Shown here in pieces: positions 1-64,000 of a stretch of DNA of 64,000 nt. The translations under genes were made by a program, and so were the position numbers. A model generated the notes under the pieces. That model was not told the DNA's origin, made no database searches, and saw only the letters and a program-made list of their open reading frames with translations. Position 1 is the stretch's first letter; every line of letters begins with the position of its first letter. This DNA comes from Actinomyces radicidentis (GTDB lineage: Bacteria > Actinomycetota > Actinomycetes > Actinomycetales > Actinomycetaceae): assembly GCF_001553565.1 (NCBI RefSeq), contig NZ_CP014228.1:1984001-2048000 (forward strand), written 5' to 3'.

Positions 1-55
1 GCAGCCGCGAGCCCGTCGCCCGCTGAGCCGCGGCCCGGACCGCTCCGCGGAGCAC

Positions 56-90
56 GAGCGCCCTCTCCCCGTCCTGGGGAGCGGGCGCTC
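56..90. terminator. Strong hairpin at left edge
   Basis: The arms GAGCGCCC (56-63) and GGGCGCTC (83-90) enclose a second perfect stem CTCCCC/GGGGAG around a GTCCT loop. There is no T tract, as for the other terminators in this window. It could end the minus-strand sulfate operon. It could also end a plus-strand gene entering from the left: one frame reads a few residues and stops at 24-26, which is too short to identify. The rest of 1-147 shows nothing else. Confidence 0.55.
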
Positions 91-147
91 CCGCGCTGCG
101 CGACGGCCGGGCCGGGCCGAGGAGGACGCGCCCGGGAGACGGGCGGC

Positions 148-849
148 TCAGACGGGCTCGTCGGTCGGCTCGACCTGCTCGAGGTAGCGGCGCACGACGA
201 CGTCGGCGAGCGAGTGGTGGTGCCCGATGGGCGGGGCGACGATCTCGGCGCCGGCCCCGTGCAGCGCGCGCGAGAAGTGCCCCTCGGCCAGGAGGTAGGT
301 GGCCAGGGCGACCACCTCGGCGCCCTCGTCATGGAGCTCGCGGACGGCCGCGCGGACGCTCGGGTCCGCGGCGGAGAGGAAGGCCGCGCGCGTCGGCACT
401 CCGGTCATCGCCTCGACGGCGCGGGCCGCCTCCCTCGCCTCGGCGACGCCGGAGGTGCGGCGGGTCCCCGCGGCGGCCAGCACGACGGCGTCGACCTCCT
501 GCCAGTCGGCGCCCTCCGTGACGAGCTGCTCGGTGAGTCGCTCCACGACGCCGGAGAGCAGGTCCGGCTCCGGCCCGAGGTGGCGGGTGACCGTCCCGGA
601 GCCGTGCGCCGTGACGAGGCTCGGGAGGTCGTGCTCGACGTGGTAGCCGCCCCCGAGGAAGAAGGGGACGACGACGGGGTCGACGGCCCCGTCGAGCGCG
701 TCCGGGGCGCTCGGGGAGGAGAACTCGACGTAGCCGTGGCGGACCTCGACGCCCGGGAGGAGGCGGGCGACGTCGTCGGCGACGAGGGGCAGGAGGGGCT
801 CGGCCCCCGGTGCCCTCGTGCCGTGCGCGATGAGGACGAGACGGTTCAT
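148..849 (-). CDS. Sirohydrochlorin ferrochelatase-like protein (CbiX family)
   Basis: A 233-residue protein with two tandem CbiX-type halves. The first starts at LIAHGTR (His near residue 9) and contains GGGYHVEHDLP with candidate metal-binding histidines. The second ends with LLAEGHFSRAL. The family inserts Fe2+ into sirohydrochlorin to make siroheme, the cofactor of the sulfite reductase at the head of this gene set. It is the last gene of the minus-strand sulfate cluster and starts 12 bases after the permease gene. Iron rather than cobalt or nickel is inferred from this context, because no cobalamin genes are visible nearby. It acts in the cytoplasm. Confidence 0.85.
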   Translation of the reverse strand: MNRLVLIAHGTRAPGAEPLLPLVADDVARLLPGVEVRHGYVEFSSPSAPDALDGAVDPVVVPFFLGGGYHVEHDLPSLVTAHGSGTVTRHLGPEPDLLSGVVERLTEQLVTEGADWQEVDAVVLAAAGTRRTSGVAEAREAARAVEAMTGVPTRAAFLSAADPSVRAAVRELHDEGAEVVALATYLLAEGHFSRALHGAGAEIVAPPIGHHHSLADVVVRRYLEQVEPTDEPV

Positions 850-861
850 GCGCGCACCCTC

Positions 862-1866
862 TCACGCGACCGTTTCAGGCAGGGGTGCCCTCCGTCCCGG
901 TGAGACGCGTTCGACGTCGGGGTGCTCCGCGGCGCGCGGTTGCGGGCTCGGGGCCGGGTGGGCGGCGCGGCTCGCCCCGGCCCGGTGGGCCGCGTCGAGC
1001 AGGAGGCGCTCATGGCGCCACCTGCGTACCGACACGGCCACGAGGAGGAGCCAGACGGGCACCACCGCGGCGAGGACGGCGAGGGTCGCCGTGCTCCCGA
1101 TCCCGAGGGCGCTGAGCACCTTCGCCAGGTTCGTCAGGATGATGAGGCCCCCCACCGCGGAGCCGAGGACCTGTCCGGGGAGTCGCGAGACGAGCCAGGC
1201 GGCGAGCGGCGCGGCCGCCATCCCGCCCACGAGGAGCGCCGCGACGACGGTGACCGGGATCCCCGAGTGCCCGAGCCCCAGCAGGAAGCCGAGCGACGCG
1301 GCCACGGAGACGATGAACTGTGAGGTGTCGACGCTGCCGACGACGGTCCTGGGCGCCGTCTTGCCGGCCGTGAGGAGCGTCGTCGTGGCCACCGGTCCCC
1401 AGCCGCCGCCGCCCGTGGCGTCGACAAGGCCGGCGATGAGGCCCAGGGGCGCGGTGAAGCGCGCGCCGTGCCCGCTGCGCCGGGCGGTGGTCCCCGCCGG
1501 CGGCCTCAGCGTGAAGCGCAGGAGCACGTAGACGCCGAGCGCCAGGAGGATGGACGAGGTGATCGGGGTGGCCGCGCTGGTGGACAGGTGGCTCAGGGCT
1601 GTCGCGCCGATGAAGGCGCCGACGGCCCCGGGGCCGCCCAGCCGGGCGACGAGGCGCCAGTCCGTGTTGCCGAGGCGGTGGTGGGCGGAGCCGACGACGA
1701 GGGAGGTCCCGATCTCGGCCAGGTGCACGGACGCGGAGGTCAGCGCGGGCGACAGCCCCGTCAGGAGGAGGAAGGAGGACGAGAGGACCCCGTATCCCAT
1801 GCCGAGGGAGCCGTCGACGAGCTGGGCGACGAATCCGACGAGGACGAGGAGGAGAAGGTGGCGCAC
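862..1866 (-). CDS. TauE/SafE-family sulfite/anion permease
   Basis: A 334-residue polytopic membrane protein with about eight hydrophobic segments and glycine-rich motifs typical of TauE/SafE (QLVDGSLGMGYGV near the N-terminus, LIAGLVDATGGGGWGP mid-protein, the inverted repeat of the fold). It begins with GTG. A GGAG ribosome site lies a few bases upstream. The last 50 or so residues are an Arg/Pro-rich cytoplasmic tail. Members move sulfite, sulfonates or related anions. Inside a sulfate-reduction operon it may import a sulfur source or export excess sulfite, and the sequence does not settle which. No ABC sulfate importer lies in the window. Confidence 0.85.
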   Translation of the reverse strand: MRHLLLLVLVGFVAQLVDGSLGMGYGVLSSSFLLLTGLSPALTSASVHLAEIGTSLVVGSAHHRLGNTDWRLVARLGGPGAVGAFIGATALSHLSTSAATPITSSILLALGVYVLLRFTLRPPAGTTARRSGHGARFTAPLGLIAGLVDATGGGGWGPVATTTLLTAGKTAPRTVVGSVDTSQFIVSVAASLGFLLGLGHSGIPVTVVAALLVGGMAAAPLAAWLVSRLPGQVLGSAVGGLIILTNLAKVLSALGIGSTATLAVLAAVVPVWLLLVAVSVRRWRHERLLLDAAHRAGASRAAHPAPSPQPRAAEHPDVERVSPGRRAPLPETVA

Positions 1867-1908
1867 GGTGACTCCGGTTCAGGGGCGGGAGCCCCCGTCC
1901 GGGGGCTC

Positions 1909-2799
1909 TCAGGGGTGTGGAACGGTGCGCGAGCCCCAGGCGGGGCTCACGGTGACGACGTCGCCGATGACGATGACCGCTGGCGCGGTGACACCGACCT
2001 GCTGGGCGACGTCGGGCAGACATCGCAGGAGGGTCGTCGTCACCCGCTGGTCGTCGCGGTAACCGCGCTCGATGACGGCCGCCGGGGTCTCGGGGTCGGC
2101 GCCTCCGGCGAGCAGGATGCTCACCGAGCGCTCGAGGTGGCTCACGCCCATGAGGAGGACGAGCGTGTGGTCGCGCCGGGCGGGGACGGTCTCGACGAGG
2201 TCCTCGTGCGCGGTGACGACGGAGAAGCCGCGCGCCAGGCCGCGGTGGGTGACGGGGATGCCCGCGGCCGCGGGGACGGAGATCGCCGAGGTCACGCCCG
2301 GGACCACCTCCACGGTGACGCCGGCGGCACGGCAGGCCGCGGCCTCCTCACCGCCGCGGCCCAGGACGTAGGGGTCGCCGCCCTTGAGGCGCACGACCCG
2401 CTGACCGGCACGGGCGCGCTCGACGAGGAGGGCGTCGATGTCGTCCTGGGGCACGAGGTGCAGACCGGAACGCTTGCCGACGTCGACGACCTCCGCCCCC
2501 GGCGCGAGCTCGGCGAGGACGCCGCGCGGGGCGAGGCGGTCGACGACGACGACGTCGGCCCTCGCGAGGAGCTGCGCGGCGCGCAGGGTGAGGAGCCCGG
2601 GCTCGCCGGGGCCGCCGCCGACGAGCGCGACCCAGCCGGTGCCGGGGACGTCCGCGTCCGGCACGGTGCCGACGCCGGACGCCCAGGCGACCGGCCCGCC
2701 GGCCGGCGCGACGGGCGCCGCCGGCTCGCCGGACGCGAGGGCGCGGTCGCCGTCGGCGCGGTCGGTGGGGTCGGTGCACGGGGTGCGCGGCTCGCTCAT
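1909..2799 (-). CDS. cobA: Uroporphyrinogen-III C-methyltransferase
   Basis: 296 residues. The SUMT domain starts near residue 55 (WVALVGGGPGEPGLLTLRA) after a low-complexity Ala/Pro/Asp extension. Signature segments seen are VVVVDRLAP, VRLKGGDPYVLGRGGEE and VEVVPGVTSAISVPAAAGIP. It transfers two methyl groups from SAM to uroporphyrinogen III, giving precorrin-2. It has no fused precorrin-2 dehydrogenase/ferrochelatase (CysG N-terminal) domain. The chelatase is the separate CbiX-like gene downstream, and the NAD-dependent oxidation step has no gene in this cluster. The ribosome site GGAGGAG sits just before the ATG. Confidence 0.93.
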   Translation of the reverse strand: MSEPRTPCTDPTDRADGDRALASGEPAAPVAPAGGPVAWASGVGTVPDADVPGTGWVALVGGGPGEPGLLTLRAAQLLARADVVVVDRLAPRGVLAELAPGAEVVDVGKRSGLHLVPQDDIDALLVERARAGQRVVRLKGGDPYVLGRGGEEAAACRAAGVTVEVVPGVTSAISVPAAAGIPVTHRGLARGFSVVTAHEDLVETVPARRDHTLVLLMGVSHLERSVSILLAGGADPETPAAVIERGYRDDQRVTTTLLRCLPDVAQQVGVTAPAVIVIGDVVTVSPAWGSRTVPHP

Positions 2800-2829
2800 G
2801 GTCTCCTCCGGGTGGGTGGGCGTCGTTCC

Positions 2830-4251
2830 TCAGACAGCCTGCCCCGTGCGTGCGTCGTCCGCGTGACGTTCGGGGGCGCCGGTGCGGACCATCCCGGCGG
2901 CGAGCGTCCAGCCGTCGGCGGGGTCGACGAGGAGGAAGGCGCCGTCGGCGCGCGAGGTCGAGTAGTCGGCGACGGGGAGCGGCTCGGCCAGGCGGAGCCG
3001 GACGCGACCGATGTCGTTGAGGCTGAGCCCCTCGGCGGGGCGGGTGCTGAGGTCGTCCAGGTCGAGGACGCCGTCGACGGCGGTCACGAGCGCCTGGACG
3101 GTCCGGGTGCCGTGCTTGACGAGGACCCGGTCGCGCTCGTGCAGGCTCCGCTCCGAGAGCCAGGCCACGTCGGCGCGCACCTCCCTCACGAGCTCGGGGG
3201 CCGAGTCGGCCGTGGCGAGGAGGTCGCCGCGGGCGACGTCGACGTCGTCGGCGAGCTCGACGGCCACGGAGCGGCCCGTTCCCGCCCGCTCGAGGCGTCG
3301 CGAACCGAGCGTGATGCCCGTGACGCGCGTCCTGCGGCCCGAGGGCAGGACGACGACCTCGTCGCCGACTGAGACCGACCCGGCGGCAACCTGGCCGGCG
3401 TAGCCGCGGTAGTCGGTCAGACCGTCGGCGGCGGCGCCCTGGGGGCGCAGGACGAGCTGGACGGGCAGGCGCAGGGGGTGCTCGGTCTCGGCGGAGTCGG
3501 CGGGGATCGTCTCGAGGAGCTCGAGGAGGGCCGGCCCGTCGTAGAAGGGGGTCCGCTCCGAGCGCGTGACGACGTTGTCGCCCTCGAGGGCGGAGGTGGG
3601 CAGGGTGCGGACCTCGGACACGCCGAGCTCGTGGGCCACCCGGCTCAGCTCGTCGGCGATGCCGCGGTAGACGTCGGCGGAGAAGTCGACGAGGTCGATC
3701 TTGTTGACGGCCACGACGACGTGCGGGACGCCGAGGAGGGCCGCCACGGCCAGGTGGCGGCGCGTCTGCTCCAGGACGCCGTGGCGGGCGTCGACGAGGA
3801 GGACGACGACGTCGGCGGTGGACGACCCGGTCACGGTGTTGCGCGTGTACTCCACGTGCCCGGGGCAGTCGGCGAGGATGAAGGAGCGGCGGGAGGTGGC
3901 GAAGTAGCGGTAGGCGACGTCGATGGTGATGCCCTGCTCGCGCTCGGCGCGCAGGCCGTCGGTGAGGAGGGCGAGGTCGGTGCGGGTCAGACCGCGGTCG
4001 AGGCTGACCCGCTCGACGGCGGCGAGCTGGTCGCGCAGGACGGACTTCGAGTCGAACAGGAGCCGTCCGACGAGGGTGGACTTGCCGTCGTCGACGCTCC
4101 CGGCGGTGGCGAGCCTGAGGAGGCCACCGGGGGCGGGTGCGGTGGCGTCGAGGAGGCGGCGGGCCTCCTCGTGCTCCCGGGCGGAGGGGGCCGTGCCGGT
4201 GGCGGGGGCGGTGGCGCTGCGCTCGAGGGGAGTGGTCAGGGTGCTGGTCAT
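2830..4251 (-). CDS. cysN: Sulfate adenylyltransferase subunit 1 (GTPase)
   Basis: 473 residues, an EF-Tu-like GTPase. The P-loop is in GSVDDGKSTLVGRLLFDSK (about residues 52-70), switch II is DCPGHVEY, and the guanine-specificity motif is NKID. Domains II and III follow. It couples GTP hydrolysis to APS synthesis from ATP and sulfate with CysD. There is no C-terminal APS-kinase domain, and none is expected because the pathway here reduces APS directly. It lies 126 bases after cysD, and that gap carries a small tandem repeat. Confidence 0.96.
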   Translation of the reverse strand: MTSTLTTPLERSATAPATGTAPSAREHEEARRLLDATAPAPGGLLRLATAGSVDDGKSTLVGRLLFDSKSVLRDQLAAVERVSLDRGLTRTDLALLTDGLRAEREQGITIDVAYRYFATSRRSFILADCPGHVEYTRNTVTGSSTADVVVLLVDARHGVLEQTRRHLAVAALLGVPHVVVAVNKIDLVDFSADVYRGIADELSRVAHELGVSEVRTLPTSALEGDNVVTRSERTPFYDGPALLELLETIPADSAETEHPLRLPVQLVLRPQGAAADGLTDYRGYAGQVAAGSVSVGDEVVVLPSGRRTRVTGITLGSRRLERAGTGRSVAVELADDVDVARGDLLATADSAPELVREVRADVAWLSERSLHERDRVLVKHGTRTVQALVTAVDGVLDLDDLSTRPAEGLSLNDIGRVRLRLAEPLPVADYSTSRADGAFLLVDPADGWTLAAGMVRTGAPERHADDARTGQAV

Positions 4252-4316
4252 GTCGGTGGTCTCCGTGTGCTGGTGCCGGGCGGTTGCGTTGTCGGGGGAG
4301 GGCCGGCCGCGACCGT

Positions 4317-4349
4317 GCTGCGAGGGGGCTGCGAGGGGGCTGCGAGGGC
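4317..4349. repeat. Three copies of an 11-bp tandem repeat
   Basis: The unit GCTGCGAGGGG occurs three times head to tail in the cysD-cysN gap (the last copy differs in its final base). It is probably replication slippage in non-coding sequence. No role is evident. Confidence 0.7.
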
Positions 4350-4377
4350 CTACGGCCGTGAGGCGGCGGTCGCCGGC

Positions 4378-5319
4378 TCAGAAGTAGCCCTCCTTCTTGC
4401 GGTCCTCCATGGCGGCCTCGGAGAGGCGGTCGTCGGCGCGGGTGGCGCCCCGCTCGGTGAGCGTGGAGGCCGCGACCTCGACGACGATCTCGTGGTTGGT
4501 GGAGGCGGGCGACTCGACCGCGCCGGTGCAGGACATGTCCCCGACGGTGCGGTAGCGGACCGTGCGGGTCTCGACCACCTCGCCGTCACGGGGCTCGGTC
4601 ACGGGGGTCACCGCGAGCCACATGCCGTCGCGCCGGAAGACCTCGCGCTCGTGCGCGTAGTACAGGCTCGGCAGCTCGATGTCCTCGCGCTCGATGTAGC
4701 GCCACACGTCGAGCTCGGTCCAGTTCGACAGCGGGAAGACGCGCACGTGCTCGCCGGGGGCGTGACGGGGGTTGAAGAGGTTCCACAGCTCGGGGCGCTG
4801 GTTGCGCGGGTCCCACTGCCCGAACTCGTCGCGCAGGGACACGATGCGCTCCTTGGCGCGCGCCTTCTCCTCGTCGCGGCGCCCGCCGCCGAAGACGCCG
4901 TCGAAGCCGCCGGCCTCGATCGCGTCGAGGAGGGGCCGGGTCTGGAGCGGGTTGCGGGTGCCGTCGGGGCGCTCGCGGAGGCGGCCGTCGTCGATGTAGT
5001 CCTGGACGCTGGCGACCACGAGGCGGGTGCCCGTCGCCTCGACCGTGGCGTCGCGGTACGCGAGGACCTCGGGGAAGTTGTGGCCCGTGTCGACGTGGAG
5101 GAGCGGGAAGGGCACCGGGGCGGGCCAGAAGGCCTTGCGCGCGAGGTGGAGCATGACGACGGAGTCCTTGCCGCCGCTGAACAGGAGGACGGGGCGGCGG
5201 CACTCGGCGGCGATCTCGCGGATGACGAGGATCGCCTCGGCCTCGAGGGCGTCGAGCTGGTCGAGGGCGCCGGGAGCGGCGCCGGGAGTGGTGGGGGAGG
5301 GGCTGGTCGTGGTGGTCAT
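4378..5319 (-). CDS. cysD: Sulfate adenylyltransferase subunit 2
   Basis: 313 residues. The ATP-pyrophosphatase loop SGGKDSVVML lies near residue 48. Other CysD hallmarks are HVDTGHNFPE, GGGRRDEEKARAKERI, FPLSNWTELDVWRYI and the C-terminal DRKKEGYF. It makes APS from sulfate and ATP with CysN. The open frame extends well upstream, but the chosen ATG at 5317-5319 has a GGAGAAG ribosome site, fits the family length and leaves a 38-base gap from cysH. The first 15 residues are Thr/Ser/Pro-rich and likely disordered. Confidence 0.96.
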   Translation of the reverse strand: MTTTTSPSPTTPGAAPGALDQLDALEAEAILVIREIAAECRRPVLLFSGGKDSVVMLHLARKAFWPAPVPFPLLHVDTGHNFPEVLAYRDATVEATGTRLVVASVQDYIDDGRLRERPDGTRNPLQTRPLLDAIEAGGFDGVFGGGRRDEEKARAKERIVSLRDEFGQWDPRNQRPELWNLFNPRHAPGEHVRVFPLSNWTELDVWRYIEREDIELPSLYYAHEREVFRRDGMWLAVTPVTEPRDGEVVETRTVRYRTVGDMSCTGAVESPASTNHEIVVEVAASTLTERGATRADDRLSEAAMEDRKKEGYF

Positions 5320-5357
5320 GTCTTCTCCGGATCGGGGTCTCGGGAGGCGGTCAGGGC

Positions 5358-6200
5358 TCAGAGGTGGATGCCGCACTCGGTCTTGGCGAAGCCTGCCCAG
5401 CGGCCCGCGCGCGGGTCCTCGCCGGGTGCGACGCGCCGCGTGCACGGCTCGCAGCCGATCGAGGGGTAGCCGTCGGCGAGCAGGGGGTTGACGACGACGC
5501 CGTGCTCGGTCGCGTACCCGAGGAGCTCGTCGAAGGTCCAGGCGGCCAGGGGGTTGATCTTGACGATCCGGTGGGTCTCGTCGAAGGTCACCAGCGGCGT
5601 CCCGGTGCGCGTCGGCGCGTCCTCGCGGCGCACGCCCGTGACCCAGGCCTCGTAGCCCGTCAGGGCGCGGGCCAGGGGCGCCACCTTGCGCAGGTAGCAG
5701 CACCGGCCCGGGTCGCGCCGGTAGAGCTCGGGGCCCTCCTGGGCGTCCTGCTCGGCCACGGTGAGCTCGGGCAGCACGTCGATGACCGTCACGTCCATCG
5801 ACTCCGCGACGGCGTCCCTCGTGCCCGAGGTCTCGGCGAAGTGGAAGCCGGTCTCGAGGAAGAGGACGTCGACGCCGGGGACCTGCTCGGCGACGACGTG
5901 GGGGAGGACGGCGTCGGCCATCGAGCAGGCCACGGCGAGGGACCCGGGGAAGGTCCTCGCCGCCCACGCGACGACGTCGCTCGCGCTCGCGTCCTCCCCG
6001 AGCTCCGCGGCGCCCGCCGCGGCGACGGCGCGCAGCTCGTCCTCGCTGCGGCGCGGGGCGTCGGCCGGGCGCACGGCGTTGGCCCCGCGGGCGGTGAGCC
6101 GGCCGAACCGGTTGCGCGGCCCGTCTGCGCGGGGGCTCCTGCCGGGCACCGCCGAGGCGGTCGCTGCGGTCGTGGTGGTCGTTGCCGCTGCGTCGCTCAT
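5358..6200 (-). CDS. cysH: Assimilatory APS reductase
   Basis: 280 residues. After a Thr/Ala-rich leader of about 40 residues comes the PAPS/APS-reductase fold (SLAVACSMADAVLPH; FLETGFHFAET). The paired cysteines in GRCCYLRKV and the CxxC in GCEPCTRRV form the [4Fe-4S] site that marks APS-type rather than PAPS-type enzymes. The catalytic cysteine is in the C-terminal ECGIHL. It reduces APS to sulfite with thioredoxin. The ATG (6198-6200) overlaps the sulfite reductase stop codon (ATGA), implying coupled translation. APS-type chemistry agrees with the absence of cysC. Confidence 0.95.
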   Translation of the reverse strand: MSDAAATTTTTAATASAVPGRSPRADGPRNRFGRLTARGANAVRPADAPRRSEDELRAVAAAGAAELGEDASASDVVAWAARTFPGSLAVACSMADAVLPHVVAEQVPGVDVLFLETGFHFAETSGTRDAVAESMDVTVIDVLPELTVAEQDAQEGPELYRRDPGRCCYLRKVAPLARALTGYEAWVTGVRREDAPTRTGTPLVTFDETHRIVKINPLAAWTFDELLGYATEHGVVVNPLLADGYPSIGCEPCTRRVAPGEDPRAGRWAGFAKTECGIHL

Positions 6201-7924
6201 GCGAGCGCCTCCTCGTCGGCCCGCTGCGCCCACTGGGCGAAGCTCTCCTCGGGCTCGCGCTCGTCGAGGTAGACGCGCACGATCCTCTCGATGTAGTCGG
6301 TCAGGTCGGTCGCCGCGACCTTGAGGTGCCGCACGGTGCGGCCGAGCTCGGCCTCCTCGTGGCCCTCCTTCGACAGGCCCCCTCCGAGGTGGACCTGGAA
6401 GCCGGGGACGCGTTCGCCGTCGACCGTGATGATCTGGCCCTTGAGACCGATGTCCGCGGTCTGGATCCGGACGCAGGAGTTCGGGCAGCCGTTGATGTGG
6501 ACGGTGATCGGGCGGTCGAGGTCGGTGTCGGCGAGGCGCTCGTCGAGGTCGGCCGCCACGCGGGCAGCCAGACCCTTGGTCTCCACGATGGCGAACTTGC
6601 AGAACTCGATGCCGGTGCAGGCGAGCATGTTGCGCGTGAAGGGCGCGGGATCGGGGTCCAGGCCGAGGTCGATGAGTCCCTGCCGCGCTTCCTCGACGCG
6701 CTCCGGGGGGACGTCGAGCAGGAGGATGTTCTGCAGCGGGGTGGTGCGCACCCGGTTTGAGCCGACGCTCTCGGCGAGGTCCGCCAGGCCGAGCATGACG
6801 TCGCCGGACAGGCGGCCCACGGGGGGCTTGGCGCCGATCCACGACAGGCCGTCGGACTGCTCGTGGACGCCCAGGTGGTCGGCGGTGCCGCGCGGCGGCT
6901 CGGGCGCCGGTCCGTCGGCGAGGCGGTAGCCGAGGTACTCGTCCTCGAGCACGCGGCGGAACCTCTCGGGTCCCCACTCAGCCATGAGGAACTTGAGGCG
7001 GGCCTTGTTGCGCAGCCGGCGGTAGCCGTAGTCGCGGAAGATCCGGATGACGCCCCACCAGGCGTCGGCGACCTGGTCGGGGCGGACGAAGGCGCCCAGG
7101 CGGCGACCGAGAAAGGGGGCCGTGGACAGGGCGCCGGCGATCCAGAGGTCGTAGCCGGGGCCGAGGTCGGGGTGGACGACGCCGACGTACGAGATGTCGT
7201 TGATCTCGTGGAGGACGTCGAGGGTCGGCGACCCCGTGAAGGCGGTCTTGAACTTGCGCGGCAGGTTCGAGATCTCGGGGTTGCCGAGGTACGTGTCGTG
7301 CAGGTGGCGCGCCGCCTCGGAGGGGTCGATGACCTCCTCGGGGTCGATGCCGGCCACGGGTGAGACGAGGAAGCCTCGGGGCGTGTCGCCGCAGGCCTCG
7401 ATCGTCGTGAGGCCGACGGCGTCGAGGCGGCGCCACATCTCGGGCACGTCCTCGATCCGGATCCAGTGCAGCTGGAGGTTCTGCCTGTCCGTGATGTCGA
7501 GGGTGCCGCGGGCGAAGTCCTTCGAGATGCCGCCGACGGTCCGCATCTGCTCCACGGACAGCGAGGTGCCGTCCATGCGGATGCGCTGCATGAAGTAGCG
7601 GTCCGAGAGCTCGGAGGGCGTGAGCTGGGAGGTCTTGCCCCCGTCGATGCCCTGCTTGCGCTGCGTGTAGAGGGCCCACCAGCGGAAGCGGTTGTGGAGG
7701 TCGTCGTCGGGGATCGAGTCGTAGCCCTCGTGGGCGTAGGCGTCGATGACCCGCTGCCTGGCGCCGAGCGGGTCGCCGTCCTGCTTGAAGACCTCGTTGG
7801 GGTTGAGGGGCTCCTTGCCGTCGACGGCCCACTGGCCGTTGGAGCGTCCCGCGCGCGGCGGGCGCACGTCACGGCCCTTGGCAGGCGCGGGTGCCCGGTC
7901 GCTGGTGGTGGTCTCGGTGCTCAT
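6197..7924 (-). CDS. sir: Ferredoxin-type sulfite reductase (siroheme, 4Fe-4S)
   Basis: 575 residues with the duplicated nitrite/sulfite reductase fold. The siroheme/[4Fe-4S] ligands are in ACTGIEFCKFA and NGCPNSCVR near the C-terminus. The segments RWWALYTQRKQG and EACGDTPRG match the active-site tyrosine and cysteine regions of actinobacterial SirA/NirA proteins. It reduces sulfite to sulfide with six electrons from ferredoxin. Nitrite reductase is the alternative, but the cys neighbours favour sulfite. It is the first large gene of the operon, with a strong GGAGGAG ribosome site at about 7927-7933, and lies downstream of the cysteine-rich leader peptide. Confidence 0.93.
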   Translation of the reverse strand: MSTETTTSDRAPAPAKGRDVRPPRAGRSNGQWAVDGKEPLNPNEVFKQDGDPLGARQRVIDAYAHEGYDSIPDDDLHNRFRWWALYTQRKQGIDGGKTSQLTPSELSDRYFMQRIRMDGTSLSVEQMRTVGGISKDFARGTLDITDRQNLQLHWIRIEDVPEMWRRLDAVGLTTIEACGDTPRGFLVSPVAGIDPEEVIDPSEAARHLHDTYLGNPEISNLPRKFKTAFTGSPTLDVLHEINDISYVGVVHPDLGPGYDLWIAGALSTAPFLGRRLGAFVRPDQVADAWWGVIRIFRDYGYRRLRNKARLKFLMAEWGPERFRRVLEDEYLGYRLADGPAPEPPRGTADHLGVHEQSDGLSWIGAKPPVGRLSGDVMLGLADLAESVGSNRVRTTPLQNILLLDVPPERVEEARQGLIDLGLDPDPAPFTRNMLACTGIEFCKFAIVETKGLAARVAADLDERLADTDLDRPITVHINGCPNSCVRIQTADIGLKGQIITVDGERVPGFQVHLGGGLSKEGHEEAELGRTVRHLKVAATDLTDYIERIVRVYLDEREPEESFAQWAQRADEEALA

Positions 7925-8098
7925 GTCTCCTCCAGGGTGGCGGCGACGGAGCGTTCCGGGGGTGACCGGTTCCTGGGGCCCTCCCGGGGTGCGCGTCAGG
8001 GACGTTCACCGTGGAGTGCAGTCGTGCTGCTCGGCTCCGGACGCTTCGTCGCGCCGGAATCCGATGATGCGGCTCGTGCCGCTGCGGTCAGGCGCTCG
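7925..8098 (-). promoter_or_regulatory. Leader between Cys leader peptide and sir
   Basis: This 174-base untranslated stretch separates the leader-peptide stop from the sir start. It carries the sir ribosome site next to the ATG. If the upstream peptide is an attenuator, the structure that hides or frees this ribosome site should lie here or in the peptide-coding hairpin. I could not deduce a unique fold by eye. Confidence 0.5.
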
Positions 8099-8188
8099 TC
8101 AGGCCTGACAACACATGACCCAGCCGTGGGCGCGCAGCACGTCCGAGGGGCGGGTGCCCTCGGTCGTGGTGCTGCGTGCGGCGGTCAT
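8099..8188 (-). CDS. 29-residue leader peptide with tandem Cys codons
   Basis: The ATG is at 8186-8188 and the TGA at 8099-8101. The peptide ends HGWVMCCQA, with the two Cys codons (TGT TGT, 8108-8113) four codons before the stop. A TACGGT box lies seven bases upstream of the ATG, so the transcript probably starts at the ATG itself (leaderless). A nested perfect hairpin (8133-8176) lies inside the coding sequence. Cysteine-rich leaderless ORFs ahead of sulfur-assimilation operons act as cysteine-responsive attenuators in mycobacteria. This has the same layout ahead of sir-cysH-cysD-cysN. A five-residue product starting at the internal ATG (8114-8116) is also possible. Confidence 0.65.
   Translation of the reverse strand: MTAARSTTTEGTRPSDVLRAHGWVMCCQA
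8133..8176. promoter_or_regulatory. Nested hairpin inside the leader-peptide gene
   Basis: The outer arms CGCAGCAC (8133-8140) and GTGCTGCG (8169-8176) enclose an inner stem CCGAGGG (8143-8149) / CCCTCGG (8157-8163). All are perfect complements. In the minus-strand transcript it lies upstream of the Cys codons, so a ribosome translating the leader must open it. Confidence 0.55.
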
Positions 8189-8195
8189 GGCGCAG

Positions 8196-8201
8196 ACCGT
8201 A
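8196..8201 (-). promoter_or_regulatory. -10 box of the sulfate-assimilation operon
   Basis: Read on the minus strand this is TACGGT (TANNNT), seven bases before the leader-peptide ATG. No convincing -35 is visible. The spacing predicts a leaderless transcript. Confidence 0.5.
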
Positions 8202-8376
8202 CCCCGACCGGACGACGACCGCGCACCGCGTCGCCGCATCCTGAGACGAGAGCCGTACCCGACCGGGGCCGACGGGACCCGCGGCCGGGCCGCGTCCCGC
8301 CCCTGTCCGCCCGGGTGTGGCCATCACGACGTCGTCCGCGCCCCGGGCGGCCTGGCCACCCGAGATGTACCGTCGA

Positions 8377-8382
8377 TACACT
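8377..8382 (+). promoter_or_regulatory. -10 box of ileS
   Basis: TACACT fits TANNNT and would start transcription near 8389, immediately before the T-box leader. The -35 region is not consensus. Confidence 0.45.
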
Positions 8383-8388
8383 CGCCGC

Positions 8389-8640
8389 CAACAGGCGATG
8401 ACCCGGCCGGGACCGCAGCGCGGCCCCGGGCATCACCGGAGAGCCTCCCGGAAGAACGGGCCCGGCGCCGTCCACGCGACGAGCCGGCGCCTCACTAGAC
8501 CCGGGCGGGAGGGGCCCGCACAGCCCCCTGCGAGCGGTCGCGCACCGCGAGCCGGCCCGGGCCCGCCCGGGACGGGGACCGAGCGCGGCAAGCGAGGTGG
8601 TACCGCGGTGCCGCCCGGCTCCCCAGGTCATGAGCCTGCG
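8389..8640 (+). promoter_or_regulatory. T-box riboswitch, isoleucine-specific
   Basis: The T-box bulge core TGGTACCGCG is at 8598-8607. UGGU can pair with the ACCA end of tRNA-Ile (discriminator A). About 165 bases upstream the segment GGGCATCACCGGAGAGCC holds an ATC (8432-8434) in the specifier position, followed by GGAAGAACGGG and CTCACTAGACC, landmarks I associate with actinobacterial ileS leaders with a shortened stem I. There is no T tract after the antiterminator region, so control is likely translational. Uncharged tRNA-Ile would stabilise the form that exposes the ileS ribosome site. A CTCGTG/CACGAG hairpin (8662-8684) follows. Confidence 0.85.
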
Positions 8641-8704
8641 GGAGGAGGGCCCGGCGTCGTCCTCGTGACGAAGAGGTTCACGAGAGATCCGCGAGGCACC
8701 AGCC

Positions 8705-11700
8705 ATGGCAGACGCCACCCAGACCACGCCGACGGGGGAGTCCTTCCACCCCGCCGGCTACCCCCTCCACCGCGCGGGCGAGGGCGTCAGCCCCTCCCCG
8801 TCCTTCCCCGCCATCGAGCAGGACGTGCTCGCCTACTGGAAGCAGGACGGCACCTTCCAGGCCTCGATCGACAACCGCCCCGCCCTGGACGACGACGGCC
8901 ACTCCAACGAGTTCGTCTTCTACGACGGCCCTCCCTTCGCCAACGGCCTGCCCCACTACGGCCACCTCCTCACCGGCTACGTCAAGGACGCCGTCGGCCG
9001 CTTCCAGACCCAGAACGGCAAGCGCGTCGAGCGCCGCTTCGGCTGGGACACCCACGGCCTGCCCGCCGAGCTCGAGGCCCAGCGCCTCCTCGGCATCGAC
9101 GACGTCACCGAGATCACCCGCCCCGGCGGCATCGGCATCGAGAAGTTCAACGAGGAGTGCCGCACCTCCGTCCTGCGCTACACCAAGGAGTGGGAGGACT
9201 ACGTCACCCGCCAGGCGCGCTGGGTCGACTTCGACAACGACTACAAGACGCTCAACCCCGACTACATGGAGAGCGTCATCTGGGCCTTCAAGACCCTCTA
9301 CGACAAGGGCCTGGCCTACCAGGGCTACCGCGTCCTGCCCTACTGCTGGCACGACCGCACCCCACTGAGCAACCACGAGCTCAAGATGGACGACGACGTC
9401 TACCAGGACCGCCAGGACAACACCGTCACGGTGGGTCTGCGCCTGGAGGAGCCGCTGCGCGAGGGCGCCGAGCGGCCCGAGCTGCTCCTCATCTGGACGA
9501 CGACGCCGTGGACCCTCCCGTCCAACTCCGCCGTCGCCGTCGGCCCCGACGTCGAGTACGTCCTCGTCCACGTGGCGGACGACCTCGACTCGCCGGTCGC
9601 CGGCGAGGACGTCGTCGTCGGCGCCGAGCGCCTTGAGGCCTACGCCAAGGAGCTCGGCGAGGAGCCCGAGGTCCTCGCCAGCTACAAGGGCTCTGAGCTG
9701 GTGGGCGCGGCCTACCACCCCATCTACGACTACTTCGACGACGCCGAGCACCGCGCCGAGGGCGCCCAGCCCGGGCCCAAGGCCTGGCACGTCATCGCCG
9801 CCGACTACGTCACCACCTCCGACGGAACCGGACTCGTCCACCAGGCCCCCGCCTTCGGTGAGGACGACATGTGGACCTGTATGGAGTACGGCATCGGCGT
9901 CGTCCTGCCCGTCGACGAGGGCGGCGTCTTCACCGCCGAGGTCCCCGACTACGAGGGCCTGCAGATCTTCGACGCGAACAAGCCCGTCGTCACCGACCTG
10001 CGCGACGCCACCGGCCCGATCGCCCGCCGCGACCCCGCCGTCCGCGCCGTCCTCGTGCGTCAGCAGTCCTACGTGCACAGCTACCCGCACTGCTGGCGCT
10101 GCCGCAAGCCGCTCATGTACAAGGCCGTGTCCTCCTGGTTCATCAAGGTCACCGCCATCCGCGACCGCATGGTCGAGCTCAACCAGCAGATCGAGTGGAC
10201 TCCCTCCCACATCAAGGACGGCATCTTCGGCAACTGGCTGGCCGGCGCCCGCGACTGGTCCATCTCCCGCAACCGCTTCTGGGGCGCCCCCATCCCGGTG
10301 TGGCGCTCCGACGACCCGCGCTACCCCCGCGAGGACGTCTACGGCTCCTTCGAGGAGCTCGAGCGCGACTTCGGCGTCAAGGTCGACAACCTCCACCGCC
10401 CCTACATCGACGAGCTGGTCCGTCCCAACCCGGACGACCCGACCGGCAAGTCGATGATGCGCCGCATCCCCGACGTCATGGACTGCTGGTTCGAGTCCGG
10501 CTCGATGCCCTACGCCCAGGTGCACTACCCCTTCGAGAACGTCGAGTGGTTCGAGTCGCACAACCCGGGCGACTTCATCGTCGAGTACATCGGCCAGACC
10601 CGCGGCTGGTTCTACACGCTGCACGTCCTGGCCACCGCGCTCTTCGACCGCCCCGCCTTCACCTCCGTCGTCTCCCACGGCATCCTGCTCGGCGACGACG
10701 GCCAGAAGATGAGCAAGTCGCTGCGCAACTACCCCGACGTCAACATGGTCTTCGACCGCGACGGCGCCGACGCCATGCGCTGGTTCCTGCTCTCCAGCCC
10801 CGTCGTGCGCGGCGGCAACCTCGCCGTCACCGACCAGGCGATCCGCGACACCGTGCGCCAGGTCCTCCTGCCGCTGTGGAACACCTGGTACTTCTTCTCG
10901 CTCTACGCCGGCCAGGCCGACGGCGGGAAGGGCTACGTCACGCAGGGCGTGGACCTGTCCGACGCGTCCCTGTTCGGTCCCAAGGGCTCGCTGCACGTCA
11001 TGGACCGCTACGTCCTGGCGCGCACCAAGGACCTCGCTGCGACGGTCCGCGCCCAGATGGGCGCCTACGACGTCACCGGCGCGACCCAGACGATCCGCGA
11101 CTTCCTCGACGTCCTCACCAACTGGTACCTGCGCACCTCGCGCTCGCGCTTCACCAGTCAGGACGCCGCCGTCTCGCACCCGGCCTTCGACACGCTCCAC
11201 ACCGTGCTGCGCGTCCTCATGGAGGTCCAGGCCCCACTCGCCCCGCTCGTCTCCGAGGAGATCTGGCGCGGCCTGACCGGCGGGCGCTCCGTCCACCTCA
11301 CCGACTACCCGGAGCTGCCCGCCCACGTCGCGAGCCCGGCTCTCGTGACCGCCATGGACGAGGCTCGCGCCGCCGTCTCCGCGACCCTGTCCCTGCGCAA
11401 GGCGGAGAAGCTGCGCGTGCGCCAGCCGCTGCGCGCCCTCACCGTCGCCACGACCGACCCGGCCGGGCTCGCGCCCTTCCGCTCGCTCATCGCCGAGGAG
11501 GTCAACGTCAAGGAGGTCCGCGTCCTCGACGCCGCCGACGCCGGCTACGAGGTCCACGAGGAGCTCACGCTCAACCCGCGCGCCTTCTCCCCGGAGGTCC
11601 GCAAGCTCACCTCGCGCCTGTTCAAGGCGCAGAAGGCGGGGGAGTGGACCCTCACCGAGGACGGCGACGTCCGCTTCGACGACGTCCTCATCGACGGGAC

Positions 11701-12067
11701 CCCCGTGGTCCTCGAGGCCGAGGACTCCGCCTTCGCCCTCACCAGCCGCATCGACGTCGACGACGATTCCCTGTCCGCGACGATGCTGCCGTCCGGCGCC
11801 TTCGTCGTCCTGGACACGAGCCTGGACGAGGAGCTGGAGGCCGAGGGCTGGGCCCGCGACCTCGTCCGTCTCGTCATGGACGAGCGCAAGGCGGCCGACC
11901 TCCAGGTCGGCGAGCCCATGCGGATGACCCTCACGGTCCCGGCCGACAAGGCCGAGTGGACGCGCCGCCACCTCGACCTCGTCACCGGCGAGACGAGCTG
12001 TGTGGCCGTCGAGGTCCTCGAGGCCGCCGAGGGCGAGCAGCCCAGCGCCGAGGTCGCCCGCGCCTGA
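8705..12067 (+). CDS. ileS: Isoleucyl-tRNA synthetase
   Basis: 1120 residues, long and similar to the eukaryote-like IleS2 class of Actinobacteria. The class I signatures are [16 protein letters not shown] (HIGH equivalent HYGH, about residues 80-95) and [13 protein letters not shown] (KMSKS). The CP1 editing domain lies between them ([20 protein letters not shown]), followed by the anticodon-binding helical domain (LRTSRSRF). It charges tRNA-Ile and edits valine in the cytoplasm. Expression is governed by the T-box leader. IleS2-type enzymes are often less sensitive to mupirocin, which is a family property not tested here. Confidence 0.98.
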
Positions 12068-12105
12068 CGCCCGCGAAGCCGTCGCTGCGGTCCCCACCCT
12101 CGGTG

Positions 12106-12179
12106 GTCGACCGCCAATGCACCGCTCGACCGTCTGATTCCTGGGAATCAGGCGGTCGAGCGTGGGTCTGGCGGTCGAC
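12106..12179. terminator. ileS: Two-level palindrome after ileS
   Basis: The outer arms GTCGACCGCCA (12106-12116) and TGGCGGTCGAC (12169-12179) enclose an inner hairpin with arms CGCTCGACCG (12123-12132) and CGGTCGAGCG (12153-12162), continued by CTGATTC/GAATCAG. All arms are perfect. It is most likely the ileS terminator. The nested symmetry is stronger than a terminator needs. Confidence 0.7.
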
Positions 12180-12241
12180 GGCGCGCTCGGGCGGGCGGCT
12201 TGCCGATCCGCGGCGACCGGCGTACCTTCTCCCTCAGTCAA

Positions 12242-12258
12242 TTGAGAACCATTCTCAA
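12242..12258. promoter_or_regulatory. Fur/Zur-like palindromic operator
   Basis: TTGAGAA-CCA-TTCTCAA is a perfect 7-3-7 palindrome (equally a 7-1-7 TGAGAAC-C-ATTCTCA box) ending 18 bases before the ATG of the trypsin-like gene. It resembles Fur-superfamily (Fur, Zur) boxes and is one of the few AT-rich patches here. This suggests metal-controlled expression. Which metal cannot be told. Confidence 0.5.
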
Positions 12259-12276
12259 CGTGAACGAGAGAACACC

Positions 12277-12944
12277 ATGAAGAAGACCGTCGCCACTCTC
12301 GCCGCCCTCGGCGCCCTCGTCGTCGGCCCCGTGCTCGCGACTCCGGCCCAGGCCGCCACGGGCGGGGAGGTCACCGACGACCCGGGCGTCGTCGCCCTCC
12401 TCGACGCCCAGGGGGAGCACCGCTGCAGCGCCGTCCTCGTCGCGAAGGACTGGGCCCTCGCCTGGTCCGACTCGACCAGGTGCGCCGCCGCCACCGGCGC
12501 CGTCGCCACGAACGGCAGGACCGCCTCGGTCGACGACCACCGCTACTTCCAGCAGCGCGACGGCGTCACCCACACCGACCCGTCGAAGAGCCAGGCGATG
12601 CTCGTCCACCTCGACCACCCGCTCGAGGGCGTCGCGACGGCGCGGCTCAGCGACCGGGCCCCGCAGGCCGGGCCGGCGAGAGGCTCAGCGTCGTCGCCGT
12701 CAACAGCTCCGAGGACGCCGCGACCCCGACCCTCGGCCGCGCCGACGTCACCGTTGACGGCCACAACCGCTGGATCAGCTGGTTCGACGGCCCTGAGGGC
12801 ATGACGCTCGAGCACCGCGACTCCGGCGCCGCGCTCATGCGCGGCGACGAGGTCGTCGGCTTCGTCGGCCTCGCCGAGTCCACCGGCGGAGACGCCGAGG
12901 ACGTCGCCAACGTCCACCACTGGGTCGACTCGGTCATCGGCTGA
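12277..12944 (+). pseudogene. Frameshifted secreted trypsin-like protein
   Basis: The ATG at 12277 opens a Sec signal peptide (MKKTVATLAALGALVVG, cleavage after TPAQA-A) and a chymotrypsin-fold domain (HRCSAVLVAKDWALAW). At about 12,667-12,673 the coding frame shifts: the upstream frame runs out at 12,804, while the downstream frame continues GERLSVVAVNSSEDAATPTLG to VHHWVDSVIG and stops at 12,944. One missing base would restore a 220-residue protein. The active site is also abnormal: the usual TAAHC segment reads AWSDSTRC (no histidine), and GDSGGP reads RDSGAAL. Even intact it may be a non-enzymatic homologue. A sequencing error at a G run is possible. Confidence 0.7.
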
Positions 12945-12979
12945 GCGCACTCGCCTGAGAGGCCCGGCTCCGGGCGAGC

Positions 12980-13043
12980 CGCGCCGCACGCACCGCGCCG
13001 CACGCACCGCGCCGCACACACCGCGCCGCACGCGCCGCGCCGC
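12980..13043. repeat. Tandem 14-bp repeat, about 4.5 copies
   Basis: The unit CGCGCCGCACGCAC repeats at 12980, 12994, 13008 and 13022 with single changes in copies 3 and 4, then a partial copy at 13036. It is non-coding, between the trypsin-like pseudogene and its terminator. Confidence 0.85.
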
Positions 13044-13079
13044 CTCAGCCCGGTCCTCCGGGCACCACCTCCACGTACG

Positions 13080-13117
13080 GTTCGGCCGCCCGGCCCCCAG
13101 GGGCCGGGCGGCCGAAC
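13080..13117. terminator. Very long perfect hairpin
   Basis: Eighteen-base complementary arms (13080-13097, GTTCGGCCGCCCGGCCCC, and 13100-13117) leave a two-base centre. It ends the trypsin-like locus ahead of the next gene. Confidence 0.75.
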
Positions 13118-13159
13118 GTGCGTCCGACTGCCAGCCACGCTGGGGAGCATCATGGGGAC

Positions 13160-14179
13160 ATGAGCGACTCACGCCGACTCCTCCCCGCCGACCTGCCTCG
13201 CCCGCTCGTCGTCGCCCCCATGGCCGGCGGCCCCTCGACCCCGGCCATGCCCGTGGCCGCCGCCCAGGCCGACGGCATGGGCTTCCTCGCCGCCGGCTAC
13301 AAGACGCCCGCGCTCCTCGCCGAGCAGGTCGCCGCCGTCCGCGCCGCCACCACGGGCCCCTTCGGCGTCAACCTCTTCGTCCCCGGACCTCCCGCGGACC
13401 TCGCCGCCGCGGCCGCCTACCGCGACAGCCTCCTGCCGCTCGCCGCGAGCCTCGGCGTCGAGCTGCCCGAGCCCCACCAGGACGACGACGCCTGGGACGC
13501 CAAGCTCGAGATCCTCACCGACGAGCCCGTCCCCGTCGTCTCCTTCACCTTCGGCTGCCCTCCCGCTGAGGCCGTCTCCCGGCTCCACGCCGTCGGCAGC
13601 GCCTGCTGGGCCACCGTCACCAGCGGCCCCGAGGCCCGTCAGGCCCAGGCCGCGGGCGCCGATGCCCTCGTGGTCCAGGGGGCCGGCGCCGGCGGCCACC
13701 GCGCCGTCTTCGACCCGACCGTCCCCGCCCCGACGGCGACGCTCGAGGAGCTCGCCGAGGAGGTGCGCGCCCTGAGCCCTCTGCCCATCGTCGTCGCCGG
13801 CGGGCTCACCTCGCCCGAGGAGGTCCGGCGCTGGACGGAGCGGGGCGTCCCCGTCTCCGCCGGCACCGCCTTCCTCGACGCCGCCGAGGCCGGCACCAGC
13901 CCCGTCATCCGGGCCGCCCTCCGCGACGAGCGCTTCACGACGACCGCCCTCACCCGCGCCTTCTCCGGGCGCCTGGCACGCGGCCTCGTCAACGACTTCA
14001 TGCACGACCACGAGGACGCCCCCGCCTCCTACCCCGCCGTCGACCAGGTGACGGGACCGATCCGCGGCGCCGGCTCCAGGGCGGGAGACTCTCGGGTGGT
14101 GAGCCTGTGGGCCGGCACGTCCTGGCGCGAGGCCCGCCCCGGCGCCACCGCCGAGATCTACGACCGCCTCCTGGGCTGA
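13160..14179 (+). CDS. Nitronate monooxygenase family flavoprotein
   Basis: 339 residues, a TIM-barrel NMO/2-nitropropane dioxygenase-like protein. The start PLVVAPMAGGPSTP, then FGVNLFVPGPP, VQGAGAGGHRA (the segment holding the catalytic histidine of class I enzymes) and PIVVAGGLTSPEEVRRW for the FMN phosphate fit the family. Members oxidise propionate-3-nitronate, a metabolic poison, using FMN and oxygen, but many relatives have unknown substrates. ATG 13160 is preferred over upstream frames because CATCAT lies exactly six bases before it (leaderless arrangement) and the protein aligns from there. It converges on the HAD gene with a 7-base gap. Confidence 0.88.
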   Translation: MSDSRRLLPADLPRPLVVAPMAGGPSTPAMPVAAAQADGMGFLAAGYKTPALLAEQVAAVRAATTGPFGVNLFVPGPPADLAAAAAYRDSLLPLAASLGVELPEPHQDDDAWDAKLEILTDEPVPVVSFTFGCPPAEAVSRLHAVGSACWATVTSGPEARQAQAAGADALVVQGAGAGGHRAVFDPTVPAPTATLEELAEEVRALSPLPIVVAGGLTSPEEVRRWTERGVPVSAGTAFLDAAEAGTSPVIRAALRDERFTTTALTRAFSGRLARGLVNDFMHDHEDAPASYPAVDQVTGPIRGAGSRAGDSRVVSLWAGTSWREARPGATAEIYDRLLG

Positions 14180-14186
14180 GCGCTCC

Positions 14187-15011
14187 TCAGTCGCCGGCGC
14201 CGGCCTGGCCGTCGAGGAGGGCGATGAGGTCGCCGATGCCCTCGTGCACGGCGAAGGGGCGGAAGGGGTAGCGCCCGATCTGCTCGCGGCTCGTCGACCC
14301 GGTGAGGACGAGGTGCGTGCGCAGGCCCGCCTCGACGCCCGCGCGCACGTCCGTGTCCATGCGGTCGCCCACCATGGCCGCCGTCGTCGAGTGTGCCCCG
14401 ATGACGTTGAGGCCCGCCCGGATCATGACCGGGTTCGGCTTGCCCACGAAGTACGGGGCGCGGCCCGTGGCCGCCTGGATCATCGCCGCGATCGAGCCCG
14501 TCGCCGGCAGCGTGCCCTCGTCGGAGGGACCCGAGACGTCCGGGTTCGTCGCGATGAACTTCGCCCCGCCCTCGATGAGGCGGATCGCGTGGGTGAGCGC
14601 GTTGAAGGAGTAGTTGCGGGTCTCTCCCAGCACCACGTACTCGGGGTCCTGGTCGGTCATGATGTAGCCCGCGCCGTGCAGCGCCGTCGTCAGGCCCGCC
14701 TCGCCGATGACGAAGGCCGAGGACTCCGGGGACTGCTGCGCCAGGAAGGCCGCCGTCGCGTTCGCGCTCGTCCAGATCCGGTCCTCCGGGACCTCCAGCC
14801 CGGAGCGGGCCAGGCGGGCGGAGAGGTCGCGGTTGGTGAAGATCGAGTTGTTCGTCAGGACGAGGAAGGGGATCTCCCGCTCGCGCAGGGCGTCGATGAA
14901 CTCCTGGGCGCCGGGCAGCGCGCGGTTCTCGTGGACGAGGACGCCGTCCATGTCGGACAGCCACGCGGTCACGGGCGGCAGCTCGGCCAGGGCGAGCGAG
15001 GTGGGCTCCAT
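14187..15011 (-). CDS. HAD-IIA family phosphatase (NagD-like)
   Basis: 274 residues. Motif I WLSDMDGVLVHENRALPGA carries the two aspartates, motif II is FLVLTNNS, the cap domain is mid-protein, and motif III/IV are GKPNPVMI and MVGDRMDTDV. The enzyme class dephosphorylates small phosphoesters such as sugar phosphates, nucleotides or glycerol phosphate, and the substrate here is unknown. AGGAGG lies seven bases before the ATG. It is transcribed divergently from folC. Confidence 0.9.
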   Translation of the reverse strand: MEPTSLALAELPPVTAWLSDMDGVLVHENRALPGAQEFIDALREREIPFLVLTNNSIFTNRDLSARLARSGLEVPEDRIWTSANATAAFLAQQSPESSAFVIGEAGLTTALHGAGYIMTDQDPEYVVLGETRNYSFNALTHAIRLIEGGAKFIATNPDVSGPSDEGTLPATGSIAAMIQAATGRAPYFVGKPNPVMIRAGLNVIGAHSTTAAMVGDRMDTDVRAGVEAGLRTHLVLTGSTSREQIGRYPFRPFAVHEGIGDLIALLDGQAGAGD

Positions 15012-15160
15012 GCGGTTCCTCCTGAGGGGCGGGACTGGGCGGACGGCCGACGGCGTCGACCGGGGCCAGCGTAGGGGAGGGGGGCGTCCCGCGTGACGGC
15101 CGCGACAGCGGTCTCACCGTGAGCGGACGCCCCGGCCTCGGACCCGCGCGCACGCCTCGC

Positions 15161-15166
15161 TAGGCT
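15161..15166 (+). promoter_or_regulatory. -10 box of folC
   Basis: TAGGCT fits TANNNT about 40 bases before the folC ATG. The -35 is weak. Confidence 0.4.
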
Positions 15167-15205
15167 GGCCCAGGTCCCGTCCCACCACCGTCCCCGGGGA
15201 GAAGC

Positions 15206-17164
15206 ATGAGCAGCGAGCAGCACGACGACGCCGCCGAGAAGGGCACCCACCCCGGCGCCGCCTTCGGCATCCCAGAGGGCGCCACCGGCGAGGAGGTCGT
15301 CGACGCCGTCTTCGGCGACGCCGTCGCCACCGGCGGGGGGCTCGAGGCCCTGCGCCGCGAGATCGAGGGTGACCCCGCCGGCATCAAGGGCATCGACCCC
15401 GAGCTCCTGCCCTACATCGAGGCCGCCGGCGGCCCCGCCGCCGCCCGCCCCGACGGCTCCACCGTCTCGGTCACCGACCTCCAGAGCGAGCAGGCCGCCG
15501 CCGACGCCGCCGAGGACGCCCGAGAGGCCGCCGACCTCGACGCCCTGCGCCACCTCGTCGCCCACAACATGATCCCCTCGGGCGACCTCGACCAGCTCGA
15601 CGCCCTCCTCGCCGAGGTCGACGAGGACGACTCCGACGACTGGGAGGACTGGGAGCCCCAGCTCCCCGACGCCCCCGCCGACCGCTCCGCCGACGACGAC
15701 CGGGACGACGAGGCCGGCACCGGGCTCGGGGAGCGCCTGGGCGACGAGATCGAGCGGAACCAGGCGGACCTGCGCGCCGCCGCCCACGCCGTCGAGGTCT
15801 CCGCCCGCATGCGCGAGGTCGAGGCCGAGATCCTCTCCCGCGCCCCCGAGCACCAGGTCCAGCCCTCCCTCGAGCGCGTCGAGGCCGTCCTCGACGTCAT
15901 CGGCAACCCCGAGCGCACCTACCGCGTCGTCCACGTCACCGGCACCAACGGCAAGACCTCGACCGCCCGCATGGTCGAGCGCCTCCTCGCCGCCACCGGC
16001 ATGCGGACCGGCCGCTTCACCAGCCCCCACCTCGCCACCATCCGCGAGCGCATCAGCCTCGACGGCGAGCCCATCAGCGAGGAGGGCTTCATCGCGGCCT
16101 GGGAGGACGTCGCCCCCTACATCGAGATGGTCGACGAGCAGTCCCTCGCCAAGGGCGGCCCGCGGCTGTCCTTCTTCGAGGTCCTCACCGTCATGGCCCT
16201 CGCGGCCTTCGCCGACCACCCCGTCGACGTCGCCGTCATCGAGGTCGGCATGGGCGGAACCTGGGACTCCACCAACGTCGTCGCCTCCGAGGTCGAGGTC
16301 ATCACCCCCATCGGCCTCGACCACACCGCCTGGCTCGGGGACACCATCGAGGAGATCGCCTCCAACAAGGCCGGCATCATCAAGGACGGCGCCACCCTCA
16401 TCACCTCCGTCCAGGTCCCCGAGGCTCAGGCCGTCATCGCGGCCGCGGCCGCCGAGCACGGCGTCGTCTGGCGCCGCGAGCTCGACCCCGAGGAGGACCC
16501 CGACGCCCCCGACGCCGGCGCCCTGCGCGTCCTGGACCGCTCCATCGCGGTGGGCGGCCAGCTCGTGACGATGCGCACCGCCGCCGCCGTCTACGAGGAC
16601 GTCTTCGTGCCCCTCCACGGCGACTACCAGGCGAGCAACGCCGTCCTCGCGCTCGCGGCCGCCGAGGCCGTCTTCGGCGGGCGCGCCCTACCCGCCAAGA
16701 TCGTCGAGGACGGATTCGCGTCGGTGACCAGCCCCGGCCGCCTCGAGGTCGTCCGCTCCAGCCCGACCGTCCTCGTCGACGCCGGCCACAACCCGCACGG
16801 CGTCACCGCCCTCATGAGCGCCATCGACGAGGCCTTCCCCTTCCAGCACCTCGTCGCCGTCTACGGGGCCATGGCGGACAAGGACGCTGAGGGCGTCCTC
16901 GCCGCCCTCGAGCCGGCCGTCGACGCCGTCGTCATCGTCCCCATCGACTCGCCGCGCGCCGCCGAGCCGGAGGACCTCGCCGTCGTCGCCCGGGAGGTGC
17001 TCGGGGAGGACCGCGTCATCGTCGCGGCCGACCTGGGCTCCGGCGTCGAGCAGGCCGTCACCATCGCCGAGGGTACGGACGCACCGCTGCCGGCCTCCGG
17101 CGTCCTCATCGTCGGCTCCGTCGTCCTCGCCGCCGAGGCCCGCGCGCTCTTCGGGAGGGTCTGA
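15206..17164 (+). CDS. folC: Folylpolyglutamate/dihydrofolate synthase with acidic N-terminal extension
   Basis: 652 residues. The Mur-ligase-like domain begins near residue 205: the P-loop VTGTNGKTSTARM (about 249), FTSPHLATIRERI, SFFEVLTVMALAAFA, EVGMGGTWDSTN and GLDHTAWLGDTIEEIA. The C-terminal domain has VLVDAGHNPHG. It adds glutamates to (dihydro)folate using ATP. Typical FolC proteins are 420-500 residues. The first 200 residues here are an unusual Asp/Glu/Ala-rich region (EVDEDDSDDWEDWEPQ) with no recognised fold. A GGGGAGAAG ribosome site supports the ATG at 15206, and no in-frame start with a good ribosome site was noticed closer to the domain. Confidence 0.93.
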   Translation: MSSEQHDDAAEKGTHPGAAFGIPEGATGEEVVDAVFGDAVATGGGLEALRREIEGDPAGIKGIDPELLPYIEAAGGPAAARPDGSTVSVTDLQSEQAAADAAEDAREAADLDALRHLVAHNMIPSGDLDQLDALLAEVDEDDSDDWEDWEPQLPDAPADRSADDDRDDEAGTGLGERLGDEIERNQADLRAAAHAVEVSARMREVEAEILSRAPEHQVQPSLERVEAVLDVIGNPERTYRVVHVTGTNGKTSTARMVERLLAATGMRTGRFTSPHLATIRERISLDGEPISEEGFIAAWEDVAPYIEMVDEQSLAKGGPRLSFFEVLTVMALAAFADHPVDVAVIEVGMGGTWDSTNVVASEVEVITPIGLDHTAWLGDTIEEIASNKAGIIKDGATLITSVQVPEAQAVIAAAAAEHGVVWRRELDPEEDPDAPDAGALRVLDRSIAVGGQLVTMRTAAAVYEDVFVPLHGDYQASNAVLALAAAEAVFGGRALPAKIVEDGFASVTSPGRLEVVRSSPTVLVDAGHNPHGVTALMSAIDEAFPFQHLVAVYGAMADKDAEGVLAALEPAVDAVVIVPIDSPRAAEPEDLAVVAREVLGEDRVIVAADLGSGVEQAVTIAEGTDAPLPASGVLIVGSVVLAAEARALFGRV

Positions 17165-17194
17165 CCGCGCCCCGACCCTGACCCGCAGCACGGC

Positions 17195-17219
17195 GCCGGC
17201 GCCCTGGCGGGGCGCCGGC
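17195..17219. terminator. Terminator hairpin of folC
   Basis: The arms GCCGGCGCCC (17195-17204) and GGGCGCCGGC (17210-17219) enclose a 5-base loop. It lies between the convergent folC and lipoprotein loci and could serve both. Confidence 0.7.
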
Positions 17220-17246
17220 ACCGTCGTCGTTCGAGGCGGTCGGTGA

Positions 17247-17956
17247 TCAGGAGGCGTCCGCGTCGATCTCCTGGTGGTCGGTGACCACCCAGCCGGCGTC
17301 CGGCCCCCATGTGAGGGCCACGTAGGTCTGGGGAGTGCCGGGGGCGAGCGAGTGCGTCACGGGCAGGACGAGGTCGCCGGTCACCGGCGCCCCCTCGCGG
17401 GCGATGAGGGCGGAGGGGGCCTGGACGTCGGCGACGGGATCGCCGACGGTCCACGTGACGCCCGGCTGCTGGAGGACGCCCTTGAGGCCGATCGAGCGGG
17501 AGCGGTCCGCGAGGGCCGTGCGCCAGACGTCCTCCATCGAGTGCTCGATGACGCCGTTCTCGTCGTTCGCCGCGAGCGCGTCGATCCAGGCCTGGGCCGA
17601 GGCCTTCGCGCCGGCGACGTCCTCGGTCGAGGAGGTGGCGCCACCGGCTGCTCCGGCGTCGGCGGCCGCGGCCGCGGTGGTGGCCTCGGGGCCGACCGGG
17701 TCCCCGGCCTGCTGGGAGGCGACTGGTCCGGTGCCGTCGCGACGGCGGGCGCGCCGCTGCTCGTGGCGGTGGAGGTGCTCGTGGCGGCCGGTGCCGCCGT
17801 GGCGGTGGTCGGGCTCGGAGCGGGGGCGAGGCTCGCTGCGGCGGAGGCGGCGTCGGACGCGTCCTGCGAGCCGCAGGCGCCCAGTGGCAGGGCGAGGAGG
17901 GTCGTGGCGGTGAGGGCGACGGTGCGGGCACGGGCCGTCATCGTGGGAGAGGGCAT
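17247..17956 (-). pseudogene. Frameshifted secreted lipoprotein
   Basis: The ATG at 17954-17956, with a GAGAGGTGA ribosome site, starts a lipoprotein signal (TLLALPLGACGSQ, lipobox LGAC) and a Ser/Thr/Ala/Pro linker. Between about 17,700 and 17,760 the coding frame changes. The other frame continues through AQAWIDALAANDENGV, an evidently coding stretch, to WGPDAGWVVTDHQEIDADAS and stops at 17,247. One indel would give a protein of about 235 residues. The C-terminal half looks like a small extracytoplasmic domain of unknown function. Slippage in the repetitive linker or a sequencing error are both possible. Confidence 0.65.
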
Positions 17957-17986
17957 GGTGGTCACCTCTCGATCGAAGTGGTCAGG

Positions 17987-18011
17987 GTCACATCGGCCGA
18001 TCCAGTGTGAC
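17987..18011. promoter_or_regulatory. Interrupted palindrome upstream of the lipoprotein
   Basis: GTCACA (17987-17992) and TGTGAC (18006-18011) are inverted around 13 bases that include the palindrome TCGGCCGA. It lies 30-55 bases upstream of the lipoprotein start and could be an operator. No family is assigned. The rest of 17957-18304 holds only the dhaL promoter. Confidence 0.3.
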
Positions 18012-18166
18012 GAGGTGACGGGCTGACGTGACCGACCATCGGGGGATTGACGAGGCGGCGTCTCATGTGTCCCCCTCCCAGGCCCGGCGCCCGGGAGCCC
18101 GGCGCGGCCCGGCCGCGGGGCGAAGCACCTCACAGAACCGCTGTCCGCCGCCCCAGCGCGGCCCCG

Positions 18167-18195
18167 TCGACCCGGCGGGACCGGCGTGGGACAAT
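18167..18195 (+). promoter_or_regulatory. Promoter of dhaL-dhaM
   Basis: TCGACC (18167-18172) and GACAAT (18190-18195) have an exact 17-base spacer, giving a transcript that starts about 100 bases before dhaL. Confidence 0.45.
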
Positions 18196-18304
18196 GCGAC
18201 CGACCATGGTGGTGACGGAGCGGGGCGCGCGTCGCGCCCGGTCCGCCCACTCCCACGTCCGCGCGCGGACCTCCGCGCAGACGGGCACGCAGAAGGGACG
18301 AGCA

Positions 18305-18967
18305 ATGCCTCTGGACGCGAGCTGGGCCATCGACTGGACCCGTCGCACCGCAGCATCCGTCACCGAGCGCCGCGACGAGCTCACCGAGCTCGACCGCGCC
18401 ATCGGCGACGGCGACCACGGCGTCAACCTCGAGCGCGGCTTCCGCGCCGCGGTCGACAAGCTCGACTCCCTCGAGTCCCAGGGCGACCTCCCCGGCACCC
18501 TGGCCGGCGTCCTCAAGTCCGTCGCCACCACCCTCATCGCCACCATCGGCGGGGCCGCCGGCCCCCTCGTCGGCACCGCGTTCCTCAGGGCCTCCCGCGT
18601 CGGCGACGCCGCCGAGCTCTCGGGCGCCGACGTCGCCCGCCTCATCCGCGAGGCCAGCGACGGCATCGAGGCGCGCGGCCGCGCCGAGAGCGGTGACAAG
18701 ACCATGATCGACGCCTGGCACCCGGCAGCAGCCGCCGCCGAGGCCGCCGCCGCCGCGGGCGACGCCCCGCTCGACGTCCTCCGCCAGGCCGCCGACGCCG
18801 CCGCCGAGGGCGCCCGCGGCACCGAGCCGCTCGTCGCCCGCAAGGGCCGCGCCTCCTACCTCGGCGCCCGCTCCGCCGGGCACCGCGACCCCGGCGCCGA
18901 GTCCGCCGCCCTCATCCTGCGCGCCGCCGTCGAGGCCGCCGAGTCCCTCGAGGGCGCCGGCGCCTGA
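18305..18967 (+). CDS. dhaL: Dihydroxyacetone kinase ADP-binding subunit
   Basis: 220 residues, all-helical DhaL fold. DRAIGDGDHGVNLERG holds the Mg-ADP aspartates, and GGAAGPLVGTAFLRA, SGDKTMIDAWHPA and KGRASYLGARSAGHRDPGA match the family throughout. DhaL carries the ADP/ATP that phosphorylates dihydroxyacetone bound to DhaK and is itself rephosphorylated by DhaM. The ATG at 18305 follows AAGGGACGAG. The frame is open further upstream but not family-like. The usual dhaK partner is not next to it. dhaM follows after 86 bases. Confidence 0.93.
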   Translation: MPLDASWAIDWTRRTAASVTERRDELTELDRAIGDGDHGVNLERGFRAAVDKLDSLESQGDLPGTLAGVLKSVATTLIATIGGAAGPLVGTAFLRASRVGDAAELSGADVARLIREASDGIEARGRAESGDKTMIDAWHPAAAAAEAAAAAGDAPLDVLRQAADAAAEGARGTEPLVARKGRASYLGARSAGHRDPGAESAALILRAAVEAAESLEGAGA

Positions 18968-19053
18968 GGCCGACGACGCCCGCGCGGCCCGTCGGGGGCG
19001 CGGGCCCGCCACCCCTCGCGCGCCGCACCACCGCCCGCACCCAGGAGCACCCC

Positions 19054-19770
19054 GTGACCGAGTCCGCCGCGACGGCCATCGTCATCGTCTCCCACTCCCG
19101 CGACCTCGCCCGCGGCGTCGCCGAGCTCATCGCCCAGATGGCCCCCGACGTCGCCGTGCGCCCCGTCGGCGGAGGACCCGACGGTGGCCTCGGCACGAAC
19201 CTGCCCGCTGTCCGCGACGCCGTCACCGAGCTCCTCGACGCCGGTCACGAGGTCCTCCTCACCGCCGACCTCGGCAGCGCCTTCATGAGCGCCGAGATCG
19301 TGGTCGAGCTCGAGCACCGACCCGCCGGTGAGCGCGCCGTCGTCGCCGTCGACGCCCCAGTCGCGCGCGGTACCCTCGCCGCCGCCGTCGAGGCGCAGGG
19401 AGGCGGGAGCGCCGAGACCTGCGCCCGCGCCGCCAAGGAGTCTGTGCGCGGCTGGATCGACGCCCTCGAGCCCGTCGTCGTCCCCGAGACCCGCCGCACC
19501 GCCGAGCCCGGCGCCGTCATCCGCACCGCCACCACCTCCGGCGTTCGCCTCGCCGACCCCGACGGCATCCACGCCCGCCCCGCCGCGGCGATCGCCGCCG
19601 CCTTGCGCGCCGGCCACGCCGAGATGCTCGTCGACGGCCGCGGCGCCACGACCCTCATGGAGCTCCTCGCCCTCGGCGCCCGCGGCGGCGACGTCGTCGG
19701 CCTCTCCGTCACCGGGCCCGCACCGGAGCCGGTGCTCGCCGACGTCGTCGGCGTCCTCACCCGGGTCTGA
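19054..19770 (+). CDS. dhaM: PTS-dependent dihydroxyacetone kinase phosphotransferase, EIIA-HPr fusion
   Basis: 238 residues. The N-terminal EIIA-Man-like domain starts IVIVSHSRDLARGVAELIAQM, with the phosphorylated His near residue 15, and contains VLLTADLGSAFMSAE. The C-terminal HPr-like domain (from about residue 152) has DPDGIHARPAAAIAAAL with the HPr histidine. It passes phosphate from PTS enzyme I to DhaL-bound ADP. There is no enzyme-I-like third domain. The GTG start is supported by CAGGAG upstream. Without dhaK nearby its acceptor complex must be completed from elsewhere, or the pair acts on another DhaK-like subunit. Confidence 0.92.
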   Translation: MTESAATAIVIVSHSRDLARGVAELIAQMAPDVAVRPVGGGPDGGLGTNLPAVRDAVTELLDAGHEVLLTADLGSAFMSAEIVVELEHRPAGERAVVAVDAPVARGTLAAAVEAQGGGSAETCARAAKESVRGWIDALEPVVVPETRRTAEPGAVIRTATTSGVRLADPDGIHARPAAAIAAALRAGHAEMLVDGRGATTLMELLALGARGGDVVGLSVTGPAPEPVLADVVGVLTRV

Positions 19771-19820
19771 GCGGCGGGCGGACGCCGGGCGGGATGTCGC
19801 CGGGCGGGATGCTCCGTCCT

Positions 19821-19838
19821 GCTCCGGCTCCCCGGAGC
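19821..19838 (+). terminator. Terminator hairpin after dhaM
   Basis: GCTCCGG (19821-19827), loop CTCC, CCGGAGC (19832-19838). It is a compact perfect stem in the dhaM-ndk gap. Confidence 0.5.
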
Positions 19839-19977
19839 CCCGACTCGCGTGCCCGCACCGGCGCCGGCACGGCCGCGCCCCAGCGGGGTGCTTGCGCACG
19901 CACCTCCCCGTCCGTCACTCTTCTCCCGGTTCAATCGTCGCCGCGAACGCGCGAGCGCGCCCGCTGAAAGGACATCC

Positions 19978-20418
19978 ATGACCGACGTCTCCGCCCCCGA
20001 CCACATCCTCATCCTCCTCAAGCCCGACGCCGTCAGCCGCCGCCTCACCGGCAAGATCCTGGCCCGGATCGAGGCCAAGGGCTACGACATCATCGCCATC
20101 AAGCGCCTCCGGGCCACCGAGGAGCAGCTCGCCGAGCACTACGCCGAGCACGTCGAGAAGCCCTTCTACCCGGGCGTCGTCGAGTACATGACGGCCGGCC
20201 CGATCGTCGCCGCCGTCGTCGAGGGCCACTCCGTCGTCGAGTCCGTCCGCACCCTCATGGGCGCCACCGACCCGACCAAGGCCGCCCCGGGCACGATCCG
20301 AGGCGACCTCGGCCGCGACTGGGGCACCACCGCCATCGAGAACCTCATCCACGGCTCCGACTCCAACGAGTCCGCCGCCCGTGAGATCGCGATCTGGTTC
20401 CCCGAGCTCTCCCTCTGA
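19978..20418 (+). CDS. ndk: Nucleoside diphosphate kinase
   Basis: 146 residues, the normal NDK length. ILILLKPDAVSRRLTGKIL, PFYPGVVEYMTAGPIVAAVVEG and the active-site NLIHGSDSNESAAREI with the phosphorylated histidine are diagnostic. It interconverts NTPs and NDPs, keeping dNTP/NTP pools balanced. GAAAGGA lies seven bases before the ATG. folC and ndk downstream of ileS are a common actinobacterial arrangement. Confidence 0.98.
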   Translation: MTDVSAPDHILILLKPDAVSRRLTGKILARIEAKGYDIIAIKRLRATEEQLAEHYAEHVEKPFYPGVVEYMTAGPIVAAVVEGHSVVESVRTLMGATDPTKAAPGTIRGDLGRDWGTTAIENLIHGSDSNESAAREIAIWFPELSL

Positions 20419-20452
20419 GACCCCGCCCGGCCGAGCCGGGTGCGCACTCGCG

Positions 20453-20504
20453 ACGAGAACCGGCCCGTCACCCACGACGCAGTGGGGGACGGGCCGGTTC
20501 TCGT
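20453..20504. terminator. Long hairpin after ndk
   Basis: Sixteen-base perfect arms (ACGAGAACCGGCCCGT at 20453-20468, its complement at 20489-20504) enclose a second stem CCCAC/GTGGG. It is probably bidirectional, since the ABC permease gene converges on it. Confidence 0.75.
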
Positions 20505-20513
20505 TGTGCCGAG

Positions 20514-20550
20514 GTCCCGATCTCGAGGTCAGGACGTCCCGATCTCGAGG
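20514..20550. repeat. 15-bp direct repeat
   Basis: GTCCCGATCTCGAGG occurs at 20514-20528 and 20536-20550, just before the stop of the minus-strand permease gene. Non-coding, no known role. Confidence 0.8.
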
Positions 20551-20558
20551 GAGGGGTG

Positions 20559-21800
20559 TCAGGCGGCGCGGCGGCCGAGGACCTCCTTGAGCGGGACGCG
20601 GCCGCCCGTGCGGGTGACCGCCCGCGTGTACACCGTCGCCGCAAGCCTCACGAGGAGGGGCAGCGCGACGAGGGCGATGGCGAGCGCGACGCCCTGCTCG
20701 GCCCAGCTCGAGGCGCCCAGGACGAGGCGCGCCGGCATGAGGAAGGCCGAGAACACGGGCACGTAGGCGAGCACCCGCCACACCAGCGCCGTCGGGTCGC
20801 CCTGAGCCATGAAGATGGAGAGCATGTAGGGCACCATGCACAGCATCATGAGCGGCATCGTCACGGAGGAGACGTCCTCCTGCCGGCTCACGAGCGATCC
20901 CGCGGCGCCGTAGAGGACCGCGACGGTGGCGAAGCCGATCACCATCCACACGACCATGGCGACGACGACGCCGTTGAGGTCCACGCCGAGGCTCGGCATG
21001 ACGCCCGTCGCGCGGGCGGCGACGACGGAGACGACGCCCATGAGCGCGTAGCTCGCGATGACCGCCGTCCCGGTCCCGAGGACCTTGCCCGCCAGGAGCG
21101 AGGTGGGGCGGACGCAGGCGAGCAGGATCTCGACGATGCGGCTCGCCTTCTCCTCGACGACGCCCATCGCGATCATCTGGCCGCCTCCCATGATGACGAT
21201 GAAGAGGAGGACGTCGATGACCATGAGGATGAGGTACTGCGGACCCGAGGCGCCCGAACCGGAGTCCTTCTCCAGGGTGACGACCTGCGGCGCGGCCCCG
21301 GCGACGGTGGCCGAGACCTCGGCCGGGTCACCGCCGAGCGCCGTGATCTGCTGAGCGAGCGCGGCCTGCTGGAGCGCCGCGGTGACGCCGGAGACGACGG
21401 CGTCGTCGGAGGCCTTCTGGACGCGCAGCGTCGGCTCCTCGCCGAGGAGGAGGGCCATGTCGACGGCGGAGTCGGAGTCGTCGTCGGCGGTGAGGTCCGC
21501 GTCGACGTCGGCGGTGGACCGGCCGGACAGGTCGACGACGCTCACCCTCGCGCCGTCCGAGTCGCGGACCTGCTCGAGCGCAGGGGTGAGGGCCCTGACC
21601 GTGGCGGCGTCCGCCCCGGTGACGCCGAGCCGGTAGGGCTCCGAGGTGCCGCCGCCGAGGACGGAGGCGAGGACGATCCCGCCGACGACGAGGACCGTCA
21701 TGATGATGGTGGAGATGATCGAGGACTTCTTGAGGAGCTGGGTGCGCAGCTCGCGGCCCGCGACGAGGCGGATCTCCGCGGATCGGCTCATGGTGCTCAT
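20559..21800 (-). CDS. ABC-2 type permease (NatB-like)
   Basis: 413 residues. One membrane helix near residues 28-50 (IISTIIMTVLVVGGIVLASVL) is followed by a large outside domain of about 135 residues, then five or six C-terminal helices (YLILMVIDVLLFIVIMGGGQMIAMGVVEEKASRIVEILLA). This is the ABC2_membrane_3/NatB architecture. With the ATPase it would export ions, drugs or lipids, and the substrate is unknown. The ATG overlaps the ATPase stop (ATGA). Sodium efflux (NatAB) and antimicrobial export are both possible. Confidence 0.88.
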   Translation of the reverse strand: MSTMSRSAEIRLVAGRELRTQLLKKSSIISTIIMTVLVVGGIVLASVLGGGTSEPYRLGVTGADAATVRALTPALEQVRDSDGARVSVVDLSGRSTADVDADLTADDDSDSAVDMALLLGEEPTLRVQKASDDAVVSGVTAALQQAALAQQITALGGDPAEVSATVAGAAPQVVTLEKDSGSGASGPQYLILMVIDVLLFIVIMGGGQMIAMGVVEEKASRIVEILLACVRPTSLLAGKVLGTGTAVIASYALMGVVSVVAARATGVMPSLGVDLNGVVVAMVVWMVIGFATVAVLYGAAGSLVSRQEDVSSVTMPLMMLCMVPYMLSIFMAQGDPTALVWRVLAYVPVFSAFLMPARLVLGASSWAEQGVALAIALVALPLLVRLAATVYTRAVTRTGGRVPLKEVLGRRAA

Positions 21801-22822
21801 GCTCGGGCCTCCTGGTCGGTCGTCGTGCCGGTTGCGGTGTCGGGAGCGGCGGGGTGGGCGGTCGGCGCTGCGCCGGCGCCCGGGGAGGACGGGTCGTCGG
21901 AGCCGGGGTCGTGGAGCGCCTCCCGGAAGATCTCGGTGAGGTCGTGGCGCACGGGACCGAGCTCGCGCACCGCGCCCTGCCGTGCCGCGGCGGCGAGGAG
22001 TGCCTGCTCATCGGCGCCGCCGCAGGTGAGGACGAGGCACCCGCGGCGGTCGGCGCCGACCTCGAGCCCGGGAAGCGCGGCGACGGCGTCGGCGGCCGCG
22101 AGCACGGGGCGTCCGGGATCCTGCGGCGCGCTCGTCGCGACGACGGCCCGCCAGCGCGGCTCCTCGGTGGCGCGGAGCTCGTCGATCGTGCCGTCGGCGA
22201 CGAGCCGCCCCGAGCGGATGATGACGATCCTGTCGCAGAGCCGCTCGACGACGTCGAGCTGGTGGGAGGAGAACAGCGTGGGCACCCCGGCAGCGGCCCG
22301 CTCTCGCAGCACCTCGCTCATGACGTCGACGGCCACGGGGTCCAGGCCCGAGAAGGGCTCGTCGAGGATGAGCAGCGCGGGGGCGCCGACGAGGGCGGCC
22401 GCGAGCTGGACGCGCTGCTGGTTGCCCAGACTCAGCTTCTGGACGTCGTCGCCGCGGCGCTCGGCCACGCCGAGCCGCTCGGTCCACTCCTCGACGGCGC
22501 GCTCGGCGTCGGTCTTGGCGACGCCGTGGAGGCGGGCGAGGTACCGGAGCTGCTCGCCGACCTTCATCTTGGGGTAGAGGCCGCGCTCCTCGGGCATGTA
22601 GCCGATGGAGCGGCGGAGGGCGGCGTCGACGGGGGCTCCGTCCCAGGTGACCGCGCCGGCGTCGGCGGCCAGGACGCCCATGACGATGCGCATCGTCGTG
22701 GACTTGCCGGCTCCGTTCGCGCCGACGAAGCCGACGATCTCGCCGTCATCGAGGTGGAGGGAGAGGTCGTCGAGGGCCGTGAGGCTCCCGAATCTCTTGG
22801 ACAGGTGGTCGATCCTCAGCAC
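21797..22822 (-). CDS. ABC transporter ATP-binding protein (NatA-like)
   Basis: 341 residues from a GTG at 22820-22822 with GGAGAAG seven bases upstream. Walker A is GANGAGKSTTM, the Q-loop region YMPEERGLYPKM, the signature LSLGNQQRVQLA, Walker B ALLILDEPFSGLDP and the H-loop FSSHQLD. An extra C-terminal domain of about 100 residues (DUF4162-like) and an Ala/Pro/Thr tail follow. The degenerate signature LSLGNQQ is normal for this subfamily. It forms a two-gene operon with the permease. CTTGAC-type palindromes lie upstream. Confidence 0.92.
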   Translation of the reverse strand: MLRIDHLSKRFGSLTALDDLSLHLDDGEIVGFVGANGAGKSTTMRIVMGVLAADAGAVTWDGAPVDAALRRSIGYMPEERGLYPKMKVGEQLRYLARLHGVAKTDAERAVEEWTERLGVAERRGDDVQKLSLGNQQRVQLAAALVGAPALLILDEPFSGLDPVAVDVMSEVLRERAAAGVPTLFSSHQLDVVERLCDRIVIIRSGRLVADGTIDELRATEEPRWRAVVATSAPQDPGRPVLAAADAVAALPGLEVGADRRGCLVLTCGGADEQALLAAAARQGAVRELGPVRHDLTEIFREALHDPGSDDPSSPGAGAAPTAHPAAPDTATGTTTDQEARA

Positions 22823-22885
22823 GGGTCTTCTCCTGCTCGGGTGGCTGATGGGGTCAGGGACGTCGTCGGGCTCCCCTCCCAGTGA

Positions 22886-22937
22886 GTCAAGGAGCCTTGA
22901 CGTGCCCAGTTTGCTTGACATGGTGGGGGTTGTCAAG
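22886..22937. promoter_or_regulatory. Two adjacent CTTGAC palindromes
   Basis: GTCAAGG-AG-CCTTGAC (22886-22901) and CTTGACA (22914-22920) inverted with TGTCAAG (22931-22937) share the same half site, and a further CTTG follows at 22941. They lie in the divergent region between the ABC exporter and smc. Probably binding sites of a dimeric repressor of the exporter. No regulator gene adjoins. Confidence 0.5.
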
Positions 22938-23077
22938 CGTGCTTGCCTTTCGGCTGTCGCGCCGGTCGCCCGCAGCGTAGGGGCGGGTGCGGACCGTCCG
23001 CCTGGTCCTCGCGGAGGTGATCGACCCGGCCCCGCACGCACGCCGCGCGCGTGGGGCGGGACCGCTCCGCGGCCCGC

Positions 23078-23083
23078 TATCGT
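23078..23083 (+). promoter_or_regulatory. -10 box of smc
   Basis: TATCGT lies six bases before the GTG start of smc, so the mRNA is predicted to be leaderless. Confidence 0.5.
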
Positions 23084-23089
23084 GTCCCC

Positions 23090-26000
23090 GTGCACCTCAA
23101 GACGTTGACGATCAAGGGCTTCAAGTCCTTCGCCTCGTCGACGACCCTGCGCCTCGAGCCCGGCATCACCGCCGTCGTCGGACCCAACGGCTCCGGGAAG
23201 TCCAACGTCGTGGACGCCCTCACCTGGGTCATGGGCGAGCAGGGTGCGAAGAACCTCCGCGGCGGCTCCATGGCCGACGTCATCTTCGCCGGCGCCGGCA
23301 AGCGCGCCCCCCTCGGCCGCGCCGAGGTCTCCCTCACCATCGACAACACCGACGGCGCCCTGCCCATCGACTACACCGAGGTCACCATCACCCGCACCCT
23401 CTTCCGGGGCGGCGGTTCCGAGTACCAGATCAACGGCACCCCCTGCCGCCTCCTCGACGTCCAGGAGCTCCTCTCCGACACGGGCCTGGGCCGTCAGATG
23501 CACGTCATCGTCGGCCAGGGCCGACTCGACGAGGTCCTCTCCGCCACCCCCGAGGAGCGCCGCGGCTTCATCGAGGAGGCCGCCGGCGTCCTCAAGCACC
23601 GGCGCCGCAAGGAGCGGGCCCTGCGCAAGCTCGACTCCATGGCCGCCGACCTCGCCCGCGTGACCGACCTCACCGCCGAGCTCCGCCGCCAGCTCGGGCC
23701 GCTCGCCCGCCAGGCCGCCGTCGCCCGCCGCGCCCGCACCATCCAGGTCGAGGTCCGCGACGCCGCCGCCCGCCTCCTGGCCGACGACGTCGTCCAGACC
23801 CAGTCCCTCCTTGAGGCCGGCGACGAGGACCAGACGATGCTCGCCCGCCGCCGCGCCGGCGTCGAGGAGGCCGAGCGCGTCGCCCGCGCCCGCCTCGCCG
23901 AGCTGAGCGCCGTCGAGGCCACGAGCGGCCAGCGCCTCGCCCGCGCCACGAGCGTCTGGGAGGAGCTCACCCGCGCCGAGCAGTCCCTCGCCTCGCTCGC
24001 CGAGGTCGCCGCCGAGCGGGCCCGCGGCCTCGCCGGCGCCCCGCGGCCCGCCTTCGGCACCGACCCCGCCGAGCTCGAGCGCCGCGCCGAGGTCGCCGCC
24101 GCCGAGGAGGCCGAGCTCGCCGACGCCATCGAGGACGCCCGCACCGCCCTGTCCGACGCCTCCCGTGAGCGCGCCGACGCCGAGTCCGCCGAGTCCTCCG
24201 CCGAGGCCGCACTCTCCGGCCTCCAACGCCGCCAGGCCGAGCACCGCGAGAAGCTCGCCCGCGCCGGCGGCCGCGTCGCCTCCGCCCGGTCCCGCCACGA
24301 GGCCGCGCTCGCCGGCCTCGAGCAGGCGCGGAGCTCCCTGGCCTCCGCGGAGCGCCGCGCCGAGGAGGCCCGCACCGCCCTCGCCGAGCAGACCGGGAGC
24401 CCCGACGCCGCGACGACGGGGGAGGGGGAGCCCGGTGCTCGAGGCGAAGCCGGGGCGGACGGCGCTCTCGACAGCGAGCAGGCGCGCGCCGCGGCCGCCC
24501 ACGAGGCCGCCACCGAGGCCCTGGGCGCCGCCCGCGACGCCGTCTCCGCCGCCACCGACGCCCGCCGCGAGGCGGCCTCGGAACGCGCCTCGTGGACCGC
24601 CCGCCGCGACACCCTCGCCCTGTCGCTCCACGCCCAGGACGGCACCGCCGAGCTCGCCGAGGCCGGGCTGCCCGGGGTCCTCGGCACGCTCGCCGAGTCG
24701 ATCAGCGTCGAGCGCGGCTGGGAGAACGCGGTCGCCGCGCTGCTGGGAGAGCTCGCCGGCGCCGCCCTCGTCGAGGACGCCGACGCGGCCGTCGCCGCCC
24801 TCGAGCACGCCCGCGCCCAGGACGCCGGGGCCCTCCGCCTCGTCCTCGCCGACGTCCCCGCCGCCGTGGCCGACGGCGCCGAGGAGGCGCTCGCGGCCGT
24901 CACCGCCGCCGGCATCGAGGGCGCGCACGTCGCCCGGGGCCTCGTCACCGTCGCGCGCCCCGGTCTCGACCACGCCCTCGACCGACTCCTCGCCGCCGCT
25001 CTCGTCGTCCCGGATCTCCCTGCCGCCCGTGCGGTCCGCGCCGCCGCGCCGGAGGCCGTCGTCGCCACCCGCGACGGCGAGGTCCTCGCCCCCGAACGGG
25101 CCACGGGCGCCGGACGCGGCACCTCCTCCGTCCTCGAGCTCGCCGCCGCCCACGAGGACGCCGCCGACCGCGCCGAGGCCGCGGCCCGCGCCGAGGCCGA
25201 CGCCGACGCCGCCCTCGAGGAGGCGCGCCACGGCGAGGAGACCGCCCGCCGCGTCGTGAGCGAGGCCCTCGCCGCCCTGCGCGCCGCCGACGCCGAGGCC
25301 GCACGCGCCGCCGAGGCGCTCGCCGGCCTCACGAGCGCGGTCCGCGCCGCCGAGGACGAGGCCGGGCGCGCCCGCCGCGTCCTCGAGCGCGCCGAGAACG
25401 AGGCCTCCCAGCGCACCACCGAGCTCGCCTCCGCCACCGCCGCCCTCGCCGAGATCGAGGACGGCGCCGCCGGCACCGCGGGGGAGCGGAGCGCGCCCTC
25501 CGACCTCGAGGCCGCCATCGCCGTCGCCGGCAACGAGCGCGAGGCCGCCGTCGCCGCCGCCCGCACCGCCCGCGCCGCGGAGACCGAGGCCCGCCTCGCC
25601 CTGCGCACCGCCGAGGAGCGCGAGCGCTCCGGACGCGGACGCTCCGACTCCCTGCGGGCCGCCGCCCGGCGCGAGCGCGAGCAGCGCGCCGCCGCCGAGC
25701 GCGCCGAGGCCCGTCGCACCGCCCGCCTCACCATCGCCTCCCACGTGCGCGACCAGGCCCGCGACGCCACCGCGGCCGCCCGGGGCAGCGTCGAGGAGGC
25801 CCAGCGCGAGCGCGCCCGCATCGAGTCCGACCGCAGCGAGGCCATCTCCGCCACGAGCGCCATCCGGGAGGAGCTCGACGGCCTCACGAGCGAGCTCTCC
25901 CGCCTCACCGACGCCGCCCACCGCGACGAGATCGCCCGCGCCGAGCAGCGCACGCGACTCCAGGCCCTCGCCGACCGCGCCATGAGCGAGCTCGGCCTCG

Positions 26001-26866
26001 AGCTCGAGCCCCTCGTCGAGGAGTACGGGCCGCACATGCTCGTCCCCGAGGGCACCGAGGAGCTCCTCGAGGCCCAGGAGGCCGAGGCGGAGGCCGCCGC
26101 TCGGGCCTCCGGCGACGAGCGCGCCGACGGGACCGGGGACCCCGACACCGACGACGACGAGGACGGCGTCGTCGAGCCCCGACGTCGCGTCACAGGCCGC
26201 CCCTACGTCCGGGCCGAGCAGGAGAAGCGCCTCGCCAAGGCCACCAGGGACCTCACCCGCCTCGGCAAGGTCAACCCGCTGGCCCTCGAGGAGCACGCCG
26301 CCCTCGAGCAGCGCCACCAGTTCCTCGCCGAGCAGCTCGCCGACCTCAAGCAGTCCCGCGCCGACCTCCTCGCGATCGTCGAGCAGATCGACGCCCGCGT
26401 CCAGGAGGTCTTCGCCCGGGCCTACGAGGACACGGCCAGGGAGTTCGCCCTCGTCTTCGACCGCCTCTTCCCCGGCGGCGAGGGGCGTCTCGTCCTCACC
26501 GACCCCGAGGACATGCTCACCACCGGCATCGAGATCGAGGCGCGCCCGGCCGGTAAGAAGGTCAAGCGCCTCTCACTGCTCTCCGGCGGCGAGCGCTCCC
26601 TGGCCGCGGTCGCCCTCCTCGTCGCCATCTTCAAGGCGCGCCCCTCGCCCTTCTACGTCATGGACGAGGTCGAGGCGGCCCTCGACGACACGAACCTCGG
26701 GCGCCTCCTCGACATCTTCATCGAGCTGCGCGAGTCCAGTCAGCTCATCATCATCACCCACCAGAAACGCACCATGGAGGTCGCCGACGCCCTCTACGGC
26801 ATCACCATGCGTGACGGCGTCACCCAGGCCGTCTCGCAGCGCCTCGCCGGGCGGGAGAAGCACTAA
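23090..26866 (+). CDS. smc: Chromosome segregation ATPase SMC
   Basis: 1258 residues. The head starts at LKTLTIKGFKSFASS with Walker A VGPNGSGKSNVVD (about 32-42). Long Ala/Glu/Arg-rich coiled coils flank a hinge at roughly residues 520-690. The C-terminal head has the signature LLSGGERSLAAVALL and Walker B PFYVMDEVEAALDD. It organises and segregates chromosomes with ScpA/ScpB. The GTG at 23090 is chosen because homology starts at once and the TATCGT box six bases upstream fits a leaderless start. An upstream in-frame ATG at 23051 would add 13 unrelated residues. rnc and mutM, its frequent upstream neighbours, are absent. Confidence 0.97.
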   Translation: MHLKTLTIKGFKSFASSTTLRLEPGITAVVGPNGSGKSNVVDALTWVMGEQGAKNLRGGSMADVIFAGAGKRAPLGRAEVSLTIDNTDGALPIDYTEVTITRTLFRGGGSEYQINGTPCRLLDVQELLSDTGLGRQMHVIVGQGRLDEVLSATPEERRGFIEEAAGVLKHRRRKERALRKLDSMAADLARVTDLTAELRRQLGPLARQAAVARRARTIQVEVRDAAARLLADDVVQTQSLLEAGDEDQTMLARRRAGVEEAERVARARLAELSAVEATSGQRLARATSVWEELTRAEQSLASLAEVAAERARGLAGAPRPAFGTDPAELERRAEVAAAEEAELADAIEDARTALSDASRERADAESAESSAEAALSGLQRRQAEHREKLARAGGRVASARSRHEAALAGLEQARSSLASAERRAEEARTALAEQTGSPDAATTGEGEPGARGEAGADGALDSEQARAAAAHEAATEALGAARDAVSAATDARREAASERASWTARRDTLALSLHAQDGTAELAEAGLPGVLGTLAESISVERGWENAVAALLGELAGAALVEDADAAVAALEHARAQDAGALRLVLADVPAAVADGAEEALAAVTAAGIEGAHVARGLVTVARPGLDHALDRLLAAALVVPDLPAARAVRAAAPEAVVATRDGEVLAPERATGAGRGTSSVLELAAAHEDAADRAEAAARAEADADAALEEARHGEETARRVVSEALAALRAADAEAARAAEALAGLTSAVRAAEDEAGRARRVLERAENEASQRTTELASATAALAEIEDGAAGTAGERSAPSDLEAAIAVAGNEREAAVAAARTARAAETEARLALRTAEERERSGRGRSDSLRAAARREREQRAAAERAEARRTARLTIASHVRDQARDATAAARGSVEEAQRERARIESDRSEAISATSAIREELDGLTSELSRLTDAAHRDEIARAEQRTRLQALADRAMSELGLELEPLVEEYGPHMLVPEGTEELLEAQEAEAEAAARASGDERADGTGDPDTDDDEDGVVEPRRRVTGRPYVRAEQEKRLAKATRDLTRLGKVNPLALEEHAALEQRHQFLAEQLADLKQSRADLLAIVEQIDARVQEVFARAYEDTAREFALVFDRLFPGGEGRLVLTDPEDMLTTGIEIEARPAGKKVKRLSLLSGGERSLAAVALLVAIFKARPSPFYVMDEVEAALDDTNLGRLLDIFIELRESSQLIIITHQKRTMEVADALYGITMRDGVTQAVSQRLAGREKH

Positions 26867-26925
26867 CCTGGTCCGGTGCCGCACCCCCTGACCGCGGCGC
26901 TTCCCTGAGGTGAGGAGCCACGGCC

Positions 26926-27948
26926 GTGACTGTCGACGAGGTGCGGGCCGGAGCCCGCTATCCGCTGATCGGCGATCGGCGGGCCCGGTTCAACGAGCGG
27001 GGCTACCGGTGGCAGGGGACGCTCATGAGCCAGGGCGGCTTCCTCGGGGCCGGGGTCGCGACCATCGTCCTCCTGATCGTCGTCGCCGTCACCGCCGCGC
27101 CCGTGGCGGACCTCCGGGCCTGCACGAGGGCGAGCGTCGCCGCTGACGCCTGCCCCGACGGGCTCTCCGGCGCCATGACCGGGGTGGCGCTCGTCGGCGT
27201 CGCCCTCGCCTGCCTCAGCCTCCTCGCCGTGCTCCTCCAGCTCGCCGCGAGGAACTCCGTCGCCGGGGACGGCGAGGAGGACCCGGGGCTCTGGTTCCTC
27301 ACCCGGCCCGGAGCCGCCGTCTCGACGGGGACCGTCTGGGGCCTCCTCGTCGCCTACGGCGCGGTCGTCACCTGGTTCTGGTTGCCGTCACTCCACGGCG
27401 ACGGCGCCGCGGGCGCCGCCTGGCTCGGCTGGATCACGACACTGGCGATGACGGGCATGGTCGCGACGATGCTGCTCGTCCCCGTCGTCATGTGGCTGAC
27501 GCAGGCGAGGACGACGCCGGCGTACGTGCGGGGGCGCGAGGCCTTCCTGCGCCGCCGGCTCGCCGAGCTCCTGCCGGTCACCGAGCGCCTTGACCTCCGC
27601 GACCCGGCTCGGACCGGCTACCCGCCGCGGCTCGTCCTGCGGGCCGTCGCCCTCGTGGCCGTCGCCGGTGCGCTGGCGTTCGCCGTCCGCTCCGACCCCT
27701 TCGGTCCCCGGCTCGTCCTCGCGGTCGGGTCCCTCGGTCTGTGGTCCTGGGCCTGCCTCATGCTGGTGGGCGAGCCTCGAACAAGCACCCGGGTCCTCGC
27801 CGCGGTCGCCTTCCTCGTCATGGCGGTCGGAGCGCTCCTGCCGGTCTTCTGGCCCGTCGTCTGGCCGCTCCTGCGGGACCGGAGCCCCCGCTCGACGCCT
27901 CAGGCGGGCAGCGCCTTCTCGGCGCTGGCCACCGCCGTGTGCTCCTAA
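26926..27948 (+). CDS. Polytopic membrane protein of unknown function
   Basis: 340 residues from a GTG (26926) preceded by GAGGTGAGGAG. About six or seven hydrophobic segments are visible (GVATIVLLIVVAVTAAP; MTGVALVGVALACLSLLAVL; TVWGLLVAYGAVVTWFW; VATMLLVPVVMWLT; and two to three more before residue 320). The soluble N-terminal 30 residues are basic. I recognise no family. The reading frame ends at a TAA, a rare stop in this GC-rich window. The same frame stays open and coding-like for another 80 codons, so this may be a truncated version of a longer protein. Confidence 0.7.
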   Translation: MTVDEVRAGARYPLIGDRRARFNERGYRWQGTLMSQGGFLGAGVATIVLLIVVAVTAAPVADLRACTRASVAADACPDGLSGAMTGVALVGVALACLSLLAVLLQLAARNSVAGDGEEDPGLWFLTRPGAAVSTGTVWGLLVAYGAVVTWFWLPSLHGDGAAGAAWLGWITTLAMTGMVATMLLVPVVMWLTQARTTPAYVRGREAFLRRRLAELLPVTERLDLRDPARTGYPPRLVLRAVALVAVAGALAFAVRSDPFGPRLVLAVGSLGLWSWACLMLVGEPRTSTRVLAAVAFLVMAVGALLPVFWPVVWPLLRDRSPRSTPQAGSAFSALATAVCS

Positions 27949-28191
27949 GTCCTCTTCGAGTGGGGACGGGCGGGCGACCCGAGCACCGGCCTCTGGATGC
28001 TCGCCCACCCGCTCCGCGTGGCGCGAGCGCGCGGCGCGGCCGCCTTCTCCGACGAGCTCGCGTGGTGGGCCCGGCAGCCGGAGCCGCGGCCGGTCGGGGA
28101 GCGCCGCCGGACGTCCCGTCTCTCGCACCGTGCCCGGTGCACCCGCCCGGCCCGCCGCGGCCTGCGGATCCGAGGCGATCGACGTCGTTAA
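27949..28191 (+). other. In-frame coding-like extension after a TAA
   Basis: Directly after the stop at 27946-27948 the same frame reads VLFEWGRAGDPSTGLWMLAH and on to SDELAWWARQPEPRP before losing protein-like character and ending at 28191. Composition and codon use look like real coding sequence. It could be the former C-terminus of the membrane protein. No ribosome site or good start precedes it apart from an internal ATG at 27997. Confidence 0.45.
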
Positions 28192-28276
28192 CACGTGACG
28201 AAGGCCCGGGTCACGGTTGTGGAACACGGCGCGTCCCTGTGCGCAACCGGGGAGCCAGCGAGGGACAATGCCTGCC

Positions 28277-28645
28277 ATGGGTGCCATGATCCTTCCCCTC
28301 ATCGTCGTCATGCTCGCCGGCGTCGCCGTCATCGGCGCCGTCATCGCCGAGCGCTACCCCGTCTCGACCTGGCGCGAGCGCCTCGCCGAGTTCCGCGCCG
28401 CGTCGCGCCGCGAGGACCGCGAGCGCGTCAAGTTCGTCTCCGAGGACGTCCGCCTCGACCAGCTCTGGGTCGAGGACGACTCCTCCGCCTACACGGGCAC
28501 CGACCGCTTCGAGGGCCTCGTCGGCGCCGTCGAGCGCACCATGGACTCCGCCGAGTCCCGCGCGGCCTCGATGCGCCGCAGCCGCGACTCCCGCGGCGGC
28601 CGCAAGGCCGAGTCCCGCGCCGCCGAGGAGGCCACCGCCCACTGA
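28277..28645 (+). CDS. Small single-span membrane protein, unknown
   Basis: 122 residues. An N-terminal membrane helix (MILPLIVVMLAGVAVIGAVIA) is followed by a charged cytoplasmic part rich in Arg, Glu and Ser (TWRERLAEFRAASRREDRE). No family is recognised. Start 28277 is chosen because GACAAT (28264-28269) lies seven bases upstream (leaderless). An in-frame ATG further upstream would add about 20 residues of unlikely sequence. It lies between smc and ftsY. Confidence 0.65.
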   Translation: MGAMILPLIVVMLAGVAVIGAVIAERYPVSTWRERLAEFRAASRREDRERVKFVSEDVRLDQLWVEDDSSAYTGTDRFEGLVGAVERTMDSAESRAASMRRSRDSRGGRKAESRAAEEATAH

Positions 28646-28948
28646 CGCCCGGCGTCCGCGCGGCGCCGCCGGCGAGCACCCGGCCGCGAGGCCCCGAGCC
28701 CGCCCCACGAGGACGTTGGGTGGGCTTCGTGCGTCCCCGTCCGACACCCGGCCCCGCGCGCCGGCCGCTTGCCCCGACCGCCCTGCCCCGACTGCCCCGG
28801 CCGCCCTTCCCGGCCGGGGACTCGTCGTCCCCGGCTGCGCTCCCCACGGCTCCCCACGGCTCCTCCCTGACGCGGCGCGCGGGACGGGCCTCGCCCGCGG
28901 GACCGGACGGCCTGCCGTCGCCCGCCGACCATCGGGCATGATGGGGTC
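28646..28948. other. Intergenic region before ftsY
   Basis: About 300 bases without a convincing gene. It contains a short CTCCCCACGG tandem duplication near 28838-28860, and at its end CATGAT (28937-28942), six bases before the ftsY ATG, the likely leaderless promoter. I see nothing else. Confidence 0.5.
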
Positions 28949-30103
28949 ATGGAGACCCCGCTCATCGTCCTGGCCGTCGTCGTCGTGCTCGCCCTCGTGG
29001 GCGGCCTGTGGTTCTACGCCGGCCGTCGGAAGGGCGACGTGCCCCCGGAGGTCGGTCCCCACCGCCCGACCAGCGCCGACGACGTCCTCCTCACCCCGCC
29101 CGACGAGCGCGAGGGCGAGACCGGCACCGCGACGGCGACCCTCGAGCGCCCCGAGTCGATCCCGGGCCGCATGCAGCGCCTGCGCGCCCGCCTCGCCGGT
29201 TCCGGCGGCTTCGGCAAGGCCGTCCTGTCCGTCATGTCCCGCGGCGACCTCACCGAGGCCGACTGGGAGGAGATCGAGGACACCCTCCTCACCTCCGACC
29301 TCGGCCTCGAGGTGACCACCGAGCTCATGGACAACCTGCGCACCCAGGCCAAGGTCCTCGACACCACCGACCCCGGGGCCATCCGAGGCGTCCTGCGCGA
29401 GCAGCTCCTCGCCCTCGTCGACCCCACGATGGACCGCTCCCTCAACCTGACGCGTCCTGTTCCCGCCGAGTCCTGGAACGCCGCCGACGGCGCGCCGGCG
29501 GCCGCCGTGCTCATGGTCGGCGTCAACGGCACCGGCAAGACCACCACCTGCGGCAAGCTCGCCCGTGTCCTCGTCGCGCAGGACAAGACGGTCGTCATGG
29601 GCGCCGCCGACACCTTCCGCGCCGCCGCCGCCGAGCAGCTGACCACCTGGGGCGAGCGCGTCGGCGTCGACGTCGTCCGCTCCGACCGCGAGGGTGCTGA
29701 CCCCGCCTCCGTCGCCTACGACGCCGCCCGGGAGGCCTCCCGCACCGGCGTCGACGTCGTCCTCGTCGACACCGCCGGCCGCCTGCAGAACAAGGCCGGC
29801 CTCATGGACGAGCTCGGCAAGATCAAGCGCGTCATGGAGAAGGTCGCCCCGGTGGGGGAGATCCTCCTCGTCCTGGACGCCACCACCGGCCAGAACGGCA
29901 TGCGCCAGGCCCAGGTCTTCTCCGAGGCCGTCGGCGTCACCGGCATCGTCCTCACCAAGATGGACGGCACCGCCAAGGGCGGCATCGTCGTCACCGTGCA
30001 GCGCGAGCTCGGTGTCCCCGTCAAGCTCGTGGGCCTGGGCGAGGGCGCCGACGACCTGGCCCCCTTCGACCCGGAGGGCTTCGTCGACGCCCTCCTGGCC
30101 TGA
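28949..30103 (+). CDS. ftsY: Signal recognition particle receptor
   Basis: 384 residues. An N-terminal membrane helix (PLIVLAVVVVLALVGGLWF) replaces the long acidic A domain, as in many Actinobacteria. The NG domain follows from about residue 80: the P-loop GVNGTGKTTTCGKLA (about 194), DTFRAAAAEQL, DTAGRLQNKAGLMDEL, TKMDGTAKGG and GEGADDLAPFDPEGFVDALL at the end. It docks the Ffh-bound ribosome at the membrane as a GTPase partner of Ffh, whose gene lies 4.4 kb downstream. Confidence 0.97.
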   Translation: METPLIVLAVVVVLALVGGLWFYAGRRKGDVPPEVGPHRPTSADDVLLTPPDEREGETGTATATLERPESIPGRMQRLRARLAGSGGFGKAVLSVMSRGDLTEADWEEIEDTLLTSDLGLEVTTELMDNLRTQAKVLDTTDPGAIRGVLREQLLALVDPTMDRSLNLTRPVPAESWNAADGAPAAAVLMVGVNGTGKTTTCGKLARVLVAQDKTVVMGAADTFRAAAAEQLTTWGERVGVDVVRSDREGADPASVAYDAAREASRTGVDVVLVDTAGRLQNKAGLMDELGKIKRVMEKVAPVGEILLVLDATTGQNGMRQAQVFSEAVGVTGIVLTKMDGTAKGGIVVTVQRELGVPVKLVGLGEGADDLAPFDPEGFVDALLA

Positions 30104-30252
30104 GCGCTCGGCTTACCGGCACCCCAGCGGCGCGCCACCGCGTCCGACCCGACGCGTCCCAGCATCTGAGCGGCCGAACACGCCCCGAACGCCGTCGAAA
30201 CCTCGTGGACACCTCCGCAACAGGAGCGACACACGAGGGCCGCGGGCGACAC

Positions 30253-30278
30253 GGGGGCGTCACACGGGCGACGCCCCC
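30253..30278 (+). terminator. Hairpin between ftsY and amt
   Basis: GGGGGCGTC (30253-30261) and GACGCCCCC (30270-30278) form a perfect 9-base stem with an 8-base loop, about 150 bases after ftsY. Terminator or part of the amt leader. Confidence 0.45.
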
Positions 30279-30301
30279 GCCTGACACGCGAGGCCTTCAC
30301 T

Positions 30302-30344
30302 CTCCGTGTGCGCAGCCCAGCGCACCACCAGGACACACACGGAG
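30302..30344 (+). promoter_or_regulatory. Alternative hairpins over the amt ribosome site
   Basis: CTCCGTGTG (30302-30310) is the exact complement of CACACGGAG (30336-30344), which contains the amt ribosome site GGAG seven bases before the ATG. A competing stem, GTGCGC (30308-30313) with GCGCAC (30320-30325), shares three bases with the first. The two cannot form fully together, so the leader could switch between closed and open ribosome site. Confidence 0.45.
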
Positions 30345-30351
30345 ATTCCCC

Positions 30352-31671
30352 ATGGCCCTCGACACCGGAGCCACCGCCTGGATGCTCATCAGCGCCTCCC
30401 TGGTGCTGCTCATGACCGTCCCGGCGCTGGCGCTGTTCTACGGCGGCATGAGCCGCGGCAAGTCAGTCCTCAACATGATGATGATGTCCTTCGGCGCCAC
30501 CGGCGTCGTCGGCGTCGTCTACGTCCTGTGGGGCTGGTCGATGTCCTACGGCGGCACCGACATCGGCGGTGTCTTCGCCAACCCCTTCACCCAGTTCGGG
30601 CTCCACGGCACCATCGCCGGAGCCTCCGGCAACTGGCCCATCGACTACTACGGCGTCCCCGTCATCGTCGGCGTCGCCTTCCAGATGACCTTCGCCATCA
30701 TCACCGTCGCCCTCATCTCCGGCGCCATCGCCGACCGCACCCGCTTCGGCGCCTGGATGGCCTTCGTCCCGGTCTGGGCGACCCTGTCCTACTTCCCGAT
30801 GGCCCACATGGTCTGGGGCGGCGGGGCCCTGTCCGCCGACGGCTGGTTCGGCGGCATCGCGGCACCGACCGACTTCGCGGGCGGCACGGTCGTCCACATC
30901 AACGCGGGCGTCGCCGGCTTCTTCCTCGCCGTCGCCATCGGCAAGCGCCGCGGCTTCGGCCGCGAGCCCATCCGCCCCCACAACATCCCCCTCACCATGA
31001 TCGGCGCCGGCCTTCTCTGGTTCGGCTGGTTCGGCTTCAACGCCGGGTCCGCCTTCACCGCCGACGGCAACGCCGGACTCGCCTGGGTCAACACCTCCGC
31101 CGCGACCTGCGCCGCCATGCTCGGCTGGCTCCTGGTCGAGCGGATCCGCGACGGCCACGCCACCAGCCTCGGCGCCGCCTCCGGCGTCGTCGCCGGTCTC
31201 GTCGGCATCACCCCCGCCGCCGGCTCCGTCACCCCCGTCGGCGCCATCGTCCTCGGCGTCATCGTCGGCGCCCTGTGCGCCATGGCCGTCGGCCTCAAGT
31301 TCAGGCTCGGCTACGACGACTCCCTCGACGTCGTCGGCATCCACCTCGTCGGCGGCCTCACCGGCACCGTCCTCATCGGCTTCCTCTCCAAGGACACGGG
31401 TCTCCTCTACGGCCACGGCGGGGCCCAGCTCCTCGTCCAGGTGCTCGTCGCCCTCTGCGCCGTCGTCTTCTCCCTCGTCATGACCGCGATCTGCTGGTTC
31501 GTCGTCGAGAAGACCGTCGGCTGGCGCCTCAGCCCGGAGGCCGAGCTCCTCGGCGCCGACCAGTCGGAGCACTCCGAGAGCGCCTACGAGACCCTCACCG
31601 CGGGCCGCTTCTCCGGCGCGCCCCGCCCCGCTCCGGCCACCGCGGCCGCCCCGTCCAGCAAGGAGGCCTGA
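30352..31671 (+). CDS. amt: Ammonium transporter (Amt family)
   Basis: 439 residues with 11 predicted membrane helices. Typical segments are ALFYGGMSRGKSVLNMMMMS, GWFGFNAGSAF, VVHINAGVAGFFLAV and DVVGIHLVGGLTGTVLIG, the last two carrying the twin pore histidines. It conducts ammonium/ammonia across the membrane and is gated by the PII protein encoded next. The C-terminal tail is Ala/Pro-rich. The start is the ATG at 30352 after GGAG. The upstream in-frame extension is not membrane-protein-like. It is the first gene of amt-glnB-glnD. Confidence 0.97.
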   Translation: MALDTGATAWMLISASLVLLMTVPALALFYGGMSRGKSVLNMMMMSFGATGVVGVVYVLWGWSMSYGGTDIGGVFANPFTQFGLHGTIAGASGNWPIDYYGVPVIVGVAFQMTFAIITVALISGAIADRTRFGAWMAFVPVWATLSYFPMAHMVWGGGALSADGWFGGIAAPTDFAGGTVVHINAGVAGFFLAVAIGKRRGFGREPIRPHNIPLTMIGAGLLWFGWFGFNAGSAFTADGNAGLAWVNTSAATCAAMLGWLLVERIRDGHATSLGAASGVVAGLVGITPAAGSVTPVGAIVLGVIVGALCAMAVGLKFRLGYDDSLDVVGIHLVGGLTGTVLIGFLSKDTGLLYGHGGAQLLVQVLVALCAVVFSLVMTAICWFVVEKTVGWRLSPEAELLGADQSEHSESAYETLTAGRFSGAPRPAPATAAAPSSKEA

Positions 31672-32013
<342 letters not shown>

Positions 32014-32077
32014 CAAGGGCCGACAACCGCACCGGGTCACCTGAGCCCACCACCACGAGGGAAGTAAGGCCCGTCCG

Positions 32078-34210
32078 ATGAGCATCCCGACCCGCCCCCT
32101 GAAGGCCACGGAGACCCAGGACGAGCCCGGCCCCCTCCTCTCACCCGCGCAGGCCGCCGCCCGCCACCCCCACCCGAGCACCTGGACCCCCAGGAGCGGG
32201 CGGGAGTGGCGGGCGGCGCTCGCCGCGGAGGTCGAGACGGGGCTGCGCGGGCTCTGGTCCGCTGCCACGACCGCCATGGGCCTCCAGGACCATCCCGACG
32301 CCGGTCCCCACGGCCCGCGCCCCGACGGCGCCGGCGGGAGCCGCGCCGGCGCCGACGTACCCACCCCCGGTCTCGCCCTGGCCTGCGTCGGCTCCCTCGC
32401 CCGGCGCGAGGCCGGCCCCGCCTCCGACCTCGACCTCGTCCTCCTCACCGACGGCCGCGCCGACTCCACCCTCCTGGCCGGCCTCGCCGAACGGCTCTGG
32501 TACCCGATCTGGGACGCCGGGGTGCAGCTCGACCACTCCGTGCGCACCGTCGCCGAGTGCCGCACCGTCGCCAGCCATGACCTCGCCGCCGCCCTCGGAC
32601 TCCTCGACCTGAGGCACGTCGCCGGCGATGCCTCCCTCACCGAGCAGGCCGCCTCCGCCCTGCTCACAGACTGGCGCAGCGCCACCCGCAAGCGCCTGGC
32701 CGAGCTCGCCGAGGACGCCCGCGAGCGCGCCGAGGCCTTCGGCGAGCTCGCCGGTCTCCTCGAGCCCGACCTCAAGGAGACCCGCGGCGGCCTGCGCGAC
32801 GCCGTCCTCGTCCGCGGCCTGGCCGCCTCCTCGCTCGCCGACCGGCCCCACGGCGAGTTCGACCGCGCCGTCGACGCCCTCCTCAACGTCCGCGACGCCC
32901 TCGCGCTCGCGACCGGCCGCTCCACCAACCGCCTCGTCCAGGCCGTCCAGGACGACGTCGCCGACGTTCTCGGCCTCGACGACGGCGCTGGGCCCGCCGA
33001 GTCAGCGGAGCAGGCCTCCTGCGCCGAGGACGAGGGCGGCGCCCCGGTGCTCGTCGTCGCCGACGGGGAGTCCGGGACCTCGGGCGGCGCGGACCTTCCC
33101 TGCCCCGGCCCTGAGGGCGGCACCGAGCACCTCGACGCGCGCGACCGCATGCTCACCGGCGCCTACGCCGCCTCCCGCGAGATCGCCGCCGCCCTCGACA
33201 TGACGATGCGCTCGACCCTGCGCGCCGCCCGACCCGCCCGGCGCCCCCTCACGCTCGTCCGCTTCGGACGCCGCTCCGCCCCCGTCCTCGAGCGCCTCGA
33301 CGAGGACGTCGTCGCCCACGGGGGAGAGGTCGCCCTCGCCGACCGCGCCGTCCCCGACGCCGACCCCGCCCTCCCGCTGCGCGTCGCGCTGGCCTCCGTC
33401 CGCTCGGGACAGCCGATCGCCACCGTCACCCGCGCCAGCCTGCGCCGCTGCCCGAGCCCGCGCGGTACGTGGTTCGACGAGCCCGCCGTCCGCGAGGACC
33501 GCGAGCGCACCGGCGGAGGGGCGGCGCGCGCCACGGGCAGCTCGACGATGCTCGGCAGGCTCGTCGAGCTCCTCGGCGCCGGCGACGAGCTGGTCCGCGT
33601 CTGGGAGGACCTCGACCGCGCCGGCCTGCCCGTGCGCTGGTTCCCCGGCTGGTGCGCCGTCCTCAACCGCCCCCAGCACAACCCCCTCCACCTCTACACG
33701 GTCGACCGGCACATGGTGCGCACGGCCGCCGTCGCCGGCCGCCTCCTCGGCGACGACGGCGGGGCGCGGGTCCTCGACCCCCTCGGTCTGCCGGGCCTCG
33801 ATGCCGCGGCGGGCTCGCGCGACCGCACGACGCTGCTCGTCACCGCCCTCCTCCACGACCTCGGCAAGGTCCCCGGGGTGGTCGGCGAGGCGCACGCCGC
33901 CGCCGGCGCCGAGCGCGTCCCCGCGGTCCTCGACGTCCTCGGGGTCTCCGGCGCGGAGGCCGAGGAGATCGTGCTGCTCGTGCGCGAGCACCTCCTGCTC
34001 GGGGCGGCCGCGTCCAAGGCGCCCGGGGACGCGGGCGTCGTCGAGGCCGCCCTTGAGGCGCTCGGAGAGGGCGGTCGGGCGCGGCGCCGCCTCGCGCTGC
34101 TGCGCCTGCTCACGGAGGCCGACTCGCGCGCAGCCGGACCGCGCGCGTGGACGAGCGTGCGCGCCGGCGTCGTCGACCGGGCCACCGCGGCGCTGGCCGC
34201 GGAGCTCTGA
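32078..34210 (+). CDS. glnD: PII nucleotidyltransferase lacking ACT domains
   Basis: 710 residues. The N-terminal nucleotidyltransferase has VGSLARREAGPASDLDLVLL with the catalytic aspartates. The GlnD linker (DLKETRGGLRDAVLVRGLA) follows. The HD domain has HLYTVDRHMVRTA and LLHDLGKVPG. The protein ends soon after the HD domain at RATAALAAEL. The two C-terminal ACT domains that sense glutamine in typical GlnD (about 780-890 residues) are absent, and no coding remnant follows the stop. It modifies and demodifies PII. The start is about 65 bases after glnB, behind a GAGGGAAG ribosome site. Confidence 0.92.
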   Translation: MSIPTRPLKATETQDEPGPLLSPAQAAARHPHPSTWTPRSGREWRAALAAEVETGLRGLWSAATTAMGLQDHPDAGPHGPRPDGAGGSRAGADVPTPGLALACVGSLARREAGPASDLDLVLLTDGRADSTLLAGLAERLWYPIWDAGVQLDHSVRTVAECRTVASHDLAAALGLLDLRHVAGDASLTEQAASALLTDWRSATRKRLAELAEDARERAEAFGELAGLLEPDLKETRGGLRDAVLVRGLAASSLADRPHGEFDRAVDALLNVRDALALATGRSTNRLVQAVQDDVADVLGLDDGAGPAESAEQASCAEDEGGAPVLVVADGESGTSGGADLPCPGPEGGTEHLDARDRMLTGAYAASREIAAALDMTMRSTLRAARPARRPLTLVRFGRRSAPVLERLDEDVVAHGGEVALADRAVPDADPALPLRVALASVRSGQPIATVTRASLRRCPSPRGTWFDEPAVREDRERTGGGAARATGSSTMLGRLVELLGAGDELVRVWEDLDRAGLPVRWFPGWCAVLNRPQHNPLHLYTVDRHMVRTAAVAGRLLGDDGGARVLDPLGLPGLDAAAGSRDRTTLLVTALLHDLGKVPGVVGEAHAAAGAERVPAVLDVLGVSGAEAEEIVLLVREHLLLGAAASKAPGDAGVVEAALEALGEGGRARRRLALLRLLTEADSRAAGPRAWTSVRAGVVDRATAALAAEL

Positions 34211-34265
34211 GCCGGGCCGCGCGCCCACCCTCGGCCCCGTCGGCCGGCCCCGTCGCACAGAGGGC

Positions 34266-34318
34266 GACATCCTCGGCAGCGGCAGACGCCGTCGGTGTCG
34301 TCCTGTGCCGAGGATGTC
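34266..34318. terminator. Hairpin after glnD
   Basis: GACATCCTCGGCA (34266-34278) and its exact complement (34306-34318) enclose 27 bases. Probable terminator of the nitrogen operon. The 34211-34539 gap contains this, the next hairpin and the ffh promoter, with no gene seen. Confidence 0.55.
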
Positions 34319-34364
34319 TGCTTCTGCGGACGGCAGCCTCCGCCGGCCCACCACCGCGGTCCAC

Positions 34365-34418
34365 GTGAGGGCCCGCACGTCCCCCTGACGGGGAGGTACG
34401 GGCCCTCACCGCTATCCT
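34365..34418 (+). promoter_or_regulatory. Hairpin and -10 box upstream of ffh
   Basis: GTGAGGGCCCG (34365-34375) pairs with CGGGCCCTCAC (34399-34409), and TATCCT (34413-34418) four bases later is a good -10. The stem occupies the -35/spacer region, so it may be a DNA palindrome read by a regulator rather than an RNA hairpin, or simply a second terminator. Confidence 0.4.
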
Positions 34419-34539
34419 GGGGCGAGCTGCGCCCGGGCGGTCCTCGCCGTCCCCGGGCCCGGGTGCCCGTCGGGCGTCCGCCACCACCTCCGCAACCTCA
34501 GCCCCACCGGCGCCCACGGCGCCCCAGGAAGGACACCGC

Positions 34540-36231
34540 GTGTTCGGCAACCTCTCCGACCGGCTCACCGCCTCGTTCAAGTCCCTGCGCGGCAAGGGCC
34601 GCCTCACGGACGCCGACATCGACGAGACCGTCTCCGAGATCCGCCGCGCCCTCCTCGAGGCCGACGTCGCCCTCCCGGTGGTCCGCTCCTTCACCGCCGC
34701 CGTGCGGGAGAAGGCCAAGGACGCCGCCCGCTCACAGGCGCTCAACCCGGCCCAGCAGATCGTCAAGATCGTCAACGAAGAGCTCATCGAGATCCTCGGC
34801 GGTGAGACCCGCGACCTCAACTGGGCCGACCGCGGCCCCACGATCATCATGCTCGCCGGCCTCCAGGGCGCCGGTAAGACCACCCTGGCCGGGAAGCTCG
34901 GCCACTGGCTCAAGGAGGACGGCAAGCGCGTCCTCCTCGTCGCCTCCGACCTCCAGCGCCCCAACGCCGTCACCCAGCTGAGCGTCGTCGCCGAGCGCGC
35001 CGGCGTCGACGTGTGGGCCCCCGAGCCCGGCAACGGCGTGGGCGACCCGGTCCACGTCGCCCGCACCGGCGTCGAGCAGGCCCGCACGCACGGTTACGAC
35101 GTCGTCGTCGTCGACACCGCCGGCCGTCTCGGCGTCGACGCCGAGATGATGGACCAGGCGATCCGCATCCGCGACGCCGTCCAGCCCCATGAGGTCCTCT
35201 TCGTCCTTGACGCGATGGTCGGTCAGGACGCCGTCAACACCTCCGTCGCCTTCCGCGACGGCGTCGGCTTCACCGGCGTGGTCCTGTCCAAGCTCGACGG
35301 CGACGCCCGAGGCGGCGCGGCCCTGTCCGTCCGCGGCGTCACCGGCGCACCGGTCCTCTTCTCCTCCACCGGTGAGGGCCTGGACGACTTCGAGCGCTTC
35401 CACGCCGACCGCATGGCCTCCCGCATCCTCGACATGGGTGACCTCCTCACCCTCATCGAGCAGGCGGAGAAGACCTTCGACCAGGCCGAAGCCGAGGACG
35501 CCGCCGCCCGCATGGCGCGCGGCGAGTTCACCCTCGACGACTTCCTCAGCCAGCTGCGCCAGATCCGCAAGATGGGCTCGATGAAGAAGCTCCTCGGCAT
35601 GATGCCGGGCATGGGGCAGATGCGCGAGGCCATCGAGAACTTCGACGAGCGCGAGGTCGACCGCGTCGAGGCCATCGTCTGCTCGATGACCCCGGCCGAG
35701 CGCAAGGACCTCTCCATCCTCAACGGTTCGCGCCGCCAGCGCATCGCCAAGGGATCCGGTAACACCGTCCAGGCCGTCAACGAGCTCGTCGAGCGCTTCG
35801 AGCAGGCCAAGAAGATGATGGAGGCCATGAGCGCCTCCGGCTTCGGCGCCGGTGGCGCGGCCGGCGGCGTGCCCGGGATGGGTTCGCTGCCCGGCATGGG
35901 CAAGCGAGCCAAGGCCCGCCAGGCCCCCAAGGCCAAGAAGGGCAAGGGTGGTAAGAAGGGCAAGTCCGGCAACCCCGCGAAGGCCGCGCGCCAGGCCAAG
36001 GAGGCCGCGGCCGCCCGCGAGCAGCAGTCCTCCGCCCCCGCGGCCCCGGCCCAGCCTGCTGCGGGTTCCTCCTTCGGCATCGGTGGGGGTTCTCAGACCC
36101 CGGCCGCCGGCGGCTACGGCATCATGCCGGGTCAGGGGCAGCAGGCCGCCCCGGCGCTGCCCGCCGAGGACGAGGTCGCCGACGCGATGAACGCCCTCCC
36201 CGAGGACCTGCGTCGCCGACTTGGGCTCTGA
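34540..36231 (+). CDS. ffh: Signal recognition particle protein Ffh
   Basis: 563 residues. N-G domain: LAGLQGAGKTTLAGKLG (P-loop, about residues 105-120), LVASDLQRPNAVTQL, DTAGRLGVDAEMMDQ and LSKLDGDARGGAALS. The methionine-rich M domain (RKMGSMKKLLGMMPGMGQM) binds 4.5S RNA and signal sequences. The C-terminus carries an extra tail of about 110 residues: a Lys/Gly stretch, an Ala/Pro/Gln linker, and a final helix DEVADAMNALPEDLRRRLGL. The GTG start has AGGAAGGA upstream. It targets nascent membrane proteins with FtsY. Confidence 0.97.
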   Translation: MFGNLSDRLTASFKSLRGKGRLTDADIDETVSEIRRALLEADVALPVVRSFTAAVREKAKDAARSQALNPAQQIVKIVNEELIEILGGETRDLNWADRGPTIIMLAGLQGAGKTTLAGKLGHWLKEDGKRVLLVASDLQRPNAVTQLSVVAERAGVDVWAPEPGNGVGDPVHVARTGVEQARTHGYDVVVVDTAGRLGVDAEMMDQAIRIRDAVQPHEVLFVLDAMVGQDAVNTSVAFRDGVGFTGVVLSKLDGDARGGAALSVRGVTGAPVLFSSTGEGLDDFERFHADRMASRILDMGDLLTLIEQAEKTFDQAEAEDAAARMARGEFTLDDFLSQLRQIRKMGSMKKLLGMMPGMGQMREAIENFDEREVDRVEAIVCSMTPAERKDLSILNGSRRQRIAKGSGNTVQAVNELVERFEQAKKMMEAMSASGFGAGGAAGGVPGMGSLPGMGKRAKARQAPKAKKGKGGKKGKSGNPAKAARQAKEAAAAREQQSSAPAAPAQPAAGSSFGIGGGSQTPAAGGYGIMPGQGQQAAPALPAEDEVADAMNALPEDLRRRLGL

Positions 36232-36280
36232 GACCGGGTCATCTGACGCTCCACCACTGGGAGGGCTGAGCTCTCGACCC

Positions 36281-36335
36281 GGCGGTTCTGGCCCCGACCG
36301 GTACGGAATTCGTACCGGTCGGGGCCAGAACCGCC
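36281..36335. terminator. 24-bp perfect inverted repeat after ffh
   Basis: The left arm (36281-36304, starting GGCGGTTCTGGCCCC) and right arm (36312-36335) are exact complements around a 7-base centre GGAATTC. It lies between convergent genes and likely serves both strands. It is the longest perfect hairpin in the window. Confidence 0.8.
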
Positions 36336-36360
36336 AGTTGGGGGAGATCGGCTGGGGGCT

Positions 36361-37071
36361 TCAGTCCGCCGGCTCCCAGAGGCGCAGCTCGCGGACCGCG
36401 AGGGTGACGGCGAGGATCGTGAGCGCGAGGCCCCGGAGCGGGAAGGCATCCCCCTCCAGCCACGGCCGCAGGACGAGCCAGGGTCCGTCGTCGGGGATGA
36501 GCGCGTCGACGAAGGCCCAGACGACGAAGGCGACGAGCGCCGTGCGCAGCCACCCCCACCGCTCGCTGGCTGTGCCCAGGAGGATCCCGGTCCACAGCAG
36601 GCCCGTGCCCGCGACGAGGACCTGGACGGCCTCGAGCAGGAGGTCCGAGGCGGTGACGGGCGCGTGCCACGGCCGGAGGTGGTCGATGGACCGGCCCAGC
36701 GCCCATACGACGAGGCAAAGGATGAGGACGCGCAGCGTGAGCAGAGCGGCCGCGCGCAGGCCCGTGCGGCGATTCGTACCGGCGAGGACTGCCGAGCAAA
36801 GGCGCCGGTGCACCCACAGGCCCAGGACGAGCGCCGCCGCGAGAGCGATAAGGACCATGTCGGGGGCGACGAGGGCGACGTGGTCGAGGTCGTGGTCGAG
36901 GAGTCCGCCGACGAGGGCGGCCGCAGCGACGAGAGCCACCGGTACGAGGATCCCGACGCAGGCCGGCAGGGTCATGGCGTTCGCGAGCCGGCCGGACACC
37001 GACGAGTGGCGGATCTGTGACGACCTGGGGGCACCGGCCGCCGACGGACGGGGCAGACTGAGGCCGCTCAT
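36361..37071 (-). CDS. Integral membrane protein of a YtrA-type ABC locus
   Basis: 236 residues with about six hydrophobic helices (ACVGILVPVALVAAAALVGG; MVLIALAAALVLGLWV; LRVLILCLVVWALG; LLEAVQVLVAGTGLLWTGIL; LVAFVVWAFVDALI). No family is recognised. The ATG at 37069-37071 overlaps the previous gene's stop (ATGA). It is last in the operon gntR-ATPase-membrane-membrane and, by position, a permease subunit or accessory of that ABC transporter. Confidence 0.75.
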   Translation of the reverse strand: MSGLSLPRPSAAGAPRSSQIRHSSVSGRLANAMTLPACVGILVPVALVAAAALVGGLLDHDLDHVALVAPDMVLIALAAALVLGLWVHRRLCSAVLAGTNRRTGLRAAALLTLRVLILCLVVWALGRSIDHLRPWHAPVTASDLLLEAVQVLVAGTGLLWTGILLGTASERWGWLRTALVAFVVWAFVDALIPDDGPWLVLRPWLEGDAFPLRGLALTILAVTLAVRELRLWEPAD

Positions 37072-37808
37072 CGTCCCGGCTCCCATCGCGTGATGAACCA
37101 GGTGAGGACGCCCGGCCCGACGAGCAACGCCCAGCCGAGGTGCGTGAGCCCCTCGCCGATCGGGATCGTGAGCAAGCCGATGCCCGGGAGCAACCACTGG
37201 AGGACGCCGAGCAGCCCCTGGTCCCCGAGGAGCGTGGGTGAACCGACGACGAGAGCCGCGAGGAGGACCAGGCTCGCCACGGTGGGATGCCCGCGCCACG
37301 TCGCTCGGGCGAGCACGCCCAGGACCTTGACCGCGAGGCAGGTGACGGCGTAGTCGAGGACCAGACCGGCGGGGCCGCCGGGCGCTGTGACGACGATGCC
37401 CGGAGTGCCCACTGCGGTCACCACGAGGATGGTCCCGGCAGGCAGCTGGAGGAGCACGAGGAGCCCGAGGCTGCCGAGCGCCGCACGCCGGACCGTGTGC
37501 CGCGAGACGCCGGCGTCGATCGCCCCTCGCAGGAGTCCCCAGCAGCCGGCGGCGCGCACGAGCCCGGCGAGCAGAGCGAGCTCCGCGAAGGCGCTCGCCG
37601 TCATCGTCACGTCCACCGCCTGGTGGGCGCGGGCGTCCAGGACGCCGTCGATCACGAGCGCGACGACCTCGATCACGAGGACGCCGAGGACGAACCACGC
37701 GCTCGTCGGGGCGAGGAGCCGGACGAGGCGGCTCGCCGTGATGGGCGCGCTGGCGCCTCGAGCGCTCGGCGTCGTGCTGGTGGGAGTGCTGTGGGTGAGA
37801 GCGCTCAT
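37068..37808 (-). CDS. Integral membrane protein, probable ABC permease partner
   Basis: 246 residues, about six membrane helices (SAWFVLGVLVIEVVALVIDG; LGSLGLLVLLQLPAGTILVV; VASLVLLAALVVG; GLLGVLQWLLPGIGLLTIP; LGWALLVGPGVLTWFI). The N-terminal 25 residues are Thr/Ser/Pro-rich. It begins one base after the ATPase stop, so it is co-translated. Function is inferred only from adjacency to the ABC ATPase. Confidence 0.75.
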   Translation of the reverse strand: MSALTHSTPTSTTPSARGASAPITASRLVRLLAPTSAWFVLGVLVIEVVALVIDGVLDARAHQAVDVTMTASAFAELALLAGLVRAAGCWGLLRGAIDAGVSRHTVRRAALGSLGLLVLLQLPAGTILVVTAVGTPGIVVTAPGGPAGLVLDYAVTCLAVKVLGVLARATWRGHPTVASLVLLAALVVGSPTLLGDQGLLGVLQWLLPGIGLLTIPIGEGLTHLGWALLVGPGVLTWFITRWEPGR

Positions 37809-37809
37809 C

Positions 37810-38607
37810 TCAGGCTCCCTTCGCGGAGTAGTGCTCGAGGACGTCGGTGAGGTCGGCCAGCGGCGCGCCGGGCGGGGTGCAGGCGGCGCGGAGGTCGTCG
37901 GCGGATCCCGCCGCGCCCACCGTCCCTCCGGTCAGGATGACGACGTCCTCGACGAGGTTCGCGATCTCCTCGACCTCGTGCGCCGCGATGACGACGGTGC
38001 CCTGCTCGGCGGCGTACTGCGCGAGCAGCGCGTCCCAGAAGCGGCGCCGCACGACGGCGTCCATGCCGAGGTGGACCTCGTCGAGGAGCAGCACGGGGGA
38101 GTGGGAGGCCAGGGCGAAGGCCGCATCGACGGCGGAGCGCTGCCCCTGTGACAGGCGCCGTGGCACGCAGTCGACGTCCACCTCGAAGAGCTCGAGGTAG
38201 CGGGCCAGGTCCCTCGAGGACCACAGGGGCCGGGTGGTGCGCCACAGTGCGATGGAGTCCGTGAGCCGGTTGTTCTCGAGCAGGCAGCGGCGCGTGCCCA
38301 GCAGCGCGACGGCGGCGCGCGGCCCTGGCTCGTCCCACACCTCCTGGCCGTCCAGGAGGACGCGGCCGGCACCCGGGCGGCGCAGCCCGGCGAGGAGGCC
38401 GAGGAGCGTCGACTTGCCGGAGCCGTTGCGGCCGAGGAGACCGGTCACGGTGCCGCCACGCAGGGTGAGGGAGACGTCGTGGAGCTCCCAGGCTGTGTGG
38501 CCGCCGAGCGGGCGACGGTAGCGGTAGCCGAGCGACTCGGCGACCAGGGCGGGCCCGGTGGACGAGCCGCCCTGGAGCCGGGTGGCGTCGAAGAGGTCGG
38601 TGCTCAT
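37810..38607 (-). CDS. ABC transporter ATP-binding protein
   Basis: 265 residues. Walker A is LLGRNGSGKSTLLGLLAG, the signature RRLSQGQRSAVDAA, and Walker B VLLLDEVHLGMD, with valine where most transporters have proline after the catalytic glutamate. The H-loop is VVIAAHEVEE. It resembles ATPases of YtrA-regulated exporters that respond to cell-wall antibiotics in Firmicutes. Substrate unknown. The ATG at 38605-38607 is preferred over upstream in-frame codons that would run into the regulator gene. Confidence 0.88.
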   Translation of the reverse strand: MSTDLFDATRLQGGSSTGPALVAESLGYRYRRPLGGHTAWELHDVSLTLRGGTVTGLLGRNGSGKSTLLGLLAGLRRPGAGRVLLDGQEVWDEPGPRAAVALLGTRRCLLENNRLTDSIALWRTTRPLWSSRDLARYLELFEVDVDCVPRRLSQGQRSAVDAAFALASHSPVLLLDEVHLGMDAVVRRRFWDALLAQYAAEQGTVVIAAHEVEEIANLVEDVVILTGGTVGAAGSADDLRAACTPPGAPLADLTDVLEHYSAKGA

Positions 38608-38623
38608 GACTGCTCCTTCGCGG

Positions 38624-39019
38624 TCAGGGGAGGTCAGGGGTGTCGGGTGACTGGGACCGGAGGTGCTCTGCGGCCGCGGCGAGCAGCGCCTCGGCGTCGA
38701 TCCCGAGGGCGAGACCGGCGTCGAGGGCGGGGCCCAGGACCTCGTCGGCGTAGGCGACACGGCGCTGTGCGACGAGGCGCTCGCGGGCGCCGTCGGCGAC
38801 GAACATGCCGATGCCGCGCTGCTTGACGACGAGGCCCTCGTCGACGAGGAGGGCGACGGCCTTGTTCGCGGTGGCCGGGTTGATCCGGTAGCGGGTGGCG
38901 TACTCGGTGGTGGAGGTGAGGCGGTCGCCGTCGTCGAGGACGCCGGTGACGATCTGGTCGCGGACCTCGTCGGCGATCTGGAGGTAGATCGGGGTCGCGT
39001 CGTCGAAACTGCGGGCCAC
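38624..39019 (-). CDS. GntR-family regulator, YtrA subfamily
   Basis: 131 residues. The N-terminal winged helix reads [19 protein letters not shown], the recognition helix [20 protein letters not shown] and the wing [10 protein letters not shown] short C-terminal helical segment of about 50 residues, too small for an effector domain like FadR or HutC, defines the YtrA type. It heads the ABC operon and likely represses it through the palindrome just upstream of its start. Confidence 0.92.
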
Positions 39020-39070
39020 GGTGCACCTCCTGGCGTGCGTCCTGCGCGGCCGGGCCGGCTCCGCAGACGG

Positions 39071-39094
39071 GGTTAGTTACTCGACTAATGAACC
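39071..39094. promoter_or_regulatory. Palindromic operator of the GntR/YtrA operon
   Basis: A 24-base dyad with matching positions GGTT..TTA.TCGA.TAA..AACC, AT-rich against the GC-rich background, 52-75 bases upstream of the regulator start. A further TTAACC follows. It fits autoregulation by the YtrA-type repressor. Confidence 0.6.
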
Positions 39095-39194
39095 ACTTAA
39101 CCTCTCGGCCGTCAAGCGCCTCCTGTGAGCGATCTCGCGGCCTCCTCCGCGTCACTCGCCCGTCATCCGGTGGCCAGGCGCCAGCGCCGTCTGG

Positions 39195-39200
39195 CAGAAT
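39195..39200 (+). promoter_or_regulatory. -10 box of the rpsP operon
   Basis: TGGCAGAAT, with CAGAAT as the -10, about 135 bases before rpsP. The rplS promoter has the near-identical TGGCAGACT. The region 39020-39333 otherwise holds only the GntR operator. Confidence 0.4.
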
Positions 39201-39333
39201 CGCCTGCTGTACTCGGACGAGCGAGGGCCCCTCTCCCCGACCCCGTCCTAGTCTCGGCACCCGCCGGACACCGTTGCTTGACCCCACCGGGGGCCGGCGC
39301 GCGCCAAACCATCAGAACCAGGAGTTCACACAA

Positions 39334-39819
39334 GTGGCAGTCAAGATTCGCCTCAAGCGCATGGGCAAGAAGTTCGCGCCCTTCTACCGCGTCGTCGTCC
39401 TCGACGGTCGCAAGAAGCGCGACGGCCGTGTCATCGAGGAGATCGGCGTCTACGACCCGATGCAGGAGCCCTCGCTCATCCGCATCGACTCGGAGCGCGT
39501 GAAGTACTGGCTCGGAGTCGGCGCCCAGCCCTCCGACACGGTCTTCAACCTGCTCAAGATCACCGGCGACTACCAGTCCTTCAAGGGCATCAAGGGCGCC
39601 GAGGGCACGCAGAAGTTCCGCGACCCCGAGGCCGAGGCCGCCGCCAAGGCCGACCGCATCAAGGCCCTCGCCGACGACGCTGAGAAGCGCAAGGCCGCCG
39701 CCGCGGAGGACAAGGCCAAGGCCGAGAAGGAGGCCGCTGAGGCCGCCGCCGCCGAGGCCAAGGCCGCTGAGGAGGCCGCCTCCGAGGAGACCGCCGAGGC
39801 TCCGGCCGAGGAGGCCTGA
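39334..39819 (+). CDS. rpsP: 30S ribosomal protein S16
   Basis: 161 residues. The S16 core is residues 1-85 ([48 protein letters not shown]). The last 75 are an Ala/Lys/Glu-rich helix-forming tail ([18 protein letters not shown]) longer than in most bacteria but common in Actinobacteria. The GTG at 39334 follows CAGGAG. The longer upstream frame is not S16-like. First gene of rpsP-khpA. Confidence 0.96.
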
Positions 39820-39821
39820 TC

Positions 39822-40058
39822 ATGCTGGCCGACGCTCTCGAGCACCTCGTGCGGGGCATCGTCGACAACCCCGACGACGTCACCGTCACCTCCCGGTCGC
39901 TGCGCCGCGGCGACCTGCTCGAGGTTCGGGTCAACCCCGAGGACCTCGGTCGCGTCATCGGTCGCTCCGGCCGCACCGCCCGCGCCCTGCGCACGGTCGT
40001 CGGAGCACTCGCCGCCTCCCCGGTCCGCGTCGACGTCGTCGACACCGACCGCCGGTGA
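39822..40058 (+). CDS. khpA: KH-domain RNA-binding protein KhpA
   Basis: 78 residues, a single type II KH domain with the GxxG loop in [19 protein letters not shown]. It sits between rpsP and rimM as in most Gram-positive genomes. It binds RNA, in Firmicutes together with KhpB/EloR, linking to envelope growth. It begins two bases after the rpsP stop, so it is coupled to it. Confidence 0.94.
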   Translation: MLADALEHLVRGIVDNPDDVTVTSRSLRRGDLLEVRVNPEDLGRVIGRSGRTARALRTVVGALAASPVRVDVVDTDRR

Positions 40059-40097
40059 GCAGCTGATCGCCAGATCGCAGCAGTCAACCGACTGAGC

Positions 40098-40134
40098 CGT
40101 CGCCCGGCTCCCCGTCACGGGGAGCCGGGCGACG
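40098..40134 (+). terminator. Terminator of rpsP-khpA
   Basis: Perfect 17-base arms (CGTCGCCCGGCTCCCCG at 40098-40114; complement 40118-40134) around a TCA loop. Confidence 0.8.
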
Positions 40135-40255
40135 CGCGTTCCCGGGCGGGCGCCGTCGGGGCGCCGGGCCCATGCCCCATTCGGCCCACCGTCGGTGCGA
40201 GGAAGCGCTCACCCGCGCGCCCGGGGCTCCCGGCCCGCCACGGTAGGTTGGTTCC

Positions 40256-40825
40256 GTGCTCCTCACCGTCGCCGTCATCGGCCCCGCCCACGCCCTCAAG
40301 GGCGAGGTCCGCCTCGAGATCCGCACCGACGACCCCGACGGGCGCCTCGCCCCCGGCACCGTCCTGCCGACCGAGCCCGCCGAGCGAGGCCCCCTCACCG
40401 TCTCCCGCCTCCGCTTCGACGGCCAGCGCTGGTTCGCCGCCTTCGAGGAGGCCCCCGACCGCACGGCCGCCGAGGCCCTGCGCGGCACCGCCCTCCTCGT
40501 CGACACCGACTCCGAGGAGGGCGACGACGAGGACGAGGAGTCCTGGTACCTCCACGAGCTCGTCGGCCTCACCGCCGTCCTCGCCCGCGACGGCGCCGGA
40601 GCCGAGGGCACTGCGGCCGCGACTGTCCTCGGTGAGGTCGTCGACCTCGAGGAGGGCGTCGCCCAGGACCGCCTCGTCGTCCGCACCCCCGACGGCGAGG
40701 AGATCGCCGTCCCCTTCGTCGAGGAGATCGTCCCCGAGATCGACGCCGAGGCCGGCACCGTCGTCATCGACCCGCCCGGCGGGCTCTTCCCCGGCCTCGG
40801 CGAGGCCGAGGAGGTGCGCGAGTGA
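40256..40825 (+). CDS. rimM: Ribosome maturation factor RimM
   Basis: 189 residues. The N-terminal RimM barrel starts [20 protein letters not shown]. The C-terminal PRC-barrel has [21 protein letters not shown] and [20 protein letters not shown]. It helps assemble the 30S head near S19. The GTG at 40256 sits six bases after a TAGGTT box (40244-40249), suggesting a leaderless mRNA. The acidic stretch [11 protein letters not shown] between the domains is unusual. Confidence 0.95.
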
Positions 40826-42327
40826 CCGCGTCCACCGCCGCCCCGGCCCGCGCGAGCCGCCCCGACCCCCTGCGCCTCGACGTCGTCACCATCTTCCCGG
40901 ACTACCTGCGCGTCCTGGACCTCTCCCTCATCGGGAAGGCCACCGCCGACGGCCTCATCGACCTGCGCGTCCACGACCTGCGCGACTGGACCCACGACCG
41001 CCACCGCACCGTCGACGACACCCCGCTCGGCGGGGGAGCGGGCATGGTCATGAAGCCCGACGTGTGGGGCGAGGCCCTCGACGAGGTCCTCGACCTGCCC
41101 GCCGACGCCGCCGAGGCCCGCGCCGCCCTCGACCGACGCGCCGGCCATCCCGTGCTGATCGTCCCCACCCCCTCCGGGCGGGTCTTCACCCAGCGCGTCG
41201 CCGAGCGCCTCGCCGGCGCCTCCCAGATCGCCTTCGCGTGCGGCCGCTACGAGGGCATCGACGACCGCGTCGCCCACCACTACCGCGACGCCGGCGTCGA
41301 GGTCCTCGAGCTGTCCATCGGCGACTACGTCCTCAACGGCGGCGAGGTCGCCTCCCTCGTCATGATCGAGGCCGTCGCCCGCCTGCGGCCGGGCGTCCTC
41401 GGCAACCCCGAGTCCGTCGTCGAGGAGTCCCACTCCACCGAGGGGCTTCTCGAGCACCCCGCCTACACGCGCCCCATCGCCTGGCGCGGCCTCGACGTCA
41501 CCGACCTCGCTCCGGGCCTCACCGGCGGCGACCACGGCGCCGTCGCCCGCACCCGCCGCGACGAGGCCATCGCACGCACCGCCGCCCGACGTCCCGACAT
41601 GATCGAGGCCCTCGACCCCGCCGGCCTCGACGCCGCCGACCGCGCCGCCCTCGCCCGGGGCGGCTGGGCCCTGCCCGCCGGCGCCGAGCGCCCCGTGGAG
41701 CTCGTTCTTCGACCCGCCCTCCCCGAGGACGCCGACGCCGTCGCGGCGCTCGCCGCCCGGACCTTCCCCGACGCCTGCCCGCCCTTCCTCACCGACGAGC
41801 AGATCGCCGCCCACGTCGCCGCCAACCTCACCCCGGAGCGCTTCGCCGCCTGGATCGCCGATCCGCGCGTCGTCGTCACGGTCGCCGAGCTGCCGGGCGG
41901 TCTGCCCGCCGGACCGGACGGCGAGGCCGTCGTCGCCGGCGAGCTCGTCGGCTACAGCGCCGTCGTCGCCGAGGTCCCCGACGCCGACGGCGCCCTGCCC
42001 GTCGGCCTGGACGAGCGCCCCGACGCCGTCGCCGTCCCCGCCGGGGCCGACGACGCCCCCGGCCTCGCCGCCGAGCTGTCCAAGGTCTACGTCGACTCCC
42101 GCCTGCGCTGCTCCGGCGTCGCCGCCGCCCTCCTCGCCGAGGCCGCCTGCGACGCCGAGGTCCTCGGCGTCACCGCCCTCTGGCTCGGCACCCACGAGGG
42201 CAACAAGCGCGCCCAGAAGGCCTACCGCCGCGCCGGCTTCCGCAAGCGCGGCACCCGCAGCTACCTCGTCGGCGGCAGGCGCTGCCGCGACGTCGTCATG
42301 GTCCTCGATCCGAGGGAGCGCCGGTGA
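40822..42327 (+). CDS. trmD: tRNA (guanine37-N1)-methyltransferase fused to a GNAT domain
   Basis: 501 residues. Residues 1-250 are Trm[55 protein letters not shown] and the C-terminal [19 protein letters not shown]. From about residue 290 a GNAT acetyltransferase domain follows ([58 protein letters not shown]). TrmD methylates G37 to prevent frameshifting. The acetyl acceptor of the GNAT part is unknown. The GTG overlaps the rimM stop (GTGA). No stop or start separates the two parts. Confidence 0.95.
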
Positions 42328-43184
42328 GGGCCCGCGAGGCGAGCGCCGCCGACCGCGCCGCCCACGCCCGCGACGAGTCCCAGGAACCCGTCGGTCGCCA
42401 CCGCTTCCACCTGCTCGGCGTCGTCATCGGCGTCCTCGTCCTCACGGCCCTCATCCGGACCTTCGTCGTCCAGACCTACGTCATCCCCTCGGGCTCCATG
42501 GAGGACACCCTCCTCGAGGGGGACCGCGTCGCCGTCACCATGTACGACTCGACCGACATCCACCGCGGCGACGTCATCGTCTTCCGAGACCCCGACAACT
42601 GGCTCTCCGTCACCGACCCGACCGGCTGGCGCGGCGCCCTCCAGGACGTCCTCATCGCCATCCGCATCCTCCCCGAGGACGCCGGCCACCACCTCATCAA
42701 GCGCGTCATCGGCATGCCCGGGGACCACGTCGTCTCCGACGGGAACGGCTCGCTCACGGTCAACGGCGTCGCCCTCGACGAGAGCTACGTCAAGGACGGC
42801 CGCTCCGCCTCGGACATCGCCTTCGACGTCACCGTCCCCGACGGCTGCGTCTGGGTCATGGGGGACAACCGCTCCAACTCGGCCGACTCCCGCTACCACC
42901 AGAACGACTCCCACGGCGGCGCCGTGCCGTTGAGCGACGTCGTCGGGGTCGCCAAGGAGATCGTCTGGCCCCTGAGCAGGATCTCCGGCCTCGAGTCCGG
43001 TGAGTCCGCCTTCGCTGACGTCCCCAGCGCCACCGCCACGAGCGGCTCCGGCGGCGCGGCGCCCTCCGAGGCCACGACCGCCGCGACCCTCGCCGGCGCA
43101 CCGGCCCCGACCGCTGGGACCGAGTCCGTCGACCCGGCCGTCGCCCTCCCGGAGGGCCTGCGTCGCCTCTCGCCGGCCGCATGA
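42324..43184 (+). CDS. lepB: Signal peptidase I (first copy)
   Basis: 286 residues. One membrane anchor ([19 protein letters not shown]), then the catalytic Ser in [12 protein letters not shown] and the catalytic Lys in [15 protein letters not shown]. Box E is [13 protein letters not shown]. The C-terminal 60 residues are an Ala/Ser/Thr/Pro tail without family similarity. It cleaves Sec and Tat signal peptides at the outer membrane face. The GTG overlaps the trmD stop. A second lepB follows rplS. Confidence 0.95.
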
Positions 43185-43285
43185 GCGGCTGACGCCCCGA
43201 GCCGGGCGGGCAGGGGCGCCTCGCGCACGGCGTGAGGTCGCGCACTCCTGCCCCATGGGCGCTGAGCGCGGCGGCGGCCCTGTGG

Positions 43286-43291
43286 CAGACT
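43286..43291 (+). promoter_or_regulatory. -10 box of rplS
   Basis: TGGCAGACT with CAGACT as the -10. It is nearly identical to the rpsP promoter and gives a leader of about 165 bases before rplS. No L19-binding motif was recognised in it. Confidence 0.35.
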
Positions 43292-43460
43292 GGTGCGGCC
43301 CACGGGCCTCGGACCGCCACTGCCACTGGGGAGGCGGCCCAACCGACGGATCCGCGGGCGGCATGATCCGGCGCAGCCTCCGCCTCCACGCCCCGGCGCG
43401 GACGGGCGCGGCGCCGCCTACCAAGCGCTTCTGACCAGTGGCAGCTGCGTGGAGAGAACA

Positions 43461-43811
43461 ATGAGCAACCTGATCGACGAGATCAACGCCGCGTCCCTGC
43501 GCGACGACGTCCCGGCCTTCCGCCCCGGCGACACCCTCAAGGTCCACGTCCGCGTGGTCGAGGGCAACCGCGAGCGCGTCCAGGTCTTCCAGGGCGTCGT
43601 CATCGCCCGCCAGGGCGCCGGCCTGTCCGAGACCTTCACGGTCCGCAAGGTCTCCTTCGGCGTCGGTGTCGAGCGCACCTTCCCGGTCCACACGCCCACG
43701 ATCGAGAAGATCGAGGTCGTCACCCGCGGTGACGTGCGTCGCGCCAAGCTGTACTACCTGCGCGACCTGCGCGGCAAGGCCGCCAAGATCAAGGAGCGTC
43801 GCGAGGACTGA
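43461..43811 (+). CDS. rplS: 50S ribosomal protein L19
   Basis: 116 residues, full length. [54 protein letters not shown] and [17 protein letters not shown] are L19 throughout. It sits at the 30S-50S interface. The ATG at 43461 follows GGAGAG. Flanked by the two signal peptidase genes, a known actinobacterial order. Confidence 0.98.
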
Positions 43812-43872
43812 GCGCACGCGCTCTGCGGCCGCCCCGACCGGGACGGCCACCTCGACGCCTCGACGTCACTCC

Positions 43873-43907
43873 ACGGCGCCCAGGACCCCAGCGGTCCAGG
43901 GCGCCGT
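43873..43907 (+). terminator. Terminator of rplS
   Basis: ACGGCGCCC (43873-43881) and GGGCGCCGT (43899-43907) enclose GGACC/GGTCC around CCAGC. Perfect apart from an A-A mismatch. Confidence 0.8.
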
Positions 43908-44038
43908 CGCGTGCTCCCTGCGGCGCGGCGGCCGGCCACCCGTGTCAAGGCCCGCCTCCGGTGAGGCGCACCGCGCTGACACGACGGCCCGACCGGGCTC
44001 CGGGCGGGTACTGTCGCCGACGACGGAGAGGGGGAGCG

Positions 44039-45463
44039 ATGAGCACTGCCGACCGCCCGCGCGCGGGCGCCGACGGCGGCGATGACGCCGCTCCCGCCCG
44101 CGTCCCCGAGCCCGCGCCGGACCAGGCGATCGGGGCCTTCGAGGACGAGCCCCTCTCCGAGATCGTCGCGCTGCGCCGCGCGCCCGTCGAGGACGCCGAC
44201 CTCGCCCTCATCAGTCCCTACCACGAGGACCCCGAGGTCCCCGAGGAGCCCGCCCTCGGGCGCACGGGGACGGGCGACGCGCACGTGCCGCTGCCCGACG
44301 ACCTAGTCGACGACCCCGCCGATCCCGTGCTGGACGAGGTGCTCGTCCCGACCCCTCGCACCGACTCGGCCACCACCGGCGTCGGTCCTGCCACCCCCGC
44401 CGTCGTCGAGCCGGTCACGGCGCCGGCGCCCGTCCGCGAGAGCGCGATGACGGGCGAGGTCCCCGTCGTCGTCCCCGCCTCAGCGGGCGCGACGTCGGCC
44501 GGTGATCCCGCCGGGGCCGCGGCGTCCGCCGAGGCCCCCACGCCCGTCGTCGAGGAGAGCACCGCCGAGCCTGGCCTCGCCGCCCCCACGGACATCGACG
44601 CCGCCGGGCCGGTGAGCGAGGAGGGCGAGGAGCTGCTGCGCGTCGCCGAGACCCCGGACGTCGCCGTCCCCGTCGCGCCCGTCCGCCTGCCCCCGTCCTA
44701 CCCGCCGGTCCACCGCCCCGAGCCGCTGCCCGTCCCGGCGCGGGCCGGCGAGGCACCGACAGCCGAGCGCGAGCCGCGCCGCTGGGGCGGCACGATCGGC
44801 GTCGTCCTCGTCGTCGTCCTCATCTCCGCGCTGCTCAAGACCTTCGTCGTCCAGACCTTCACCATCCCCTCCTCCTCCATGGAGACCACCCTCATGACGG
44901 GGGACCGCGTCGCCGTGAGCGTCTGGGACGCCGACGACGTGCAAAGAGGTGACATCGTCGTCTTCAAGGACCCCGACCACTGGCTCGACGTCGAGGACCC
45001 CACCGGCTTCCGCGGCTTCGTCCAGGACGCCCTCATCCTCATCCACCTCCTGCCCGAGGACTCCGGCCACCACCTCATCAAGCGCGTCATCGGCACCGCC
45101 GGCGACCACGTCGTCTCCGACGGCAGGGGCCGGATCACCGTCAACGGCGTCGCCGTTGACGAGACCTACGTCGAGAAGGGCGAGCTGCCCTCCGAGGTCG
45201 CCTTCGACGTCACCGTCCCCGACGGCTACCTGTGGGTCATGGGGGACAACCGCGCCAACTCCGCCGACTCCCGCTACCACCAGAACGACTCCCATCAGGG
45301 CTTCGTCCCGGTCGAGGACGTCGTCGGCGTCGCCCGCGACGTCATCTGGCCCGTCACGCAGTGGGCCGACGTCGACGACGGCACGAAGGTCTTCGACGAC
45401 GTCCCGGCCCCCACCGGCAAGGCGCCCAGCCTCGCCACCCCGGCCGCGGAGGACGGCGCGTGA
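44039..45463 (+). CDS. lepB: Signal peptidase I with long disordered N-terminus (second copy)
   Basis: 474 residues. The first 245 are a cytoplasmic Pro/Ala/Val/Glu-rich region without a recognisable fold. The membrane anchor [18 protein letters not shown] follows, then [12 protein letters not shown] (catalytic Ser), [15 protein letters not shown] (catalytic Lys) and [15 protein letters not shown]. The protease part is closely similar to the first LepB, so the pair is a duplication. GGAGAGGGGGAG precedes the ATG, and TACTGT (44009-44014) is a likely -10. The N-terminal region could interact with a cytoplasmic partner or scaffold. Confidence 0.93.
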
Positions 45464-46197
45464 GCCCCGCCCGGATCCGCCCCGACCGCCTCGTCGAGAC
45501 CGCGCTCCTCGACACCTACGAGCTCGTCGGCGGCATGGACGAGGTCGGTCGGGGGTCGCTCGCCGGCCCGGTGAGCGTCGGCCTCGCCGTCGTCTCCCGC
45601 GGTACGGCCGATGCCTTCCCGGAGGGACTGGCCGACTCCAAGCAGCTCACCCCGCGCCGCCGCAAGGCCCTCGTCGAGCCCTGCCGGGACTGGGTCCTCG
45701 ACTCCGCCGTCGCCCACGCGAGCCCCGCCGAGATCGACGCCCTCGGCATCCTCGGAGCGCTGCGCCTCGCGGGACGCCGGGCGCTCGCCCAGGGCGCCTC
45801 CCGCGGGCACGCCCCCGGCGTCGTCATCCTCGACGGCTCCGCCGACTGGCTCACCGAGCCCGAGACCGACCTCCTCTCCGGCCTCGGCTCGCCCGCCGCC
45901 GAGCCCGTCACCGAGGGCCTCCTCTCCGGCGGCGTCCTGGCCGGTCCGGTGACCCCGCCCGTGCGCTTGGAGGTCAAGGGCGACGCCCGCTGCGCCGTCG
46001 TCGCGGCCGCCTCCGTCCTGGCGAAGGTCGAGCGCGACGCCCTCATGACCGCCCTGCCCGACCCCGGCTACGGCTGGGCCGGGAACAAGGGCTACGCCTC
46101 CGCCGCCCACGTCGACGGCCTCGCCCGCCTCGGGGCCTCCGACCAGCACCGCCGCTCCTGGCGCCTGCCCGGCCTCGACCGGTTCACCGCGGGCTGA
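45460..46197 (+). CDS. rnhB: Ribonuclease HII
   Basis: 245 residues. The catalytic acidic residues lie in [38 protein letters not shown] and [20 protein letters not shown], and the C-terminal [18 protein letters not shown] is conserved. It removes ribonucleotides from DNA. The GTG overlaps the lepB stop (GTGA). Slightly longer than usual because of an insert after ILDGSADWL ([19 protein letters not shown]). Confidence 0.95.
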
Positions 46198-46259
46198 GAG
46201 GCGCCGACAGGCCGCGGCACGGGTTTCGCGCCCGGGCGGGCCGCGGGCATGATGGCTCG

Positions 46260-46565
46260 GTGAGCGCTGAAGACCTGGAGTCATACGAGAACGACCTCGA
46301 GCTCGACCTCTATCGCGAGTACCGCGACGTGGTCTCGCTCTTCTCCTACGTCGTGGAGACCGAGCGGCGCTTCTACCTGGCCAACGCCGTCGACGTGCAG
46401 GTGCGCACCAACGGCGGGGAGGTCTTCTTCGAGCTCACCCTCGAGGACGCCTGGGTCTGGGACATCTACCGCGCCAGCCGCTTCGTCAAGTCCGTCCACG
46501 TCGTCACCTTCAAGGACGTCAACGTCGAGGAGCTCACCAAGCCCGAGATGGACATCCCGTCCTGA
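46260..46565 (+). CDS. DUF2469 family protein
   Basis: 101 residues, acidic. DLESYENDLELDLYREYRDV, FSYVVETERRFYLAN and FKDVNVEELTKPEMDIP match the conserved actinobacterial DUF2469 family found after rnhB. Function unknown. CATGAT (46248-46253) lies six bases before the GTG, so a leaderless transcript is likely. Confidence 0.92.
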   Translation: MSAEDLESYENDLELDLYREYRDVVSLFSYVVETERRFYLANAVDVQVRTNGGEVFFELTLEDAWVWDIYRASRFVKSVHVVTFKDVNVEELTKPEMDIPS

Positions 46566-46579
46566 CGACGGCGGGGCGT

Positions 46580-46605
46580 CCGCCGGGCGGGTGACCGCCC
46601 GGCGG
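46580..46605 (+). terminator. Terminator after the DUF2469 gene
   Basis: CCGCCGGGCGG (46580-46590), loop GTGA, and its exact complement (46595-46605). Confidence 0.75.
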
Positions 46606-46711
46606 CCCGGGCCCCACAAGCGACTGCCCTGACGGGCTCCTCCACAGCGCCGGCGCACCGCCCAGTGCGCGGAGGCCCCGGACGCGCAGGCTCATCGCGG
46701 AGGTGATCCGC

Positions 46712-47203
46712 GTGAGCCCACGCACCCGAACCAGCACTGAGCCCCTGCCCCGGCCCGCCGCCGGACGGGCACCGGAACCGAGCCCCGACGCCGCGACCGA
46801 GCGACGCCGCGAGGCCGCCCGCCGACGGCGCGAGACCGGACGAGCGGGCGAGGAGCTCGCCGCCCGCTACCTCACCGACGCCGGCTGGACCGTCCTCGAC
46901 CGCAACTGGCGCCCCGGCGGAGGCCTGCGCGGCGAGCTCGACCTCGTCGCCCTCGAGCCGCCCGAGCACGGGGGCGGCATGACTCTCGTCGCCGTCGAGG
47001 TCAAGACCCGCACCTCGACCGCCATGGGTGAGCCCGCCGAGGCCGTCGGCCCCGCCAAGCTCGCCCGGCTGCGCGCGCTCGCCGTCGCCTGGGCCGTCGA
47101 CCACGAGGTCCTGCGCACCCCCGTGCGCGTCGACGTCGTCTCCGTCCTCGCACCGCCCGGACGCACGCCCCTCGTCCGCCACCACCGCGGGGTCGGACTC
47201 TGA
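46712..47203 (+). CDS. YraN/UPF0102 family endonuclease-like protein
   Basis: 163 residues. After a basic, Ala/Arg-rich lead of about 45 residues comes the Holliday-junction-resolvase-like core: RRETGRAGEELAARYLTDAG, RGELDLVALE and VAVEVKTRTS (the D...ExK motif). Its cellular role is not established. The GGAGGTGATC at 46699-46708 is an almost perfect match to the 16S anti-SD complement, which makes the GTG at 46712 the start rather than the GTG at 46703 inside it. It ends on the comM start (TGATG). Confidence 0.9.
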   Translation: MSPRTRTSTEPLPRPAAGRAPEPSPDAATERRREAARRRRETGRAGEELAARYLTDAGWTVLDRNWRPGGGLRGELDLVALEPPEHGGGMTLVAVEVKTRTSTAMGEPAEAVGPAKLARLRALAVAWAVDHEVLRTPVRVDVVSVLAPPGRTPLVRHHRGVGL

Positions 47204-48780
47204 TGGGCCTCGCCGGCGCCCTCGCCGTCACCCTCACGGGCCTGACCGGCCACCTCGTCGAGGTCGAGGCACACTCCTCGGCCGGGCTGCCCGGCTTCAC
47301 CCTCGTCGGCCTGCCCGACGCCGCCGTGCGCGAGTCCCGCGAACGCGTCCGCGCCGCCCTGTCCACCTGCGGGGTCGCCTGGGGCGAGCGCCGGGTCACC
47401 GTCAACCTCTCCCCGGCGGACCTGCCCAAGACCGGCACCGGCTTCGACGCCGCGCTCGCGCTCGCGGTCCTCGGAGCCCGGGGGGACCTCCCGCGCCGTG
47501 GGGTCGAGGCGCTCGGAAGGACGGTCCTCATCGGCGAGCTCGGTCTCGACGGCAGCCTCCATCCCGTCCGCGGGATCCTGCCCGCCGTCCGTGCCGCCGT
47601 CGAGGCCGGGGTCAGTGACGTCGTCGTCGCGGCCGCCGCCGTCCCCGAGGCCTCCCTCGTCCCCGGAGCCAGGGTCACCGGCGCGGCCCACCTCGCCGAG
47701 GTCATCGAGGGGCTCGGTGGGAAGGTCCCGAGCGCCGTCACCGAGCTGGCGCGGCGCGCCCGCGGCCGCGCGGCCGATGCCGCGTCGCGGCCGCCCGACG
47801 GCGCCGAGCCCCGCCGGGTGCCGGACCTCGCCGACGTCGTCGGCCAGGACGAGGCCCGCCACGCCCTCGAGGTCGCCGCCGCCGGCGGGCACCACCTGCT
47901 CCTCGTCGGACCGCCGGGCGCCGGCAAGACGATGCTCGCCGAGCGCCTGCCCTCGATCCTGCCTCCGCTCGAACCCGAGGACGCCGTCACCGTCACCTCC
48001 CTGCACTCGGTGGCCGGACTCTTCCGCGCCGAGACCGGGCTGCTCACCGTGCCGCCGCTGCGCAGCCCCCACCACACCGCGACCCGCGCCGCCGTCGTCG
48101 GCGGGGGATCGGGGACGCCGCGGCCCGGTGACGTCTCGCTGGCGCACCGCGGCGTGCTCCTGCTCGACGAGGCGCCGGAGTTCCCCGCCGGCGTCCTCGA
48201 CTGCCTGCGCCAGCCCCTCGAGTCCGGCCGGGTCACCATCGACCGCGCCGGAGGACGCGCCACCTACCCCGCCGCCTTCCAGCTCGTCCTCGCCGCCAAC
48301 CCCTGCCCCTGCGGCAAGGCGGGAGGCCGGGGCCTGGAGTGCACCTGCACGTCCCTGCAGCGGCGGCGGTACTTCTCCAGGCTCTCCGGCCCGCTGCTGG
48401 ACCGCGTCGACATCCAGGTCGAGGTCGGTCCCGTGTCCGCCGCGGACCTCGCCGACGGTGCGCGCGGTGAGCCGAGCGCCGTCGTGGCCGGGCGCGTCGC
48501 GGAGGCTCGCGATCGCGCCGCCCGGCACCTGGCGGAGACGCCCTGGCGGCTCATGAGCGAGGTCCCCGGGTCCTGGATCCGCTCGGCAGCTTCGGGCACG
48601 GACCCGGCGCTCGTCGGACGGCTCATGGGAGCCCTCGACCGCGGCGACCTCTCCCTGCGGGGCGTCGACCGCGTGCTCCGCCTCGCCTGGACCCTCGCCT
48701 TCCTCGCGGGACACGACGCACCCGCGCCCACCGACCTCGGGGCCGCCCTGGCCCTTCGCACGAGAGGAGCACGCCCGTGA
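47203..48780 (+). CDS. comM: ComM/YifB family Mg-chelatase-like AAA+ ATPase
   Basis: 525 residues. An N-terminal Lon-like domain (LVGLPDAAVRESRERVRAAL; VNLSPADLPKTGTGFD) precedes the AAA+ core: Walker A LLVGPPGAGKTMLAERLP, Walker B LLLDEAPEFP, and the zinc-finger-like insert NPCPCGKAGGRGLECTC. The C-terminal domain is LAWTLAFLAGHDAP. In other bacteria ComM is a branch-migration helicase acting in natural transformation. It adjoins dprA, another transformation gene, and overlaps it by four bases (GTGA). Confidence 0.93.
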   Translation: MGLAGALAVTLTGLTGHLVEVEAHSSAGLPGFTLVGLPDAAVRESRERVRAALSTCGVAWGERRVTVNLSPADLPKTGTGFDAALALAVLGARGDLPRRGVEALGRTVLIGELGLDGSLHPVRGILPAVRAAVEAGVSDVVVAAAAVPEASLVPGARVTGAAHLAEVIEGLGGKVPSAVTELARRARGRAADAASRPPDGAEPRRVPDLADVVGQDEARHALEVAAAGGHHLLLVGPPGAGKTMLAERLPSILPPLEPEDAVTVTSLHSVAGLFRAETGLLTVPPLRSPHHTATRAAVVGGGSGTPRPGDVSLAHRGVLLLDEAPEFPAGVLDCLRQPLESGRVTIDRAGGRATYPAAFQLVLAANPCPCGKAGGRGLECTCTSLQRRRYFSRLSGPLLDRVDIQVEVGPVSAADLADGARGEPSAVVAGRVAEARDRAARHLAETPWRLMSEVPGSWIRSAASGTDPALVGRLMGALDRGDLSLRGVDRVLRLAWTLAFLAGHDAPAPTDLGAALALRTRGARP

Positions 48781-50117
48781 CGACGACAGGAACGAGCACC
48801 GCCGAGGCCGGAGCCGCCGCCACGGGCCCGCGAGCCGGCGCGGACCGCCTGCGCCGGCTCCTCGAGGCCGAGAGGGCCGACCTCCTGCGCGCCTCCTGGT
48901 CCCGGCTCACCGAGCCCGCCGACCGCGCCGCCACCGCCCTCGTGACCGCCCTCGGCCCCGAGGAGGCCACCCGCTGGTTCCTCGAGGACGCCCTCGACGC
49001 CGACGGCGAGCCCCGCTCGGCTCCCCGACCGCCCCTGCGCCCGCGCGGCGACGCCTCAGCCGCCTCCGTCTGGTGGGCGCGGGCGGCCGGACGCTGGGCG
49101 CCCCGACTCGACGGGCTCGACGTACGCCGGGAGATCGAGGTCCTCGAGCGCCTCGGCGGCACGCTCCTCGTCCCCGGGGACGAGGCCTGGCCCGAGGGAC
49201 TCGACGAGCTCGAGCACCCGCCGCACTGCCTGTGGGTGCGGGGCGACCCCCGAGCGCTCACCGGGGGCTCGGGTGCCGGCGCTCCGCAGGCCGGACGCGC
49301 GACCGGGTCCGGGCCGCTCCTCGCCGTCGTCGGCGCCCGCGACGCGAGCCCCTACGGCGAGCGCGTCGCCTCCACCGTGGCCCGCGAGCTCGTCGAGCAC
49401 GGCGCCGCCGTCGTCTCTGGCGGGGCCTTCGGCATCGACGCGGCCGCCCACCGCGGCGCCCTCGCGGCCTCGACCGCGCCGGGCCCCGCCGGGGGAGCGG
49501 CGACGACGCTCGCCGTCTCCGCCGGGGGAGTGGACCGCCTCTACCCCGCCGGCAACGCCGACCTCCTCCGCGCCGTCATCGCGGCCGGCGCGCTCGTCGC
49601 CGAGGTCCCGCCCGGCAGCCAGCCCGCCCGGCACCGCTTCCTCACCCGCAACCGCCTCATCGCCGCGCTCGCGGGCGCCACCGTCGTCGTCGAGGCCGCC
49701 TGGCGCTCCGGCGCCCTGTCCACCGCCCGGCACGCCCGCGACCTCGGACGGCCGCTCGGCGCCGTGCCCGGGCCCGTCACCTCCATGGGCTCCGTGGGAT
49801 GCCACCGCCTCCTGCGTGAGGGCGCCGTCTGCGTCACCGACGCCGCCGAGGCCCTCGAGCTCGTCCTCCCGCTCGGCGCCACCGACCCTGACGCCCTCAA
49901 GGCCGCCGACCCCGTCAACGCGGGCACCGGCCTCCTCGACGGGCTCGACGGCGACTCCGCAGCGGTCCTCGACGCCCTGCCCGCCAGGGGCTCCGCCACG
50001 CCCGAGTCCCTCGCCCGAGCCGCCGGCCTGTCCGTCCGCGGGACGACCGCCGCCCTCGGCCTCCTCGAGCTCGCGGGCCGGGCTCGCACGGAAGGCGGCC
50101 GCTGGAGGCGCGCGTAG
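48777..50117 (+). CDS. dprA: DNA-processing protein DprA
   Basis: 446 residues. Rossmann-like DprA core: LLAVVGARDASPYGERVAS, VVSGGAFGIDAAAHRGAL, VDRLYPAGNADLL, RHRFLTRNRLIAALA and VPGPVTSMGSVGCHRLL. A variable N-terminal domain of about 130 residues and a C-terminal winged-helix-like domain (DALPARGSATPESLARAAGL) flank it. It loads RecA on incoming single-stranded DNA. With comM this is a partial competence locus. Its TAG stop forms part of the xerC -10 box. Confidence 0.95.
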   Translation: MTTTGTSTAEAGAAATGPRAGADRLRRLLEAERADLLRASWSRLTEPADRAATALVTALGPEEATRWFLEDALDADGEPRSAPRPPLRPRGDASAASVWWARAAGRWAPRLDGLDVRREIEVLERLGGTLLVPGDEAWPEGLDELEHPPHCLWVRGDPRALTGGSGAGAPQAGRATGSGPLLAVVGARDASPYGERVASTVARELVEHGAAVVSGGAFGIDAAAHRGALAASTAPGPAGGAATTLAVSAGGVDRLYPAGNADLLRAVIAAGALVAEVPPGSQPARHRFLTRNRLIAALAGATVVVEAAWRSGALSTARHARDLGRPLGAVPGPVTSMGSVGCHRLLREGAVCVTDAAEALELVLPLGATDPDALKAADPVNAGTGLLDGLDGDSAAVLDALPARGSATPESLARAAGLSVRGTTAALGLLELAGRARTEGGRWRRA

Positions 50118-50126
50118 CCTGGGCGC

Positions 50127-51173
50127 ATGACGGAGCGGAACGAGCGGGACGGCGCAGGCGCTGCCGGTGCGGCCGGGCGACCTGGCACGCGGGGCGAGCT
50201 CCTCGACGCCTGGTTCCGCCACCTCTCCCTCCAGCGCGGGCTCTCCGAGCACACCGTGCGCGCCTACTGCGGCGACCTCGAGGACCTCCTCACCTTCCTC
50301 GGTGTGGGCCCGGGTGAGACCGAGCCCGTCGGCGGAGCCCTCGCGAGCCTCGACCTCGCCGACCTGCGCGCCTGGCTCGCCGAGCTCGCCGCCTCCGGCC
50401 ACTCCCGCGCCACCGTCGCCCGCCGCGCCGCCGCCTGCCGCACCTTCTCCACCTGGGCGGACCGCTCCGGGCTCCTCGCCTCCGACGTCGGCGCCCGCCT
50501 GCGCTCGCCGCGCGCCGACAACCGCCTGCCCTCCGTCCTCACCCGTGAGCAGGCCGAGCGGCTCCTCGCCGTCGCGGCCGAGCGGGCCGAGCGCGGCGCC
50601 GGGACCGCGGACGGCGGCGACGACCAGCGCGAGCCGGGTGATGACACGCCCGCGGCTCGGGCCCGCGTGCACGCCCTCGCCGTGCGCGACCGCGCCCTCC
50701 TCGAGCTCCTCTACGCCACAGGCGTGCGCGTCTCCGAGCTCTGCGGCCTCGACGTCAGCGACCTCGACCGCACCAACCGCACCCTCCGCGTCCTCGGGAA
50801 GGGCGACAAGGAGCGCACCGTCCCCTACGGGACGCCCGCCGCGCGCGCCGTCGACGCCTGGCTCGCCGAGCGCTCCGCGCTCGCGGCCCGCGACGCCGGG
50901 GGAGCGCTGCTGCTCGGGGCGCGCGGACGGCGCATCGACCCGCGGGCCGTGCGCGACGTCGTGCACCGCGCCGCCGCGGCCGCCGACGTCCCGGACCTCG
51001 GCCCCCACGGCCTGCGCCACTCGGCCGCGACCCACGTCCTGTCCGGCGGCGCGGACCTGCGCAGCGTCCAGGAGCTCCTCGGGCACTCCTCGCTCGCGAC
51101 CACCCAGCGCTACACTCACGTCTCCGCCGAGCGGTTGCGCAGCGTCTACGAGCAGGCCTTCCCCCGCGCCTGA
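50127..51173 (+). CDS. xerC: Tyrosine recombinase XerC
   Basis: 348 residues. The N-terminal SAM-like DNA-binding domain ([20 protein letters not shown]) is followed by the catalytic domain with Arg in [15 protein letters not shown], His-x-x-Arg in [14 protein letters not shown], His in [17 protein letters not shown] and the nucleophilic Tyr in that same segment. It resolves chromosome dimers at dif with XerD. An insert of about 25 residues ([19 protein letters not shown]) precedes the first catalytic Arg. TAGCCT (50115-50120) is six bases before the ATG: leaderless. Confidence 0.95.
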
Positions 51174-51200
51174 GACGCGCGACGCCCGCGGCGCACCGCC

Positions 51201-51872
51201 TCAGCCCCTGCCACCGACCGGCTTGAGCCGGATGACCGGGGGCGAGATGAGGCGCAACGGGTTGACGTACTCCTTCGGCCCCGTGCGCGCGCCCCAGTGC
51301 AGCGCGTCGGCGCCGTCCGCGCGGTGACCGGCCACCAGGGTGCCGATGGTCTGTCCCCGCGTGACGGCGTCGCCGGCGGAGACGCTCGCCTCGACCGGCT
51401 CGTAGGTGGTGCGGATCCCGTCCGCGTGGTCGATGGAGACGACCGGCCTCCCGGCGACGGTGCCCGCGAAGGCGACGGTGCCGTCTGCCGCGGCGAGCAC
51501 GGGTGAGCCGGCCGCGAGCGAGAGGTCGACGCCCCGGTGGCCGGTGCCCCAGCGCACGGCGGGCGGGTCGAAGTCCTCCAGGACGACGCCGAGCGCGCCC
51601 GTCGGCCAGCCGTACTCGCCTCGCGGGACCGGGGACTCGACCGCTGCCGGGGCGGCGACCGCGGCCGCCGCCCGGGGCGCCGTCGGCTGCCCGGAGACCG
51701 CGGGGGCCGCGGGGCTCAGCAGCAGCCCCGCCACGGACACGAGGCCCGCGGCCGCGGGGAGGAGGCGACGCCGTCGTCGCCGGAACGCACCGGCGACGCG
51801 TCCCCGGGCGGTACGGGAGCCGTGGGGCGAGTGGTCGGGGAACGGGGGAGTGCCTGCGACTGCGCTGCTCAT
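51201..51872 (-). CDS. Secreted M23 family peptidase
   Basis: 223 residues. A basic N-terminal region followed by a hydrophobic segment (LLPAAAGLVSVAGLLLSPAA) serves as signal or anchor. The peptidase_M23 domain starts near residue 95 (WPTGALGVVLEDFDPP). Zinc ligands are in GTGHRGVDLSLAAG (His, Asp) and DALHWGAR, where the first His of the usual HxH is Ala, a variant I believe occurs in actinobacterial relatives. Probably a peptidoglycan endopeptidase or its non-catalytic homologue. Convergent with xerC. Confidence 0.9.
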   Translation of the reverse strand: MSSAVAGTPPFPDHSPHGSRTARGRVAGAFRRRRRRLLPAAAGLVSVAGLLLSPAAPAVSGQPTAPRAAAAVAAPAAVESPVPRGEYGWPTGALGVVLEDFDPPAVRWGTGHRGVDLSLAAGSPVLAAADGTVAFAGTVAGRPVVSIDHADGIRTTYEPVEASVSAGDAVTRGQTIGTLVAGHRADGADALHWGARTGPKEYVNPLRLISPPVIRLKPVGGRG

Positions 51873-52110
51873 GCCCCGAGCGTGACGGCCCGCCGCTCGA
51901 CCCCGCCGCTCCGTCTCCGAGCCCTGGGGACCGGGTCCTCACGACCGGCCCCTGTGGAGCCCGGCTCGAGGTTGTCGGACCGGCCGGACCCGCCGGACGC
52001 GCCGGTACCGCTGCGCCCGGACTCGCGGCAGCACCGGCACGTGACGGGCACGACACCGCGAGAGGCCCGGAAGGACGCGGATCCCCGGAGGTGTCGCTGC
52101 CTCGCTGTGG

Positions 52111-52487
52111 TAGCCTCGCCCGCGCAGTCGTCTGAGGTTCGTCCCCCGGACTCGTCCGGATCGGACCGCAACGGCTGACTTCGCGTGCCCGTACCCGGCG
52201 CCCGAGCGGCCCTGTCCGCCCCGAGCCCGGGAGTCCTTTCGGACCCGCGGCCGAGGTCCCGCCACCCCTCACCCGAGGACGGCGGGCGGCCGTGAGTCGC
52301 GGGCACCAGGCCCCATCGCGGGCGGTCCTCCCGGACCGGCCGACGAGCCGCGGCCCGTCCCGAGCGGGTCCTCCGGTCAACGGGGATCAACCACCACAAC
52401 CCGGGACGCCGTCGCACCAGCGGCGGGCACCGTCCCCTGATGAACTGCGCGCCGGGCAACCTCCCGGTCGCGCGCGAAAGGACCGTC
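52111..52487 (+). promoter_or_regulatory. rpsB promoter and long leader
   Basis: TAGCCT at 52111-52116 is a good -10 and would give a leader of about 365 bases. The leader is GC-rich with a small GTCC-TTTC-GGAC hairpin near 52233-52244. A long leader before rpsB fits autogenous S2 control, but I recognise no defined S2-binding motif. The remainder of 51873-52110 shows no gene. Confidence 0.4.
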
Positions 52488-53354
<867 letters not shown>

Positions 53355-53396
53355 GTCCCCTCCAGCACCCGACACCAGCTTCCAAGGAGACATTCC

Positions 53397-54236
53397 ATGG
53401 CGAACTACACCACCGCTGACATCAAGGCGCTGCGCGAGAAGACCGGCGCCGGCATGCTCGACGTCAAGAAGGCCCTCGACGAGGCCAACGGCGACGCCGA
53501 GAAGGCCATCGAGATCATCCGCGTCAAGGGCCTCAAGGGCATCGCCAAGCGCGAGGGCCGCTCGGCCTCCGCCGGCCTCATCGCCGCCAAGGTCGTCGAC
53601 TCCGTCGAGGGCCAGACCGGCGTCCTCGTCGAGATCAACGCCGAGACCGACTTCGTCGCCAAGAACGAGAAGTTCATCGAGTTCTCGGACAAGGTCCTCG
53701 CGGCCGCCGTCGAGTCCGGCGCCGAGGACGTCGAGGCCCTCAACGAGGTGTCCGTCGACGGCCAGAGCGTCAAGGAGCTCACCGACGGCATGCAGGCCGT
53801 CATCGGCGAGAAGATCGTCGTCCGCCGCGTCGGCCGCCTCTCGGCCCCCGCCGTCGAGCTCTACCTGCACCGCACCAACCCCGACCTGCCCGCCCAGGTC
53901 GCCGTCCTCGTGGGCACCGACGCCAAGGGCGCCGAGGCCGCGCACGACATCGCGATGCACGTCGCCGCCTACTCCCCGCTCTACCTCACCCGCGAGGACG
54001 TCCCCGAGGACGTCGTCGCCAAGGAGCGTCAGATCGCCGAGGAGACCACCCGCGCCGAGGGCAAGCCCGAGAAGGCCATCCCGAAGATCGTCGAGGGTCG
54101 TCTCGGCGGCTACTTCAAGGAGAACTGCCTCGTCGAGCAGGCCTTCGCCAAGGACCCCAAGACCACGGTCGGCAAGGTCATCGAGGCCACCGGCGGCGAG
54201 ATCACCGGCTTCCTCCGCTTCCGCGTCGGCGCCTGA
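53397..54236 (+). CDS. tsf: Elongation factor Ts
   Basis: 279 residues, complete. The UBA-like N-terminus (TADIKALREKTGAGMLDVKK) and core (LVEINAETDFVAKNEKF; HVAAYSPLYLTREDVP; NCLVEQAFAKDPKTTVGKV) are diagnostic. It recycles EF-Tu-GDP. AAGGAGA is eight bases upstream of the ATG. Ends at a strong terminator. Confidence 0.98.
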   Translation: MANYTTADIKALREKTGAGMLDVKKALDEANGDAEKAIEIIRVKGLKGIAKREGRSASAGLIAAKVVDSVEGQTGVLVEINAETDFVAKNEKFIEFSDKVLAAAVESGAEDVEALNEVSVDGQSVKELTDGMQAVIGEKIVVRRVGRLSAPAVELYLHRTNPDLPAQVAVLVGTDAKGAEAAHDIAMHVAAYSPLYLTREDVPEDVVAKERQIAEETTRAEGKPEKAIPKIVEGRLGGYFKENCLVEQAFAKDPKTTVGKVIEATGGEITGFLRFRVGA

Positions 54237-54291
54237 TCGCACCGCCCCCCTGTGGACCGCCCGGCACCGCCGGACGACCCGCAGACCTCCC

Positions 54292-54325
54292 GGGACCCCC
54301 GCGAGCCACGGCTCGCGGGGGTCCC
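54292..54325 (+). terminator. Terminator of rpsB-tsf
   Basis: Perfect 16-base arms (54292-54307, GGGACCCCCGCGAGCC, and 54310-54325) with a 2-base centre. Confidence 0.8.
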
Positions 54326-54351
54326 GCGCGTCCCGCCCGCTACGGTGCCCC

Positions 54352-54981
54352 ATGAGCAGCCCCCGGCCGGACGACGCCCGTGCGCAGAGGAACCGTCCGC
54401 TCGGACTCGATGAGCCGCCCTTCTCCCTGGCCCGAGGAGCGGTGCCCGCCCAGGACGTCCTGACGATGACCCGCACGAGCGACCAGACCGCGCTCGTCCC
54501 CCTCGGGGTCGCCTTCGGCCTCGGCGCCCTCCTCCTGGCCGCCGTCCTCTCCGACGGCGCGCAGCCGGACGACCTGCTCGCCCTGCCCGTCCTCGCGCTC
54601 GTCACCTGGATCGCGCACCTGCTCGCCCGCGGCTGGGCGCGCGCCCGCCGGGCGACCGCCGACGCTGACGGGCTGCGCCTCGGCCGGCGCCGCGCGCCGT
54701 GGCCCGCGGACGCCGCGGGCTTCGCCGTCACCGAGCGGGAGGTGCCCGACGAGTCCAGCCCCACCAACGACCTCGTCCTGCGCGTCTGCGTCGTCGACGG
54801 CGACGGGCGGCCCCTCGAGATCGCGCCGCTGCGCGTGCGCTCCACCACCGACGAGCGGGCCGCCGCGAGCGCCCGCTCGCTCATGACCCGTCAGGTCGCG
54901 GCGCTGCGCGACTTCGCTGTCCAGCGCGGCTTCGTCCCGCGCTCCGCACCCCGCGACGACGGAGCCGGACGACGGCCCTGA
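54352..54981 (+). CDS. Membrane protein with a PH-like C-terminal part, unknown
   Basis: 209 residues. Two adjacent membrane helices ([37 protein letters not shown]) sit at about residues 47-90. The C-terminal 110 residues ([20 protein letters not shown]) resemble bacterial PH-type domains: a short strand-rich region with Trp-Pro, ending in a helix. No assigned function. TACGGT (54341-54346) lies five bases before the ATG: leaderless. pyrH follows. Confidence 0.7.
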
Positions 54982-55074
54982 TGGTGCCCCCGGGCGCGTC
55001 CCCGGCCGGGCCCCGGACAGGACCGCGGAGGCCTGCCCCCGACGGCCCCGGCCACGGCCCGACCGAGAACCGGG

Positions 55075-55080
55075 TAGGCT
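55075..55080 (+). promoter_or_regulatory. -10 box of pyrH
   Basis: TAGGCT about 70 bases before the pyrH ATG. No clear -35. Confidence 0.4.
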
Positions 55081-55150
55081 CCACCGGAGGTGCGCGTCCG
55101 CGTGCCCCGAGGGCCCCGCACTGGGGCGTGAGACCCAGGAGAGAGCAGCG

Positions 55151-55891
55151 ATGACCGCCGAGCCCGAGACCGCCACCACCACCAGGCCGCGCCGCGTCCT
55201 GCTCAAGCTCTCGGGTGAGGTCTTCGGCGGCGGGAAGGTCGGCGTCGACGCCGACGTCGTCTCCGACGCCGCCCGCCAGATCGCCGAGGCCGTCCGCCAG
55301 GGCGTCCAGGTCGCCGTCGTCGTCGGCGGAGGCAACTTCTTCCGCGGGGCGGACCTGTCCACCCGCGGCATGGACCGCGCCCGCGCCGACTACATGGGCA
55401 TGCTCGGCACCGTCATGAACGCCCTCGCCCTCCAGGACTTCATCGAGAAGGCCGGCGTGCCGGCCCGCGTCCAGTCCGCCATCGCGATGACCCAGGTCGC
55501 CGAGCCCTACATCCCGCTGCGGGCCATCCGCCACATGGAGAAGGGCCGCGTCGTCGTCTTCGGCGCCGGCGCCGGACTGCCCTACTTCTCCACCGACACC
55601 GTCTCCGCCCAGCGCGCCCTCGAGACCCACTGCGACGAGCTCCTCGTCGGCAAGAACGGCGTCGACGGCGTCTACACCGCCGACCCGCGCAAGGACCCCT
55701 CCGCCGAGCTCCTCGAGACCCTCACCTACGAGCGCGCCCTCAACGACGGCCTCCAGGTCCTCGACGCCTCCGCCTTCGCCATGAGCCGCGACAACGGCCT
55801 GTCCATGCGAGTCTTCGGCATGGGCGAGCCCGGCAACATCACCCGCGCCCTCCTGGGCGAGAAGATCGGCACCCTCGTCACCCGCGACTGA
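55151..55891 (+). CDS. pyrH: Uridylate kinase
   Basis: 246 residues. Amino-acid-kinase fold: [70 protein letters not shown] and [18 protein letters not shown]. It phosphorylates UMP to UDP. AGGAGAG precedes the ATG. The IS110 element begins directly or almost directly after its TGA and separates it from frr, its normal operon partner. Confidence 0.98.
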
Positions 55892-55922
55892 TATGTAGGG
55901 GTTTCCTGTCAAGTGGCAGGGT

Positions 55923-55962
55923 GAAGAGGGGGCATCCACTGGCCGGTGGGTGCCCCCTCTTC
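55923..55962. terminator. Hairpin between pyrH and the transposase
   Basis: GAAGAGGGGGCA (55923-55934) and TGCCCCCTCTTC (55951-55962) are perfect 12-base arms, with a nested CCAC/GTGG in the 16-base loop. Terminator for either side, or a structured end of the IS element. Confidence 0.55.
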
Positions 55963-56186
55963 GGCGTTGGCCGGTGGGGTGGGGGTGGCGTGTCTGGTGT
56001 CGACGCGTGGTCAGTCTGATATGCGCGGGTCTGTGTGCCGCATGACGCTGGTTTCGGTGGGAGGAGCTGGCTTGTCTGAGGTCGAGCGTGCCCTTGGGGG
56101 TGCTCACAGTCGAATCGCCGGTGTCCTCCTCACGCTGCTTCCCCTCTGGGCCCTGGTGGTGCCGGTCAGCGCGGTCTGTGGGCGTT

Positions 56187-57293
56187 CTAGTGGTCCATGA
56201 CGGCCAGGGACCAGCACCAGCCTGCGAGCTCCCGGGCGATGGCGGTGTTGGCGATCGTGTGACGTTTGTGGTGGCTGGCCAGGGTCTGCCAGCGCCTGTT
56301 CAGGCGCCTGTTGCCGGTGTCGGCCCGGGTGGCGACGTCCCCGGGGACCTTGGCCCATGCGGCTCGCAGGGCGGGGCCGGGGCGGTAGGGGCTCTTGTGC
56401 TGCCAGGCGGCTTCGGTCAGGAGACGTCGGGCGTGGGTGTTGCCGGTCTTGGTGATGCCGCCCTGGGTGCGGGTCTGGCCCGAGGAGTGCTCGCAGGGGA
56501 CCAGTCCGAGGTAGGAGGCGATGGTCGCGCCGGTGAAGCGGTGCCAGTCGCCGATCTCGACGGCGAGGGCGAAGCCGGTCAGTGTGGAGATGCCTCTCAG
56601 GCAGGACAGGCGGGCGGTGACGGGGGTGAACTCACTGTCGGCGGCCAGGGCGGCGATGGCGGTATCGAGGCGGTCGCGTCGTGCCAGGGCGTGGGTGACG
56701 GTGTCGTAGGCGTCGTCGAAGGCCGCGGTGGCGCCGGCGCCCAGGGCGGGGACGTCCTCGCGGCGCAGTGCGCGCAGCCAAGCGTCGTGGGCGGGTCCCC
56801 AGGTGGTCTTGCCGGGGTAGACCCATCCGCGGCGCAGCAGCATCTTGGACAGGCGGTGGCGGGCGGCCATGAGGTCGGTGCGGGCGTCGTCGCGGGATCG
56901 CACCAGGTCGCGGGCGCCCTCCTGGGCCAGGGTAGGGATGCGCACGGGCGTGATCGTGCCGTTCAGGGCGCACTCGGCCAGGAACATCGCGTCGGTGCGG
57001 TCGGTCTTGACCCGCTGTCCGGCGGGGCGGGCCAGCTTCGAGGGTGCGGCGACCTGCACCCGGTGGCCCGCGGCGGTCAGCTCGCGGGCCAGTCCGAAGC
57101 CGGTGGGGCCTGCCTCGTAGGTGATCAGCAGTGGTCCGTGCTCGGCGGCCAGGCGTGAGGCCAGGTCGATGGTGTGGCTGTACTCGCCGTCCAGGCGGCG
57201 TTGGATCACCTCGCCGGTGAGGGTATCGATGGCGGCGGCGCTCACGCTGCGGGCGTGAACGTCCAGCCCCAGGCTTGTACGCTCAGTAATCAC
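56187..57293 (-). CDS. IS110-family transposase (DEDD)
   Basis: 368 residues from a GTG. The N-terminal RuvC-like DEDD domain has GLDVHARSVSAAAID (Asp), LITYEAGPTGFGLAREL (Glu) and QRVKTDRTDAMFLAE (two Asp). The C-terminal Transposase_20 domain has LRGISTLTGFALAVEIGDW, ASYLGLVPCEHSSGQTRTQ (catalytic Ser region) and GGITKTGNTHARRLLTEAAW. All catalytic residues appear intact and the frame is uninterrupted, so it may be active. IS110 enzymes act with a bridge RNA encoded by the element. Confidence 0.95.
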   Translation of the reverse strand: MITERTSLGLDVHARSVSAAAIDTLTGEVIQRRLDGEYSHTIDLASRLAAEHGPLLITYEAGPTGFGLARELTAAGHRVQVAAPSKLARPAGQRVKTDRTDAMFLAECALNGTITPVRIPTLAQEGARDLVRSRDDARTDLMAARHRLSKMLLRRGWVYPGKTTWGPAHDAWLRALRREDVPALGAGATAAFDDAYDTVTHALARRDRLDTAIAALAADSEFTPVTARLSCLRGISTLTGFALAVEIGDWHRFTGATIASYLGLVPCEHSSGQTRTQGGITKTGNTHARRLLTEAAWQHKSPYRPGPALRAAWAKVPGDVATRADTGNRRLNRRWQTLASHHKRHTIANTAIARELAGWCWSLAVMDH

Positions 57294-57417
57294 CAGGGTC
57301 TCCTATGCATGTCGGCACCCCGCAGCGGTCCCCTAACGACCGCCTCGGTGGTGATCCACGAAGGTTGCATACGCGAGGCCCTGGCCCACAAGACCACGAC
57401 GGCCTCGCGCACCCCCA
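57294..57417 (-). ncRNA. Candidate bridge RNA region of the IS110 element
   Basis: In IS110-group elements the guide (bridge) RNA is encoded in the non-coding end upstream of the transposase. Here that region carries a perfect 9-base stem, CGCGAGGCC (57372-57380) with GGCCTCGCG (57401-57409), around a 20-base loop, the sort of stem-loop that presents guide sequences. Guide segments cannot be assigned without the element ends. The 3' flank (55892-56186) is the alternative place if it belongs to the IS1111 group. Confidence 0.3.
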
Positions 57418-57483
57418 TAGCGTCTGAGACCGGCCCCGGCTCACCGCCCCCACCAGCCACACCAACGGAAAGGTTCCACCCCG

Positions 57484-58041
57484 ATGATCGACGACGTCAT
57501 GCTCGAGGCCGAGGAGAAGATGGAGTCCGCCCTCGAGGCGGCCAAGCGCGAGCTCGCCTCCATCCGCACCGGCCGCGCCAACCCCGCCATGTTCAACGGC
57601 ATCATGGTCGACTACTACGGCGCACCCACCCCGCTGCAGCAGCTCGCCTCGCTCACCATCCCCGAGGCCCGTACCGTCATCGTGAGCCCCTTCGACCGCT
57701 CCGCGATGAAGCAGATCACGAGCGCCATCCGCGAGTCCGACCTGGGCGTCAACCCCACGGACGACGGCAACATCATCCGCGTCACCCTGCCCGCCCTCAC
57801 CGAGGAGCGCCGCAAGGACTACGTCAAGCTCGCCAAGTCCCGCGCCGAGGAGTCCCGCGTCCAGGTCCGCGGCGTGCGCGGCAAGGCCAAGAAGGAGCTC
57901 GAGGCCATCAAGAAGGACGGCGAGGCCGGCGAGGACGACGTCAAGCGCGCCGAGGGCGACCTGGAGTCCCTCACGAAGCGCTTCGTCGAGCAGATCGACG
58001 CCGCCCTCGAGGCCAAGGAGAAGGAGCTCCTCGAGGTCTGA
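57484..58041 (+). CDS. frr: Ribosome recycling factor
   Basis: 185 residues, full length. EAEEKMESALEAAKRELASI, RTGRANPAMFNGIMVDYYG, TPLQQLASLTIPEARTVIVS and SDLGVNPTDDGNIIRVTLP are RRF. It splits post-termination ribosomes with EF-G and is essential. GGAAAGG lies ten bases before the ATG. Cut off from pyrH by the IS element, it needs its own promoter: TAGCGT at 57418-57423 is a candidate -10. Confidence 0.98.
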   Translation: MIDDVMLEAEEKMESALEAAKRELASIRTGRANPAMFNGIMVDYYGAPTPLQQLASLTIPEARTVIVSPFDRSAMKQITSAIRESDLGVNPTDDGNIIRVTLPALTEERRKDYVKLAKSRAEESRVQVRGVRGKAKKELEAIKKDGEAGEDDVKRAEGDLESLTKRFVEQIDAALEAKEKELLEV

Positions 58042-58047
58042 GCGCCA

Positions 58048-58089
58048 GGCGCGGCGGGCCGCCCCACGACGGGGTCGGCCCGCCGCGCC
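58048..58089 (+). terminator. Terminator after frr
   Basis: GGCGCGGCGGGCCG (58048-58061) and its complement (58076-58089), with CCCC/GGGG continuing the stem. Confidence 0.75.
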
Positions 58090-58245
58090 CGTGACGCCGC
58101 CCCTGACGGCGCCGGCTCCGCCGGGCGCGGTCGCGCGGCCGCGCCACCGGGCCCGACCGGCAGCGCCGGCCGGCCCCGTCTCCACCAGACCGCACCAGGC
58201 CGCGCCCCGTCGGGCGCCCCTCGAGGAAGCAGGAACCGCCCTCCC

Positions 58246-59187
58246 GTGAGCCTCCTGAGCACGCTGCTGACCCCGCCGCCGACGCGCAACCACGTCCCGC
58301 TGCCCTCTACCGGGCGCGCGGGGCGCAACCTGCCCGCCGCCGTCGGGGTCGCCGTCGTCCTCATCGGGACCGTCCTCGCCTCCCTCGTCTTCAACAAGGT
58401 CGTCTTCGTCGGCGTGGCCGTCCTCGCCGTCTGCGGCGCCCTGTGGGAGCTCGCCGGCGCCTTCGCCCGCAAGGACGTCCGCCTCCCGCTGCCGCCCCTG
58501 TGGCTCGGCACCCTCGGCATCGCCGTGTGCGCCTGGCGGGTCGGCGCCGAGGCGGCGCTCGGCGCGTACCTCGCCACCGCCGGCGCCTGCGTCCTGTGGG
58601 CCTTCCTCGAGCAGGCCGAGACCGAGACCGGCACCGCCCTCGAGCGCGCCGACCACGACGGCGTCCCGCGCACCACGGCCCACGACGCCGTGCGCCGCTC
58701 CCGCTCCGTGGCCGCCTCCGCGGCCGTCCTCGCTGCCACCTACCTGCCCTTCCTCGCGGGATTCGCCGTCCTCATCACCGCCCAGGACCAGGGCGTCGGC
58801 AAGACCCTCATGCTCATCGGCCTGCCCGTCGCCAACGACACCGGCGGCTGGCTCGCCGGCATCACCTTCGGCAAGCACCCCATGGCGCCCTCCGTCTCGC
58901 CCAAGAAGTCCTGGGAGGGCTTCGCCGGCTCCATGGCGGCCGCCGTCCTCGCCGGTGCCGGGTGCCTGTGGGGCCTCGGCGGCCCGGTCTGGGCGGGGGC
59001 GCTCCTGGGCGCCTGCACCGTCGTCGTCTCGACGCTCGGGGACCTCGGCGAGTCGCTCCTCAAGCGCGACCTCGGCCTCAAGGACATGGGCACGCTCCTG
59101 CCCGGCCACGGCGGGCTCATGGACCGGCTCGACTCCATCCTCGTCGCGGCCCCGCTCGTCTACCTCTTCACGCTCATCGTCTGGTGA
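58246..59187 (+). CDS. cdsA: Phosphatidate cytidylyltransferase
   Basis: 313 residues with about eight membrane helices. The CDS signature spans VSPKKSWEGFAGSMAAAVLA and SLLKRDLGLKDMGTLLPGHGG-LMDRLDS near the C-terminus. It makes CDP-diacylglycerol from phosphatidate and CTP, the branch point for all phospholipids. GTG start with GAGGAAGCAGGA upstream. A charged loop near residue 125 (EQAETETGTALERADHDG) is an insert. Confidence 0.95.
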   Translation: MSLLSTLLTPPPTRNHVPLPSTGRAGRNLPAAVGVAVVLIGTVLASLVFNKVVFVGVAVLAVCGALWELAGAFARKDVRLPLPPLWLGTLGIAVCAWRVGAEAALGAYLATAGACVLWAFLEQAETETGTALERADHDGVPRTTAHDAVRRSRSVAASAAVLAATYLPFLAGFAVLITAQDQGVGKTLMLIGLPVANDTGGWLAGITFGKHPMAPSVSPKKSWEGFAGSMAAAVLAGAGCLWGLGGPVWAGALLGACTVVVSTLGDLGESLLKRDLGLKDMGTLLPGHGGLMDRLDSILVAAPLVYLFTLIVW

Positions 59188-59397
59188 GGACGGCGGCGCG
59201 CCGGCGAGGGGCGACCGGGCCCGGTGGCCGGGCGGCCGCCCTCGTTCCGGAGCCGGTGGCCCGGAACCCCCACGCTGCGGGTGCCGACCTCCCCACCCGT
59301 CCGCACACGGCGGAGCGCGCCGCCTGGGCCCCCGCCGCCGCTCGCACTAGAGTGCGCAGCAGTGCCAGAACGCCCACCCGAGAGGACCGCAGGCTCC

Positions 59398-60678
59398 GTG
59401 AGCACCCCCAACGACCGTACTCGCCGCGCACCGCGCCGCCCCGAGCCCGTCGCCGTCCGGCGTGGGCCCGCCGGCCCCGTCCCCGGCGAGGTCCAGGTGC
59501 TCCCCACCGACCAGCCGCCCGAGGGCGCGACGAGCCCCGACGCGCGCCCGCGCCTGTCCTTCGCGGTCCCGCCGGCCCGAGGCAAGGCCCCCAAGCACCT
59601 CGCCGACTACGACCTCGCCGGCCGCAAGAAGGCCCTCAAGGACGCCGGTCTCCAGCCCTTCCGCGCCGACCAGCTCTCGCGCCACTACTTCACGCGCTTC
59701 ACCCGCGATGCCGAGGACATGACCGACCTCCCCGCCGGCCAGCGCGACCAGCTCGCCGGCGAGCTCCTCCCCGAGCTCATCCACGAGGTCCGCGCCCTGC
59801 GCGCCGACGGCGGCCGCACCATCAAGCACCTGTGGGAGCTCCACGACGGCGTCCGCGTCGAGTCCGTCCTCATGCGCTACAAGGACCGCACCACCCTGTG
59901 CGTCTCCTCCCAGGCCGGCTGCGGCATGGCCTGCCCCTTCTGCGCCACCGGCCAGATGGGCCTCACCCGCAACCTGTCCACCGCGGAGATCGTCGAGCAG
60001 GTCCGCTACGCCGCCCAGGCCTCCGAGCGCGGCGACCTCACCGGCGGCCCCGCCCGCCTGTCCAACGTCGTCTTCATGGGCATGGGCGAGCCGATGATCA
60101 ACTACAAGAACGTCGTCGGCGCCCTCCACCGCATGATCGACCCCGCCCCGGAGGGCTTCGGCCTGTCCGCCCGCGGCATCACCGTCTCCACCGTCGGCCT
60201 CGTCCCGCTCATCCGCAAGCTCGCGGGGGAGGGGCTCCCGGTCACCCTGGCCGTCTCCCTCCACGCCCCCGACGACGAGCTGCGCGACGAGCTCATCCCC
60301 ATCAACTCCAAGTGGAAGGTCGGCGAGCTCCTCGACGCCGCCCACGACTACTACGAGACCACCGGCCGGCGCGTGTCCATCGAGTACGCCCTCATCAAGG
60401 ACATGAACGACCACGCCTGGCGCGCCCAGCGCCTCGCCGACGAGCTCAACGCCCGCGGCCACGGCTGGGCCCACGTCAACCCCATCCCGCTCAACCCGAC
60501 GCCGGGCTCCATCTGGACCTGCTCCACGCAGGAAACCCAGGACGAGTTCGTCGAGACCCTGCGCCGGGCTGGCATCACCACGACCGTGCGCGACACCCGC
60601 GGCAGCGACATCGACGGCGCCTGCGGCCAGCTGGCCACCGAGGTGCTCAACCAGGAGAGAGGCAGGGCCAAGGCGTGA
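59398..60678 (+). CDS. rlmN: Dual-specificity 23S rRNA/tRNA methyltransferase RlmN
   Basis: 426 residues. The radical-SAM cluster is [20 protein letters not shown] (CxxxCxxC), with [33 protein letters not shown] and [15 protein letters not shown]. It methylates A2503 of 23S rRNA and A37 of some tRNAs. The N-terminal 60 residues are a basic/proline-rich extension. GTG 59398 follows GAGAGGA. The GTG at 59362, eight bases after TAGAGT, is an alternative leaderless start. Confidence 0.95.
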
Positions 60679-61238
60679 GCGAGAAGCGCGGCTCCGAGGA
60701 GATGTTCCCCAAGGTCGGCCACCTGCGGCGCGGCTACCGCCCCGAGCAGGTCGACGTCTACTTCACCACCGCCCGCGAGATCTACGACGACGGCGAGATC
60801 GACGAGATGGACTCCGAGGGCGTGCGCACCGTCGCCTTCGACGTCGTCCGCGGCGGCTACCAGCCCGACGCCGTCGACTCCGCCCTCGACCGCCTCGAGT
60901 CGGCCTTCCTGCAGCGCCGACGCTCCGAGTACGTCGCAGACCACGGACGCGAGGCCTGGATGGACGAGGTCCAGGACCTCGCCACCACGCTCTACCCGCG
61001 CCTGCTGCGGCCCGAGGGGGAGCGCTTCGCCCCCGCGGAGAAGCAGGGCTACCTCAAGGAGGACGTGGACGCCCTCATGGACCGCGTCTCCGCCTACTTC
61101 GACGACGACAAGGCCCTCGCCTCCGCCGAGGTCCGCGGCGCCACCTTCCGCGCCGCCCGCCGCGAGAAGGCCTACGACGAGCCCAGCGTCGACCGCTACC
61201 TCGCCCGCGTCGTCGAGGTCCTGCTCTCCGTCGAGTGA
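60675..61238 (+). CDS. DivIVA-domain repeat protein
   Basis: 187 residues, acidic. Three DivIVA-like motifs are spaced along it: [40 protein letters not shown] and [20 protein letters not shown], with a fourth weaker one ([20 protein letters not shown]). No long coiled coil follows, unlike Wag31/DivIVA. DivIVA domains sense membrane curvature or recruit partners at poles and septa. The GTG overlaps the rlmN stop (GTGA), so the two are coupled. Specific role unknown. Confidence 0.85.
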
Positions 61239-61316
61239 CCCGCCCGCGGCCCGGAGCCCGGGCCGCCCGCCGCCCACCCGACGACCGGCCCGCAGCCGGA
61301 TGACACAGGAGGCCAC

Positions 61317-62636
61317 GTGCCCACAGCCCTCGCCTACGCCCTCGGCGTCCTCATCCTCGTCGTGGGGATCGGGCTGTCCGTGGCCCTCCACGAGCTCGGG
61401 CACATGCTGCCCGCCAAGCGCTTCGGCGTGAAGGTCCCCGAGTACTTCATCGGCTTCGGTCCCCGCATCTGGTCGACCACCCGCGGCGGCACCGAGTACG
61501 GCGTCAAGGCGATCTGGCTCGGCGGCTACTGCCGGCTCCTCGGCATGATCCCGCCCGCCCCGCCCGGGCGCGTCGACAAGCCCGGCTCGCTCATCGCCCA
61601 GGCCCGCGAGGAGTCCCTCGACGAGCTCGGCCCGGACGAGCGGCACCGCGCCTTCTACCGCCTCACCGTGCCGCGGAAGCTCGCCGTCATGGCCGGCGGC
61701 ATCCTCACGAACCTCGCCCTCGGCATCGTCCTGCTCGCCGTCGCCCTCGGCGTCGTCGGCCAGCCCGCCTACACCTCGACCGTCTCCAGCGTCGCCGCCT
61801 GCGTCTCCTCCCACATCGACGCCGGTACGGCCTGCACGAGCTCCGACCCGGCCTCCCCCGCCTCCGTCGCCGGGTTCCAGGTCGGCGACGAGATCCTCTC
61901 CTGGAACGGCACGGAGACGAGCACGTGGACGCAGGTCCAGGACGCCATCGTCGCGTCCGGCACGAGCCCCGCGACCGTCGTCGTCGACCGCGCCGGGAAG
62001 GAGCTCACCCTCACCGTCACCGCCGTCGAGGTCGAGCGGACCGTCTACACCGGCTCCGGCGACGTCAAGAAGGACTCAGACGGGAACACGGTCACGCAGG
62101 AGCGCCCCTACGTCGGCATCGGCCCGGCCCTCGGCACGGTGCGCTCCTCCGCCGGGGAGATCGCCGGGGACGTCACGACGGCCGTCGGCCAGACCCTCGG
62201 CGCCATCCTCACCATCCCCTCGGGGCTCTACCACGCCGTCGCCGCGGGCCTCGGCCTCGAGGAGCGCAGCTCCCAGGGGCTCATCTCGCTCGTCGGCATG
62301 GGGCGCATCGCCGGCGAGGTGACGAGCGCCGGCACCGGCTCGGGCGGCGGCACCATCCCCTTCTCCGCGCGTCTGTTCTCCATGCTGAGCCTGCTCGGCT
62401 CCCTCAACCTCGCACTCTTCGCCTTCAACCTCGTCCCGCTGCTCCCGCTGGACGGCGGGCACATCGCCGGTGCCCTCTGGGAGGGTGCCAGGCGGCAGGT
62501 CGCGCACTGGCGCGGCCGCCCGGACCCCGGCTACGTCGACGTCGCCCGCATGCTGCCCGTCGGGCAGGTGGTCCTCGTCCTTCTCATCCTCATGACGGTC
62601 GTCCTCGTGTGGGTCGACCTCGTCGCCCCCGTCTGA
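61317..62636 (+). CDS. Membrane zinc protease, site-2 family (RseP/Rip1-like)
   Basis: 439 residues. HExxH in LSVALHELGHMLPAKRFGVK lies in the first membrane helix, and the second metal-ligand motif is NLVPLLPLDGGHIAGALWEG in the C-terminal helix. A PDZ domain sits between (SPASVAGFQVGDEILSWNGT). It cleaves anti-sigma factors or other membrane proteins inside the bilayer. GTG start after AGGAGG. In related Actinobacteria it lies between dxr and ispG, but here neither is present. Confidence 0.95.
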   Translation: MPTALAYALGVLILVVGIGLSVALHELGHMLPAKRFGVKVPEYFIGFGPRIWSTTRGGTEYGVKAIWLGGYCRLLGMIPPAPPGRVDKPGSLIAQAREESLDELGPDERHRAFYRLTVPRKLAVMAGGILTNLALGIVLLAVALGVVGQPAYTSTVSSVAACVSSHIDAGTACTSSDPASPASVAGFQVGDEILSWNGTETSTWTQVQDAIVASGTSPATVVVDRAGKELTLTVTAVEVERTVYTGSGDVKKDSDGNTVTQERPYVGIGPALGTVRSSAGEIAGDVTTAVGQTLGAILTIPSGLYHAVAAGLGLEERSSQGLISLVGMGRIAGEVTSAGTGSGGGTIPFSARLFSMLSLLGSLNLALFAFNLVPLLPLDGGHIAGALWEGARRQVAHWRGRPDPGYVDVARMLPVGQVVLVLLILMTVVLVWVDLVAPV

Positions 62637-62647
62637 GCCTACCCGCC

Positions 62648-63610
62648 GTGCACCTCCTCACCCACCCGCTCACGCCGGTGAGCCCCGAGCGCGTCTCGGG
62701 ACTCCTGGCGCTGACCGCCCTCGAGCCGGTCGGTGGGCTCGCCCTCGCCCACCAGGTGTCGCGATGGACCCGCTGGGGACGCGGCGACGTCGTCGTCCTG
62801 GGCAGGCCCGCCCGGCCGAACGGCGCCGCCTGGGCCACCGGCTCGCTCATGCCCTTCGGCCTCGCGCCGCGGCCCGAGCTCGGCCACGACGGCGCCGACC
62901 GCGGCCAGGTCCGCTCGCTCGCCGCGCACGCCCACGCCCGCCTCACCCGCCAGGGCTCCGTCTCCGGGCCCGCGCAGGACGTCGAGTCCGTCTGGCCCGA
63001 GCTGTCAGCCCTCGGGCAGACCGCCCGCGAGGAGCGCTGGGTGCAGCCCCTCCTCGCCGCTCCGTTCCCGGCCGGGGGCCTCGCCGACGGCGCCGTCCGG
63101 GCGAGGCCGGAGGCGCGCTGGGCGGCCGAGGGCCTGCGTGCCGCCCGCGTCGAGGAGACCGGCCTCGTCCTGCCCGCCTCGGTGGCCATGTTCGTCGGCG
63201 AGCTCGGCTACGACCCGACGGCCTCGGGCGGCTCCTACGCCCGCCACGTCGAGGACCTCGTCGCCACGGGCCGCTCCTACGTCCTCCTCGACGACGGCAC
63301 CGGCCGCCCGCCGATGCCCGGAGGACCCGCCCAGGTGGCCTTCAAGGCGGACGTGGGCGCCCTGCGACGCGGTGGGGGAGGCAGACCCTCCGTCGCCCAG
63401 CTGACCGGCGTGTGGACCCGAGACGACCTGCGCGGGCGCGGCGTCGCGACCGCGGCGCTCGCCGCGACGGTGGACCGCGTGCGCGCCGAGCACCTGGGGC
63501 CAGACGGGATCGTCAGCCTCTACGTCAACGACTTCAACGAGCCCGCCCTCGGCCTCTACTCCGGGCTGGGGTTCCAGCGGGTCGGCACCTACGCGACGAT
63601 CCTGCTCTAG
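62648..63610 (+). CDS. GNAT acetyltransferase (DUF4081 type)
   Basis: 320 residues. The N-terminal domain (about 1-150) resembles DUF4081, and the C-terminal GNAT domain has GVWTRDDLRGRGVATAALAA (acetyl-CoA loop) and VNDFNEPALGLYSGLGFQRV. Such proteins typically follow ispG in actinobacterial genomes; here it follows the protease gene by 11 bases. The acceptor is unknown. GTG start. Ends with TAG eight bases from the convergent HMG-CoA reductase gene. Confidence 0.9.
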   Translation: MHLLTHPLTPVSPERVSGLLALTALEPVGGLALAHQVSRWTRWGRGDVVVLGRPARPNGAAWATGSLMPFGLAPRPELGHDGADRGQVRSLAAHAHARLTRQGSVSGPAQDVESVWPELSALGQTAREERWVQPLLAAPFPAGGLADGAVRARPEARWAAEGLRAARVEETGLVLPASVAMFVGELGYDPTASGGSYARHVEDLVATGRSYVLLDDGTGRPPMPGGPAQVAFKADVGALRRGGGGRPSVAQLTGVWTRDDLRGRGVATAALAATVDRVRAEHLGPDGIVSLYVNDFNEPALGLYSGLGFQRVGTYATILL

Positions 63611-63618
63611 GCCCGGCG

Positions 63619-64000
63619 TCAGTCGAAGGACGCGAGGATCGACCTCGCCGTCTCCTCGTTCATGCGCTCGGCCCGCCGCAGCCCCTCGGCCACGGCCTCG
63701 ATCCGCGAGCCGGTGGCCCCGACCGCCATGGCGAGGGCCCGGGCCTGCAGGTTCATGTGCCCGCGCTGGATGCCGTCGGTGACGAGGGCCCGCAGCGCGG
63801 TGAGGTTCTGCGCGAGCCCCGTCGCAGCCGCCACCCGGGCCAGGTCGACGGCGGACTCCGCGCCGAGCAGCCCCAGGGCGGCCCGCGCCTCGGGCAGCGC
63901 CCGCGACGAGCCGCCCACCGTCGCCATCGGCAGCGGCAGCGTCATCTCGCCGTGGAGGACGACGCCGCCGTCCTCACCGGTGGTCGTCGACCACTGCGAC
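63619..64000 (-). CDS. mvaA: Class II HMG-CoA reductase, C-terminal part
   Basis: Only the last 126 residues are in the window, and the frame is open to its edge. MATVGGSSRALPEARAALGL, LARVAAATGLAQNLTALRAL and VTDGIQRGHMNLQARALAMA are characteristic of class II enzymes. The His in QRGHM is the family's catalytic histidine, and the final helix domain LRRAERMNEETARSILASFD closes over the active site. The family interconverts HMG-CoA and mevalonate. Biosynthetic use (mevalonate pathway) is inferred from the absence of dxr and ispG next door. Other mevalonate genes would lie beyond the window. Confidence 0.9.
   Translation of the reverse strand, partial: SQWSTTTGEDGGVVLHGEMTLPLPMATVGGSSRALPEARAALGLLGAESAVDLARVAAATGLAQNLTALRALVTDGIQRGHMNLQARALAMAVGATGSRIEAVAEGLRRAERMNEETARSILASFD

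Follow-up and report, generated by a model that had tools for sequence, protein, structure and literature searches.

Near-invariant, mutually exclusive RNA segments follow a leaderless-type cysteine leader ORF upstream of sir in Actinomyces: a candidate translational attenuator

Introduction

Cysteine-leader attenuation is already known from mycobacteria, where it was tested after a first prediction in 2005, and the form that we describe here from Actinomyces is a variant in another lineage. Canestrari et al. reportedly described polycysteine leaderless short-ORF attenuators of mycobacteria in 2020. Several papers describe, in mycobacteria, a leaderless small ORF with contiguous Cys codons that stands first in a cysteine-metabolism transcript, and propose ribosome speed as the sensor in these polycysteine leaders (PMC4633059, Shell et al. 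2015; PMC9031893; PMC13236596). Seliverstov et al. (2005) had predicted that cys operons of Mycobacterium and P. acnes, as well as cbs of B. longum, are preceded by short ORFs containing Cys runs; they reported that the alignable mycobacterial regions lack conserved terminator hairpins, and called other attenuator elements missing (PMC1262725). A. naeslundii appears in the genome list of that study, and not in those of its passages on cysteine that were available (PMC1262725).

The Actinomyces leader shares with the mycobacterial polycysteine attenuators a leaderless-type start, contiguous Cys codons near the end of the ORF, and the position of first ORF in a cysteine/sulfur operon; it differs in having two Cys codons, in keeping UGU, and in a conserved, multi-segment putative RNA switch, the mycobacterial structures of 2020 lying outside this comparison. 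A Cys-run short ORF is common to it and the cys and cbs leaders predicted in 2005, whereas conserved pairing segments distinguish it from those leaders as given in the available text (PMC1262725). With trp-type transcription attenuators it would have in common regulatory leader codons and exclusive RNA helices chosen by ribosome position, but it has no intrinsic terminator after the putative switch, and its last segment precedes a ribosome-binding site (RBS). The LEU element upstream of leuA in Actinobacteria likewise combines a leader ORF with RNA pairing that involves the Shine-Dalgarno box, although the amino acid and the architecture are different (PMC1262725). Our sequence comparisons indicate that what is new is the set of near-invariant, mutually exclusive RNA segments between leader and sir; a literature search on cysteine leader peptides with actinobacteria, Actinomyces and sulfur, covering mostly open papers, returned no report of this element.

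A leaderless-type cysteine ORF precedes the sulfate-assimilation operon

The window is a stretch of 64,000 nucleotides from Actinomyces radicidentis (contig NZ_CP014228.1, positions 1,984,001 to 2,048,000), and its features are collected in Table 1. A sequence-only reading had placed a 29-codon ORF ending VMCCQA-stop 174 bases before sir, with a TACGGT box seven bases 5′ of its ATG, and both were verified on the minus strand: the tail reads VMCCQA-TGA, and 174 bases separate the leader stop from the sir ATG (7924). The box spacing is nearly fixed across 38 Actinomyces loci, as TANNNT-7 nt-ATG in 35 and as TANNNT-6 nt-GTG in the other three (L021, L022, and L043), in which the residue before MCC is S, not V. 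A TTG at -35 spacing is present in 17 of 26 aligned rows and absent from the window sequence itself in the same promoter spacing check, and a sigma-70 consensus scan of 7900-8710 returned no promoters. The spacing of the box suggests leaderless initiation, with the start assigned by sequence only. Leader ORFs are 28, 29, or 33 codons long in the 26 aligned rows, and the codon-position entropies (0.79, 0.87, and 0.89) indicate little amino-acid constraint except at the start and tail of the leader.

The same reading had given the order of the downstream genes as sir-cysH-cysD-cysN-siroheme-permease, which Pfam and NCBIfam profile matches bear out, although for the sir product no NCBIfam model scored above cut-off. 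Every gene from sir through the CbiX gene is encoded on the minus strand; a single ATGA overlap occurs (cysH ATG/sir stop), and the gaps do not exceed 126 nt. We note that the leader and the divergent ileS share the intergenic region 7925-8704; T-boxes before ileS have been reported for some Actinobacteria (PMC1262725), and 7900-8710 has neither a T-box nor any other Rfam match.

Table 1. Positions in the window of the leader, the putative RNA segments, and the neighboring genes
Feature	Position	Strand	Basis or remark
-10-like promoter box, TACGGT	8196..8201	minus	7 nt 5′ of leader ATG
Leader ORF, leaderless-type, 29 codons, MTAARSTTTEGTRPSDVLRAHGWVMCCQA	8188-8099	minus	ATG 8188, stop 8101-8099
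Hairpin within leader ORF, inner stem CCGAGGG/CCCTCGG	8143..8163	minus	Covariation, 24 rows
Adjacent Cys codons UGU UGU, proposed stall site	8113-8108	minus	Codon conservation in 26 aligned rows
E0, UCAGGC (last base of second Cys codon, Gln, Ala)	8103..8108	minus	Can pair with E1
E1, GCGCCUGA	8088..8095	minus	12 nt 3′ of second Cys codon; invariant in 26/26
E2a, UCCGGCGC	8051..8058	minus	Can pair with E1 or E2b; one row with a change
E2b, GCGUCCGGA, invariant core GCGUCCGG	8036..8044	minus	Can pair with E2a or E3
E3 plus flank, CCGGAACGCUCC; commonest genus form CCGGACGCUC	7948..7959	minus	Starts 35 nt before sir ATG
sir RBS, GGAGGAG	7927..7933	minus	Sequence
sir, nitrite/sulfite reductase family	6197..7924	minus	Pfam PF01077, PF03460; sulfite reductase by context
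cysH, (P)APS reductase	5358..6200	minus	NF002537 above cut-off; start checked
cysD, sulfate adenylyltransferase small subunit	4378..5319	minus	TIGR02039 above cut-off (run on 4378-5331; ATG 5319)
cysN, sulfate adenylyltransferase large subunit	2830..4251	minus	TIGR02034 above cut-off
Uroporphyrinogen-III C-methyltransferase (siroheme synthesis)	1909..2799	minus	TIGR01469 above cut-off
TauE/SafE-family permease	862..1866	minus	PF01925
CbiX-family chelatase, probably sirohydrochlorin ferrochelatase	148..849	minus	PF01903
ileS, divergent from leader	from 8705	plus	TIGR00392 above cut-off

In Actinomyces the leader is conserved wherever sir is present

A search for the Sir protein in 59 genomes was positive in 22 of 37 genomes of the genus, and these together with 16 further sequence records supplied the 38 Actinomyces sir loci. 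An ORF ending MCC(Q/R)A, with one extra residue in some, precedes sir in all 38, which upholds the earlier contention that the TGT pair is unlikely by chance; the end of the leader ORF lies 174-268 nt from the Sir coding match. Six further genomes agree, with sir following and the leader present. An RNA model of the region was built from 26 aligned rows, taking E below 1e-12 as a strong match. Among 49 genomes of the genus, sir is present in 28, and the same 28 carry a strong match, one each, that adjoins sir in every case; there is none in the 21 searched genomes without sir. Alignment of the region upstream of sir in relatives, which the sequence-only reading had proposed as a check, thus finds the ORF and its Cys codons conserved wherever sir is present, and with this conservation across the genus the objection that they might not be conserved among relatives falls away.

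Cys-rich leaderless-type ORFs also precede sir outside the genus, in Oerskovia (L044, L045, L048, L049, and L069), Sanguibacter (L053), and two further loci from the same order (L023 and L025). Their tails read CCCC in the five Oerskovia loci, CCCCC in Sanguibacter, ARCRCR in L025, and also CSCQCSCR. E1 (GCGCCTGA) is retained in seven of these eight leaders, the exception being L023. By eye, a GGGCGCG-type partner is seen downstream in the Oerskovia and Sanguibacter leaders. The same scan found no such leader before sir in the Kocuria, Arthrobacter, Brevibacterium, Cryobacterium, or Phycicoccus loci, one of which, L050, has just 307 nt upstream.

As for a second copy in one genome, the sole other model match in G000 at E up to 1 is partial (E = 0.49), in a search whose strict filters can miss weak copies, and a scan of the 600 nt upstream of L191, the best of its four cysK-like matches, showed no leaderless Cys ORF. 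Eight of the weaker RNA-model matches were judged to be chance; seven lack adjacent Cys codons, and L154 has TGTTGT with no in-frame stop after it. Rfam 15 gave no matches at gathering score in the window and none at E up to 5 in 7900-8710, so that no known RNA family or riboswitch is recognized there.

The best match below the strong set (E = 2.5e-5) is in G062, a genome without sir, where E2a, E2b, E3, and an ORF with the tail MCCRP (L135:1501-1661, contig C14) lie before an ABC transporter ATPase gene, the ORF ending 143 nt before the ATPase start. The transporter is of the polar-amino-acid type; its highest scores come from NCBIfam models for ectoine, glutamine, and cystine transporters, and none is above cut-off, so that we assign no substrate. 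No TANNNT box at leaderless spacing was found at this locus. Relatives of the transporter in 29 other genomes lack the segments, and a scan for leaderless Cys ORFs before ABC-transporter relatives, in 30 of the 42 genomes with one, found none except an ORF far upstream in L190. A pattern search for the three segments that allowed a spacer of 30-60 nt matched G062 alone, the spacers of the sir copies being too long for it at 61-90 nt. The G062 copy may be recruited or stranded, and a possible second target.

Cys codon choice

The CC pair is kept in all 26 aligned rows, and the Cys run consists of two codons only. All 26 rows have UGU as the second codon and 22 have it as the first, in a window with 74.5% G+C, where Cys in eight neighboring genes is encoded by UGC 21 times and by UGU three times (24 total). 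UGC and UGU are as a rule decoded by one tRNA, and UGU may therefore be retained in the leader for slower decoding.

Mutually exclusive RNA segments between the leader and sir

In an alignment from the leader end to sir, segments E0, E1, E2a, E2b, and E3 are near-invariant amid otherwise variable sequence, E0 having the form UC(A/G)GGC in the genus and E3 mostly that of CCGGACGC. By their sequences the segments could pair in mutually exclusive ways. E0:E1 pairs in 150/150 cells over 25 distinct rows, with one A-U/G-U change and no covariation; E1:E2a pairs in 175/175 cells and never varies; E2a:E2b pairs in 99% of 200 cells; and E2b:E3 in 86.5% of 275 cells, row L019 being misaligned there. 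Slid versions reach at most 40, 39, 55, and 43% (42.9%), respectively, although beating slides is expected for any structure read off the same sequences. Because E1, E2a, and E2b hardly vary, covariation is possible at E2b:E3 alone, where three pairs have changed on both sides (matched by 174/500 shuffles) and the score is matched by 24/500, counts that related rows inflate; we regard this as modest support.

In 25 of 26 rows no downstream sequence pairs with E2b more strongly than E3, which had been chosen for that complementarity. The distance from the start of E3 to the sir ATG is 32-38 nt for most rows; the A. oris group has 48 nt, L020 has 42 nt, and L019 has 77 nt. Pairing of E3 to the RBS is distinct from that of the spacer in 16 of 26 rows, the window sequence not among these. 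For a separate hairpin lying between E1 and E2a, p against shuffles is 0.1 or less in just five of 26 rows, and we do not claim it. These downstream segments were absent from the sequence-only reading, and they carry most of the mechanistic information.

A hairpin within the leader ORF

The nested hairpin that had been reported inside the ORF stands in its inner stem, and the outer stem, although present in the window (8 bp), has no covariation support in the register tried, where a slide of 2 scores higher. The inner stem is the best case of covariation in the region: the 80.6% of cells paired and the covariation score of 0.458 are each reached by none of 500 shuffles and by no slide (24 rows), changes on both sides occur in five of its six pairs (matched by 17/500 shuffles and one slide), and the number of pair types is matched by 197/500 shuffles. 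In the comparison with shuffles, p is 0.1 or less for the inner stem in 17 of 26 rows and for the outer in 12 of 26. A hairpin with other sequence is found at the same place in Oerskovia. We note that in most rows, Oerskovia included, about 23-32 nt lie between the end of the hairpin and the Cys codons. In trp leaders a pause hairpin slows RNA polymerase until the first ribosome arrives, and by analogy we suppose that the ORF hairpin may do the same.

Ribosome position and predicted folding

In alignment A2 the Cys codons occupy columns 4-9, the stop codon usually columns 16-18, and E1 columns 22-29 in every row. If a ribosome occludes 26 nt centered on the codon, an estimate used in PMC13236596, its footprint at a Cys codon would reach column 18 or 21 and leave E1 free, and at the usual stop it would reach about column 30 and hide E1. 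The stop lies one codon later in L007, L008, L010, and L061, so the distance of E1 is fixed to the Cys codons and not to the stop, which fits the need of a stall-sensing device.

Equilibrium folding is less favorable. When the RNA is truncated where the ribosome would end (E1:E2a is zero at the stop by construction, E1 being cut away), the value for E1:E2a with the ribosome at a Cys codon exceeds 0.5 in only six of 26 rows and is about zero for the window sequence, and the mean accessibility of the RBS does not differ between a ribosome at the Cys codons (0.26) and one at the stop (0.25). The off state is lower in energy at equilibrium in 20 of 26 rows, and by 5.9 kcal/mol for the window sequence. 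The whole strand exchange is seen in the lowest-energy folds of L012 and L021. The piece from E1 to E2a alone, which is longer and transcribed first, is more stable than the E2a:E2b hairpin in all 26 rows, so that folding during transcription could still favor E1:E2a.

Forcing E1:E2a gives E2b a mean probability of 0.70 of pairing with the region before sir, the value of 0.00 in the forced off state being by construction. The RBS is more open by >0.05 with E1:E2a forced than with E2a:E2b forced in 11 of 26 rows, and less open by >0.05 in none; in the window sequence its accessibility is 0.42 in both. Folding thereby speaks weakly for an opening of the sir RBS as the last step, with the window's own sequence excepted. 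Support is good for the segments and considerably weaker for the direction of the output. A terminator scan found no U-tract intrinsic terminator after the E2a:E2b hairpin, and the sole terminator-like site, a 5-pair stem, sits within the leader ORF, where the Cys codons make up its T-rich tail.

Discussion

We read the element before sir as a ribosome-sensed, cysteine-responsive attenuator, more likely with a translational output, and put the probability of this at roughly two in three. That the two-cysteine leader would let the ribosome sense a shortage of cysteine we consider very probable. What is observed is a conserved ORF with conserved Cys codons and box, followed by conserved segments of exclusive complementarity; from it we infer where transcription would start, where ribosomes would stall, in what order the RNA would fold, and a response to cysteine that would act on translation rather than on transcription. 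Control of translation is favored since a conserved segment lies just 5′ of the RBS.

Judging from the box spacing, transcription would start at the leader AUG, and ribosomes would load there directly. When charged tRNA-Cys is scarce, a ribosome would stall at UGU UGU and cover E0 and not E1, which, left uncovered, would pair with E2a; this would free E2b, and E2b:E3 would keep E3 and its flank off the sir RBS, with the operon on. When cysteine is plentiful, the ribosome would reach the stop and cover E1, the E2a:E2b hairpin would form, and E3 and its flank, thus free, would mask the RBS, with the operon off. Once the ribosome has departed, E0:E1 would hold E1 sequestered. In this full form the proposal is of a relay, in which a ribosome on two UGU codons would gate the sir RBS, about 165-205 nt away, through two successive strand exchanges (E1:E2a, and then E2b:E3 over 61-90 nt), as a translational cysteine attenuator on a leaderless mRNA, in all 28 sir-bearing genomes of the 49 in the genus and, before a polar-amino-acid-type ABC transporter, in one without sir. 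We offer it tentatively, at a little under even odds.

The main rival keeps the same cysteine-sensing leader and gives it a transcriptional output: Rho, or a structured pause, would end transcription before sir, and a stalled ribosome or E1:E2a would prevent this. Rho was proposed in 2005 for cys leaders of other actinobacteria (PMC1262725). The stretch from leader to sir is of similar length throughout, with a spacer that varies in sequence, and opening of the RBS is not predicted in the window sequence, both of which suit such an output. No U-tract terminator follows the E2a:E2b hairpin, however, even if Rho is beyond the reach of that scan, and Rho has no need of a conserved E3 near the RBS; we consider Rho-dependent termination, and a transcriptional output at large, unlikely.

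It is much less probable that E2a, E2b, and E3 are DNA operators of a cysteine-responsive repressor, to which the leader ORF would add little. The stretch TCCGGCGC..GCGTCCGGA does read as an inverted repeat plus a third half-site, E3 being a half copy, but the sites lie >100 nt inside the transcribed region, and E1 complements just one arm, at a fixed distance from the Cys codons. In L018, moreover, the base beside the E2b core and its partner in E3 have both changed, giving U-A, and the E2a pair is lost. Less plausible again is that the small protein is itself functional, for instance as a thiol- or metal-binding peptide placed before sir for co-expression: the MCC tail is indeed retained in 26 of 26 rows, but most of the remaining peptide varies, the tails differ in Oerskovia (CCCC) and L025 (ARCRCR), and UGU choice and RNA complementarity are conserved, not only amino acids. 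A chance ORF without function, of a kind common at 74.5% G+C, is the least credible reading of all and is already refuted by conservation, its counterpart standing in all 38 Actinomyces sir loci.

A cysteine-responsive attenuator thus remains the reading that we prefer. The sequence-only reading, which presented the leader as an extension of the mycobacterial device to Actinomyces, was right as to the extension, given conservation across the genus, but the 2005 study had already predicted leaders of this kind for Mycobacterium, P. acnes, and B. longum (PMC1262725). Cysteine sensing by leaderless leader peptides is, our comparison indicates, not a mycobacterial peculiarity: it would be genus-wide in Actinomyces, with kin in Oerskovia and Sanguibacter. 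The conserved RNA segments are of the kind reported missing for the cys leaders examined in 2005, and they yield a model, testable step by step, of how a leader peptide may act without an intrinsic terminator in high-G+C bacteria.
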